Of a DNA stretch of 64,000 nt, positions 1-64,000 are shown one piece after another. The number at the start of each line of letters is the position of its first letter. The first letter of the stretch is position 1. This DNA is from Zygnema cylindricum (lineage: Eukaryota; Streptophyta; Zygnematophyceae; Zygnematales; Zygnemataceae). The stretch is from assembly GCA_037447655.1 (NCBI GenBank), contig JBBHKE010000775.1, positions 599,692 to 663,691 on the forward strand, given 5' to 3'. The notes beneath the pieces were generated by a model, which saw nothing but the letters and a program-made list of their open reading frames with translations, was not told the origin of the DNA and ran no database searches. The translations under genes were made by a program, and so were the position numbers.

Positions 1-1904
1 TAGTGTTGATAAGACTATTTAGTTGAGTGGCCCAAAAGGAACCATTTGACAAAACATAATTTAGTGGAGATAATTCTGATTACGTTAATAATTCACTAAC
101 TTTAGTTGCAACGTAAGCTGTAGTTCTGCAATAAAATTAAATTTTCTACAATTTTGATACAAATGGCAAAGTCGTCTTTGAATGAATAAAGAAAAAAGAT
201 ATTTGTCGAGTCAAGCCGTTGCAATCCCATAATATATATATATAAAATTGTGCATTAAAATTATGATCTCTGTTAAATGAGTAGTATGTTTTACACATTC
301 ACAAATTCAACAATTTTTCCATAATAATCCTATGATGATGTGTATATTTATGAATATATTCTAATTGTTGTTTGTGGCTATCATAATGTTCTCCAAACTT
401 CCTTTTAGTGTTTTTTTTTCACAATCATACAGATTCAAGAATAATTTATAAATATGAATAACTTGTAAATATTCATATTCATGTATGACAACAGACCATC
501 CCACCACCTTGGATCGTGGGCCAGTCTATTTCAGATTTTTAATATTCTCAGACAACATATAGCGCGACCCAGAGTAGTAATCAAACCAACATAAGTAGAT
601 CTGTATATCGATGGAAATTGCAAACAAGATACGCGATTTTGGTGATACAATAGTATCGAGGAGTGAAAAAGACGATATTTTACTCCTGAAAAATCCCTAA
701 AATCTTCTAAAAGAAAATGCATTTGGCCAAATCTTGACAAACACAGGCCAGAATTGCATGTACAAAATCTGAAAATAAAAATCAGGATACAAAATCAAAC
801 ATTGGGTACACGCAATTTTTTTCATACAGCAATTCATCACTGTACGGTAAAGTGGAGTGTACCGTACCAATACACCAATAGTATTATTATATATTGGTAT
901 ATATTATATATAGCAATATATATTATTTCAGCCTCAACGCCTTAGGAAAAAAAACGGTTGAATAGTACAAAATTAAATGTCCGGATACTGATAGTATTGC
1001 AATATCAATATCAACATATTGGGATAACCTGCATTAGAATTGGCGCAATAAATTGTTTATCGAGACCTTTTTAAACACTAATATTAGGTTTTCCACAAAA
1101 AAAATCACACTCTCATTACCATTAATGGATCACTTGTATTTTTTACCCACGCTAATTGTGGTTGAGAGTGGTAAGTTTGTAAACTCTCATTTGTGAGATG
1201 CCATACAGTTTTGTGAGTAAAACCTGAGCACTTATTCATTTTTGTACAGTTTCACGAGTAAGACGTAAGGAAACTACAATTTAGTACTATTTTGTCAGTT
1301 TCCATATGTACAATTACAACTAAAATTATAAAAATTTAACAATGACCCCCATTTTACTCACATAATGTAATTTATTTAATTATTCTGTTGGGCAGTAGTA
1401 TAACTTCCATCGGTAATAGAGTAAGGAAGTTATTGGTGTTAAAGCGGATTTAATGGCTCATTATGGACCACTTGAACAAATAGAGCTATCAATAAAAAAA
1501 CCCTCACTCAAATAATGTCATAGTGATGGGCAGAAAACTTCTGCAGGAAAGAAAAAGAGAATAAAAAAAGAGGACGACTGATTTCAAGTAAATCACACTA
1601 AATGGCTGTTGAACATTAGATTACAAGGGTTTTAATGTTTTGTGTTAAAAAATGGAAGTTTCAAGTGGCCTTAAAGTGAGTCTTTAAAAAATTAACTCAA
1701 CCTGTATTTGCTGAAAGGTTAAAGGATACACATAATCATAAAACTCAAATAGATATCTGCCAGAAAACTAGAGAGAACATATATTTAAAAACTCAAAGAA
1801 TTATTTGATAAAAACTAATAAAGACTACATACGTACAGTGTCATTTCAATCGCACCTGTTTTGAATTTTTTCACACAAGTGTTAAAAAACATATACATGC
1901 TTAC
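1..1904. other. AT-rich stretch without a recognisable gene (left edge, 3' of FAB1 exons)
   Basis: This stretch is AT-rich and has no ORF with recognisable motifs on either strand. By orientation it should hold the downstream introns and exons of the FAB1 gene. I looked for the next conserved FAB1 block (the 'LLVEKSV' strand of the CCT-like domain) on the minus strand and did not find it. The gene therefore continues beyond the window edge after a long intron, or it is broken here. Confidence 0.5.
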
Positions 1905-3544
1905 CTCCACCATAAGAGTTTGGATGGAGGGAAGATGGGCTCCATGGTGATCTAAATTTCCTCCAAGAAGAAGTATTCGAGGATTTTTGTAACTTGAGGA
2001 CATGTGACGATCCGCGACATTTTTACGAAACACAAGTCCTTGAATAACGTAACTAAGAGGAAAAACAAAAGAAACAAAAAAAAAAACAAGAAAAAATCAA
2101 TTTCCTTCCAAACTCCCTAAGAATAAAAACCTTCAAGAAGGCGATTATAACATCCCGGGCCGGAATTAGTGTAGAAGGAGTAGAAGCTTTTTGATTTATT
2201 TGTACAAAATAAAATAGTGTATGTTGAAGTGACAAACACAAAACAGTGCGACCACCGATAAATAGAGTGTGAAAGATAATTATCAATAAAGAAAGTCAAC
2301 TTTACAGCGGAAAAAAGGGGAGAGGGAGAGCAGAAGAGAGAATGAGAAAGAGAGAGAGAGAGAGAAGAAAAGTGACAAATTCCGCATTGAAAAAGCATCA
2401 AGTTCTAACTATCTCCTTCTTTCCATATACTACAAACACATTTTCTAACAATGCATTTAAAAAAATCAATTCCTACCACAACGTAAATTAGTAATTTAAA
2501 CCTGCATATAAATGTCCTAAATGGTGATTTGCTCCCGGAATACTTCTAGCCTCAGAAATAAGAAACAAAAAAAACACTAGAATCTCTTCGTTCTCCATCT
2601 CCCAATCTCCTAAAGAACTCTCACTCTCCTCTCTCTCTCCTCTTTCCTATGTCTCTCCCCTCTCACTCTCCCTCCCTCTCCTCTCTCGACTCTCTCTCTT
2701 CTCTCTCCTCTCTCCCACTCTTCTCTCTCTCCTCTCTCTCCTCTCTCTTTTCCCTCTCCTCTCCCTTCTACCCCCCCTCTCTGACTCTCTCTACTATCTC
2801 TCTCCTCCCTCATCTCTCCTCTCTCTCTATTCTCTCTCTCCTCTCTCCTCTCTCTCTTCCTCTCTTTCATCTCTATCCTCTCTCTCTCCTCTCCCTCTCC
2901 TCTCTCCTCGCTCTCTCCTCTCTTTCTCCTATCTCTCACCTTTCCCACGGCGTCCCCCCTTCCACACACTTCACTTTCACATAATCCTCAATGTGCAGTG
3001 AAATATCCCCTCTCTCCGAAGGCATCAGTCGCAATGATTGCATTGACTCCAAAGCCTCCAAAGTCAGCGCCACAATAAGACAAATCCAATTATCCAATTC
3101 CGTACAGCCTCCCTCTTCCTCTCCCTCCCTTTCAACCTCTTGATATCCCCCTCGTCTCTCTCCTCGATCTCCTCTATCTCCGCCCTCTCCTCCCTCTCCT
3201 CCCTCTCCTCTCTCTCCTTTCTCTTCTCTTTCTCCTCTATCCCACTCGTCAATCACTCCCTCTTTCACCAAAATTTGAGCCACAAAATTTGCAAAATTCT
3301 CGCCAAGAATTGCTTCTGCGATATGTTTTTCCATTTCCCTTCCTCTTTGGAACCTTCTGTCTTCTTTTGATCCTAAATTTTTGTCTTCTTGCGGAATTAT
3401 CCACAGCGATTCGTCTTCTAGCGAAGCAAATCGAGGAGAATACGACTTTTCTAGCAATTCTGACTGGCTTGGAAGATTCCAAGCATCTTCCTTATTCAAT
3501 TTTGGACTTTTTTCTTCCATTAAACAAGTCTTATATTCTGTCAT
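1905..3544 (-). CDS. FAB1: FAB1/PIKfyve-type 1-phosphatidylinositol-3-phosphate 5-kinase, two internal exons
   Basis: FAB1 makes PI(3,5)P2 from PI3P on late endosomes and vacuoles. Two exons are seen: 3544-2940 (605 nt) and 2052-1905 (148 nt). The first ends at a donor AAAG|GTGAGA and the second begins after TTAG; joining them restores a Ser codon and the block ESYVIQGLVFRKN. The motifs DYVKVKC and then YKNPRILLLGG are the entry to the CCT/TCP1-like domain of plant FAB1 proteins. The second exon ends GAG|GTAAGC, phase 0. The kinase domain and any FYVE domain are not in view. Residues about 105-145 are a Glu/Gly/Arg-rich insert coded by a GAG/GGA microsatellite and absent from relatives I know. 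The ATG at 3544 follows an in-frame stop, so it may be a true start (as in FAB1 forms lacking FYVE) or an artefact of an unseen upstream exon. Confidence 0.75.
2584..2939. repeat. (CT)n/(TCTCC)n low-complexity tract in the FAB1 intron
   Basis: About 350 bp of almost pure CT on the plus strand (GA on the gene strand) begins right at the FAB1 donor site. It produces long spurious ORFs of Ser/Leu or Arg/Glu repeats on the two strands; these are not genes. Confidence 0.9.
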
Positions 3545-4279
3545 TTGAACCGATTAAAGTTTAATTCTGAAACCGGTCACCGCAACCTCTTAAACTAAAA
3601 TTTACATTTAAAAATTTACATTTACTGGAAATGAATTTCGAGTTGAATTATTTGTTTGCAAAAAGAAGAAGGATCGTACTTTCGTTTGTTGACAAACATT
3701 TTCTTGAAAGGAAAAAGGAAACAGAAAGTACAGAAAAAGTACAAAAGAAGTACGGAAGTCATCATCACCTAAAAAATGAAAGCAAGTGTCTGGAAAGGAA
3801 AAGGACTAGATGTAAGAGTCTGGAAAGATAAAATTGATGAGATTACATTAAGAAACGGAAGAAATTGAGTCATTTTTCCATGATTTTAGGATTTCAAATA
3901 AGGAAATTGCGCTGTGAATCCTTGTTTTTTAATGAAAAATAAACTTTACAAAGGTATAATTAAAACGGAACCAGGAGCAAAAACCTAATTTAGATTCAGG
4001 CGCAGTTTTAGGGTTAAGATTTGAGATCGAATTCTGAAAATTAGGTCAAACTGCAACTTAGTATTTCGTTTCGTTTCCTATTCATTTTCTTTTCACTTTC
4101 TTTTCATTTTCTTTTCATTTTCTTTTCATTTTCTTTTCAATTTACTAATTTAGTATTCACATTTGAGACGAATTTAGCAATCTAGAGTTGAACGTTCGGA
4201 AATTGACTGTGAAGTACGGAACTTAGTTTATGGTGATGTTAAGCTGACGTACATTCACATTTGTCTATGAGACACGGTT
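3545..4279. other. Non-coding stretch with an 11-bp tandem repeat
   Basis: No gene is recognised. At about 4081-4141 there is a short tandem array of an 11-bp unit (CATTTTCTTTT, about five copies). Confidence 0.6.
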
Positions 4280-4779
4280 TTAGCAGTCCGATTTTTAGGG
4301 ACGCTTTTTATGATCTTAAGAAAAATGTAATCGGATTAGCTGTTCCGGTTCATTTCCATGTTACTACGATAAACGAAAAACCGTACATGCCAGCGTGACG
4401 TGACGGAGAGAAAACGTCGAGTATTGACGATTAGTCATTTGGAACGTGGCGAGGCGCGCTTGCCTTATGATATCTATGAGTCATAATATGTGGCGTATGA
4501 CACATCAATGCCACGCGGCAGCATTTGGTGTCCTATGTGATACGTGTCACAGTACTATTCAATTTTTTTCGATCTTGAGAGAGGGTGAGAACATTCCCGA
4601 GATCCAAGAAAACTCTTGGCGTTCGGCGATGCACTTGCAGCCAAACGCTGCAATGCGCTAAAATCAGCTGTTATTTTCTTCGTTACATGAGAATCCCCTC
4701 TGTAGTTGTCTGGCTGTAGGCCAATGACGCAATTTACACAATCATCGTACCGAAAGTTGAAGCTTTCAGGGTTCGAAAA
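4280..4779 (+). repeat. Dispersed repeat R1, copy a
   Basis: This 500-bp segment, from 'tagcagtccg' to 'gttcgaaa', recurs in direct orientation at 8801-9301 with only scattered substitutions. It has no coding capacity that both copies share. Terminal inverted repeats were not recognised, so its class is open. Confidence 0.85.
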
Positions 4780-7076
4780 GAACTTGACACTTGACCTTGA
4801 CAGTGACAACTCGGTGCGAGTTGCGCGTCCATTCTGAGGCGAATAGTTGCGACTCGACTTATTTAATTTTAATCGCTATGGTTCTACAGTACAGTGCCGT
4901 ACTGTACCTTAAAGTATTGTACTGTACTGTATTGTAATTTACTGTACTGTGGCGTCAAAAATGTACCGAATTGTAAAGCAGTCGCAACCACCGCGTCAAA
5001 ATAAACGGTTTTGATGGTACAATCTTGTCGGCGTCAAGTTGACGCCCTGACGGCCAAAATTGTACCTTTCGGTACAAATAAGTGTACGGATACATGCAAT
5101 TTGCTAGAAGGTTTGATTGCATTACTCGCAACGCGTAAAGTCGTAAAACCATCTTCTTGGTACAAACAACGAAGCATGATTGAAAATAAAATCATTTGAC
5201 GACTGGTTACAGATCGTGATGCGCATCGCATCGCGTCGCATCACATCGCATCGCATCGCATCGTGCCGATAAACGATCCACATAATCACGATGCAGCCGA
5301 TGTCCAATGGGATGCACCTGACGTGGAGGATGATGTCACAAGGTACAATTTGACAACCAAATTTTGACACATGGCGTCTGTCACGCATCCTAGTCGCTGC
5401 CCGGCCCGTAAGTCCTTAACTATTGACGTCCTTCGCTTTTTTCCCGCGCGTCTGCGGATATTAAAACAAGATTGATTACGTTTTTTGGCGGTTCTTAAAA
5501 AATACGGACAAGGTTTCCCGTACACCTTCATAAAACTAGGGAAGCACCAAAAGCGATTTTTCTTAGGGTATGTCCCCATGTACTTGTAACTTAGCGAACT
5601 TACTTTGTATTTTAGCGCGGATCCGGCGGACCCGCTTTTCAAGTGTCCCTATGTGTAAGAACGTATCGTAAGTTACGTTTGTGACGATGCTTTTAATCAA
5701 AATACTATCCTATTGGCGAATAGAAAGCCTGGGTTGCACGCGTCAAAAGTTTCCATTTGTTTTTTTTGCAGTTGGGAGAATACACGAAAAAAGAATTGTT
5801 TGTCCGTTTGCTTATGTTGTCCACTTGTGGGCGTCTACAAATGTCATTTTGTAGACGTAGACGATTGCTTATGTCGTTCACGTGTGGGCGTCAACAAATG
5901 ACAGCTGGCGTCGACAATTGTCCCAGTATGTCAGGAGCTCTTTGCGGCGTACAAATGTTCGTTTTGTTCCGAGATCGTTGGCGTCTACAAATGTCAGCAG
6001 TTTGTTGGCGTCTACAAGTGTCGCAAGTATTGCGACGTGTACAACTGCCGCATATTCAAAATAATGAACGCGCAAGTAACGATTCACATAGGCAAACTTT
6101 GAAAAGTACACCGTAGAATCAGTGCTAAAATTTCAAAATAACGTTTCAAAATATCAGTTACATGGGGACACGCCCTAAGTCCTAAACTATTGACGTCCTT
6201 GCGTTTTCCCCGCGCATCTGCGGATATTAAAACAAGATTGATTACGTTTTTTGGTGGTCTTAAATAATACATATAAGGTTTACCATACAGCTGCATAAAA
6301 ATAGGGGAAGCACTAGAAGCTATTTTTTTTTTTTTTTAGTGTTGTGTATCGGTAAGGATTTGCCGATAACCGATATAGGCCTTTTTTTGGGTATGCGATA
6401 ATCGATATATTGGTACGATATATCGACATCGGTCTTATCGCCAATAAGTAGCCGATAATATCGGGTACTTATCGGCGATAATGTCGATAGCGATAACTAT
6501 CGGCGATAACTGTACGGGCCGTACAAATTAATGTTTGACCACTACACTCAACTGTACGTCTTATTCTCCAGATGTGTAGAAGCACAAAAGGTACAATAGT
6601 CGCCAAAAGATCTGTACGGTTCTGATACGGATCCAGTAAAATCGATGTACCTTTCACATCCGACGGCATGGCTTTGTCCCTTTATTCCTTGTGATCCTTT
6701 AGGGACCTGCCACGTGTCAATCTGTCGGCTTTATTCGCATAAGCTGCCAAAAGAGCCATTCCGGGATGCCCGCGCTCATGCTAGCCCGTCTACTCGTGTT
6801 TTCTCATTCCAAGTCGTCCGCTTGATTGCAACGGCGGGCATAATGTTATTTTGCGTCCGTTGTACTTTGTGTCCGCCGTCATTTTCTATTTCCATGTTCA
6901 CCAATTTGTAAGTAAAATTTCGTACGTTGCAGTAAAATTGTTGTTCAGTTAACCGACCAACGTTTATGTGTTGCGCTGTCCGTAACAAATCGCAGTTAAA
7001 TGTGAATGGAACAGATTTTTATACCTGGCATGCCACGCTATATAAAGTCAATAAAATAATACAGTATGTTATAGAG
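4780..7076. other. Repeat-derived, gene-free stretch with several short-period patterns
   Basis: No gene is recognised. It holds a GTAC-rich palindromic patch (about 4875-4955), a GCATC pentanucleotide array (about 5218-5265), two copies of a roughly 170-bp repeat (about 5409-5583 and 6161-6335) that begins or ends with an inverted CATGGGGACA motif, five or more scattered copies of a GGCGTCTACAAATGTC-like motif (about 5828-6030) and a dense CGATA/TATCG cluster (about 6348-6515). Confidence 0.6.
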
Positions 7077-8082
7077 TGTTGAAATAAGTATTTTTTTGGT
7101 ATTTTCTAGGTTTAAAATATTTAGCGGAAACAGATAAAGAAAATGAAGGCAGCCTGCCTCCATCTCTTCTCTCTTGCCCCCATACTTGTTGTAGTCACAA
7201 AAGGAGAGAGAGAGAGCGATGGAGCCATGGCTGCTTCAACTCCATAGGAAGGACTAAAGAGTGACTTAAGTCACTCTCAACAAAAGGTTCAGTCTGACAG
7301 GACTCGAACCCCTGACCGGCAAAGCGCGGCGTAGCCGTTAGCTCTAACCAGTCTGTCGTAGAAGTCAGTTAGGAGATATAGGGTTTGATAAGTATTTAAA
7401 CTATTGTATAATACAGAAACCATTTAACTGAAATATGGACGAATGAACACAGAACTTGTTAAGGTTTAGTGTGAACGTCATTTCGCACGAAACAAATAAA
7501 TCGGACATTTGTTTCAACGGTCGACATTTAGTGTCGGATTTTATCCGACAACGCACATCATCGCCGAGATCGCAGAATGGTCACTTTGGCTTTTATAGAC
7601 ATGGCATGACCTGGTGTCGCGTAGAAGGATGACATTCGGTCGCGGGAATTTCGGAGAATATACGAACGAGTGGAAAAGTGACACGCGTCCACTCATTAGC
7701 CTTGTCGTACACCGATTTACAAAAAGGACATCGGCCCTAGTAACTTTCTGTACTTTACAGTTATATGATTGGTTCATATTTCAGTAGATAGGGGTTGTGT
7801 GAGAGGTTTAGGACTTAGGAAATTTTGGTAGATAGTCACCTCTCTCTCTAAGAGAACTTTGAATAAATTGGCATTTTTGCCGGCTCATAACTTATCTGCT
7901 GGTTGGCCGTTTTCAGTGATTCTTTTTGCAACGGACTCAGGGAAGTCCAGGATACACAATGGTACAGTCAAAATGTCATTTTGCCTTCTTGAACAGTAGT
8001 GGTTGTGGATTGAAGTGGGTTTGTTAAAAACTATCTAGAGGCTTCCTGTATTCTGTGGTCCAATGAAGGACACATAATTGCA
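7077..8082 (+). mobile_element. Copia-family LTR (LTR1)
   Basis: This 1006-bp LTR starts TGTTGAAAT and ends in CA, directly before a primer-binding site. Its body has the layout of the other LTRs in the window: 'attttctagg' near the start, a GA-rich block with 'gccatggct', an antisense tRNA-like module at about 7290-7365, and a 3' part with 'ggactcaggg'. It is closest to the 3' LTR at 44601-45596. Confidence 0.8.
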
Positions 8083-8097
8083 GGTTATGGGCCCACC
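8083..8097 (+). promoter_or_regulatory. Half-tRNA-type primer-binding site of a copia element
   Basis: GGTTATGGGCCCACC follows the LTR end without a gap. It is complementary to the anticodon stem-loop region of plant initiator tRNA-Met rather than to its 3' end. This is the priming mode known from Drosophila copia. Confidence 0.8.
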
Positions 8098-8104
8098 CTC
8101 TTGG

Positions 8105-8436
8105 TGTTGAAATTTAAGTATTTTCTAGGTCTAGAGTTTGTAAATATAAAAAGGTAAAAAGGGGACAGTGACAGCCTGCCTCTAACTCTTCACTCAAGTC
8201 CCCACACTTGTCGCAGTCACTGAAGACTTGAGGAGGAGTTGGATCCATGGATGGCTAAGCTGTCCAAAGAGGACAGGAAGGCCAATCTTGATAGAGTTAT
8301 CTAAAAAGATTGACGGACCCAGGATTCGATCCTGGTACGTTTCTTCCGTCGTACTAGCCGTTATCTTTAACCAATATGACTAGAGCCAGTGCTAGAGTAC
8401 GTTAGGTTTGATAAATATTTATATTTGTACACGTAG
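8105..8436 (+). mobile_element. Second copia-family LTR (LTR2), truncated by a gap
   Basis: It starts TGTTGAAAT only 22 bp after the end of LTR1 and runs into the N gap. It matches LTR1 in layout but clearly differs in sequence, and its tRNA-like module (about 8311-8395, with CCAGGATTCGATCCTGG) is of the type seen in the LTR at 33911. It belongs to a different subfamily and is not the partner LTR of LTR1. Confidence 0.7.
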
Positions 8437-8446
8437 NNNNNNNNNN
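8437..8446. other. Assembly gap (10 N)
   Basis: Ten N bases of unknown true length. Both sides read ACGTAG. Confidence 1.
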
Positions 8447-8800
8447 ACGTAGCGGCTTGCGGTTCTCAAAAGAACCTAGAGCCCTTGCAGGATTGGGAGA
8501 GAGTTCTAGCTTCTTTGAACTTATCATGACACTGTGCATAGTGTATCCTGTGGTTTACGTCGGCGCACCGTAATTAAACGGTATTCGGTGTGTATTACTG
8601 AGTATCTATAGTATTCCGTCGGCGCGGAGCGGTGCAAGGTTTATTTATTAGCAGATATTGAGCTGCAAAAAGACAGGCAGTGCAGTGCGACTGTACATGC
8701 CAAAATCCAAATAGCATCATTGTACCTTTACTTAGCCTTGTCGATTAGGCTAATGTAATAAGGGTTCCAGTATCTTTCGCAGGGATTTTAAGCCTGACGA

Positions 8801-9301
8801 TTAGCAGTCCGAATTTTAGGGACGCTTTCTATGACCTTGGGAATAATGTAATCGGATTAGCTGTTCCGATTCATTTCCATGTTACTACGATAAACCTAAA
8901 ACCGTACATGTCAGCGTGACGTGACGGACAGAAAAACGTCGAGTTATAGACGATTATTTATTTGGAACGTGGCGAGGCGCGGCTGCCTTATGATATCTAT
9001 GAGTCATTATGTGTGGCTTATGGCAAATTAATGCCACGCGGCTGCATTTGGTGTCCTATGTGATACGTGTCACAGTACTATTCAAGTTTCTTCGATCTTG
9101 AGAGAGGGTTAGGACGTTCCCGAGATCCAAGAAAACTCTTGGCGTTCGGCGATGCACATGCAGCCAAACGCTGCAATGCGCTAAAATCAGCTGTTTTTTT
9201 CTTCGATACATGGGAATCCCCTCTACAGTTGTCTGGTTGTAGGCCAATGACGCAATTTACACAATCATCGTACCGAAAGTTGAAGCTTTCAGGGTTCGAA
9301 A
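8801..9301 (+). repeat. Dispersed repeat R1, copy b
   Basis: Second copy of the 4280-4779 repeat in the same orientation. Its 3' end is interrupted at 9302 by an M-family MITE. Confidence 0.85.
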
Positions 9302-10800
9302 CATAGGTCAAAAGTAGGTGACCGAACGCCCATACAATATGCCTATTGTATGCAAAACATACAATATGGCCTTAAGACCCATATTGTATTGGCCGAAAAA
9401 CATAGTTGTTCACGGCGATTAGTGCGAACGTACCGTACGCGACGAATTATACGTAACAAACGCATTTAACCTTTTGATCAAATCGCAAAAAATAGTTAAT
9501 GAATTTCCTTCCGTACTATTCCGTACATAAAAAAAAACAAAAAACTATTACATATAACGCATTTTGCAAGTTTTCCCCGTTATATGAGCGGTAAAACAAT
9601 AAACTGTTTATATTCTTATCACACTCTTTGCTGGTATTGGAACTTCTTCACCAACTGGTAGTGTAGTCGTTCCCCGTAGGGTACGCTACGCACTTGACGT
9701 ACCACTTTACGTACACGGGTTCGAATGCCACGAAGGTAAAATTTTATGAAATTTCGTCTGTCCGAGCCTATCTAATAGACAGACATGGCCGCCTTCTGTC
9801 TGCCTTCTTTCTCTATCTCGCTTTTGCTTTTGTCGAAGTCTGGAGGCGAGAATAGTAAAAAGCTTGGGAGGGAGGAGGGTAGGATATGGGGAAGCGGCTT
9901 CCTCGCGGTTTCGTTTTCAATGTTCCATGGCGTCTTCTTTCAAAAAAAACTGAAGAAGACACCCGTACAAATTTCAAACTGAACGAGCGAAATTATTGTG
10001 ACGTTCAACGTCTCTTTTCGAAAATGTCCGTACATTTTCGATTATATAACGTACAACTTCCGTGGTATTTCTATTCAGTTCACTAAACAGAAAGTACCAA
10101 TAAGTACGACGCATATTTCCCGTTTTATTCCGTACATATCCGTAAAAAAATGCACAGTTACAGTAATTTGTTTACAGGTTTCCGTAAATTTTAAGTGTCA
10201 ATTTACAGTATACGTTTTTTTACGATTTTTTCAAAAGTCACGAATTATACGTTTCAATCGGAAAAAAAGAAAAAATCGCGCGATTTGAACAACTATGCTT
10301 AAGACCCATATTGTATTGGCCGCAAAATGAAATAAAACAGTAACATGGTTGAGTTGCACACGGTTCGATAGAGAATTAAACGTCATGTCTAAATTTGAAA
10401 AAAAAACGGACAAAAAAATATTTTTTTCTGTGAGTTTTGAGCGACTTTTTATTTAAACCGTTAGATTTGGACGATCTGACGGTCGTTGATGAAAGTAACA
10501 ATCTAAGAAGATCACATGAAAAGCCCATAACACAACTTACGACAGGACTATCGTCAGATTCGTCCGCGGGTTTTTTTTTTTCCTGGTTTTTTTTCCCGCG
10601 CAATGTCATCCTACGTCGTGTCCGTTCGCTAAAAAAAAATCATTCGGCGGCGTGCGCTGTACTATGAGCATACGTCAGATTCGTACGCTCGTACAGGGGT
10701 GTGCACAGCACACACACACATACAGTATGCCTACTTTTGCGCGAGTTTTGTGCCAAGCTTTGTGCGCCTACCAAAGGCCTACCATAAAAACGCCTACTTT
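9302..10800 (+). mobile_element. M-family MITE, long variant (M4), split by a T element
   Basis: It begins CATAGGTCAAAAGTAGG and matches the other M copies through 'attggccg' at 9395, resumes at 10298 after element T-I, and runs to 'cgcctacttt'. The right terminus is degraded, so the 8-bp target duplication cannot be checked. It carries the longer internal segment also found in M3 (12129-13218). Confidence 0.75.
9401..10297 (+). mobile_element. T-family element, copy I (897 bp), nested in M4
   Basis: Both ends read CATAGTTGTTCA in inverted orientation, followed by related subterminal sequence with the 'AATTATACG' word. The interior has a tRNA-like module at about 9640-9740 with a B-box-like GGGTTCGAATGCC. 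It is flanked by a direct repeat of about 25 bp of M sequence (9371-9395 and 10298-10322). No gene of its own is visible. Confidence 0.7.
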
Positions 10801-10840
10801 AAGACAAACCCGAAATTCTTTTGGTAAAAAGTGAATACTA

Positions 10841-11037
10841 CACCGTGAATCGTTATTAGCGTATAGAAATTATTAGTGTTAAAAAAAATTAGCGCCATTC
10901 ATTCTAATTTAGTGCCAGGAAACGTGGTAGATTATGGTCCACGTCCTTAAATAGTGTAATTTATTATATTTAAAGTATCAATGTCAAATTTTGGGGTGCC
11001 GATATGGCGTACATAAGGCTAGTAACGATTCACGGTG
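10841..11037. mobile_element. TA-MITE, copy a (197 bp)
   Basis: It starts CACCGTGAATCGTTATTAGC, ends with the inverse ACGATTCACGGTG and is flanked by TA on both sides. TA target duplication and short inverted repeats fit a Tc1/mariner-type non-autonomous element. Confidence 0.8.
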
Positions 11038-11631
11038 TACAGTACAATATTCAATAAGTGAATAGTACTGTAATATGCTATGCTAGGAGTCACAATGGTG
11101 TATATCGTCGACTGGCTTGGCGGTAAATCAGGAACTCCACGTCCATCATTTACCACCGCGCGTTGTCGAATAGCGGTGTCCACGTAGCACGCACTCCGTT
11201 TAATAATACAGCCGTACATTTGTACACCGGTTCAAATCAGGTTCGCCACTTCGCCATGATCGAACCAAATCAAACAGAACATTCAAATTGCCGGGAAAGT
11301 CGGAAACGAACGAAAGATTAGAAATAGACATAGTTGTTCAAATCGGGCGATTTTTTTAATTTTTACGATTGAAACGTATAATTCGTGACATTTGAAAAAA
11401 TCGCAAAAAAACGCGCTGTACTTTCTGTCTGGTAAACTGAACGGATTGTTTATGTCGAAAGTACTATATTCGCCGTAAACTGTACGACTTTAAACGGAGA
11501 TACGGAATTTGAGGAAAAGATAAGTCGCAGTTATTAGTACTATTTGTCCAAATAACTGAACAGAAACATCACGAAACCTGTACAGCAGTTCATCTAAAAT
11601 ATACGGACATTTTCGAAAAGAGACGTTGAAC

Positions 11632-12088
11632 CATAGTTCAAAAGTAGGCGTTTTTTGGTAGGCCTTTTGTAGGCCGCCTTTAGCGTAAGTTGTGTTACGG
11701 GCTTTCCATGTGATCTTCTTAGATCGCTACTTTCATCGGCGACCGTTCGATCGTCCGAATCTGACGATAGTCCTATCGTAAGTTGTGTTATGGGCTTTTC
11801 ATGTGATCTTCTTAGATCGTTACTTTCATCAACGACCGCCAGATCGTCCGAATCTGACGGTTTAAATAAAAAGTCGCTCAAAACTCACAAAAAAATATTT
11901 TTTTGTCCGATTTTTTTTTCAAATTTAGACATGGCATTTAATTCTCTATCGATCCATGTGCAACTCAACCCTGTTACTATTTTATTTCATTTTGCGGCCA
12001 ATACAATATGGGTCTTAAGGCCATATTGTATGTTTTGCATACAATAGGCATATTGTATGGGCGTACGGTCACCTACTTTTGAACTATG
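11632..12088 (-). mobile_element. M-family MITE, copy M2 (457 bp)
   Basis: CATAGTTCAAAAGTAGG at one end and CCTACTTTTGAACTATG at the other, with a perfect 8-bp target duplication CGTTGAAC (11624-11631, 12089-12096). An 8-bp duplication points to the hAT superfamily. The length is identical to copy M1 at 49728-50184. It lies inside T copy II. Confidence 0.9.
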
Positions 12089-12128
12089 CGTTGAACCGTC
12101 ACAATATTTTCGCACGGTAAGTTTGAAA

Positions 12129-13218
12129 CATACACCGCCAATCGTTATTAGCGTGTAAGTTTTTTTAGCGTATAAAAATAATTACCGTGGTGTACGCTAT
12201 TTAAGAATTTGAAAATTTTGGAAAAAATCATACATTCTAATTGTTTGGTTATGGTAATTTGGATCTTTGAAAAAAAAATGTCAGTCGCAAACATGCTTAC
12301 ACTAATATAGGTCTCCGTACAAAATTTGACAAATCATACACAAATCGTACATTCACACGGTCGAAACGTGGCTATCGGACGAATATGTGCGAGCGGGATT
12401 TTTTTACGACCTGGTTTTTTTTCCTTTTTAGAACGCACATTCTCATGCGTCCATGGTTACTAAAAATAATTTATTGTACTTTTTAACTTAAATAGGTACA
12501 TTTATGTACGGTCTGACACTGACCGTACACCACTCTATTTAGGAGACAACGTACTGAAAATAACCCTAAATAGAATAAAGAAAAAAATAGAATGAACTAC
12601 ACTAATGGAGAATAAAAAAAAAAAAAAGCGGGACGGAATTAGCGTACACAACGCTAATAACGATTGGCGGTGTAGTTCAAAAGTAGGTGAAAGTAGGCCC
12701 ATACAATATGCCTATTGTATGCAAAACATACAATATGCCCTTAAGACCCATATTGTATTGGTCGAAAAATGAAAAAAAAAAAGTTACAGGGTTGAGTTGC
12801 ACATCGATCGATAGAGAATTAAACGTCATGTCTAAATTTTGAAAAAAAATCGGACAAAAAAAATAATTTCTGTGAGTTTTGAGGTAAAACTTTTTTAAAC
12901 CGTCAGATTCAGACGATCGGACGGTCGCTGATCAAAGTAGCGATCTAAGAAGATCACATGAAAAGCCCATGACACAACTTACGAAAGGACTATATGTCGT
13001 ATTAGCGTCTGCAATTTTGAACGTCCGCGTGTTTTAGTTCGCTAAAAAAATTCGTCCGTCGGCGTGCGCTGAACTATGATCATACGTCAGATTCGTATGT
13101 CCGTACAAGAGTGTCCACAGCGCACACCCATACAGAGTGCCTACTCTACGCGAGTTTAGTGCCAAGTTTTGTGCGCCTACCAAAGGCCTACCATAAAAAT
13201 GCCTACTTTTGTACTATG
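12129..13218 (+). mobile_element. M-family MITE, long variant (M3), interrupted by a TA-MITE
   Basis: The 8-bp duplication GTTTGAAA lies at 12121-12128 and 13219-13226. The first four terminal bases (CATA) are separated from the rest (GTTCAAAAG, from 12675) by a TA-MITE that used the terminal TA as its target. The end reads CCTACTTTTGTACTATG. Confidence 0.85.
12133..12672. mobile_element. TA-MITE, copy b (540 bp), inside the M3 terminus
   Basis: CACCGCCAATCGTTATTAGC to the inverse CGATTGGCGGTG, flanked by TA (12131-12132, 12673-12674). The interior resembles the outer parts of copy e (56144-57423). Confidence 0.85.
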
Positions 13219-13888
13219 GTTTGAAAAATGTACAGGCGTCTTCTTCAATTTATTTTTGAAAGAAGCCGCCATGGAATCTTGAAAACGAAACAGCAAGGAA
13301 GCCGCCTCCCTATATCCTACCCTCCTCCCTCCCAAGGATTTGGGGTAGAGATAGATGAAAAATATGTATTTTTTTTTTTATATGATTGATCTTTTTTTAA
13401 TATATTGTTTTTTTATGTCGTGCAATGCTGAATGTGAAAATGTCATTTGTAGATGGTATGTACTTTTTTTTTTTGCAGTCGTGTGATGTCTGAGAGATAG
13501 AGAGAGAAGGCGGCCATGGCTGTGTGTCAGCTTGCATCAGCAGCCAGACAGACTTTGACAAAATTTTGTCCAGGACATGAATTGAACCCGGGTCTACCGT
13601 TTGAAGAAGCCTCCTTTCCTCACTCGCCCATACCGGTTGATGAAGAAAGTACGAAACTCGCATGCATTGTGATACGTATATAACTAATTTATATTATTTA
13701 ATGATCATTTAACGGAAATCTTATGAACTGCGCTATATGTAATTTTTTTTACATGTACGGAAGTGTACGGATGAAATTCATTAACGATTTTTAACGATTT
13801 GTTCAAAACGTTTAATGCGTTTGTTACTTATAATTCGTCACGATTGAATCGTTCGCACTAAATGCTATGAACAACTATGGAAATAGAC

Positions 13889-14941
13889 AAATGAATTTTC
13901 CGTAACGAACCGAACTGTAAAAATAAGCCGGTTTGGTGCGGTCCGGATTCCCATCCCCCTTTCCCTCCCCCTCCCACAACAGCTCCACATGCAAAGCGAC
14001 ATTTTTACGAGGCGCTGGAACAGCATAATAGACGCAGAAAGCAAAATGTTAGATTTTTAAAAAGTTATAAATTAAAGGATCGTCCATCCAACATTCACGT
14101 CCACCATCATCTGTACATTTAAGTCACTCGACTTAGCATATGAAATATTTATAATCTGACAAATTGTCGTGTTATTTTGTCATTTTAATCCATATTACGA
14201 ATTACACGAATGCCGCATATTTTTATAAGATGTTTAGTAAAGCGCATGATTTTTAAGTGACAAATTTGATATTGGAAAAACATTTCACACCATATAAAGC
14301 GCCTGTGTTCGAAGCTTTAGATAGAAAATACATTAAATTTATAACAACGACAGCCACATTATTAGCAATGAGTGGTAAAACATTGACACATTTGCAACAA
14401 GATGAGGAAACATCGCAAAAAATAAGGGGTCTAAAGTAACAAATTGTCTAAAATTGGCAAAAGTTTCAATTAAAGAATTGAGAATTACCCTATGATTTTT
14501 ATCTAAACTACCGTTCCCCCAAATTGACCAATTTGTCAATACGGAGTTGGGAACAAACCTAACAACTAATTTACACCAAACAAATCGAATCGTTACTCTA
14601 CACAAAACATTTGTACGAACAAAATTCTTCTCAAAAAATCCTCATCGCTAAAACGTTTACCTGAATCGAACTAGTCTTACATATCAAAATCCTTAAATAT
14701 CATCTTTCCATTACATCCTTCCCCTATCCCTTCGACCAAATAATTCAAAAGCCTTTCAAGAATAAATTTGCGAACAATTAATCCATCAATTTCAACATCG
14801 CTAAGACTTCTTCAACATTTCCAAATGTGATTATTAACTTCAGGCATCAAAACCTTCAGACCATTAAAGCTTATAAAAAAAATCTCACCTTCAGAAAATT
14901 CTACATTATAGTAATGTGTGTGGGTGTGTGGGTGTGTGTGT

Positions 14942-14983
<42 letters not shown>

Positions 14984-15070
14984 GAGAAAGAGAGCGGAGA
15001 AAGAGCGAGAGAGCGAGAGAGAGAGAGGGAGGGAGGGTGGGTGAGAGGGAGGGAGGGAGTGAGAAAAACT
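13889..15070. other. Gene-free stretch ending in a GT/GA microsatellite
   Basis: No gene is recognised; a 60-codon ORF at 14257-14439 shows no motif. From about 14912 to 15062 a (GT)n then (GA)n tract lies just downstream of the PC-esterase gene B stop codon. Confidence 0.6.
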
Positions 15071-18000
15071 TTAAACCAAATGCTTAAGCACGTTATAAAG
15101 CAATTGTACCCATGTATCTTCCGGCCCCGGTTCACAATAATGAAGGCAATCAGGAGCCCCCGCATCATTGCTACCTCTATGTCCATCGGCTCTCAAACTC
15201 GTCGAATTATCGACATCAAAATAAATGCCTCCAAATTCCTCGACTATTTTTCTCGCAACTTCATTTTGAGCCGGAAAATCGGCCCAATGATACGGCTTCG
15301 GGAGTGAGTCGGGATCTTGTCGTTTGGCGGTTGGGTGATGGTAGTCCATACAATTGACGTGACCTAGTAAAATAAACGCATAATTGAATGGATTAATAAA
15401 CAAATAAACAAATAAAAGAGATAGAAAGTTTTTTTTTGGAAGATGGACTCCAGTGGAGGAATATCCAATTTGTTAGAATCAAACTAAAAGGCCATGGTTG
15501 GAAAGGAATGCTCAAAAGAAAAATCGGCTCTTACATACAAGAGGGTGAGGGAGAGGAAGAGGCAGGGGCGGAGGGAGAAAGAGGAGACAGACAGACAGGG
15601 AGACAGTGAGACAAGGGGACAGGGAGACATATATATAGAGAGAGATAGAGAAACAGAGTAAACCAAAGACAATTCCCCTCACCTGGCGGTGTATTTCTCC
15701 ATATCACCAGCGTATCCGGATAATTCTCCCTTATGTACTCCATCGTATTCCTCACCCCAATCTCGAACACCGGATCGTCGCAAAAATGCGCCCCTCGATT
15801 AATCACCAAAATCGACGGCTTCCATCTTTCCATCTGCGTTATCCATGGAGCTTCTCCGTCTAACGGAACCTTAGTCAACGATGCCGCCCTGTTAAAACAA
15901 AAGCGCACCTCGACCGGTTTTTCAAACATCTCGTGACAGAAGGCGGTGCCTCGGCACGTGAAGCGACGCATGGCGATGTCGTACTCTTTTCCGCCGTCCG
16001 GCAGGATGTCCACAGGAGGGTACTTTTCTGGAGGGTAAAAAGTGGCAGAATGAAAGGGTTATGAAAGGGTTTGTGAAGGTTTTTTTGAAAGGGTTTTTGA
16101 CGGGTTTTTGGAGGTTTTTTAAAAGTAAGGAGAGAAGGAAAAAGTCTTTTATGGTTTTTTGAGGGTTTTAACAACCTTTAAAGAAAAGGTATTTGAAACT
16201 ATCGAACACAATCTGGAGTTACTATCCACGGTAGAGGGCATCATAGGTAAAATTAGAGCAAATAGAACTTGCAATTACTGGAAGGATAAGAAAATTGTAC
16301 GAGAAACTATGATCTTTCTTCGATCTCATGGAGTTGGTACAACAATAGCAACTAGAATATTTTAAACCTATGGGGAAGAGGCAATTGCCATAGTATCAAA
16401 AAACCCAACTAGTATCAATTAGCTAAAGATATTAGAGGTATTGGATTTATTTCAGCTGAAAAAAAAAAAAAAAAGCCAGTAACTTAGGTATTACAAAAGA
16501 TTCTCTTATCCGGGCTAGAGCTGGTTTGTCTCACGTATTATTAGAAGAAACTTCCAACAGGCATTGCGCCCTATCCTTACAGATCTTAATAGAAAACTCA
16601 GAAATTACTTGGCATAAATCCAAGTTTAGTAGAGCTCGCTATTATTAAAAAACAAATCGAGTTAAAAACTAATATTTGTGATCTGATAGAAGACAAGTCA
16701 TGCATATTTTCAGCTAGTTATCACTTCTATGAAAAAAAATAGCAAAGATACTTTTATCTATTGATAAAGAAGATGTTCCGTGGGGTCATAATAACTCGCA
16801 AGAGTTAATTCCCGAAATAGAACAAAAGCTGAGTATCCTTTTAACAGGTAATAAAAAAGAAGATATTATCACAGCTCTATCAAAGAGACTAATAGTTATT
16901 ACCGGTGGTCCCAGTAGCGGTAAAACAACTTTAGTAAAAGCTTTGCTTAAAGTATTAAAACTTAACAAGCTAAACATTTAACTTTGTGCTCCAACTGGTA
17001 GAGCCGCTGAACTTCGAAGTGAAAACAACTGGTCTGGAATCGATCATTATACATAGATTGTTAGAAATTAACTCTTTATAAAGAGGTTTTAAATCTAATG
17101 AGGAAGGTTTCATATATATGTGATTATTTAACAGTTGACGAAAGTTCAATGATTGATGCCACTTTATCCTTTGATTTAACAAAAGCTCTACCTGATCATA
17201 TATCATTTCGGTCTTCTATTAGTTGGTGATGTGGACCAACTACCTTCCTTCCTTCCTTCCTTCTATTGGCGGGACAAGCATTAAAGGACATTATTAATTC
17301 CAATATAATTACAACTGTTAGGCTAAATCAGATTTTCCGCCAATCGGCAACAAGCGCTATAATCACTAATGCCCATAAGGTTAATAAAGGCATATTACCT
17401 GATTTAAACTCCCATAAAGATAATAGTGATTTTTAATTGAAGCAAAGCCTGGTGATGATATTATCAATAAGATAATTACTATCACATGCGTTAGAATACC
17501 TAAGAAGTTTAATCTAAATCCCAATAGATGATATTCAATTATTGCGCCCCATGCCACAGAGGTGGTACTGGAGCAAGCTCACTTAATATTGAATTACCAA
17601 AAGCATTAAATCCAAATTATGAAAAAGGGATTACAAAATTCGGACAAACTTTTGCGGTTGGTGACAAGGTAATGCAAACAGAAATTAACTACAACAAGGA
17701 TACTTATAACGGAGATGTTAGTGTAAAGAGTGCTACTGATCAGGAAGAACAAGAGGTCACAATTGATTTTTATGGAAACAAAAGTAGTGTATGACTATGA
17801 TAATTTAGATCACAATACATAAATCACTATATTATGCAACCGCTATACATAATTCACAAGGCTCTGAACATCCGGCTATTATAGTACCTCTTAGTATTCA
17901 AAGCTATATGATGCTAAGGCGTAACTTAATCTATACTGCTATTACTCGTGGTAAAAAACTTGTAGTTATTATTGGAGAGAAAATGGCGTTTTGCTATGGC

Positions 18001-21000
18001 GGTAAAAGATGGAAAAAGCTCTAATAGATATTCCAAGTTAAAATAATTACAATTTCAATATTGATTGATTCGTCTCCCGCAAAAGCAATAACAGAAGACT
18101 ATAACCTAATCGACTTACAAGCGATGGACGAGGATAGTATAGATTACCAAAAACACCTGAGCTTTCTGCTCTACACCAGGAAGTACATTCATTAGCGTAA
18201 TACTATTGCCATGATTAAGGAAGTAATGAGTTGGTGCAAGAGAGCTTTTAGTATCGATAAACAGCAAGATTATATTCGCACCAAACTAATTTTATGTTAT
18301 ACTTATGGTAATATTTCATAAGAAAGAAAAAGCAGATACTGAGGCAGCTTATTGTAAATAATTTAAATTTAAATAATTTACCTAAGGATGAGGCAGATAA
18401 TATCATGAGATTCATATACCGTAGAAGGCTTTGAAAAGGTTATTTTGCAAGGTGTTGAAAAAGGTATTGAAAAAAAATGAAAAGCTGAATTAATAGAAAT
18501 GAAGCTCAACAAAGGTAATACTGTTGTTGTGGTTGCTAAAATCACAGGCTTATCTATTGCAGACATTCAATAGTAATTTGACTATTAAGAAATATCATGA
18601 AATACAATATTACAGCTTTACAAGAGAACATTTAGGCTATTACGATGAAGGCTTAAAAATTTACATGCTCTCCAGAAACATGACTATTGTGCTTAGTATT
18701 TTAGCAATAGTAGCCTATATAGTCGGTAGTAACAACCAGTTAAAAATGATACTATTCACTACCCCACTTGCATATGCCATAGTGTTTGCACTGCTGATTT
18801 ATATCTTCTTTTTTAGTCGTCATTTAATGAGTATAGATAAACAGCAGGCAATGTTACACCTTCACACATTTGCTTCTCTTACTGGATTATCACTTGGCGC
18901 TATATTTCTTACTTATACAACCGCTAGTAAAGTTATAACATTTTTTATTACCACCTCTACTTTCGGTGCAATGAGTCGGTGATTATATTACATCTTACAT
19001 AGGAATAGTTTTTAATCGATATTTAGCAAAGATTGCATCAAATAGGCAAAAGCCAGATGGATTGTTGGTTATTAATCCACATCTCAATTGCCCGATAAAC
19101 TTTATTCGTTAAACTTAAAAAGCATTACAGGGAATTGGCTCAAAAATAAAAGATCGACTCATAAGAAACAGTACATCCTCTATAAACCAGCTATGCTGTC
19201 TTGATCAAGCAAAGTTAAACGCTACCTGGGGGAGCGTCTGGGGAGAAAAAGTATCGTATTTAATAATACTATTCTAATATTCAATAATATTTAATTAGAG
19301 GAGCTGATTCACCGTTAGAAGGAACCAGAAAAAGTACACTCGGGCGCATTAAAACTAGTAGAATTTTAGGACCGGAACCGCAGTAGATACAACATGTCAG
19401 AAAAAAATTGATAAACCTTAGTGCAAAAAGTTGCAAATAGACTTATTAGAGAAAAAGCATTATACACAACAAGGATATTACTTACCGTCGATTTTAAACA
19501 AGGAAAATCAGCTAAAGAAAATAGTAAAATAGAACTATCGAATGATAATAGCGCAATTCTCAGACAGGTTCTTTAAACCTTGGGAAGAAATATTAAAAAA
19601 CCTTGATATTCTCAAAACGAAGATCAGAAAAAAATAAAGGTTAGGTTTTATAATCTGCAAGACGAATCAAACCAGCTATCGTTTGAAGATTTTAGGAGAC
19701 AAAAAAAACCAGAAACTATCAGGATTATGTGATAGTATTAATAGAAAAAACGAGTATAAAAACGGTTTTCCATTGGCATTACCACCAAAGCATATGCAAC
19801 TGGACAGATAGAAGAATTTGGTCATAAAAATACAATTAATAAAAAATTAATTAATACTAGGAATTATTACAAATTTCTTTAAAAATAATATTAAAATATT
19901 CCTGAAACCAAGAATTAAAAAAAATCAAGTTCCCTATTTTAAGTAAACTCGGCGAAGGGTGGGAGAGCGAGAAGGAGGGAAGAGAGGGAGGGGAGGAAGG
20001 GAGAGAGCCGCGAGCTGAAGGTTGAAGAAAATGTGTCTCTCGAAGGAGGAGGTCATGGAGTCACCGACTAATAGAATGCTCCTCCCAGGACCCATGGCCC
20101 TGTCGAGAAAACATAATAGAATAAAAGTATTAAAAAAACGACAGGTAAAAGTACTCTAAAAGTAAAGTATTACTTTTACTTAACAATACGTAACAAAATA
20201 ACAACAAAAATTATTCACAAACAAAAAAAAGTTACCTCACCGAGAAAAAGGTTGAAAAGATTCAATTTTACGTAAAAAATGGGGACGAGTCAGAAATACA
20301 AACATAAAAATTCGACAAATTTTACGAATATTGCAAATTCAAACAGGAAACGTATTTGAAAATAAGTTAACAAACCTAACTGTAACCTCTCCCTAATTTC
20401 TCTGTCTCCCTCTCTCTCGCTTTCTCTCTCTCTCCCTCCCCCCTCCTTCCCCTCTCTCAGTCTCCTCTCCCATTTCATTACCTCCCTTGCACTCTTTGCC
20501 TCTCCCTTTCTCATCCTTGCTCGATCTCCCAATCTGACTGTCCCTCCCCTTCACTACCTTCTTCCCCCATATCTCCTCTCCCTTCCCTCCCTCCTTCCCT
20601 CTCTCTTCCCTCCCTCCCTCCCCCCTCCCTTCCTCCCTCTGCCCCCCCAAATTTTGGCCCAAGTTTCCCAGTCACCTACTCACAAAATCCCTTCCTTGAA
20701 AAAGTTTCGAGAGGACATTTTGGCGTTTTCCATTCGTACTTCAAATCTTCTCTCACACTCCAGTTCCCTCCTCTCTCTACTACCTCATCTGCTTGAGGCC
20801 CATATATTCCCCCATACCATAATTGGCGTTGATCACAACGGGAAATATAACTAGGAAGAGCCCATGGAACCACTAACCACGGTAAATATCTCGGTTTTGA
20901 ATTGTATACCCATTTCCCTTTTGTCATAAAACAATCGAATTTTCGACGAAGGTTTTCGGCCGAGGTTTTCGTCTTTATCTTCGATCCCGGAATCGGAGAT

Positions 21001-21098
21001 CGGACGCTCAGGATTCTCGAATTTTTTCGTCTTTTTTCCGAATTTCTTCTTCGGACATTTTTTTCGTTTTGTTTAATAAAAGCTCCAAATTTTCGCAA
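15071..21098 (-). CDS. PC-esterase / TBL-like SGNH protein, gene B
   Basis: PC-esterase (TBL-like) proteins move or remove acyl groups on wall polysaccharides or glycans, usually in the Golgi. Four exons: 1, up to 20680 (N-terminal TBL-type domain, KGKWVYN, conserved Cys); 2, 20099 to about 20002 (ILLVGDSM, the catalytic GDS); 3, 16027-15683 (345 nt); 4, 15363-15071, with PPGHVNC and the DxxH motif DCLHYC. Phases agree: exons 1/2 share a Glu codon and exons 3/4 join to WRNTPPGH. The start is uncertain; ATG 21098 would overlap the end of gene A in another frame. Exon 2 runs into CT-rich DNA with no GT donor in the needed phase, and intron 2 holds 3.7 kb of bacterial DNA, so proper splicing is doubtful. 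The catalytic residues are intact. Confidence 0.7.
15540..15660. repeat. GA/GACA-rich microsatellite in PC-esterase B intron 3
   Basis: A purine-rich tract with GACA and ATAT subrepeats lies between the exon 3 donor and the exon 4 acceptor. It generates spurious ORF extensions. Confidence 0.8.
16165..18025 (+). pseudogene. recD2: RecD2-like (RecD/TraA family) DNA helicase, broken
   Basis: RecD2 is an SF1B DNA helicase with an N-terminal helix-hairpin-helix region. In order one reads LLSTVEGI (HhH), SHGVGTTIATRIF, TKDSLIRARAGLSHVL, a Walker A ITGGPSSGKTTLVKALL (about 16897-16950), CAPTGRAAEL (about 16985), TVDESSMID (about 17135), LVGDVDQLPS (about 17218), KFGQTFAVGDKVMQTE (about 17636-17680) and the C-terminal LIYTAITRGKKLVVIIGEK (about 17929-17985). 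The order and spacing match a full helicase of roughly 700 residues. Reading it needs many frame changes and passes several stops. An A-homopolymer (about 16459-16474) and a CTTC expansion (about 17243-17264) disrupt it. It cannot encode a working protein. Confidence 0.8.
18076..18573 (+). pseudogene. Rpn/PD-(D/E)XK nuclease-family transposase, C-terminal remnant
   Basis: Fragments read DLQAMDEDSIDYQKHL, then SIDKQQDYIRTKLIL, and a tail EKVILQGVEKGIEKK ... KITGLSIADIQ followed by a stop. The acidic/Lys-rich EKGI repeat before a short helix (ITGLS) is the C-terminus typical of recombination-promoting nuclease (Rpn, transposase_31-type) proteins, abundant in Rickettsiales. The catalytic N-terminal half is not recognisable. 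Several frameshifts are needed. Confidence 0.6.
18616..18981 (+). pseudogene. Bax inhibitor-1 / YccA-family membrane protein, truncated
   Basis: An open stretch of about 120 codons reads YYDEGLKIYMLSRN, then four hydrophobic segments, ending FITTSTFGAMS. These are the landmarks of bacterial BI-1/YccA proteins; normally three further membrane helices follow GAMS. Here the sequence switches to the Y-family polymerase remnant right after GAMS, so the C-terminal half is missing. BI-1 proteins act as inner-membrane ion or pH-sensitive channels or protease modulators. This is the best preserved piece of the bacterial block. Confidence 0.75.
18995..19850 (+). pseudogene. Y-family DNA polymerase (UmuC/ImuB-like), broken
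   Basis: The frame at about 19012 reads FNRYLAKIASNRQKPDG, the LAKIAS...KPDG motif of Y-family translesion polymerases. It is followed by a helix-hairpin-helix IGSKIKDRL, then NATWGSVWGEK and a GADSPLE turn before the little-finger domain. The N-terminal palm residues are missing. Beyond about 19300 only scattered pieces are readable (VDFKQGKSAK; FPLALPPKHMQL). Many stops. Related proteins of this length class are the UmuC/ImuB-like polymerases of alphaproteobacteria. Confidence 0.7.
20385..20645. repeat. CT/CCCTC-rich low-complexity tract in PC-esterase B intron 1
   Basis: Pyrimidine-rich on the plus strand. It begins right after the exon 1 donor of gene B and produces long spurious Arg/Glu/Gly ORFs on the minus strand. 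Confidence 0.85.
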
Positions 21099-22511
21099 GA
21101 TCTCACTCGATTTCTATCCTCCAACGGTTGGAAAAACGCTCCGTTTTTCGTCTCCATTTTTTCGAAATCGACTTTCGGAAGAGAAACTAAAATAGTGTTG
21201 AAAAAAAGATCGACCCAAGAATCAATAATTCCCGGTTGACAGAGATTAATACAACTTTTCGGTCGGTTAGTAAAATTTAACATTTCTTTTGGTCGACTTT
21301 TTACCGTCACGTCGACGTCGAGAAACAAACCCCCTTCCTCGACAAGTTTTTTTGCGATCGCATTTTGTCGTTCGAAAATTTTATCGGGAAATTCAAAATT
21401 TGGGGGAGGCTGAGAAAAGGAATTTCGAGTCGGGTCGGGACAAAATGTCGCGGCTGCCCACAAAGAAAAAAAAAAAGAAACACTTTTGGTTGAGTGTAGC
21501 GTAGAAAAAAAAAGGTTGGTTAGAGGAAAAGAAGTGAAATTAATAATAAAAAGGGTTGATTGAAAAAAAGGGGGGGGGGAGAGGAGGAAATATGAGCTAA
21601 GAAGTGGAAAAGAGAAAAGAAGTATGAGGGATAAAAAGCATCAGTTGATGTATTTCAAGTTTTTTTTTTTGGTTGTAATTGTTTTTATTGTTGCCCTTTC
21701 TTTCTTGTTTTATTTGTCTTGTAGTCAAGAAAAAGGGACGAAAAAAAAGAGAAAAAAGGAGAATGTAAAAAAAAAAAAAAAAAAATGCCCATTTGGGTAC
21801 ACTTCTAAACAACAAAAAAAATAAGAAAAATAAAATAAAATTAGATTTACAACCCGGGATAAAAATATCACGGAAAAAAAAACCCGAAACTTCCCTGCTT
21901 TAAACAGATTCCTTTAAAAGAACCTTAATAAAACCTCATACCTTTCGAGACCCGCCAAAAATCCTCCAAATCTTCCAAAAAATCCCACTAAAAATCCCTC
22001 AAAAAGCCCGCAAAAACCCACATCCACCCCATATCTACCCCAACCCCATTTAAACCCCACTTAAAGCCCGTTTGAATCCCACTTAAACCCCAGGCAAACC
22101 CCATTTAAACCTCCAACAACCGAAAAAAACCGTAAAACCGAAAAAAGAAAACCACCTCCACTTACTCGTGGGCATATTCCTATAAATAAAGAGTGTCTCC
22201 CGGTACCGCCCCGTCACCTAATCAGCCGTCACCGTCACGTCCATCTCAAACTCGTCACCCGTCACGCTTTGAATGAGACAAAATAGCCACGCTCGGTCGC
22301 CAAAACGACATTGCCGAAATCCACGGCGTGTGTTTGAAATCCACAGTATTTCTGGTTAAAGACAAATTACCGCTACGGACGAAACGTACTGCCACAGAGT
22401 GACCGTCCAAAATGTCATGACAGTAGCGGTAACCGGAGCAAAGTTTTCGGTCTCGTCCTTTGTCGTATTCCGGGCAGCCGTTGGGAAAAAGGTTGACGGG
22501 GAAATAGTTTT

Positions 22512-22612
22512 CTGGAGGGAGGGAGGGAGGGAGGGAGGGAGGGAGGGAGGGAGGGAGGGAGGGAGGGAGGGAGGGAGGGGGGAGGGGGGGAGGGAGGTGG
22601 GGAGGAGGAGGG
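22512..22612. repeat. (GGGA)n microsatellite at the intron 2 acceptor of PC-esterase A
   Basis: About 100 bp of nearly pure GGGA/GGGGA on the plus strand forms the pyrimidine tract (CCCT)n directly before the AG acceptor of exon 3. Confidence 0.9.
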
Positions 22613-22699
22613 GGTCTTTGTTTTTTCAGCTTTGATGTTAAAATTATTATTGTTATTATTATTAAATTTATTTTTATTTCTTTTCGTTTTTTTTCCTCA

Positions 22700-22742
22700 T
22701 TCTCGAAGCTCCAGCCAACATCTTATACAAAATCTTGGCTTT
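22700..22742 (-). repeat. Partial duplicate of the 3' end of exon 2 (gene A)
   Basis: On the minus strand this reads TTGTATAAGATGTTGGC and continues TGGAGCTTCGA, matching the last part of exon 2 at 22848-22885. The donor position reads GAATGAGG instead of GTGAGTGG, so it is not a usable exon end. Confidence 0.65.
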
Positions 22743-23189
22743 TTTTTTTCAGCTTTCATATTGTGATTGAAGTTTATTACAAACATGGATATAATTTTTA
22801 TTTTTATTTTTATTATTAACATTATTATCTTTTATTTTTCCACTCACTCGAAGCTCCGGCCAACATTTTATAAAAAAATCGGCGTTCAAATCCCCAAGAA
22901 AGTTCGTCTCCCACAATCAAAATACTCGCATTAATTCCAAAGTTTCCAAACATGACTCTGGAGAAAAAAAAAAGATAAAAGATAATAAATAAAAAAAAAA
23001 TCAATAGGTGAAGAGGAGAGAGAGAAAAAACCCTATTTTTTTGTAATGGGAAAAAAAAACGAATTTCAATTTGAATTACTAAAATATACATATAATAACA
23101 ATAATAATAATAATAATTCCTTACTTGCAAAACTTCTCATAACTAAAGTCCTCCCACGGACACCTCTCCATCCTCCACTCCCACTTCGC

Positions 23190-23680
23190 CTCCTCCCTCA
23201 CTCTCCACTCCCTCCCCTCCCTCCCCCCCCCCCCCTCCTCCGCCACTCTGTCCGCCTCCTCTCCCTGCATCTCGCTCCTCTCCTTCCTATCCTGGTCGCA
23301 CTGCGTCTCCCGTCCGTACTCTTGTCGTATCCACGGCAGCTTCCGGGGGCTAGGGTTCAGCGCCCAGCCGCCCCTTTTGCTGAAGCAGAAGAGCGTTCCG
23401 CGGAGCAGTGAGGCGCCGCCAGCTGTACGGGCAGAGGATCCCTGGATTCCCGGAGTAGGTTTGGATGACACGTCAGCAAGGAAGGAGAAGAGGAGGACGA
23501 GGGAGAGGGGAGGGGGGAGAGGAGGGAGAGGTGGAAGGGAGGGAGAGGAGGGGAGGAGGGGGAGCGCGGAGAGGGAGAGGATGGAGTGCGAGAGGAACAT
23601 GTGGGGGAAGGAGGAGGAGCCATGGGTGGAGTGGGAGAAGCGAAGGGAGGGGAGAGAGTAAAGAGGGGAGGGGAGTGAGG
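23190..23680. repeat. CCTCC/GGAGG-rich low-complexity DNA over exon 1 of gene A
   Basis: Strongly biased pyrimidine/purine DNA overlaps the leader and part of exon 1 of PC-esterase A. It explains the Pro/Ser/Leu-rich N-terminus and the several overlapping spurious ORFs. Confidence 0.8.
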
Positions 23681-23711
23681 GTGAGGATTTCATCCGTATA
23701 GTTGGTTTCAT

Positions 23712-24608
23712 GGCTCCATTGTTTGGGTTTGAAACTGACTTTTTGTTTTTGTTTCGTATACGACAAAGCGTGGTAGTCGCTGCGATGGATCTGGTGTAAC
23801 GACTGATTTTTTTATCTTTTTTTTAGGTTTTTGTCTTTTTGTGGCTTGGTTTGGTCTAGCTATCTGTACTTTACCGCTTTGGTCGAAGCATTCAATTTTT
23901 GCTTGTTTTATTTGTCGTGTCTTGCTGCTCCTTGTACGGCCTATTAGAAATCCGAAGGAGCAGGTGGGACATCTCGTTACAAAAGGTCTTTTTGTGACAC
24001 GTCATGAGTTAAAACAGAGCTGAGTTGGACATGATAGGACGGCAGTTGGACTAGAAAATCGTTTTAGGTGGAAGGCCGTACTATAGATAAAGTGTGACGA
24101 GTTTACCTGGACCAATTAATACAGTACGGTAAGGTACTGTACCATACGGGAACTTGCTGGTACTGTACAGTACAAACTGTATCGGAAGAGCAATTTGTCA
24201 TCATAGCCACAAGTGTTTTAAACTAAAAGTATTGTTTAACAAGTTCTAGCATGGAACGACATGGTTCGTGTCGAATCAGGGGTTGATTAGCTATTTGTGC
24301 AACTTGGACACTTGTCGATTTGTTGTTTTGCGTACTTGTTGTGACCGGCAGAAATGTGTTACGGTTGCCAGGTAGACGTTTTGAATCGATCGGCAAAGAA
24401 ATGCAGTATAACATTTTAGACACGGTTGCGTATCGAGGTGAAAATGACACTATTCCATACAGGGCAAAATTTTGTCACTCAATATTCGATACACAAATTT
24501 CGTGGCAAAAATTGACGCTCACGTAGCGTACCTGTAAACGCTATGCTATGCTTTCGACAGGGAAGAGAGAAAAAGGCCAAGCAAAAAAAATGAATGAACA
24601 AGGGCTCT
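23712..24608. other. Gene-free stretch upstream of PC-esterase A
   Basis: No gene is recognised. A GTAC-rich palindromic patch at about 24120-24175 resembles that at about 4875-4955. Confidence 0.5.
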
Positions 24609-26560
24609 TGTCCCGTGCGCATATTACGCCCGGTATAAACTACAGTACAGTAAAAAAAACTGGGTACAGTACGCATCAAACGATGCTGAAACAGTGGAAA
24701 CTGGAAAGTTAATAAAATGCGTACCCTACTTTGTACACGTACAATATTCGTACGTTTACGTACAGTGTCTGTGTATGTCCGTATTTTTTAGGGTTATTTA
24801 AGGGGGGGTTTTAGGGTACATTTCCGGACATTCCGTATATTGCAGTATAATTGCCCCACAATTTTCATAAATGTACATAGTGTCCTTATTTTCTGTACTT
24901 TCCTATAAATTGTACAGTACATTTTCGTACATTCCCGCATATTTCCGTACAGAAGCATCATATTTTCCTTTCATTTTCGTATAGTGCTCATACATTTCCG
25001 TACTTTTTAGGGCTATTGAAGGGGGGTTTTTATAATTTTATGGATTTTTAGGGTACATCGCCGTACATTCCTTCGTATTTCAGTACGGCTACCTTAAATT
25101 TTCTCTTCAATTAAGTTTTTCAGAGTACACCTTTTGTAAAATTTCGTACATTTCTATTAAATTTCCGTACTTTTAAAGATCTTTTAAGGACTTTTTAGGA
25201 TTTTTCTTTTCCTACATGTTTGTACATTCCGTACAGAAAAATCTACACGAATTTTACAAAAATTATAAAATCGAATAATACTTCGTATCAATCGTAAACA
25301 AGTTGAGATCCGTACGAATGCACATCTATGTGTAAAAGTAAGGGTTTTTTTCTGTCGTTTTGCTCAAAACTTAGCCCACAATGAGAAAATCTGCAACCGT
25401 TCCAAAAAAATGAAATACCGCAGTAAAATTTGCGTCACTTTGAAACTTTAAATGTACAGCATTCTGTGGTCTAACGCGTTTCGACCCACTTTAGCGTCCC
25501 TCCACCTCATCTTCAAACTCCTACAAAATCACCTCGCAAGTGATTTTGATTAAAGTTTGAAGATGTGAACGACTAGGCACAGTTTGTCGCACGTGTCAGA
25601 TATTGAAAAGGAAGCTTTAGTAAGCCTTAGGAATTTGAGTCTAGGACTTGTAATATTTTTGGACCACCAACTATTCAATATTAGCTATATTTAGTGTGGA
25701 TTTTTTAGTATCTGCTCGAATAGTTATCTTTGAGTAAATTAGTGTGTACGGCCGCCTATGAATGTAGACGTGAAACATATCTCCCGGATTTTTAGGGTCT
25801 AGATATTGTTACTAGACAATTCTGGTCCAAGTACTTATAATTTTATAAGTTGATATTCAGGTGAATCGTGTACATACGTTTTATATGCTTTTGAGATCTT
25901 TAAAGTATTTAGTTCAATTAGGATTGATCAATTCGACACAGAACGTACATTCTACACAGAGTTAAGGAAATGAGAGCACTAAGTGCACTTTAAGGTGTGT
26001 TGTGTTCTATTGTTTTTTATTTGCTTGTGGTAAATGTTTGTCTCGTTGAAAGACCTCTTTCATTTGTAGTTATATATCTTACAGTATTGATCTAGTCTAA
26101 TAAGTATTCCTCTTTGGGTTTGCTTTTGCTAACATGTTTGGTAATGGCTCAGCTCCTGTTGCAAATGCTCCTATTGGCCCAAGTGCTCCACCTGCTCCTC
26201 TAGGGACGAATATCCCAGCCGGTGCAAGTGTGACTCCTAGTGGGAGTGGATCACAGCCGAGTCAATATGCCCATGACCTTCAACATCAGAGGTTACTGAA
26301 AAAAAGGCTTGCAATACGCGGAGTACCTAAACAAAAAAACCACTCTTCATTTCCAGTATGTGTACGTAATTTTTTCCGTGCATACTTTTTTTTTGCAGGG
26401 GTCGTGGAGGGGTCTCGAGCAACGGATGCCATTTCACAAAAGTGAAGTCAGTGAAGGCGTTTCTTTTTCTCTCCCTCTCCCACTACCGCGTCTATCTTAC
26501 AGTTCTTGCTATTTTTTGTTGTACTTTTCAAAGTGTCCCTATGTCCAATGACGAACTCGT
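24609..26560 (+). repeat. Dispersed repeat R2, copy a (with 690-bp insertion)
   Basis: Matches 43338-44600 in the same orientation, starting at 'tgtcccgtgcgcatattac' and ending near 'aatgacgaactcgtt'. Both copies share runs of TTTTTAGGGTT and many GTAC-containing words. Relative to copy b it has an extra block at 25600-26289. No shared intact ORF is present. Confidence 0.85.
25600..26289 (+). mobile_element. 690-bp insertion in R2a with the start of an unknown ORF
   Basis: The R2b junction (gtcag|aggttact, about 44330) is uninterrupted, whereas R2a has this block between 'tcag' and 'tcag' (4-bp direct repeat). Its last part begins an open frame at 26134 (MFGNGSAPVANAPIGPS, Pro/Ala/Gly/Ser-rich) that is cut at the R2 boundary. 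It could be the 5' end of a retroelement gag or a captured gene 5' end; I cannot tell which. Confidence 0.55.
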
Positions 26561-28160
26561 TAATTCGGCCTTCGCTATTTTAAATAGGTAACAGTTGTAA
26601 CGTCTACAACACGTGCGACAACCTATCAAACATATGTAGACGACTACGAAACTTCCTAAAATTGATGGCGTTTACTGTATACCTCAATTTTTGTGACATT
26701 GTAGATGTTCAAGGTTTTGTAACATTACGAAGACATGTTATTTTGTGACGTCATTAATACGTAAAATTTCCACCATGGCTTCCCGAATTCTTTTTTTTAC
26801 CTTTTGTCATTCGACATGCCATCAAACTATGACCAAAAATATTAAAACAGAAAAAAAATCTCTTTCATTCTATACCATTATTGTTATATTTCATTTAGAG
26901 AAGAGAGAAAAAGGAGCCCTCGAGTGAAAAAGAGTGGGAGGGACGAGGACGACGTAAACTTTTGCAAAGGACCCATGAAAGAAAGTGGAGGTCCGAGACA
27001 CCTACGATTTTTTTTACGTACATGGTTTTTTCCTACGTACATGAGCGTGACGAACAAGGGAAAAAATAGCGTGTGCTCTCCCTCGTGCAAAAAAAAATGA
27101 AAACGTTTGACGCGCGCTATAACGTTAACCTATTAATTAATCGGCTATTACTTTTAACATAATCACTTCGCGAGTCAATTTTATTAGAAGTGTGAAGATG
27201 AGCTGGCGTGACGTGGAAGTAGAAAAGATAACAACGCCAAATTGGAGTACATTCAAAGTTTAAAGAGGACGCAAAACGTACTTTGGTTCCTGCCCATTTT
27301 TCGTACGTCGTGTGATATATTAGTTTTAAGTCCTATTGTTTTTGAAAACAACGGAAAAAAACCCTTACTTTAACACATGGGCACAACGCCTAAGTAAACA
27401 TTCCACTTTGCTTGGGTTACCTTTTATTGCACTAAATTGCTATTACTGTGAAAAGATTGTAGTATATTATGTAATGTTGAATTTCATATGGTAATTCATT
27501 CGATAACCTATCTACTTTTATGATCGATACTATAATCGATACTTTTCAATTACAGAACGGCAAAGAGATCGACATATCGCTCGGGAACGAAAAAATCCGA
27601 TGTTGCTTAAAAACCCTAAAAGACATAAAAAAATATTTACGTTAATATTGGAACTGTTTAACTAACGTAAATTACTTTAAGTGGTTCGTACTAAAACAGC
27701 TCAATATTTCATACGGACGTACGAAATATGTGTCTTATTATGGCGTCGACAGAGGAAATTGAGTGCGTCGCACGTAAAAGCGTACTCATATTTGATTCCA
27801 AGTTATAAAGACGAGGGGAAATCGCGAGAACCTGTTCTCACGTGTTTAGGCGTCGAATATGTGAACATAGACTATCGCGGGCTACCCTAAAAACATGGGA
27901 AAGTGTATCGATTTCTTAATTCTAATAGCGATTTACGGTGTACTTTCAACCTTTATTGTTAAATTCCGTACATTACAGCGGTACATTAAATCCGTACACG
28001 AAAAGCATACGAATTTTACGAAAAAATCAAAAGCAAAATAAAATAAAGCATTTTCGTAAAAAAGTGAAAACCCGTACGAATGAAACGTGTACGGTTCCAA
28101 GTGTCCAAGTGTGTATTTTTTCCGTTACATTTTTGAACTATAAAGTGGCATAATTTTCCC
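26561..28160. other. Gene-free, repeat-derived stretch
   Basis: No gene is recognised. A lone TA-MITE-like terminus (ctaatagcgatttacggtgta) lies at about 27924-27944; its partner was not found. Confidence 0.5.
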
Positions 28161-28169
28161 ACTCAATTT

Positions 28170-29092
28170 GCCATTCCCACACTCTCCCCCCTCGTCTCTC
28201 TAATCCTCTCCCTCTCCCTCTTGTCTCCCTCGCCCTCCCTCCCCCTTTCCTATCTGCTGCCTCGCTTTAGACCTCGCTGCCGACTCACTCTTCTATTCTC
28301 TCCTCGCTCTCCGAATTCCCCTTCCATGTCTCTCCCTCTCCCTCTCTTCTCCCTCTCCCCTCTCTTTCTATCCTTCTTCTTCTCGCTCTCGAGCCTGGCC
28401 CACGAGCCGGCCCGGGGCGGGGAGGCGTGCACAGCGGGGCGAGGGAAGGTGAGGGTGGACGTGGCGCCTGGCTGAAGAGAGGGACAAATGGATTCAGGAA
28501 GCCGGAACCACACAGCCAGACAACTGACCTCACTTGTCAGATGCTTTCCACCCTCTCTCTCTCTCTCTTCTCTCTCTCTCCTCTCTCTCTCTCTCACCTT
28601 TTTCCTCGCTCCCTTGCCTTCTCCCTCTTTTAAATGTGACAACTGTCACGAATAGTAGGCCTCTGTCCTCTCTCCCTTTCCCTCTCTCCCTTTCCCTCTC
28701 TTCCACTCTCTCTCTCTCCCTTTCCCCCTCTCCCTTTTCCTCTCCCTCTCTTCAGTGCGACAACTGTCAAGTTGTTGAAAACTCTCTCGTTCAGCTCTCT
28801 CTCCCCCTTTCCCTCTCTCGCTTTTCCTTTCCCTCTCTTCAGTTTGACAACTGTCCAGCTGTCCCAAACTTTTTTGTTCTGCTCTCTCGCTCTCTCTCTC
28901 CCTTTCTCTCTCTCCCTTTCCCTCTTCCTCATTCAGTGTGACAACTGTCAAGTTGTCGCAAATTTTCTCGGTCTGCTCTTTCAGTCTCTCCCTTTCCCTC
29001 TTTCCCGTACCCGCTCCCTCTCTTCAATGTGACGACTGTCTCTAATAGGCCTCTGTCCCTCGCTCCCTTTCCTCTCCCTCTCCCTCTCTTCC

Positions 29093-29138
<46 letters not shown>

Positions 29139-29335
29139 CCTTTCCCTCGCTCCCTTGCCTTCTCCCTCCTTTCAATGTGACAACTGTCACGAATAGTAGG
29201 CCTCTGTCCCTCTCTCCCTTTCCCTCTCTTCCACTCTCTCTCTCTCCCTTTCCCCCTCTCCCTTTTCCTCTCCCTCTCTTCAGTGCGACAACTGTCAAGT
29301 TGTTGAAAACTCTCTCGTTCAGCTCTCTCTCTCAT
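28170..29335. repeat. CT-rich satellite with a GTGACAACTGTC core
   Basis: Pyrimidine tracts alternate with a unit of about 40-50 bp carrying G(T/C)GACAACTGTC (near 28637, 28758, 28845, 28937, 29029 with variation, 29176, 29284). The stretch at about 28605-28795 recurs almost unchanged at about 29145-29335, a higher-order period of about 540 bp. It abuts the broken reverse transcriptase. Confidence 0.8.
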
Positions 29336-32300
29336 TTCAAATCTCCCCTTAAGATCGGTTTTCAGTTTATTAATTTTTTCCATTGATTTACTTAAAACAA
29401 GCAAATCATCAACATAAATTGCAATAAATATAAAACCTTCCTCATCTTCGAAAACATAGATTGAGTGATCTGAGCTGATCCGAATATATCCTAGACCGGT
29501 AAGAAACTCATCAAGCTTCTTATTCCACTGTCGAGGCGCCTGTTTCAAACCATAAAGAGATTTAATCAGCCGGCATACCTTACTCTCCTCTCCTTCTTCC
29601 ACAAACCCTTCGGGTTGTCGCATGAAGATCTCCTCTTCCAATTCTCCATGCAAAAAGGTTGTTTTGATGTCCATCTGGTGCACTTCCATGTCTTCCGCCG
29701 CTGCTAAACTGAGAAGTATGCGGACGGAGGGAAATCTGACCACCGGGGCAAAGGTTTCCTCGTAGTCAATTCCTTCCTTTTGTGTAAATCCCTTTGCCAC
29801 TAATCTGGCCTTGTAGCGCTCGATTGTGTTATCTGGGTTCAGTTTTAGTTTGAAAACCCACTTACAACCGATTGGTTTTCGGTTAGGTGGACAATCCACC
29901 AGCTCCCAAGTATCGGCTGCCATAATTGAGGCCATCTCTTCATTAATGGCTGTCTTCCACCGATTTCTTTCTGGACAATTCATCGCCTCTCCATAAGTTT
30001 GAGGTTCATCTTGATGAGATAGTTTAGTTACCTTGTTATTAACCTATTTTTCTTGCAGTCTTTTGCTACTTCTCCTCCCCCCTTCAAAATCTGAGGCCAG
30101 AATAGATGGTTTTCGTGGATTCTTTCGAACAAACTCGGCTTCTCCCCATCCCTTGATTCCGAATCAATTTCCACAACGTCTTCCGCTTCGGGTAGAGTTG
30201 TCACTGTAGTTTTCGCAGTCGAGTCCTTTTTGGTCTGATTTTTACCCGCAAGAATGTCATCTTCTCTAAAACCTGGATAGTTAGGAAGCTCAACGTCATC
30301 CGAATTTTCTGACTCGAATCTGATTTTTACTGACTTTGTATACTTGAAGGGATCCACAGACTTTCCTTCATCTATAACAACTAGATGTTTTACTAAGATT
30401 ATATCTTCCCTTTTTAGATCATAATATATATATCCTTTAACATCCTCATCATATCCTAATAAGTATCCCGATTTTCCTTTAGGATCTAGCTTCCAATTAG
30501 ACCGATCTGTATTTAGACTGGATACTTGACTGCCGAAAACCTTTAAGTGAGATATGTCTGGTTTCCGGCCTGGCCATCTCTCATAAGGTGTTTGATCTTT
30601 TATAGCTGAAGTAAAAACTCTATTTTTGAGATAATTAGCACAGTTCATTACTTCTGCCCAAAATCCTTTTCCTATCTTTTTATCTGACAACATACTTCTA
30701 GCACAATCACTTAGTGTTCTATTTAACCTTTCAGCTACCCCATTCTGTTCCGGATTTTCTGGTACTGTCTTTTGGTGTTGGATCCCATCTTCCCTCAAAA
30801 AATCCTCAAACTGGTTAGAATTATACTCTCCACCATTGTCACTCCTTACTCTCTTGATTAGAGTTTCATGGAGTGTTTCCCTCCATGTTTTATATTGTCT
30901 AAAACAATCCTCAACTTCTGACTTGTTTCTCAAAAAATATACCCGGGAATACCGAGACCAATCATCAGTTATAGTCATCATAAATCTCTTCCCCCCCCGG
31001 TGAGGGCACTCTAGCCGGTCCCCAAATATCTGTGTGTACTAAATCTATAACTTTTTCTCCCTTATAGGTGGTTGTTTTAGGAAAGGGTAATCTGTGTGCT
31101 TTACCTTGAGCACACCCACTACAATCACTTATATCATCACTCTCACTGAACTGAATCCCTTCTACCACTCCCATCTTTTTCATCTCTCTTAACTTATCTA
31201 GATTCACATGCCCAAGCCTCTTATGCCACATCATAATATCATGAACACCAGCATAATAAAGTTTCTTTATTTCATTACTTAAGATCAGCCTAAACATCCC
31301 ATGGCTACCTTTCTCAGCAATGAAATAGACATCCTCCTCAAAACTAGCAGTAAAGACTCCTTCCCTAGTGCTAGTGAAAAAACCCTTATCATCTAATACA
31401 GATGTAGAGATAAGGTTTTTGTTCAGCTCCGGATAAATAATACATCGGAGAATGTTAATATGGATGTCTTTCATTCTACTAACACTTTTAGATCTACTGA
31501 TCCTACAAGAGTAGTGGTGACTATCCTCCCATCTCCGTACTCTATCTCTACGTTGGTAATCTTTCTTATCTTAGTGAACAGGTGTCTATCCTTACACATG
31601 TGCATGGAGGCACTTGAATCTACAATCCAGCGTGCTTCACCTTTCAATCCACCGTAAGCACATTTCTGCCTTCGTGGAATTTCGACCTCATTTTTCGCCT
31701 CCAACTCCTCAATCAAAAGGAGCTCATTGTCCTCGTCTTCGGATTCAGCCTCAAGTACCTGTGTGACAAGGGCCTTTTTCTTTCCTCTCAGGGTACCACC
31801 GGTCTGCCCCTCTTTTAACCAAGCTCGGTTAGCTTAGTGCACTCTGCCATATAGTGCCCCGGTTTCTTACAAAAATGACATAAACCTTTGGGAGCCCTTG
31901 GTTCGAACTCGTCAGCCTGTTTTTTTTGCTCCCTACCCCCATAGTTTAAGACTGGTTTCCGAGAATCCTTTTTCCTCTAGTCAGTCGCTGTTGCCAAAGC
32001 TTGGCCACTCTTTCCTCCCCTTCGGATCTCAATCGTATTCTCTCGAACGAGAATCATCCCTACCATTGAGTTCCATATCCACCTTGAGTCAGGCAAGTCC
32101 TTCACACGGTTGACTATGTTCTCAAACTCATCAGGTAACTTCATTAGTAAACAGTTAACCTTTTCTTTTTCACTACAAACTTTTCCCGCACTCTCTAGCT
32201 CCATGAAGAGTGTAGAAAGCTATTTGCAAAAATCCAACATATTTCCCCCTTTGTATACATACTCCTTAACTTTCAGATCAGCCAACTATTGTTGTTGAAT

Positions 32301-32735
32301 CGTACCACTTCGGTAAATCTCTATGAGAGCCATCCAAAGATCGGATGCCCTCTCTACCTGCAAATGAGGACATGCAAGTCCTTGAGTGGGATGGCGTAGG
32401 ATGAAGTGCTTTGCCGCAATATTGTTGAAGTCCCAGGTTTCAGTATCATTCTCCTCGTTCCTCGGAATAAGTGACATGAATGCTAAACCAGTTGCTATAA
32501 GTGTGGTCGCCTCCTTCTCCTTTCCTTTGTCCACCACCTCTCCTTCCTTTGTTTCCTCCGTTGAAGGTGAATCCTCTTTCCTGGTGAATCTGCTTTCTTT
32601 AAACCCGGGAGGAATTCCAAGACTTGATGGACGCCTCAATCGTCCACTCAATATCCCCCAAAACCTTTTTTCGCATAGAGCTCCTATCATCATATTTCCC
32701 AGTATATGAAGCTAGTTCCATTAAAGATTGGTACA
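29335..32735 (-). pseudogene. Copia gag-pro-int-RT polyprotein, truncated in RT and frameshifted
   Basis: In order along the minus strand: gag beginning FNGTSFIYW, a zinc knuckle CHFCKKPGHYMAEC (31880-31839), protease WIVDSSAS (the usual DSG reads DSS), GAG-pre-integrase with HKRLGH and CSGC, integrase HTDIWGP / SDNGGEY / PENPEQNGVAERLNR (D, D, E present), and RT with KARLVAKGFTQ, LYGLKQAPRQW and the catalytic YVDD. The order protease-integrase-RT defines Ty1/copia. The frame breaks at a G-homopolymer near 31000, at a stop near 30027 and several times in gag. RT ends after LKGRFEM, where satellite DNA begins; RNase H and the 3' LTR are missing. The frame runs on into the satellite, giving a spurious Arg/Glu tail. 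Confidence 0.9.
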
Positions 32736-32741
32736 CTAGAG

Positions 32742-32756
32742 GGTGGGCCCATAACC
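32742..32756 (-). promoter_or_regulatory. Half-tRNA-type primer-binding site
   Basis: On the minus strand GGTTATGGGCCCACC directly follows the 5' LTR, the same 15 bases as at 8083-8097. It is complementary to the anticodon-arm region of initiator tRNA-Met. Confidence 0.8.
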
Positions 32757-33805
32757 TAAAACTCTGAGACCTCCATAAGTCCTCAGAGTGGACAGCTTCC
32801 AAAGAGCCTCTAGGATAACCCTGACCCCTTTGTGTTTCAGCAAGAATAACTGCCACCCCGGCAAACAAAAACTCTGACCACCTTCACTCCTGTGAAGGCA
32901 AGACTCCCTTGAGTGTATAGCAAAAAGAATCTCTGAATTTGCTCCCTTGAGCAATAAGTTATGGAGGGTCAAAGTTGACCTTTTGTACAGAAGCTCTCTG
33001 GGAGAGAGGGTCCTATCTACCATTTTTTTCTAAGTCCTATCTCTCTCACAAACTCTATCTACTGATGTACGGAACCAATCAGATTACAGTTCCGTACCCA
33101 AAATTACAGCTACCGGTGTACTTTATGTACGGACACTGTACGACATGGCCAAAATGTCGACACATGTCAAATCCGGATTCGATGCCATGATCTCCGGAGA
33201 TTCCACAATCCGACGGAATTTCGCCACGCGTCATCCGATGTGGCGATGGCCACAAACCGCCGAAATCTTCCTCCGCGATCTCGGCGCTAATCTCGGCCGT
33301 CCGATTAAATTCGGCTTCAATCGTAGCCGTAATAAATACATGCGCGGTATTTGTTTCATTTACGAAACAAATGCGCGGTACTGATTTGTGTCCGTATCGT
33401 AATCCGTACATTACATATTACTGGATCTATGTATCCCGTAATTCATACCAGTTAAATGATTTATCGCACGTATACGTATTTAAATAAATATCAAACTATA
33501 TGCTATGTAACACTACTGCTAGACGTAACGGCTAAGGCTACCGGCTAGTCCCTGTCTGCCGGCCGGTAGGTACAAGGATCAAATCCTGCCGCCGGCACAT
33601 ACCTTTTAATAAAATAAACAAATCCTAATATAAAATTCCCGTAACCTCAGGATAGCCAAGGTAGCCATGGCTCTAGCTTCCTCTCCAATTTCTCAGTGAC
33701 TGCGACAAGTTTGAGAGTTGGAGAGAGAAGTTAGAGATAGACTGCCTCGACTTCTATATTTCTTTTCAGACCTAGAAAATACTAATAAAACCATTAGTTT
33801 CTACA
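32757..33805 (-). mobile_element. 5' LTR of the truncated copia element
   Basis: About 1049 bp, beginning TGTAGAAAC and ending just before the primer site. It contains the family landmarks 'attttctagg', 'gccatggct' and an antisense tRNA-like module (about 33540-33600, around 'ggatcaaatcctgcc' on the plus strand). The expected terminal CA is altered to TA. Confidence 0.75.
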
Positions 33806-33910
33806 AGTTTCACTGAACTTGGACACAAATTAAAGGACGACGTACAACATGTATAAACTCGCACAAAACGAAATAAAATTTGTACAAAATAAAAAAGCGT
33901 TCAGGCGTAT

Positions 33911-35035
33911 TGTTCATATTTATGTATTTTCTAGGTATGTTTTAGGATAGAAAAGTAGTTGAGGCAGTCTGCCTCTAACCTCCTTCTCCAAGCCCACACA
34001 CTTGTTGTAGTCACTGAAGGCTGGAGAGGGAGCTAGAGCCATGGTTGCCTAAGCTCTCCGGAGAGACATGAATAGATAATAGGTATGTTTACCAAAAAGG
34101 TATTTGACGGACCCAGGAATTGATCCTGGTACCCACCGTCCGTCAAACATCCCGTAGCCGTTAGCTTTGTTCATTAAGTCTAGGACTAGTGCTAGGACGT
34201 ATAGGATTTGATAAATGTTTAAATAGTTATAGGTAGGTTTTTCCATTGAACTGGGTTACGGTATATAGGGCATAAAAACAGTTGTACTTTTAGTACCGAA
34301 CGAAATAAATAGTACGCACATTTATTTCGACGGTCCGTTTTAAATGACGATGTAAATCGGACGGCCGTGGTTAGCGCCGACATCACGGAAAGGACAATTT
34401 GGCAGTTTTCAGACGCCGCCACTCCGGATGACATGTGGCAGCATCATACGGGCTTACGGAATTTTCGGAACAGCAGAAAAAAACAAATACGGAAGTGACA
34501 AATGTCGCATTATAGCGATTTCGTACATTGTACGTACAGAAAGTACTCCGGCACTTGTACTTTCTTGTGCGGTACCGTTTTTCAGACGTGGCATGACCTG
34601 GAGCCACGTGGAGAGGTAATATTTGATAGCACGAATTCCGGGAATTAAAAGAACGAGTCCAGATAAGACACGTGCTGGTTTTTGGCCATGTCGTACGATG
34701 GCCGTAGAAAAGGTACACCGGCACCTGTACCTTTATGTACTTTACAGTCTTGTCATTAATTCGTACTTTAGTACTAGGGGGCTTAGAGAGGGGTTTTAGG
34801 ACTTAGAATATTTTCTGGTAGGTAGCTGCCTCTCCCAGAGAGCACCTTGTATAAATGGTAAACTTTGGCCAGCCATAACAATCAACTCAGTTGACCAAAT
34901 TCATTGATTCTTTTTGCTGCGGACTCAGGGGAGTCCAGGCTACACAAGGGATGTCGGTCAAAGTTTTTGCCTGCCTGGGTGGCTGCATTTCTTAGGGAAA
35001 GTCAAAGTGGGTGAATGTGTCCAAATCTCATATTC
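33911..35035 (+). mobile_element. Copia-family LTR-like copy, plus orientation
   Basis: Begins TGTTCATATTTATG, then 'attttctagg'; a tRNA-like module (tgacggacccaggaattgat) lies at about 34112-34195. It has the same 3' half as LTR1, up to 'cgctgcggactcaggg'-like sequence. The right end is not sharp and no primer site is seen, so this is a solo or partial LTR. Confidence 0.65.
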
Positions 35036-35433
35036 TAACTTTGCATTCTGTGGTGGAACTGAGCACACAGAAAGTGTTATTTCACAAGGGTGAAGCTATA
35101 TTGGGGTTTTGATTGTCAAGGGGTCAGTCATTTGGGTTTATATCAAGTTGGAGTCGGCACTATCTAGATTAGCTTCCTTTAGACTTACGAATTTTGTGTG
35201 GCAATGCAGCCCATAGAATTTCACTATGGAGGTCTCAGAGTTACAAGTTCTTGTTTGAACCATTGTCCAGCTACTCTCAGATAGATATTACAACGGCTAC
35301 AAAACTTGACTATACTCGATTACAAAAAGGTAACACAATATCCATCCCAATAGAAAACCACATGGCGTAAAACTTATGAGAAAGTTGGGCTTATCCGTAT
35401 TTAAAGAACCCTTGTCAGATGATGTTGCTTCGT

Positions 35434-35793
35434 GGCCATTGAAACTCTGAGACCTCTATAAGTCCTCGGAGTGGACAGCTTCCAAGAAGCCTCTATGATA
35501 ACCCTGGCCCCTTTGTGTTTCAGCAAAAACAACTGCCACCCTGGCAGACAATAACTCTAACCAACTTCAACCCTGTGAAGGCAAGACTCGCCTGAGTCGA
35601 TAGCAAAAAGAATCTCTGAATTTGCTCCCTTGAGAAGTAAGTAATAGAGGGTCAAAGTTGACCTTTTGTACAGAAGCTATTTGGGAGAGAGGGTCCTATC
35701 TCCTAATTTTTCTAAGTCCTATCTCTCTCACAGACTCTATCTACTGATGTACGAAGCCAATCAGATTACAGCTCCGTACACAAAAGTACAGCT
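35434..35793 (-). mobile_element. 3' half of a copia LTR, cut by the Mutator-like element
   Basis: Collinear and highly similar to 32757-33115 (gaaactctgagacctc ... aagtacagct). Similarity stops exactly where the MULE terminal repeat starts at 35794. The missing half is not found beyond the right end of the MULE. Confidence 0.75.
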
Positions 35794-36305
35794 CATATCA
35801 TTTGAAATTAAATGAAAAAATGTGCGTCGTCACGCGAGACGAAATCGAGCCACATTATATACGAACCAACAGTCTTACATCGACAGCAAAATATTATTAT
35901 ATTGGGCGAATCGGCGTCGGCCGAAATCGCGCAGTCACATGTTTTGTTCGGTTGCATCAGTTATATTTTGTTTCGTTCAATACTGTACTTTTCTGTCGGT
36001 TATGTTTGGTGCGAGCGCCGAGCGGTATTCATTTGTACGAATCGCACGTTGGCGATTTCGAAGAAATGTTGGTTCGCGAAGCATGACGCGATTTTTTCGT
36101 CCGCGGAAATATTTTATGTGTACGCCAAAGCGGCAATACTTGTGTACGGCCGATCCTGCAACAATCCTGCAACGATCCTGCCACATTTCGTTTCAGTTAC
36201 AGATAGCACATTTATGAGAGTAGAGGTAGCTTGATGCTGCAGGCTATGGCAGGCGCACTCAGCAGGCATCTGGTCGTTATATTTAGGGAATGTTTGCTAT
36301 CTATT
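35794..36305 (+). repeat. Left terminal inverted repeat of the MULE
   Basis: Inverted partner of 41435-42001. Open frames of about 130 codons on it are mirrored in the right repeat; they result from base composition and similarity and show no protein motifs. Confidence 0.85.
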
Positions 36306-36445
36306 GATTTCTGGTGTACTTTTTCTTTATCATTGTAGTGAGTAGTGAGTGAGTGAGTAGGGTTAGGAAATACATAAAAAAAATGTGTTCATGTGAGTGT
36401 TAGTGAGAATAAGTGATTATTTTGTTTTTTTATCTCTTTTTTCAG

Positions 36446-39565
<3,120 letters not shown>

Positions 39566-39730
39566 AGTCATTTATTAGAAAAATGTTCTTTTTGTAAAAA
39601 GACAGTGTACGATTGAAGAAAACGTTTGATTATGTCAAACCAAAGTTCTCAATCCAACGAAAGGAATGGTAATGATGTTCATCAATCAAACGAAGGGATC
39701 AACATATACAACTCTAATTTACCATAAGAC

Positions 39731-40463
39731 ATGGCCAAACAAGGCTTCGATTCAAGTGAATTGGCGGGGAATAAGGGTTCACAATCGAAAGAAGGGGCGA
39801 GTAATGAAAACTCTCAAATGAATGATGGCGTTGCCAAACAAAGTTCTCAATTAGACGAAAAGATAAACAAGGGAGGTTTAAATTCTTTGACCGTGCCTTC
39901 ACATTTAACATTTTGTTTGGCAAATTTACACGATGTTATGTTTGACGAGAATTGTGGTTTTAGGTTTGTTGCATCCCAATTGTATGGTAGTGAACACAAT
40001 TGGGTTCTAGTACGAATTTCGATGATCGAAAATATTCTTGCGAATCGTGAGCATTATGAGGATTTGTTTGGAAAAAATATTTAGAATAAATTGCACTGAA
40101 GATTGGATCATCACATCGGAGTTGCAAAAAATTGTAAATGGTTTCTCAAGCCCAAAAATGCCAATACTACTCGCTACTCAATTGGAGAGGATTCTTGTGA
40201 TTATCTCACAAATTATCGTGGGTAGTAATACGTATATTCCATACGCAAAATTTAGCAATCAACCTCCTATTTGTTTGGTGTATGTCAACAATAATCACTT
40301 CCAAGTGGGTGTCTTGGGAGGTGGAGTTTTACCTCCAGTGGAACCGCAGTGGCTTGGAAGGAATTGTGATTCTGTGTATGGTGCGAGATGGTTGGAAATT
40401 TTAAACCCTCGTTTTCAAAATTGGAACAATCACTTCAAGGTACATGTTTGTGTTGAACCTTAA
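39731..40463 (+). pseudogene. OTU-like cysteine protease ORF carried by the MULE
   Basis: ATG at 39731. After about 60 polar residues comes FDENCGFRFVASQLYGSEHNW, matching the DGNCGFRA..A..LYG catalytic Asp/Cys block of OTU proteases with Gly changed to Glu. A stop at about 40083, after a run of six A, interrupts the frame. The next frame continues with NCTEDWI and ends with the His block VYVNNNHFQVGVL ... VEPQW, as in OTU domains of plant transposon proteins. The frame shift sits in the A-run. The position downstream of the transposase inside the inverted repeats shows it is part of the element. OTU proteases cleave ubiquitin or SUMO-like chains; the role in transposition is unknown to me. 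Confidence 0.7.
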
Positions 40464-41434
40464 CTTTTATACAATAAAATCACATTGTTTGCATGTATTT
40501 GTGGTATGAATGAACCATTTGAAAGCATAAACCTAAACATATAATACATACATGTGAGGTGACAGTTGTAGTATGTATGTAAAGTGCCATTAATTGCAAT
40601 TGTTACATTTTCTTAATTTATTACAAACTATCACTGAATTTTTGGTTTTTTTTATTGCAGGAAATATACAATGATGAAATTTAAGAAGTACCATCGAACT
40701 TTTTCTATTATTTATTTTGGCGTTATTTTCTCATGTTTTTTGTTTTCATTTTTTCCGCATTTGGAGGAGTGACAATTTAGAAAGAGTAATTGGTTTTCTT
40801 TTTTTTCATTAACTTTTTTTCAATGTATAAGGCTTTTAATTTGACATTTTGAAAAGATGATAAAATGTATGGTTGTCAAAAGCTTATATTTACATTTTTG
40901 AATTCAAAAAACAATTGCAAATGTGTTAGTTGTTTATTTTTATTGAATGTTTAAAAGTGCTTATACCAGAAAATGAATGCTTGGCCTAACTTTTAATACC
41001 AGCAAAATGCCCATTCTTGCTGCCTTTTTCACAATTTCTTCATATTGCATTATCTTTTGTTTATTACAATGATAAGAAAGCGCCTCAATCTTACTACCAT
41101 TTTCTGAATATACTCACATTGCATTATTCCTTGCTAAGTGAAACTAGTGTATCACTTGACTAGAATGGTTCTTATGTGTGCTACTTTTTTTATTTTTTGT
41201 TCTTCATTTAGTCTTAACGCTTAATCTAGAGCAGTATAAATCCCTAAAATTTTCAAAAACACTATATGACCGAAAAATAATAAGCAAATCCTCTTAAACC
41301 TCAAAACATATCCAAGGTTATTTTTTTTGGGTCAAATCGTTGCATATTCCACTATTGAGTGTTCTTTGCCAATAAGAGCCACCCAACCATATGGAACTCA
41401 GGCGTTGCAAAAACTTTGAAATCAATAGATAGCA

Positions 41435-42001
41435 AACATTCCCTAAATATAACGACCAGAACTTTAAAATCAATATATAGCAAACATTCCCTAAATATAA
41501 CAACCAGATGCATGCTGAGTACGCTTGCCATAGCCTTCACCATCAAGCTACCTCTACTCTCATAAATGTGCTCTCTGTAAACTGAAACGAAATGTGGCAA
41601 GATGAAATGTGGCAGAATCGTTGCAAGATCGTTACAGGATCAGCCGTACACAAGTATTGCCGCTTCGGCGTACACATAAAATATTTCTGTGGACAAAAAA
41701 ATCTCGTCACGCTTCGTGAACCAACATTTTTTCGAAATCGCCAACGTGCGATTCGTACAAATGAATACGGCTCGGCGCTCACACCAAACCGAACCAACAG
41801 AAAAATACATTTTTGAACGAAACAAAACATAACTGATGCGAACCGAACAAAACATTTGACGGCGCGATTTCGGCCGAAGCCGATTCGCCCAATATAATAA
41901 CATTTCGCTGTCGATGTAAAACTGTTGATTCGTATATAGTGTGGCTCGATTTGGTCGCGCGTGACGACGAGCATTTTTTTCATTTAATTTCAAATGATAT
42001 G
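41435..42001 (-). repeat. Right terminal inverted repeat of the MULE
   Basis: Inverted partner of 35794-36305. Its inner part contains an extra direct duplication (atagcaaacattccctaaat at about 41427 and 41476) not present in the left repeat. Confidence 0.85.
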
Positions 42002-42189
42002 GTTCGTTTTATTATAACAATTTATTTTGTTTCGTGCGTTATACTATTTTCGTACGAAACTTATAGTACTTCAATTTTAAAATTGTTTCGTTTCACTATG
42101 CGTCTAAGTTCAATGTAACGATTACAAGATGAAATTTCAATTTTGCGGCTATGTTCTCTCACTGTGGAGCTCATATAACGACAAAAAGT

Positions 42190-42706
42190 GACTGTCTGCA
42201 ACACTTTTTATTTACATGTGGTTGCCACAGTTTTGTTACCGTAAACGTTTGCTGGCCGTGTGAATTGCTAAATTTACGTTCGCCGGCCGTGTGAATTGCT
42301 AAATTTATTATGACGGTCGACGTTCGCAAGCGCGACATAATTTTAAGCTGTTGAAAAATATTTTCAAAGTCAAAGTTGTTCAACCGATTGACCGTCAAAT
42401 TTGTACTCAACGGTGCTTTATTTGTACCTGTGTGTATTCAAACGAAAGTTTTTTGACAAAATGACTTAAGTGACTGTCCGCAACCAAAACAGTCACTGTC
42501 ATTATCAATTCCTGAGGAACTACCTGCGCGCAACGATTTTATTTATATGTGGCTGCCGCTGTTTTGTTACAGTAAACCTGCGCCGACCGTGTGAATTGTT
42601 TTTTTTTTATGACGGTTGATGTTCGCAAGCTCGACAATTTTTTAACCGTTGTTACAATATTTCGCCAGTCAAATTTGTTCGACAGGGTTGACCGTCAAAT
42701 CAGAAC
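42190..42706 (+). repeat. Diverged direct duplication
   Basis: Two blocks, about 42190-42412 and 42472-42706, share 'gactgtc(t/c)gcaac', 'gtg(g/g)ctgcc', 'gtgtgaattg', 'tgacggt(c/t)ga(c/t)gttcgcaagc' and 'gaccgtcaaat' in the same order. No gene. Confidence 0.65.
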
Positions 42707-42763
42707 TTAAAGCTACGTAGCTTGTACGAAACTGTACTTCAAATGTACAATTTCTGATAGCTA

Positions 42764-43252
42764 CACCGTGAATCGCTATTAGCGTACATGACACTAATTG
42801 GGGTACCCCTTTTTTTGGGGCAATTTCTCAAATAGAATAAAGTACGCTAAATGTTTTTGCACGTTATTTGAGGTGCCCCGCTCAATGCGGTTCATAACTG
42901 TAATTTAGTGCCCTTTTAAATAGTGTGGTGTACGGACTGTCAGATATGTACTATTCCGTACATTTTTAAATTTAAAAGTATAGAAAATATAATAATATAT
43001 AATTGCGTAAACATTTTCCGGCATACGCAGATGTCAAAAAAACGCGACGGCGTACGATTTGAACAATTTGGTACATCTACATGTTTTAGTGGGGACATAT
43101 TACGTGCCGAAAATTTTTACAAAGCAGTTTACAAATTAGAGTATATGATAAATTAGTATCATGGTGTACCCGAAAAAACACAATTTACCGTAAAGTACGC
43201 TAATTGTTTCATTACGCTATATCTTTTATTACGCTAATAGCGATTCACGGTG
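42764..43252. mobile_element. TA-MITE, copy c (489 bp)
   Basis: CACCGTGAATCGCTATTAGC at the left and its exact inverse at the right, flanked by TA on both sides. Confidence 0.9.
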
Positions 43253-43337
43253 TACCTGCGCGCAACAAAAATCGTCTCTGCCAGTAGCAATTCCCAAAAT
43301 TAATTAATAATGGGCTCTTTACCAAGTGATAAACTTT

Positions 43338-44600
43338 TGATGTCCCGTGCGCATATTACCCCCGGTATAAACTACAGTAAAAAAAACTGCGTACAGTACG
43401 CATCCAACGATGCTGAAACATTGGAAACTAGAAATTTAATAAAATGCGTACCCTACTTTGTACACGTACAATATTCGTACGTTTACGTACAAAGTCGGTG
43501 TATGTCGTATTTTTTAGGGTTGTTTAAGGGGGGTTTTTGGGTACATTTCCGTACATTCCGTATATTGCACTATAATTATCCCACAATTTTCATAAATGTA
43601 CATACAGTGATCGTATTTTCTGTACTTTCTTAGAAATAGTACAATACATTTTCGTACATTCCCGCATATTTCCGTAAAGAAGCATCATATTTTCCGTTCA
43701 TTTTCGTATAGTGCTCATACATTTCCAAACTTTTTAGGGTTATTAAACAGGGGTTTTTAATATTTTATGATTTTCAGGGTATATTGCCGTACGTTCCTTC
43801 GTATTTCAGTAAGGCTACTTTAAATTTTCCGTTCAATTAAGTTTTTCAGGGTACACTTTTCGTAAAATTTCGTACAATTTTGTTAAATTTTCGTACTTTT
43901 AATTTTTTTTTATGGTCTTTTTAAGATTTTTATTTTCGTACATGTTTGTACATTTTCGTACAGCATAATCTACATGAATTTTACGAAAGTATGAAATCGA
44001 CGAATACTACGTATCCATCGTAAACAAGTTGAAATCCGTACGAATGCACGTCTACGTGATAAAGTAAGGGTTTTTTTCTGTCGTTTTGCTCAAAACTTAG
44101 CCCACAACGAGAAAATCTGCAACCGTACCAGAAAAATGAAATTACCACAGTACAATATGAGTCACTTTGAAACTTCAAATGTACTGCAGTTTGTGGTCTA
44201 GCGCGTTTCGGCCCACTTTAGCGTACATCCACCTCATCTTCAAACTCCTACATAAATCACCTCGCGAGGTGATTTTAATTAAAGTTTGAAGATGTGAACG
44301 ACTAGGCACAGTTTGTCGCACGCGTCAGAGGTTACTCAAAAAAGGTTTGCAATAAGCGGATTACCAAAACAAAATAAACCACTCTTCATTTCCAGTCTGT
44401 GTACGTAATTTTTTCCGTGCATTTTTTTTTTTTTGCAGGGGTCGTGGAAGGGTCTTGAGCAACGGATGCCATTTCACAAAAGTGAAGCCAGTGAAGGCGC
44501 CTCTTTCTCTCTCCCTCTCCCACTACCGCATCTATCTCACAATTCTTGCAATTTTTCGTTGTACTTTTCAAAGTGTTCCTATGTCTAATGACGAACTCGT
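43338..44600 (+). repeat. Dispersed repeat R2, copy b
   Basis: Uninterrupted counterpart of 24609-26560. The 3' end is cut at 44600 by the copia 3' LTR. Confidence 0.85.
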
Positions 44601-45596
44601 TGCAATTCTGTGTCCTCCATTTGGACCAAGAATGAGGAAGCCTCTAGGTAGTTTTTGACTAACCCACTTTCAACGAAAGCAACTACTATCCTAGCAAATA
44701 AATAGATAACTTGACTGCACCCCTGTGCAGTCTGGACTCCCCTGAGTCCACAGCAAAAAGAATCACTGAAAACGCCTTACCAGGCGATTAATTATCAAGC
44801 GGCAAAGATGCCAATATTTATACAAGCTTGTTGGGAGAGAGGCGGCTACCTCCTCAATGCACTAAGTCCAAACCCTCTCACAACCCCTATCTACTGAAGT
44901 ACGGGACCCATCGGAAGACAGTATAGTACAGAAAAGTACCATGGCCGATGTACTTTCTGTACGGCCTGTGTACGACAAGGCCATGGAGTGGACGCTTGTC
45001 TCCTCCGGACTTGTCCTCACTCTCCCCGAGATTCCGGTTTCCCAATGACATATTGCCACGTGTCGCCAAGTTATGTTACATCCGTAAACCGTCAAAGCGG
45101 CCATTCCAGAATCTTGGCGATGATGTGAGCCGTCGGATCTAAGTCGGCTATAATTCCCAGCCGTTCAAAACAAATGTCCGGTACATTTGTTTCGTGCGCA
45201 CTAAATTTCCCAACTAGTTTCTATGTATCCTATTTGTAATTCCGTTAATCGGAATAGTTGTCTATCTATTGTTTAAATAGCTATCGAACCCTATGTATCC
45301 TAACAAACTACTACGACAGACTGGTAAGGGTTGACGGCTATGTCTCGCCCTACCGGTCGGAGGTTTGAGTCTTGCCGGACTCAACCTTTTTGGTTGAGAG
45401 TGACTTAGGTCAATCTTAAGCCCTGCCTATGGAGCTAAGGCAGCCATGGCTCCACCGCCCTCTCTCTCCTTCAGTGACTACAACAAGTATGGGGGTCAGG
45501 GAGAGAAGGTGGAGGTTAGCTTCCTCTGCTTTTCTTTTCCTTTTTATTTTAATTAAGGCCTAGAAAATACCTCCCCTAAAGCTAGTGATTTCAACA
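44601..45596 (-). mobile_element. Copia 3' LTR
   Basis: 996 bp on the minus strand, from TGTTGAAAT (45596) to ...ATTGCA (44601). It is preceded by a polypurine tract and an RNase H gene end. It contains the LTR landmarks and a tRNA-like module at about 45312-45390 (plus strand: gacagactggtaagg ... gaggtttgagtcttgcc). Confidence 0.85.
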
Positions 45597-45610
45597 CTCC
45601 CCTTATTTTC
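45597..45610 (-). promoter_or_regulatory. Copia polypurine tract
   Basis: GAAAATAAGGGGAG on the minus strand lies directly before the 3' LTR start TGTTG, the site that primes plus-strand DNA synthesis. Confidence 0.8.
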
Positions 45611-45618
45611 TAGTCTAA

Positions 45619-45970
45619 TTATAATTTCTCTTTTAATCCACATTTTTCTCTACAATACTTTAGCTTGGGAGACGGCACAGGCTTTGTCATCATATCAGCC
45701 ACCATTTCCCCATCACTCCTATACACCAAATTCACAATTTTATTTTGCACTTTTTCCCTCACAAAGCTCAATCTTATATCCATATGTTTACTTTTGAAAT
45801 GGTGTTTTGGATTGGCTGCAATTGCAATTGCAGCCTGATTGTCACAAAACACTTCATGTACTCCCTTCTTCATGTACCCCAATTCTTGCAACAAGGACTT
45901 CACCCACATCAACTCTTTCACAGCAGAACAAGAGGCCATGTACTCAGCCTCCATAGTGGACTGAGCAAAT
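45619..45970 (-). pseudogene. Copia RNase H, C-terminal part
   Basis: Open frame QSTMEAEYMASC ... KELMWVKSLLQELGY ... FCDNQAAIAIA ... HHFKSKHMDIRLSFVREKV ... ADMMTKPVPSPKLKYCREKCGL, ending in a stop. These are the standard Ty1/copia RNase H C-terminal motifs (E in TEAEYMA, D in CDNQAA). The sequence upstream of QSTMEAEY is unrelated, so the element is 5'-truncated at about 45970. With its 3' LTR it is of a different LTR subfamily from the 29-34 kb element. Confidence 0.9.
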
Positions 45971-47470
45971 ATTAGTCATTATCAAAAGGAACCTCAAAAA
46001 TCCAGAAAGTCAAACTGTAAAAAGCAACATAGGCTACCAAATGCTTAAAAAGTTCACCACCAGCACCTGGCATAAACTCCAAAAATAATGTAAAGTATTA
46101 AAACTTATACTTTGTCAAATCATTTTCACAAAATAAAACAGAAACTTGACGTTTAGATGACGATCTAGAATGTACCTCACAAAGATGAGCCATGAAAGTT
46201 TCCAACCACATTAATAAAAAAAAACTTATTCGCAACCTCTGATGACCGGAAAAAAATGGTTTGAGGAACCATCGACATGATTTCTTAGACAACGGGGTCA
46301 TAAAAACACAAGAAAGAAAAGTATAGCAAGAAAAACTGGAACCAAATTATACCACCTTTATTAGTATGGAGTTTCTGAGAAACAGAGTGTTTCAAAAATG
46401 AGACTCCAAACTCAGATTTCTAAAAATCCTCATAAATAAGCTCTAAAGCTGACAGAAATGTTGCTTTTAAACCAGCAGTGGTATGGTTCATATTGCTGGT
46501 AGAAAAAATGCAGTCTCTCTCAGTTCTTACAAAATCTGACCCCATATTATTGTAAAGAAAAATAAATAAAAGGAAGGTCACACAAAAATTTAAACAGTTG
46601 AAGTTACCCATATGAGTATCTAAAAACTTATGCCCTTTTCACTACTATACTTAGAATGCCAACAACTTGCGATTTTTATTAGCAGTAAAGGAAAAAAATA
46701 AAAAACTAGTGTCCAACGTTAAAAAAACCTTTAAGATATCAGCTCAGTGCTATTTGTACATATTAAAACCATTTTTCCATCCCGTGGAAAGAAAACAAGC
46801 TAAACTCGTGTTGGAAAGCACAAAAGTTACGGAATCTTAGGAAATTGTTATTGCAAGAAAAGGATTTTCACTATCTCTCTCTCTCAACTCAGTGTCAGAA
46901 TGCACAAATAGTTACAAAACTCAGGGAAATTTCTGTTTCAAATAAAAAGTGTTTTCTCTCACTCTTTAAGACGAATATTGTTGCAAGAAAAGTATTCTCA
47001 CTCACCCTTTACTGTTGCAAGAAAAATGTTCTCTCACTCCTTAGAGCAAATTTTGTTGCAAAAAAAATGCTCTCTCTCACTAACGCAAATAAGAAAAGTA
47101 TTCTCACTCGCTCTCTATTTAAGAAAAGTATAAGTACGCTGTGACTGGCATTACTGGAGCAGTATTCATAGAAATTATACAGAAAATTGTACAGTTTAGT
47201 TGAAAAGGTATGTTTTTTTGTATGATTATGCTGATTAGTGGCTAGTATGACCAGCAATATCGTACATATAATTGCTTACAAAGAAAATTATAGCTGCAGA
47301 CAAATAAAAAAGTAATCTCACTCACTCTCGAAGGATTGCAACTGGCTCTCCTGATGGGCCAATCAGAGCTACTGCTTTTGAGTTTGCGATTGTCGCTTTT
47401 TGTTCGTCGTGATCGCCAAAACAATCGGAATCGACATGTTGACAAGCGAACCATCTTCACTTCTCATGCA
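45971..47470. other. Gene-free stretch with degenerate short tandem units
   Basis: No gene is recognised. From about 46848 to 47130 there is a degenerate repeat of about 30 bp around 'gttgcaagaaaaatgttctctcactc'. By orientation this may be intron of the ATP sulfurylase gene, but no second exon was found. Confidence 0.55.
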
Positions 47471-47479
47471 ATTAAAATG

Positions 47480-47945
47480 TAGAGCCTAAGAAAATCAAAC
47501 AGCAAAACCAGAAAACTGTTAAAAAGGGCAGAATAAAGGGAAGAAAAATGGCGGGAAAAAAGGGTTAAAGAGGTAATAAGGTGGAAACAGAATGCAGAGG
47601 CTGCAAAAATCGAACAGCAAAACCAACTGGAGGGGGGTAAAAAGAGGTTAAAGTTGTAATAAGGTGGTAAGAAAATGCAGAGGCTACAAAAATCGAACAG
47701 CAAAACCAAAAGGCTGTTAAAAAAAAGGGCAGAAAAAAATGGCAAAGCAGTAATAATTTTTTCGTAAAGTGGTAACAACATCCAGAAGCTGCAAAAATGG
47801 AATAACAAAGCAAAAAAGTTGTCAAAAAAAAAGGGCGGGGAAAGAAGGAAAATGCAGAAGCTGCAAGTATCCAACAGCAGAACAAAGAAGCAATGCGGGA
47901 AAAAGGGGATAACGTGGTAATAACCAACCCTGATAGTGTGAGCCC
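47480..47945. repeat. Tandem repeat of about 100 bp, 4-5 copies
   Basis: Units contain 'gcagaggctgcaaaaatcgaacagcaaaacca', then a purine-rich part 'gggaaaaaagg(g)ttaaag' and 'gtaataaggtgg'. Copies diverge by substitutions and short indels. Minus-strand ORFs of 128-136 codons over it are repeat artefacts (Phe/Leu/Ser-rich). Confidence 0.75.
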
Positions 47946-48555
47946 AAGCATATCATTATCGTGGTGTTAAAAAATTAATTTTGAGGTTTTTTAGGGTTTT
48001 TTAGGGTTTTTGGAAAGTGAACCAGCCAATAAGTATAGAAAATCTCTGACCCTGAAAATAAACAAAGTTAAAAAGTACGAATTTCCCAAACATGAATTCA
48101 AAAATACTGGTTATTGGTAAAAGGAGCATTAAAATTATAATCATCAATATATGAATACAATATACACATTCACATATATAAAATATATATATATTAAAAG
48201 CGTTTGATTTTATATGCGTATATATATGAATACTAATAAGAAATGTATGATTATTCTGGGGTCAAATAGAAGTGCAGATAGTGATAGAGTAGAATACTAA
48301 CTTTTCAACTTGAAAATTAAAGAAATGGAGAGTCCTTTTTCATCAGCTCTGAATCAAGTAGAGACAAATAAAAATATTTACTCTAAGACCCTAAACCCTG
48401 AGTCTCTAGAACTCTACAATCCTAAAATCAATGAAAGAAACATCATGCCAAACAACCGGTATAAATCAAGAATCATTAAACAAATAAGTTTCCAAAACCA
48501 AATAACCAAATTAAAAAACCAAAAAGAGAGGCAAAAACAAGACTGGATTCCTTAC

Positions 48556-48969
48556 CTGGAGATACTCATTTTGTCGCATAAACCCCTTTAAAGGACTTGC
48601 CCATCCTTCGGAAAGTATATGAATCCATTCCAAATCAATAGAAGTAACTACAACTTTAGGAAGCCCCAAAGCCTCTTCTTTTTTTTTAGATCTCTCCTTC
48701 TCTGGGACCACAAGATCCACAAGTTTTCCACCATCTGGCGAAATAAGTTCAGCTTTAATGGCAGGCATAGCTGGAGAACCTGACACGTGGCATCGTCCAG
48801 ATGATCGTACTTTCTGAGTTGCAAAAGAAAGGCTTTTGTCAGCAAAGGAGGAGAAAGAAGAGAGGCTCGCTAATGGACGAGAAACGCCAACAGAAGCCTC
48901 TGCTGGCACGTGTAAAGATAATGAAGAGGTAGGGCGGATGAGAGCAGAGGAGAGGCTGGCCGCAGCCAT
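48556..48969 (-). CDS. APS1: ATP sulfurylase (sulfate adenylyltransferase), plastid type, exon 1
   Basis: ATP sulfurylase makes adenosine 5'-phosphosulfate from ATP and sulfate, the first step of sulfate assimilation, mainly in plastids. Exon 1 is exactly 138 codons: ATG at 48969, then a Ser/Ala/Leu-rich transit peptide of about 65 residues (MAAASLSSALIRP), then the start of the mature protein: AELISPDGGKLVDLVV, VVVTSIDLEWIHILSEGWASPLKGFMRQNEYLQ, the family's N-terminal PUA-like block. The exon ends CTCCAG|GTAAGG, phase 0. The rest (about 340 residues, including the nucleotide-binding HNGH-type motif) was not found anywhere to the left, where the intron runs into tandem repeats and a copia remnant. 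Either the intron is very long or this is an orphan first exon. Confidence 0.85.
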
Positions 48970-48975
48970 GAAAAT

Positions 48976-49048
48976 AAGAGAGAGAGGGAGAGGGAGAGGG
49001 AGAGGGAGAGGGAGAGGGAGAGGGAGAGGTAGAGGGAGAGGGAGAGAG
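48976..49048 (-). promoter_or_regulatory. (CCTCTC)n tract in the presumed 5' leader of ATP sulfurylase
   Basis: A hexanucleotide repeat (GAGAGG on the plus strand) begins seven bases upstream of the start codon. CT-rich leaders are common in plant genes; here it may mark the transcription start region. Confidence 0.6.
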
Positions 49049-49246
49049 AACGCGAGAGTGACGGGCGAAGAGAAATCTACAAAGAAATATAAGTACGAAA
49101 ACTCGGGATACTACAATTTGAAAATTTGAATGTGTGGAAAAGGAAATTGAAAGTTTTAAACGGCCGTAAAGTACAGCAATGAATTACAGCAATGAGCAAA
49201 GAAAAGTACATATAAAAAGTATAAAAAGTACAAGTTTCTAGCTAAC

Positions 49247-49465
49247 CAACCGTGAATCGTAATTAGCGTTAATAATTTTTTCGCCACTGAAAACATATTT
49301 TCTCCGTACACATTTGTCCAATTTTCAATTAAAGACCGCCATTCGTAAGCTGAGAATCTTACCTTTCAATCGCAACCGTCAGATCCACAATCCGGCATGT
49401 GTGTACGGAGAAAAGATGTTTTAAGAGACGAAAAAAACATTAACGCTATTTACGATTCACGGTTG
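49247..49465. mobile_element. TA-MITE relative, copy d (219 bp)
   Basis: Inverted ends CAACCGTGAATCGTA with a short interior (cgtacacatttgtccaatttt). The interior pairs it with copy f at 57712-57930. The target duplication is not exact. It lies about 280 bp upstream of the ATP sulfurylase start codon. Confidence 0.75.
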
Positions 49466-49727
49466 TAGTGGATCATGAAGTTCCGCTCAAAATTATAAAG
49501 TTCAAAATTGTAGGGTTCAACGTGAACCTCGAGTTTTTTATTTTTTGTAGGGTTCACTGCTATAACCAATTTAGAATCCTGTAATTGGGTTCATACCGTA
49601 CATTACTTGTTTTGTTTAGTTGACTAAGAATCGATCCTAGCCTTTGAAATTTAGTTAAACAGGGTACTACATGTTCTGTTTTGCCGTCCGATTTGGCTGA
49701 AAATGTTTTTCAGACCTGAATTTAATC

Positions 49728-50184
49728 CATAGTTCAGAAGTAGGTGACCGTACGCCCATACAATATGCCTATTGTATGCAAAACATACAATATGGCCTTA
49801 AGACCCATATTGTATTGGCCGCAAAATGAAATAAAATAGTAACAGGGTTGAGTTGCACATGGATCGATAGAGAATTAAACGTCATGTCTAAATTTGAAAA
49901 AAAAAACGGACAAAAAAATCTTTTTCTGTGAGTTTTGAGCGACTTTTTATTTAAACCGTCAGATTCGGACAATCGGACGGTCGTTGATGAAAGTAACCAT
50001 CTATGAAGATCACATGAAAAGCCCATAACACAACTTACGATAGGACTATCGTCAGATTCGGACGATCGGACGGTAGATGATGAAAGTAGCGATCTAAGAA
50101 GATCACATGGAAAGCCCGTAACACAACTTACGCTAAAGGCGGCCTACAAAAGGCCTACCAAAAAACGCCTACTTTTTAACTATG
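49728..50184 (+). mobile_element. M-family MITE, copy M1 (457 bp)
   Basis: CATAGTTCAGAAGTAGG to CCTACTTTTTAACTATG, with a perfect 8-bp duplication ATTTAATC (49720-49727, 50185-50192). It is the same length as M2. Inside are two internal direct repeats of a unit with 'gatctaagaagatcacatg' and 'cataacacaactta'. Confidence 0.9.
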
Positions 50185-51580
50185 ATTTAATCATATCAAA
50201 CAGTATCATTGTGACAGACGAGAGCCAATCGGAGTAAATTGTAAGATTCGAGCGGCATATAGGGTTCAGGTTTCAACATTAAGGTTCAAGAACGACAATT
50301 TACCGTATCATAAAATTGGAGGCCCCAAAATAACGGGCAAATGCTACGATGGCACGTGGAGATTGAAATCATAAAGACAAGTCGTCAAGATATGGCCAGA
50401 ACCTCGGTGAACAGTTTTGGCCGCAAATATGAAAATGCAATCTATTGAGCACCTTGGGGAAAGATTCCCAATATGGCCTGACGAAAATCGGCCACACATA
50501 CAGAAGAATCTTGAATCTGCTAATGGGTTTGTCGCAACAGGAATCTACGATATGTAAGCGACAAAAAATCTGCAACTTACATGTTGCAAGACCATCCACA
50601 ATTATAAAATTATAGTGATCTATATTGAAGACATTTTCGATAAAAAGCACAGTTTTCGAGTATGCGATTTGCTATATGTGTTAGTGCGTTCAGAAAATAA
50701 AAACTCGTATCGTATTCATATTGTATATGCGCACTGTTTCTCTACGCTGTCGTCACCATTTACCTCAGCATTCTGACAGAATCAGATATCACTTTTGGCA
50801 CCGACGGGGCGCACATTTCAACGGGAGGACCAGATATCGGTTGCGAACGGACCAGAAAAACAATTTGCAGACGCTCATAAGGCAATTGTACCTATGGTAC
50901 CTCTAATGGTGCCTGTCCCATGGGATCGATTTATTTGAATTAATCTACTTTTCGGCTGTGGATTCCTAAGATCCAACGATCCTAATTATATACATTTTTT
51001 CAATCCCCTATTAACCCCTGCAAAGAAAAATACTTTTCAAACAAGAATCATCCATCTTCATGGCCACTCTATACTCCATCTAAAATATGCAACTCGACCA
51101 TACAATTTACTTGAACTCTTTTACAAGCCATACAATACGGGCTTTGTGTATATTGTGTTGTAGAACATATTGTATGAATACTTTATGGCGCTATATAACT
51201 ATGATACGAAGGTTTCAATTGTCTTTTCTCTCGAAACTCAACATGTGGTCTTTTTTCTTAGAGGGTGTCATGTTATAAAAGCTTCCCCTTTAAGAAAAAA
51301 AAACAAAAAAACCACGGGTATACATAAAAGTACTTTTATCAAATATGCTTACATCGTCGCAATCTATAACCACGATGCAATTAACCAAAACGTGTCTCTC
51401 GTTACCATATGTGATATAGTGATGCGTTGTTTTTTATCTGATGTATACGATACATCGGTATGGATGCAAAATCACGTGTCAACATGATTTCAATTCTTTG
51501 ATTGGATGTGTCCAAACAAACAAAAAACCTAAAGCCCTACACTCGTAAACATAAACTGAAAGTTTAAAACCCTAATCTTG
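50185..51580. other. Gene-free stretch
   Basis: No gene, tRNA or element end is recognised; ORFs up to about 105 codons lack motifs. Confidence 0.5.
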
Positions 51581-52010
51581 AGGGGCTAGATGGAAGAGGG
51601 AGGGAGGAGGAAAGAAAGAGGGGAAAAGAGCGGCAAGGAAAAAATAAAAATGGGGCGGAAAGGATGAAAGGGGGTTAGAGAGAGAGGGAAAGAAAAATGA
51701 AAGATAAGGGCAACACAATAACTAAATCCCCCCGTCTTCTCCCTCCCATCTCTCTCTACACCCACACCTCTTTCCCTCCGCCCCCCTCCTTTACCTCCCC
51801 CCTTTTTCCCCCATACCCTCCTCCTCCCCTTATTCCCTCCGCTTATCTCGTCTCTCCCTTTGCCTCCTCCCTCCTTCCTTCTCCATTTTTTTTGCCCTCT
51901 CTCGCTCCCCCTTTTCCATCTCCTCCCGACCAATTCTTTTTGGTTTTCGGATTTAATACAAGAGAGGTGGCAAAAAGAGGGAATGGGAGAGAGGGAGGGA
52001 AAGGGTAACT
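51581..52010. repeat. Purine then pyrimidine low-complexity tract
   Basis: GGA/GAA-rich DNA (51581-51705) changes to CCT/CTC-rich DNA (51727-51930) and back to GA. The two arms are of opposite strand bias, so the tract could fold on itself. Ser/Pro and Gly/Arg ORFs here are artefacts. Confidence 0.75.
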
Positions 52011-52600
52011 AAATAAAGGTCTTGAGCTTCAATATCTCAATCGTGTTGAGACTTACTAAATAAAATTACTATAAATTCCTAGCTTATTAAATAAAGCACA
52101 CTTTACTCACAACTTATGAAACTCATCGCGAATATGATCCGAGGTTTTAGGAACTATAAGCTTCCGTATTATTGGCAAATGCCGTAAATTGTAAAGGAAT
52201 AAAACCATCTTTTGATAGACCACATAATGAACATTTTCATGCACAAGGCAAAAAGCACATGTTGGAAATACAATAAAAATGACCTCGCACCCTTTGTCCA
52301 ACCATAAATGTGCGATCTTTAAGGTGGAAAAAGAGGAGAGGGTGGGGTTACAAAACAAAACATAAATGTTTTTATTTTTTTTGCTTTTGTCTTCCATCAA
52401 TCCCCCCATCGTATATCTATCGTGCACGAGGTTTTTGATAACATATTACGTTTTTTTGTACAAGAGTTGTGCGACGTTAATAATTAACATGTTAGACAGT
52501 TGTGTACCTTGTCATATTCCAACCCTTGTGAGTCACATTGACACTAATACACAATCATACTTGAATATTGTTGACTCCTTTATAATAATAACGATAAAAA

Positions 52601-52861
52601 GTGTAGTGATGTCGAGATCCCGAAAGAAATGAGAAGTGTCCTACACGAGGCTAAAACACTTAGCGTCTTTTCCATTTGAAGAGTTGAGATTTCAAAGGGC
52701 GTTGATAGTGATGCGAGATTTTCAAGCTAAACAGTGTAGTGATGTTGATATTCGGAAAGACATGAGAAGTGGTTCTTCACGAGGCTAAAATGCTTTGCGT
52801 CCATCCCATTTGAAGAGTAGAGATTTCAAAGGGCGTCGAAAGTGATGCGAGATTTTCAAGC
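52601..52861 (+). repeat. Tandem duplication, about 130-bp unit
   Basis: Copy 1 (52601-52727) and copy 2 (52734-52861) both run from 'gtgtagtgatg' through 'acgaggctaaaa' and 'catttgaagagt' to 'gatgcgagattttcaagc'. It lies immediately 3' of the tRNA-Trp gene on the tRNA's own strand. Confidence 0.85.
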
Positions 52862-52898
52862 GCCGTGGAAAAAAAGAGACAGAACTTGATTTCAGGCT

Positions 52899-52970
52899 TG
52901 AACCTGACGTGAATCGAACACGCAACCTTCTGATCTGGAGTCAGACGCGCTACCATTGCGCCACAGATCC
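52899..52970 (-). tRNA. trnW: tRNA-Trp (CCA)
   Basis: A complete 72-nt cloverleaf on the minus strand: acceptor GGATCTG with CAGGTTC and discriminator A; D arm GGCGCAATGGTAGCGC; anticodon arm TCTGACTCCAGATCAGA with anticodon CCA; T arm GCGTGTTCGATTCACG with the B box GTTCGATTC. There is no intron. The sequence is the plant nuclear type. Confidence 0.95.
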
Positions 52971-53062
52971 TGTCTGCTAGCAAAATCAGTAACATAATAT
53001 TTATATTTTAAATAAAAATGAGAACTTCCCCATGTTTAGTGAAGACGCTCTACCATTGGCGA

Positions 53063-53813
53063 TCACATTCTACTATTCTAGCAGTTTATCGACATGTTAT
53101 TATTTAAATTTACGTTTGGCTTTCGTGCGGTATTTGTCCTCAGTGTTCACTCTTTGAAAAGTGAAAACATATCTTTTGGTTTCACCTCTTTATAACTTTA
53201 GAAGTTTACAACTTCAAAGGAAAACGTCGTTGCAAAAGCTGCGATGGAAAAAGTAAAAAAACTATCAAAGTACAAAAGGAGTAATATTTAGAAAAATAAC
53301 ATTTAAAGACTAGAGAGTACAACTTACAGAGGGGGACAACTAAAAGCTGGAACCCTCCAGTTGCAGATCGGTGATTTAAGGCGAGTGCCGAATGTTTCGA
53401 TTCGACATAGGTGTCTTGCGAAAACAATTTTCAGAGGATTTCATAGCTCCGTTTTCCAGCATGTGGATTTTCGTCGGTTGCAGTACAACGCTGCAGATTT
53501 TGGACGCAGGTGTTTGTACCACGTATGTTCGCCCATAATCCATACTCGCATGCGTATCGATTTATATCGTATCGGAAATACATCTGATAATCGTTTATGA
53601 CGGAATTATCGAATATCTATCGGTTTGCTTAGTTTCAACTTTCAAATAAACGTGTACGGAGTATGTTAACGTACATGCCCAAAAAAACGTAGTGCTAAAA
53701 AATACGAAAGGTCTACGTCCTCAAATTGTTTTTTTCTTAAAACGACAAATCCAAAGCGCCAAAGTAAAAGTCGGTCTCAACTATGCGCACGAAAGTACAA
53801 GTACAGTACAGTA
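53063..53813. other. Gene-free stretch
   Basis: No gene is recognised. At about 53041-53060 'gaagacgctctaccattggc' resembles the D-arm/anticodon part of the neighbouring tRNA-Trp, possibly a broken copy. Confidence 0.45.
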
Positions 53814-53957
53814 CACCGTCAATCGCTATTAGAGTAAAGGAATAAATAGCGTAAAAAAAAAATAGTGTTATTAACACTAATCGGGATTTTTTTTTTTTTT
53901 AAAAAAAATATATAAACTAATTAATCCCTAACTGTAATTTGGGTTGTCCTGAATAAT
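53814..53957 (+). mobile_element. TA-MITE, copy g, truncated by the gap
   Basis: Starts CACCGTCAATCGCTATTAGA after TA. Over 144 bp it is nearly identical to the first 144 bp of copy e (56144-56287), then meets the N gap. Confidence 0.8.
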
Positions 53958-53967
53958 NNNNNNNNNN
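53958..53967. other. Assembly gap (10 N)
   Basis: Ten N bases between a MITE and a (GA)n microsatellite. Confidence 1.
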
Positions 53968-54062
53968 GAGAGAGAGAGAGAGAGGATAGAGAGAGAGGGT
54001 AAAAATAGAAAAAAATAAAAATTAAGTTAAGGGAGAGAGAGGAGAGAGGGAAAAAAAAAAAG
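53968..54062. repeat. (GA)n and A-rich low-complexity tract
   Basis: GAGAGA blocks with A-runs follow the gap. Confidence 0.85.
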
Positions 54063-54825
54063 TAGAAAAACAACAAAAGTTTAAGATCCTGCCAGAAGTC
54101 TCCTCTCGCACGTGTGAACCAAAATGCAAAACTTTTTTTTCGGGCAGGAAATTTGGTCGGTGCAGGAATTTTTTTTCCTTTTATTTTTTTTTTTATTTTT
54201 TTTTTGTTCTTTGTTTATACTTTGTTTTTTGTTCCAAAGACTTTTTTGCCATTTTTGTCGTTTATTGGACATCTAATAGTGCGCTTTTTGGACGGTTTTC
54301 CTACAAACGACAAAATCTGAGTCAGAAGTACTAAAGTACAATTTTCTGCATTTATTTCAATATTTGTACTTTTTTGTATTCTTTCACCATGTACTTTTTC
54401 AGCTTATCGTACAATCCAAGAAATCAAATTCGATCCTATAATACAAGATCTCTTTCAGCCTGTTGTTTTGAGCCGTACCGTACTGTACCGTACGGTCTCT
54501 CTACTCCGCACTTTACCTATTTCGTATTATTTCGTATTTTTCAGTGCGAAATCGGTGGTGACTGAACCTTCTCGAGTCTCGACAAGCCGACAAAGCCTAC
54601 GCGTGGACCCCTTTTTTTTAATCGATTTTTTACTAATGCAAAACGACAAAAGTACGTATTTTTCGCGATCTATATATAATCGCGGTCGAAGCCGTCGACT
54701 TTTCGATCGACGGCTGACCATATGTGAATGCAAGCTTCTCACACGTGCGAAATATATTTAATATTAGTACAGAAAAATATTCGGTGCGAATTGTCCACAT
54801 TTTGACGTCCCTGACCTTTTGATGT
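54063..54825. other. Gene-free stretch
   Basis: No gene is recognised; T-rich tracts and scattered GTAC words. Confidence 0.45.
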
Positions 54826-55197
54826 ACGATATACGTACGGAAACTACTAGGGTATGAAATTCGTACGAAAACCTTGGTTACAATATGCGTACGGAAACTT
54901 CTATGGTATGAAATCCGTACGAAAACCTTGGTACTATATGCGTAAAAAATTACTAGGGAATGAAATTCGTACGAAACCTTAGTACGATATGCGTACGGAA
55001 ACTACTAGGTTATGAAATCCGTATGAAATCCCGGGTACGATATGCGTATGGAAACTTCTAGGGTACGAAAGCCATACGAAAACCTTGGTACGATATGCGT
55101 ACGAAAACTACTAGGGTACGAAATCCGTATGAAAACCATGGTAATATATGCGTACGGAAACTACTAGTCTATGGAATCCGTACGAAAACCCTGGTGG
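54826..55197 (+). repeat. Tandem array, 53-bp unit, about 7 copies
   Basis: Each unit runs 'cgatatgcgtacggaaac', 'tactagggtatgaaat', '(c/t)cgta(c/t)gaaaaccttggta'. Units differ by a few substitutions and one 3-4 bp deletion. Confidence 0.9.
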
Positions 55198-56143
55198 CTG
55201 TCGGAAGTGGAACGAGCCATAAGTCGTCGAAAATTTTAAACGATAATCGCCCCGTTCGATTATTTCGATTATTTTTTTTAAAGCTGATCGGACGGTCAGG
55301 ATATCTTCCGGAAAATGCGCTGGCATTCGTAATTTGGCAGATTGCCAAACTTTACTCTCTGACAGTTTTTCGTACAGTATTTCGTACAAAAGTATTCGTT
55401 TGTCGGCTTTCATGCGACAAGGTAGTTATAAGGGAAAAAAAAAAAAGGGATAGGGCTTATGGCAGAAAAAAATAGAAAATAATTGGCGGCGGCCTACTCC
55501 ACACGTGTGTTATACAGTTCCCAATGGTGGAATATAATTTCAGCTTTCAGACGCTGAACACATGACACGTGGCTATGCAATATTAATATTAATATTTTAC
55601 GAGGGAAAACTCCTACCAATAGCGTCCCGGAAAAAAATAAATTTAAAAAACTCAAGCAAATAAAAAAAACCGACAATTGACGGCTGAGAGTCTACGCACG
55701 TGTGAATTCCAGCACCACATTGCTTGCCATCTGCATTGAGATTATAAGGATTTGGATGACAAGACACGTGGAATAAATTGAAACGTGTCGATTTTACACG
55801 AAAAGGCGATCTGAGGTTGTCAACAGAAGCTGCCAAAATAGTGCTCCATTTGTCAGGCTGAACCTGGGCTTGGCAAGGAATCCGACCAATAGAAAACCTT
55901 AAAAAAAACAAAAAAAGTAAAAAACGTTCAAAAACGTAACAGAAAATAGTTGGCACGCGTCAAGATTGAATCACGATATCGAGAATAAAATCACGATCTA
56001 CATTTCAGATTTTTAGAATCGGATACCGGTTCTAGTCGACAAAAATGGTTTGGCTGCTTCTATCTCAATCCGTACATATTTTGTCTTTAGCGCTGCAAGT
56101 TCCTGCATGGAAACGCCTAAATACGATCGGATTCAGTATGCTA
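55198..56143. other. Gene-free stretch
   Basis: No gene or repeat end is recognised; a 119-codon minus-strand ORF at 55597-55956 shows no motif. Confidence 0.45.
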
Positions 56144-57423
56144 CACCGTCAATCGCTATTAGAGTAAAGGAATAAATAGCGTAAAAAAAAAATTAGTGTT
56201 TTTAACACTAATCGGAAAAAAAAAAATTTGAAAAAAAATATATATACTAATTAATCCCTAACTGTAATTTGGGTTGTCCTGAATAATAAATACCCGCCCT
56301 TTCGATGTCTACATTAATATGTGTATTCGTACAAAATCTGACAATTCGTACGCCGTCGCACTGCTCACACGGTCGACGGACGAACATATGAGAACGTGAT
56401 TTTTGTCGACGATTTTGCGTCTCTTTCTTCCAGTGCACATTCACGTGTGCGCAATAATGTTAAGTGTCTTTTTATGCCTTTGTAATTCAAAAAGTACACT
56501 TTCGTATGTAGATACCCTGTCCGTACGCCACACTATTTCCATCTAAGTGTACTTCCATTATTAACGCTGATTGCAAAAAAAAAACCCTAATTATAATAAT
56601 GGAAAAAATAGAATTATGGATTGTATTTTAGGTTTTTTTTTTTTTTTAAAAGGGCACCGAATTAGGGTTATTTAGGGTGAAGCTCCATTAGACGAAAAGT
56701 GAGGTTGTTTACAAAAGTTCGGACCTCTCCGTACTACGCCGTACTTCTTATTTTGTTTTTATCCGGAAAACAACATTACAGAGAATCTTGCCAATATTCT
56801 CCAAAAGTCTGGGAGTTAACAATGACCGTTGGATATTTTTTCGCGAAGCATTCGCTTCGAAAGTTTCTGTAATTGGTGATGTACCTCGCGAGGTACATCA
56901 CCAATTACAGAAAAAATTGAGCCGCGACACGTTGGATAATGAGCATACGTGTCAAGATGGCAACCAACGGAAATCAAAAAAATTTGCACACGATATACGC
57001 ATTCAGAAATCCAACAGAAAATACAAACGAAATTTCGTAACGCACTTTTGTCACGCTATTTTTGTTAGCTCCCAGTCGTCACATTATTTCTGGCAGCGCT
57101 CATTCGTCACGTGTAAAAACAAAACCATAAATAAATGAGGTGGTATCTGACAAGGCGTATGCAAAGAGGACAAAAGTTGTGTTGAACGATGACCTGGTAC
57201 GCACGTACATGGTACGCAAATGAAGATTTTTGGTCGGTGTGAAAATCTTTGACGTTTTCAATATCAAATCTTTAGCGACGTGGCACCACACTTCTGCTAA
57301 CACTTGGATTACATACTCTGCGCAATGGAACTTCGTTCAAATTGTAGCATTCTGTAATGTTGGCCGTACAATTACAGAATGTCCTAATGGAACTTCACCC
57401 TTACTCTAATAGCGATTGGCGAT
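56144..57423 (+). mobile_element. TA-MITE, copy e, split by a Tourist-like MITE
   Basis: CACCGTCAATCGCTATTAGA at the left, TCTAATAGCGATTGGCGATG at the right, with TA on both sides. Without the nested element (56675-57399) and one TTA it is about 550 bp, the length of copy b. Confidence 0.85.
56675..57399 (+). mobile_element. Tourist-like (PIF/Harbinger) MITE, copy 1 (725 bp)
   Basis: Ends GGGTGAAGCTCCATTAG / CTAATGGAACTTCACCC, with target duplication TTA (56672-56674, 57400-57402) restored by comparison with the TA-MITE it entered. It contains a perfect 50-bp palindrome centred at 56888/56889. ACGCACGT at 57199-57206 is the empty version of the hAT insertion site in copy 2. Confidence 0.85.
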
Positions 57424-57711
57424 GTAGTTATCAAAATGATTTTTACTAGTGTGGATATATTCGTACATCGTTTTTTTAAAGCGATGGGTTTTGTGGATAG
57501 ATTTTGCCCACGCTGGCTTCTACAGTATTCATTCCGTACGATAATGGCACGATAAATGTCTTTTCATTCCAGAACACTTTTTGAAGTGCGGTCGCACAGA
57601 AACTTTTGTGCTCGCATTTTTTTAGTGCTCACTCGCCACGTGTAGCGCTGCGGGTGCAGTAAAAAACTAAAACTGTTTCCTTTTGCCCGTTTCTCAGCTG
57701 ACGAGCGAAAC

Positions 57712-57930
57712 CCACCTTGAATCGTTATTAGCGTCAATGTTTTTTTCACCACTTAAAACATCTTTAATCCGTACACACTTGTCGGATTTTCAATTTGAGA
57801 TCGCCAATTGGAAGCTGAGAATCTTACCTTTCAATATCAACCGTCAGATCCACAATCCGACATGTGTGTACGGAGAAAATATGTTTTAAGAGACGAAAAA
57901 AACATTAACGCTAATTACTATTCACGGTTG
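57712..57930. mobile_element. TA-MITE relative, copy f (219 bp)
   Basis: Left end CCACCTTGAATCGTTATTAG, right end ATTCACGGTTGG. The interior is the same type as copy d (49247-49465). Ends are mutated. Confidence 0.7.
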
Positions 57931-59201
57931 GGGAAAGTGTACGGCCTACAATTTGTCGCGGCATGCAGTATTGCAGTAGAAAAAAATTCATTGAAAACTT
58001 GAATGGCGCCGTTCGTATTAAAATCTTGTCGTTTAGCACGCATTTGAAACATTATTTAGTGCGAATAAACTTCGCTAGAAGTCAAGAACTATTTTAACTG
58101 TATCGGTCGCACGTAAAATTTGTCAAAAAACGAAATGTTGAGGAATTTGTGAAAACGTGTCGTGTAGCAATGGCGAGGAAAGCTCCAGTACCGCCAAATC
58201 TCAAAAACGTCGAGGGATTGTCTTAATAGATTTGTCATTTAGCGCGGACCCGAATCCAGGGGTGACCTATTGGTCAAGCGATATCTAGTTTCTGTCCGTT
58301 TACAAAAAACGTTTTGTCTTTTAGATCCAGGAATCCCGGTAATGCCGTACACATGTCTGATTGTTCGTACGGCAGAATTGTCTCAGCTTGTCCAACCTAT
58401 ATTTGTTCCTTATTGGGCGGCAATATGACCTTTGTCTGGCAGGTCGTACCTGCCTGGTTCTGGGTATCGACATGAATAAGACAAAATCAGATTCCAATGA
58501 AAATAACGACAGAATTCCGTATCGGGCGACGGACTTCGGGAGACTTTCCATGTTTATGACGTTTTCTTGTGTCAGGATCCGTACTTTTACCTTGAATCTA
58601 GGAAAATTTCTTACATGCCAGCGCGACATGTACGGAGAGAAGCCGCCAAACTTTGAGAGATTTCTTTTTTTGTCGCGCAACTCTCTACGTTTAAACGTGG
58701 GGACGGCAGATAAAGGTACATTTTTAGTTTTTTAGAGACAGAATGTGCGTCTTTAGTCTTTAGTGACACGTGTCAGCATTACTGCCTCAAAAGTGACGGC
58801 TTCAGTTGTTCGATCTTTGCTGTAGCCCCAGGGAATACCAAGCACCGAGTCACAAAAAAACGGAGTACGGGGGAACTCGATAAAACGTTCGTTAGAGGTG
58901 CAAAAAGACAAAGGAAAAAACTGGCATGGAACAACCCGCAAATGTCCACTGTCACGGAGATTTCGTTAATCTTGTTATAAATGGTCTGAATGACAGGTTT
59001 TTACCGGTTTTTATTGATCAACGTATGTGGTTGTGGAAAATGTACTTTTGCAAGTCCGTTAATAATATCGGCCAACGCCTACAAAAAAATTGGCCTCTTT
59101 GATTGGTTGCGTGGCTAAATTATGATGCTACGACCCCTCCATGGAGTTTTCAAAATTCTCAAATATTAAAAGCTAATAAACTAAAGAAAGTCATTTCCTA
59201 A
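57931..59201. other. Gene-free stretch
   Basis: No gene is recognised. ORFs of about 120 codons on both strands at 58321-58735 overlap and lack motifs. Confidence 0.45.
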
Positions 59202-59732
59202 GGGTGAAGTTCCATTAGACGAAAAGTGAGGTTGTTTACAGAAATTCGGACCTCTCCGTGCGACATTGTACCTTATATTTTGTTTTTATCCGGAAAACAA
59301 CATTACAGGGAATCTTGCTAATATTCTCCAAAATTATGGGAGTTAACAATGACCGCTGGATATTTTTTCGCGAAGCATTCGCTTCGAAAGTTTCTGTAAT
59401 TGGTGATGTACCTCGCGAGGTACATCACCAATTACCAAAAAAATTGAGCCGCGACACGTTGGATAATGAGCATACGTCAAGATGGCAACCAACAGAAATC
59501 AAAAAATTTCTTACACGATATACGCATTCAAAAATCCAACAAGAAATACAAACGAAATTTCGTAACGCACTTTCGTCACGCTATTTCTGCTAGCGCCCAT
59601 TTGTCACACTATTTCCAGAAACGCTCATTCGTCACGCGAAAAAACAGGATTCCTAAAAAAATGAGGTGGTATCTGACAAGGCGTCTACAAAGAGTACAGA
59701 AGTTGTGTCAAACGATGACCTTGTACGCACGT

Positions 59733-60545
59733 CAGAGGTCGCAAACGGTCAACCGAAACCGTGACCGACCGTTAACCGACAGCCCGCGCCGGATCCGAAA
59801 CGGATTCGGTTGCAAAATTTTGGGGGTCGGGCGGTTACGGTCGGTTGACTCACCAGGAAAAAAAAAAACGGTCAGTTACGGTCGGTCAAACAAAAAACCA
59901 AAAAAAATGAAAATTTTGTACTTTTTTTTTCCAACATTATTGTTCTTTGTACTTTTGGTATAGTGGAAGTACGTGGCATCATGATTAGCGTCGCAAATCT
60001 GACACCGTACTGTAGTAAGCTATTTATTTCGCAAATCAAAGGGAACGCGACAAAGCGTCGCAAATCTGACACGGTAGTACACTATTCATTTCGAAAATCT
60101 TAAGGAAAGCGACAAAGCGTCTCAAATCTGACACGGTAGTACAATATTCATTTCGCAAATCTTAAGCAACGCGACAAAGCGTCGCAAATCTGACACAGTA
60201 GTACACTATTCATTTCGCAAATCTTAGGGAACGCGACAAAGCGTCGCAAATCTGACACGGTAGTCACACTATTCATTTCGCAAATCTTAAGGAACGCGAC
60301 AAATCGTAATTATTGGCTTATTCCGTCGTACATTGATTAATTTTGTACTTTTTCGGTTACGGGCGGGCACGGTTAGTCGCGAAAAATCAAGATTCGGTTA
60401 ATTTTTTTTTTCGTAAATAACGGTCGGTTAACGGTTAACAATTTTGGAGCGTGACAAAACTCGGTCGGGCGTCGGTTACTCAGATTTTGAAAAAAAAAAA
60501 ACGGTCGGTTTCGGGTATGATTTTTTTTGACTTTTGCGACCTCTG
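59733..60545 (+). mobile_element. hAT MITE (813 bp) with internal tandem array
   Basis: Terminal CAGAGGTCGCAAA and its inverse TTTGCGACCTCTG, with a perfect 8-bp target duplication ACGCACGT (59725-59732, 60546-60553). Subterminal regions carry repeated 'ggtcggtt' and 'cggtcagtt' words. The insertion-free site exists at 57199-57206. No transposase. Confidence 0.95.
59988..60303 (+). repeat. Tandem array, 62-bp unit, 5 copies, inside the hAT MITE
   Basis: Units read 'gcgtcgcaaatctgacacgg', 'tagtacactattcatttcgc', 'aaatcttaaggaacgcgaca'. The first copy is the most diverged. Confidence 0.9.
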
Positions 60546-60737
60546 ACGCACGTACATGGTTAGATTTTTGGTCAGTGTGAATTGACGATTTTCAATACCC
60601 GATCTTAACTCACGTGGTACCACTAAATTACAAACACGTGGATTACAAACTCTGCGCAATGGAGCTTCGCTCAAATTGTAACATTCTGTAATGTTGGTCG
60701 TACAACTACAGAATGTCCTAATGGAACTTCACCATAA

Positions 60738-63700
60738 GTCTACTTTTGGCTCAAGAACTAAGTATTACTGGATGAGGCCAACCCTCGCTCAGTAATTGCC
60801 ATCAATTGTACGAAGACATTTACTAGCACTAAACTTGAGGCCAATTTTCAATGAGGTCGTGCCAGTGAACTACACCACGACTCTATTTTTAGTGTTTATG
60901 TTTTTGAAATACTTTTTACTTTCGTGCACATTCTTAACGTTAAAAAAACGAAATCGGGAAGCCATGGCCGAAAATTCTTGAATCAATGACATTGACAATA
61001 GCACAAGTGAGCATGACGCCATAACGTCCCAAAACCCTAATCATCTACAATGTCACAAAATACAACCATCACTATTATGAAAATTTCAAAAAATTGTTGC
61101 AAGTTTTGTAATCGTCTAAAACCGTCTGAAATTGTACCCACGTCATCATAGAGTAACGATTTCGTTTTTGAACATAGCAACATTATGAAAAGTAATACGG
61201 ATAATATTACCTAAAAAACATAGTGTCGAGCGTGCTTGGGAAACATAAGATAAGGCCCACGGCCAGCAGTGGGTTGCATAGGAGTCTTGCAAATAACCCT
61301 AGTTTTGGATGCTTCCCGTGATGGTGATTATGCCCCTTTCTGACACCGTCCCTCCCGTGAACATGCATGCAAAACATAGGAGGCAATTAGACAAGCAATG
61401 GGAATGAATGCACGGGCAGGTGAAAAAGATATCCCCTCCCCCTTACTTCCCCCATTCGACCAGGAGGAAGGGGTTGGGTTTTTTTTGGTCATCTGGTTGA
61501 GATCCCAATTCCTTATCCGCTGGAAGTCTGACAATTGCTCTTTCAAAACCCACTGTTATGGCACAAAAGATTATATCAGCCTACTCCAGCTGAAACGCAA
61601 CCGAAGCCAAAAAGTACTACCAAACAAAACCCAAATGAACTCCCACGCAAAAATAATGAAAATAAAAAGAATTGGTTGTTTAATATTTAAAAATATCATC
61701 TTGCCCCAAAAAATAGAATAAAAGATAGAATTAAGGATGATAGCAAAGCAAGCTCAACATACCCCGGAAAGCAACGTTGACATTAAAAGAAGACGAAATC
61801 TTTCATGATGGCACCGAAAACATGTAAGGTACTCCTTCACCCCTCAGTTTCAGCAGCTCGGAACCGACATGACTCTTTTTGGTTTCAATAGCAGAAAATC
61901 CAAACCGCCCAAAGGATGGATAATGCCAACTAACGGCCCGAACTACGATCTCCACAAAAGACAAATTCAAAACCAATATGGCATTAGAATCACACACACA
62001 TACAATACAAAGATTCTCCAAACGAAGGTTTGTTTGAAATTTTTAGGGATTTTATTAGGAGACACTAGTGTAAAAGCAACTTGTCTCCTTCGGCCCCAAG
62101 TACCTTATACAACCAAGTTTGTCCAGTTGCAGGTCCAAAATCCAAAGCAATGCAAGGAGCCAATGAGCGGAAAGCAAATATTATCAAACTGACATAAGAC
62201 AAAATAAGTCGTACTACACTTAGGGCAAAAAGTTATACTGCTGACTGCGGCTAGATCCGCGGCCAAAAGCCTAAATACGTTCCACTCTTATAAGACAAAG
62301 TACTGAAAATGACGCGGAAAAGCCAAACTTTGACTTGATGTAATTAACGGACCGAGAGTCAGTTGGACTTGAACTAAATTCCTACTGACATTTAACAACA
62401 TAATCTAAATGATAACCCGAAAATTTACGTGGCGTTCCACAATGTACCCCTCGCGAGGGTTGGTTGCACTTGGTTCTAGGTAACGAAATTGTAACCTTTG
62501 AGGCGAAATAACTTTGTAGTTCGGCCTCCGTTAAGCGCGAAAAAAAATGCGTCGCGCTCAGTTTAGGAAATACAATAATATTGTCTGGCGTGGTGCACTC
62601 CATTCTCCGTACACTGATGACCGTACAGGATTGAAAGGGGCCCGAAAATCCAGGGTGAATAACTTGTGCGGACAACGCACACGAGCTTGACAATAGTAAT
62701 AAGACTAAGCTATGGTTACATGGAAACACACCCAAAATTTTGTGTGGTAACACATAAACTAAAATAGTATTAGCAATCGTAATTATAGTTATTCTTGACG
62801 CTAATTGTTTAAACGGTTCAAAATCAACCATGTTATTTATAATAGGTTATTTTGTAAATGACAAAATAGTGTTTCCGTAAAAAATCCCACCACTATGGTG
62901 ACATTAAGCCTTAAAAATGTTTAAAGGTTGCAACATAATTCAAATTATTATTTCAAAACTTGCAATGGAAAACCATTTAGGTAAAAAGGGGGAGAAAGTG
63001 TTTGAATACTATAAAAACATATTATTGAACAAACAAGACACGTTAACAAAAAAAAAACTATCCACCAAACTTAACGAAAAAAAGCACTGACCTAATTATC
63101 TGCTAGGAAAAAATACTCGAAAAGATAAAATAACTTAAATTATATGACTATTCAAAGCTGTAACTAGATAAGATTCGCATTCACAAGGTCATGAGTGGAC
63201 TGAATCATTTCGTGGAAGACTTGAAAGGCATTGCCTATCATCTGCCACCATGCTTCACCAGATGAGTTGTCACTTACCACCATCATTCATCAAAAGAGGG
63301 GACGCAGCGTGAGCTTGTTGAAAGGCAACTGATACAATTTTCGATAAAGAAAAACTAGACCATATCACCAAAATTCCTCCTATAGTATGAAATCTTATTT
63401 ATGTTTCACGAGCTTTATTGGCACCCTCGTACGGAGTTAAGACCAAGACCTAGAGCGTAATGCAACCTTAGTCATTTATCAAAAGGCAAAACACAACTTG
63501 AATGATTTCTCGCAAACAATACGGGCTACGAGAGTAAAGCCCTAATTTAGGGTAACCCAAGTTGGTACATCCTTACACATTAAGGTTGCAAACATAACCC
63601 CAGTCGTTACGAAAGTGATGTTCGTGAATAGGGGGATAAACTATATGGTACCCGTCTGAAGACTTTTAAGGAGCCCAAATAGACTTGTGATACACTTTGA

Positions 63701-63773
63701 TTTGTCTTGTCACCACCAACTACCACATACTAGACAAACGACACGTATGTAGATACAATTGACGGTTAATGGG
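60738..63773. other. Gene-free stretch at the right end
   Basis: No recognised gene. The longest ORFs (61398-61721 plus, 62382-62831 minus) lack known motifs; the latter has one hydrophobic segment (SLVLLLLSSSCAL) but nothing else. Confidence 0.45.
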
Positions 63774-64000
63774 CAGAGGTCGAAAAAATCAAAATTTTAG
63801 ATACACAAAAATCGACAATTTTTTCAAAATTTGAACTCCCGATTCCCGACTGAGTTATGTCACGCTCCTAAATTGTTACCCGGTAGCCGCTATGCGTTTA
63901 CGAAAATAAAAGTTAGCCGAAACTTGAATTCTCGCGACTACTTGTACTTGCCCATACCCGAATATCTACAAAATTAATGGTACATCTCCCTCATACCTTC
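63774..64000 (-). mobile_element. Second hAT MITE copy, cut by the window edge
   Basis: CAGAGGTCGAAAA at the left is followed, inside, by 'gttatgtcacgctcctaaat', 'gtttacgaaaataaaagtta' and 'tctcgcgacta', which correspond to the reverse complement of the right part of the 59733-60545 element. It is more diverged. The right end is outside the window. Confidence 0.75.

Follow-up and report, generated by a model that had tools for sequence, protein, structure and literature searches.

The window analyzed here, a stretch of 64,000 nucleotides in all, contains approximately 3.8 kb of decayed bacterial DNA, from position 16155 to about 19940, inside an intron of a PC-esterase gene (Table 1). Four gene remnants lie in it, all on the plus strand, in the order RecD2, Rpn nuclease, BI-1 and Y-family DNA polymerase. 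The preliminary description of the window had recognized these four genes in this order, flanked on both sides by PC-esterase exons of the opposite strand and with no assembly gap nearby. Both observations are confirmed: protein or DNA matches for each gene show that all four are of bacterial origin, and the exons were matched on either side, with the only runs of N in the window (8437-8446 and 53958-53967) far off. The GC content is 0.32-0.34 in the four 1-kb bins between 16001 and 20000 and 0.47 and 0.43 in the adjoining bins. The edges, previously placed at 16165 and 19900, can be refined: the left edge lies at about 16155-16165, at residue 108 of RecD2, and the right edge fades from 19846, the last polymerase match, to about 19948.

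Table 1. Features of the insert and of the PC-esterase genes around it
Feature	Position	Strand	Remarks
Host PC-esterase exon 3	15077..15361	-	Left of the insert
Host PC-esterase exon 2	15681..16028	-	Left of the insert
RecD2 remnant	16155..18080	+	Residues 108-725 (C-terminus), followed by about 26 bp of 3' flank
CCTT tandem repeat	17243..17262	+	Within RecD2 remnant; live relatives lack it
Rpn nuclease remnant, C-terminal part	18081..18570	+	Residues 89-248 of pPCS109 MPCS_01936
BI-1 remnant	18590..18977	+	Residues 1-129 of 238
BI-1/polymerase junction	18966..18985	+	About 1.19 kb deleted relative to pPCS201; GCAAT common to both sides
Y-family DNA polymerase remnant	18975..19846	+	Residues 141-415 of 418
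A+T-rich tail	19847..19940	+	Probably 3' flank of polymerase gene; exact right edge blurred
Host PC-esterase exon 1b (matched part)	20012..20101	-	Carries GDS motif; not followed by the 5' splice site of the paralogues
Host PC-esterase exon 1a (matched part)	20682..20873	-	Right of the insert
Tandem PC-esterase paralogue	21191..23339	-	Same exon order; exons 1b and 2 about 350 bp apart; insert absent

The host nuclear gene flanks the insert on both sides within one gap-free stretch of the contig. Exons 1b and 2 are 3983 bp apart here, whereas three paralogues have about 350, 225 and 210 bp at this place, and the intron minus the insert measures about 200 bp, similar to the paralogues. The 5' splice site ACTG|GTTAG, present in two paralogues, is missing from the insert-bearing copy; the location is thus an intron by position only, and this copy may no longer splice normally. 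Esterases of the sequenced Closterium strains are 32-47% identical to the host PC-esterases, so that these strains are unlikely as the host. When an insert-free second haplotype was sought with the left flank (15062-16160), one full match was found, the 52 others being pieces with E values of 2.7e-15 or weaker. The search of the insert for promoters and terminators gave no excess over shuffled sequence.

The joined frame pieces of RecD2 match full-length bacterial RecD2 with 75% identity and 100% query coverage (best E 1.7e-277), and at the DNA level an alignment of 1915 bp with L001, a Rickettsiales MAG contig from Lake Erken, shows 79.7% identity. The Rpn remnant shares 54% identity over 163 residues with MPCS_01936 of plasmid pPCS109 (E 3.7e-45), and its composite matches TIGR01784 with an E value of 1.7e-7 and 31.3 bits, under the curated cut-off of 52.1. 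BI-1 is 73% identical to P0121 (76% query coverage, E 4.9e-44), and the polymerase gives two overlapping matches with MPCS_01692 of pPCS201, 64% over 97 and 39% over 266 residues, pPCS201 being the only one of 18 records in the plasmid collection to exceed 31%. A tree for each fragment had been envisaged earlier; those of RecD2 and BI-1 do group these remnants with symbiont clades, while Rpn and the polymerase are assigned by similarity only. The clade of the window RecD2 (support 97/91) also holds L001 and seven proteins from metagenomes; the RecD2 of Ca. Megaera venefica (P0101) falls in a different one. BI-1 belongs to a clade of 26 rows, including six Ca. Megaira plasmid copies and the Trichorickettsia plasmid copy P0128 (100/99), which is separate from 12 BI-1 genes in eight of the nine Rickettsiales-type genomes searched; its position within the clade is poorly supported.

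The arrangement of the genes points in the same direction as the BI-1 tree. On four of six Megaira plasmids an Rpn-family gene ends 20-27 bp upstream of BI-1, of the window's own Rpn type on pPCS109 and pPCS148 and of other subtypes on pPCS201 and NDG2 plasmid 3; on the other two a methyltransferase adjoins BI-1. The polymerase lies directly downstream of BI-1 on pPCS201 only, where Rpn-family gene, BI-1 and polymerase adjoin in the same order and on the same strand as in the insert. Comparison with these plasmids thus shows that both the Rpn-BI-1 and the BI-1-polymerase neighbourhoods occur on Megaira plasmids. The switch from BI-1 to the polymerase in mid-gene had earlier been taken to mean that the insert was rearranged or assembled from pieces. 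For these three genes that view is not supported, as the switch is best read as a microhomology deletion of about 1.2 kb in a pPCS201-type order, rather than a shuffle. It keeps some force at the join between RecD2 and Rpn.

Codon-position constraint, examined in RecD2 and BI-1, has been lost from both. Changes confined to the window RecD2 number 42/460, 42/547 and 45/213 by codon position, versus 23/441, 8/513 and 40/208 on the live L001 branch; for BI-1 the corresponding figures are 10/100, 13/110 and 10/48 in the window versus 2/92, 2/99 and 11/49 in pPCS201. This loss indicates integrated, neutrally decaying DNA and not a live contaminant. Decayed genes are also present on Megaira plasmids, and therefore some of the insert's decay could predate the transfer.

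A live endosymbiont in the assembly was also considered and set aside. With RF00177 four matches were obtained, which fall at three places, and the three loci scanned (L130-L132, of L130-L133) all match eukaryotic 18S best. This lack of a rickettsial SSU is weak evidence, since the search scored just 5 of its 3189 first-look candidates and organelle SSU did not appear either. The 18S gene carries a group I intron at its 3' end, at what we take to be site S1506. Group I introns at S1506 mark the Zygnematophyceae, and such introns also occur elsewhere. The host, a streptophyte, is thus probably a zygnematophyte; Mesostigma viride, to which pMegNEIS296 had pointed as a host, was set aside on account of this intron.

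That Rickettsiales DNA entered a streptophyte nuclear genome and then decayed, as previously proposed, is supported by the matches, the trees, the loss of codon constraint and the intron lengths of the paralogues. Its plasmid affinity had escaped the preliminary description. The insert is probably a fragment of a Megaira-type Rickettsiaceae plasmid, captured in a nuclear PC-esterase intron of roughly 200 bp in a streptophyte, most likely at a double-strand break. A Megaira-type Rickettsiaceae endosymbiont would have resided in an ancestor of the alga, and a piece of its plasmid would have been joined into the intron, presumably through repair of such a break; the insert, by now functionless, would drift, lose its reading frames and gain simple repeats of the host's kind. 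It is regarded as a fragment and not a whole plasmid because the four remnants fill it and none is a replication or partition gene. Among known plasmids none has the four genes together in this order, and at the DNA level the insert reaches only about 70-73% identity with them, which means that the donor itself has not been sampled.

RecD2 was probably carried on the same donor molecule as the other three genes, yet a plasmid source appears less certain for it than for the other parts. Two or more symbiont molecules, for instance a chromosomal RecD2 and a plasmid with Rpn, BI-1 and polymerase, could have been ligated at insertion, an alternative that we consider unlikely. Two pieces are conceivable at the RecD2-Rpn join because it has no known donor arrangement: the order was not seen in donors, and in L006 it is reversed, with the Rpn gene upstream of RecD2. 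The window also tracks L001 for about 26 bp beyond the RecD2 stop before entering Rpn, and P0008, a RecD2 of the window's clade, sits on a 1.58-Mb contig, so that RecD2 of this clade can be chromosomal. No Megaira RecD2 was found by DNA search of the plasmids with the insert. On the other hand, a plasmid-type PolIII-epsilon precedes RecD2 in L001, its nearest MAG relative, and plasmid p1_M_poly_crypto carries PolIII-epsilon, a decayed RecD2 piece and a polymerase piece in a row; moreover, all four genes of the insert share one strand. Plasmid PolIII-epsilon gave no match in the host's own assembly, in a search that had no positive control.

A misjoin of symbiont or other bacterial DNA into the host contig is improbable. 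The decayed genes of Megaira plasmids would lend it some credit, but the missing codon constraint, the lack of a gap nearby and the paralogue-like remainder of the intron all oppose it, as do, more weakly, the eukaryotic SSU loci. Searches of the assembly likewise found the insert in single copy: RecD2 returned seven pieces of the insert and one marginal match (29%, E 9.9e-4), and BI-1 returned the insert and four matches at 37-40%, taken for host BI-1, leaving a single bacterial-type copy. Mobile elements in general can carry Rpn and RecD-like genes, which would accord with a eukaryotic mobile element or virus bearing bacterial-type genes. This origin is the most improbable of those considered, given the single copy, edges that share only one chance-like 8-mer by way of target-site duplication, and viral-contig scans in which one RecD2 relative (54%) and ten BI-1 relatives (32-47%) fell far under the Rickettsiaceae matches.

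Rickettsial DNA in plant-lineage genomes is already known. The nuclear genome of Volvox carteri holds about 9 kb of it, with pieces of 16S, murB, ddlB and ftsQ (Kawafune et al. 2015, PMC4324946). The likeness lies in DNA of a Rickettsiaceae endosymbiont in a green-alga nucleus, several truncated genes in one stretch and non-phagotrophic cells. The Volvox insert is chromosomal in gene type and was confirmed by PCR in a chlorophyte, its murB and ddlB being described there as free of frameshifts, whereas ours is of plasmid type, is known from the assembly of a streptophyte alone and has many frameshifts in RecD2. A fern, likewise a streptophyte, has Rickettsiales-type DNA in its mitogenome, most of it reduced to pseudogenes, but as many mitochondrial inserts from mostly Holosporales-like donors, in contrast to the nuclear intron and Rickettsiaceae donor here. 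The plasmids of Ca. Megaira/Megaera (pPCS201, pPCS109, pPCS148, NDG2 plasmids 1 and 3, pMegNEIS296 and p1_M_poly_crypto) share with the insert the Rpn-BI-1 and BI-1-polymerase neighbourhoods and, on p1_M_poly_crypto, the PolIII-epsilon and RecD2 pieces, but are symbiont plasmids and not nuclear DNA. What is new is thus the probable plasmid source and, probably, the walled, non-phagotrophic host.

The resemblance to Megaira-type plasmids suggests that the ancestors of the host alga housed such a bacterium; the literature searches listed no report of a Megaira-like endosymbiont in its class. It is a doubtful but conceivable extension that a walled, non-phagotrophic conjugating alga once held a Megaira-like symbiont whose plasmid entered the nucleus perhaps by its own conjugative system, and not through symbiont lysis; tra genes are annotated on p1_M_poly_crypto. 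If the plasmid reading is true, it raises the question of whether DNA can reach a host nucleus through rickettsial conjugation systems. The insert would be a molecular fossil that places Rickettsiaceae within a forebear of a streptophyte alga, one that probably belongs to the class nearest the land plants, and it suggests that plant-lineage nuclei have received bacterial DNA from plasmids as well as from chromosomes.

Four bacterial gene remnants, set out in the table below, lie one after another on the plus strand between window positions ~16155 and ~19940; the preliminary description had read such a row, and both protein and DNA matches bear it out. The RecD2 remnant is matched at the protein level with 75% identity over the entire query (E 1.7e-277), and the contig L001, from a Rickettsiales MAG of Lake Erken, aligns with the RecD2 region over 1915 bp at 79.7% DNA identity. 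Judged from such alignments, the matches of the insert to bacterial genes are far beyond chance. The GC content drops here to 0.32-0.34, and 33.9% is stated for a closed Megaira genome (PMC9098888). The assembly (352,776,454 bases, 2689 contigs) contains just one copy of this insert DNA.

Host exons and bacterial gene remnants at the insertion site (window positions)
Feature	Position or order	Strand	Extent
PC-esterase exon 1a	20873-20682	-	matched part
PC-esterase exon 1b	20101-20012	-	matched part
PC-esterase exon 2	16028-15681	-	
PC-esterase exon 3	15361-15077	-	
RecD2 remnant	first in row	+	residue 108 to end
Rpn nuclease remnant	second in row	+	C-terminal part
BI-1 remnant	third in row	+	residues 1-129 of 238
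Y-family DNA polymerase remnant	fourth in row	+	residues 141-415 of 418

The insert sits in a PC-esterase gene of the minus strand, whose exon coordinates confirm that opposite-strand exons flank it on both sides. Of the 42 database relatives of this gene, 11 carry a readable organism name, and every one of these comes from a streptophyte (Taxus, Riccia, Nymphaea, Calypogeia and, in seven cases, Closterium). Exon order is kept in three paralogues, one in tandem within the window and two elsewhere in the host assembly (L135 and L136), in which exons 1b and 2, measured between their matched parts, are about 350, 210 and 225 bp apart. The corresponding distance in the insert-bearing copy is 3983 bp; once the bacterial sequence is subtracted, about 200 bp remain, and the insert therefore fills an ordinary short intron, which is an intron by position. 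At both L135 and L136 exon 1b ends in ACTG, followed by GTTAG; the insert-bearing copy is without these bases (region 20012-19948), and the next GT after exon 1b, by eye, would alter the reading frame. This host copy may be failing or degenerate.

Elsewhere in the window, long minus-strand frames (29045-32711 and 45622-45975) resemble, by eye, pieces of a copia-type polyprotein, a long plus-strand frame (36413-37703) resembles a MULE/FAR1-type transposase, and a tRNA-Trp gene lies on the minus strand (52899-52970). The best 18S locus of the assembly, L130, carries a group I intron (3298-3676) near the 3' end of the gene, between aacaaggtt and ttccgtagg, at what is presumably site S1506, where such introns are common in Zygnematophyceae. 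Taken with the streptophyte relatives of the esterase, this intron points to a zygnematophyte as the likely host.

In the BI-1 tree, the window copy forms a clade with the six fetched Megaira plasmid copies and a Trichorickettsia plasmid copy (100/99), separate from the 12 BI-1 genes of eight of the nine genomes searched; its position within this clade is not resolved by the tree. An Rpn-family gene ends 27 bp upstream of BI-1 on the Megaira plasmids pPCS109, pPCS148 and NDG2 plasmid 3. On pPCS201 the gene 20 bp upstream of BI-1 bears the annotation chromosome segregation ATPase and shares 87% identity with a protein labelled Rpn on the Megaera plasmid p1_M_poly_crypto (p1). On pMegNEIS296 and NDG2 plasmid 1 BI-1 is adjoined by a methyltransferase. 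Among the plasmids compared, the Rpn type of the window is found only on pPCS109 and pPCS148, the BI-1 proteins of which are identical to each other. The polymerase follows BI-1, with one small gene intervening, on pPCS201 alone. The window tracks BI-1 to GCAATGAG, and from that same GCAAT onward it tracks the polymerase; measured on pPCS201, the switch reads as a deletion of some 1.19 kb. On p1 (NZ_CP104167.1, 3714-26672; L108, L109 and L126), fragments of PolIII-epsilon, RecD2, polymerase, Rpn and BI-1 are present in a decayed state and lack annotation; this symbiont plasmid is losing the same gene neighbourhood as that of the insert.

RecD2 is the least certain of the four genes as to a plasmid source. 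When the insert was searched as DNA against the plasmid collection, no Megaira RecD2 was found; the RecD2 protein of Ca. Megaera venefica falls in a different clade from that of the window, and one RecD2 of the window's clade sits on a 1.58-Mb contig, so that chromosomal copies exist. On the plasmid side, the L001 RecD2 gene matches p1 over 203 bp at 95.6%; p1 carries on one strand a plasmid-type PolIII-epsilon, then RecD2 residues 1-71, then polymerase residues 9-133, and in L001 the RecD2 gene is directly preceded by the C-terminal portion of this PolIII-epsilon. The window tracks L001 for ~26 bp beyond the RecD2 stop, whereupon Rpn begins; a donor with this RecD2-Rpn join was not found among the sequences searched. 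RecD2 from contigs L004 (filed under Flavobacteriaceae) and L005 (filed under Rickettsia typhi) groups inside Rickettsiaceae; misbinning seems to explain the filing of at least L004.

Loss of constraint was assessed in RecD2 from window-only changes at sites where L001 and two further RecD2 contigs, L002 and L004, agree. Over codon positions 1, 2 and 3 these number 42/460, 42/547 and 45/213, against 23/441, 8/513 and 40/208 on the live L001 branch and 32/450, 10/515 and 79/247 for L002. The BI-1 counts of the window are 10/100, 13/110 and 10/48, and second-position counts in four compared plasmid copies are 2/99, 1/98, 0/97 and 5/102. The second-position excess in the window, ~6 to 10 per 100 sites, estimates the putatively neutral change since the end of constraint, without a clock, and some of it could predate the transfer. 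To judge from its sequence, the insert is integrated and dead. Window-only indels listed for RecD2 (16239-18065) comprise 14 insertions, one of which (18065, beyond the stop at the alignment end) is to be excluded, versus 3 deletions; insertions, among them a CCTT repeat and an A-run, predominate in the decay of this remnant.

Most likely, a fragment of a symbiont plasmid would have been captured at a chromosomal break, because the left end of the insert falls mid-gene, no target-site duplication beyond an 8-mer was found at its edges and no transposase ends were seen within it. Symbiont lysis and conjugation are indistinguishable as routes of delivery.

Gene transfer between eustigmatophytes and Rickettsiales is reportedly the subject of a published paper (PMC6092422). 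A light literature search, which leaves absence unproven, found no report of a Rickettsiales symbiont of Zygnema or other Zygnematophyceae among the papers listed; those that turned up for the class apparently deal with amoebae, protoplast feeders and classification. Rickettsial DNA in the nucleus of Volvox carteri (PMC4324946) and degenerate rickettsial inserts in a fern mitogenome (PMC10027690) are already known. A nuclear or organellar rickettsial insert is of a known kind; what is new here is the probable plasmid source, together with the host lineage.
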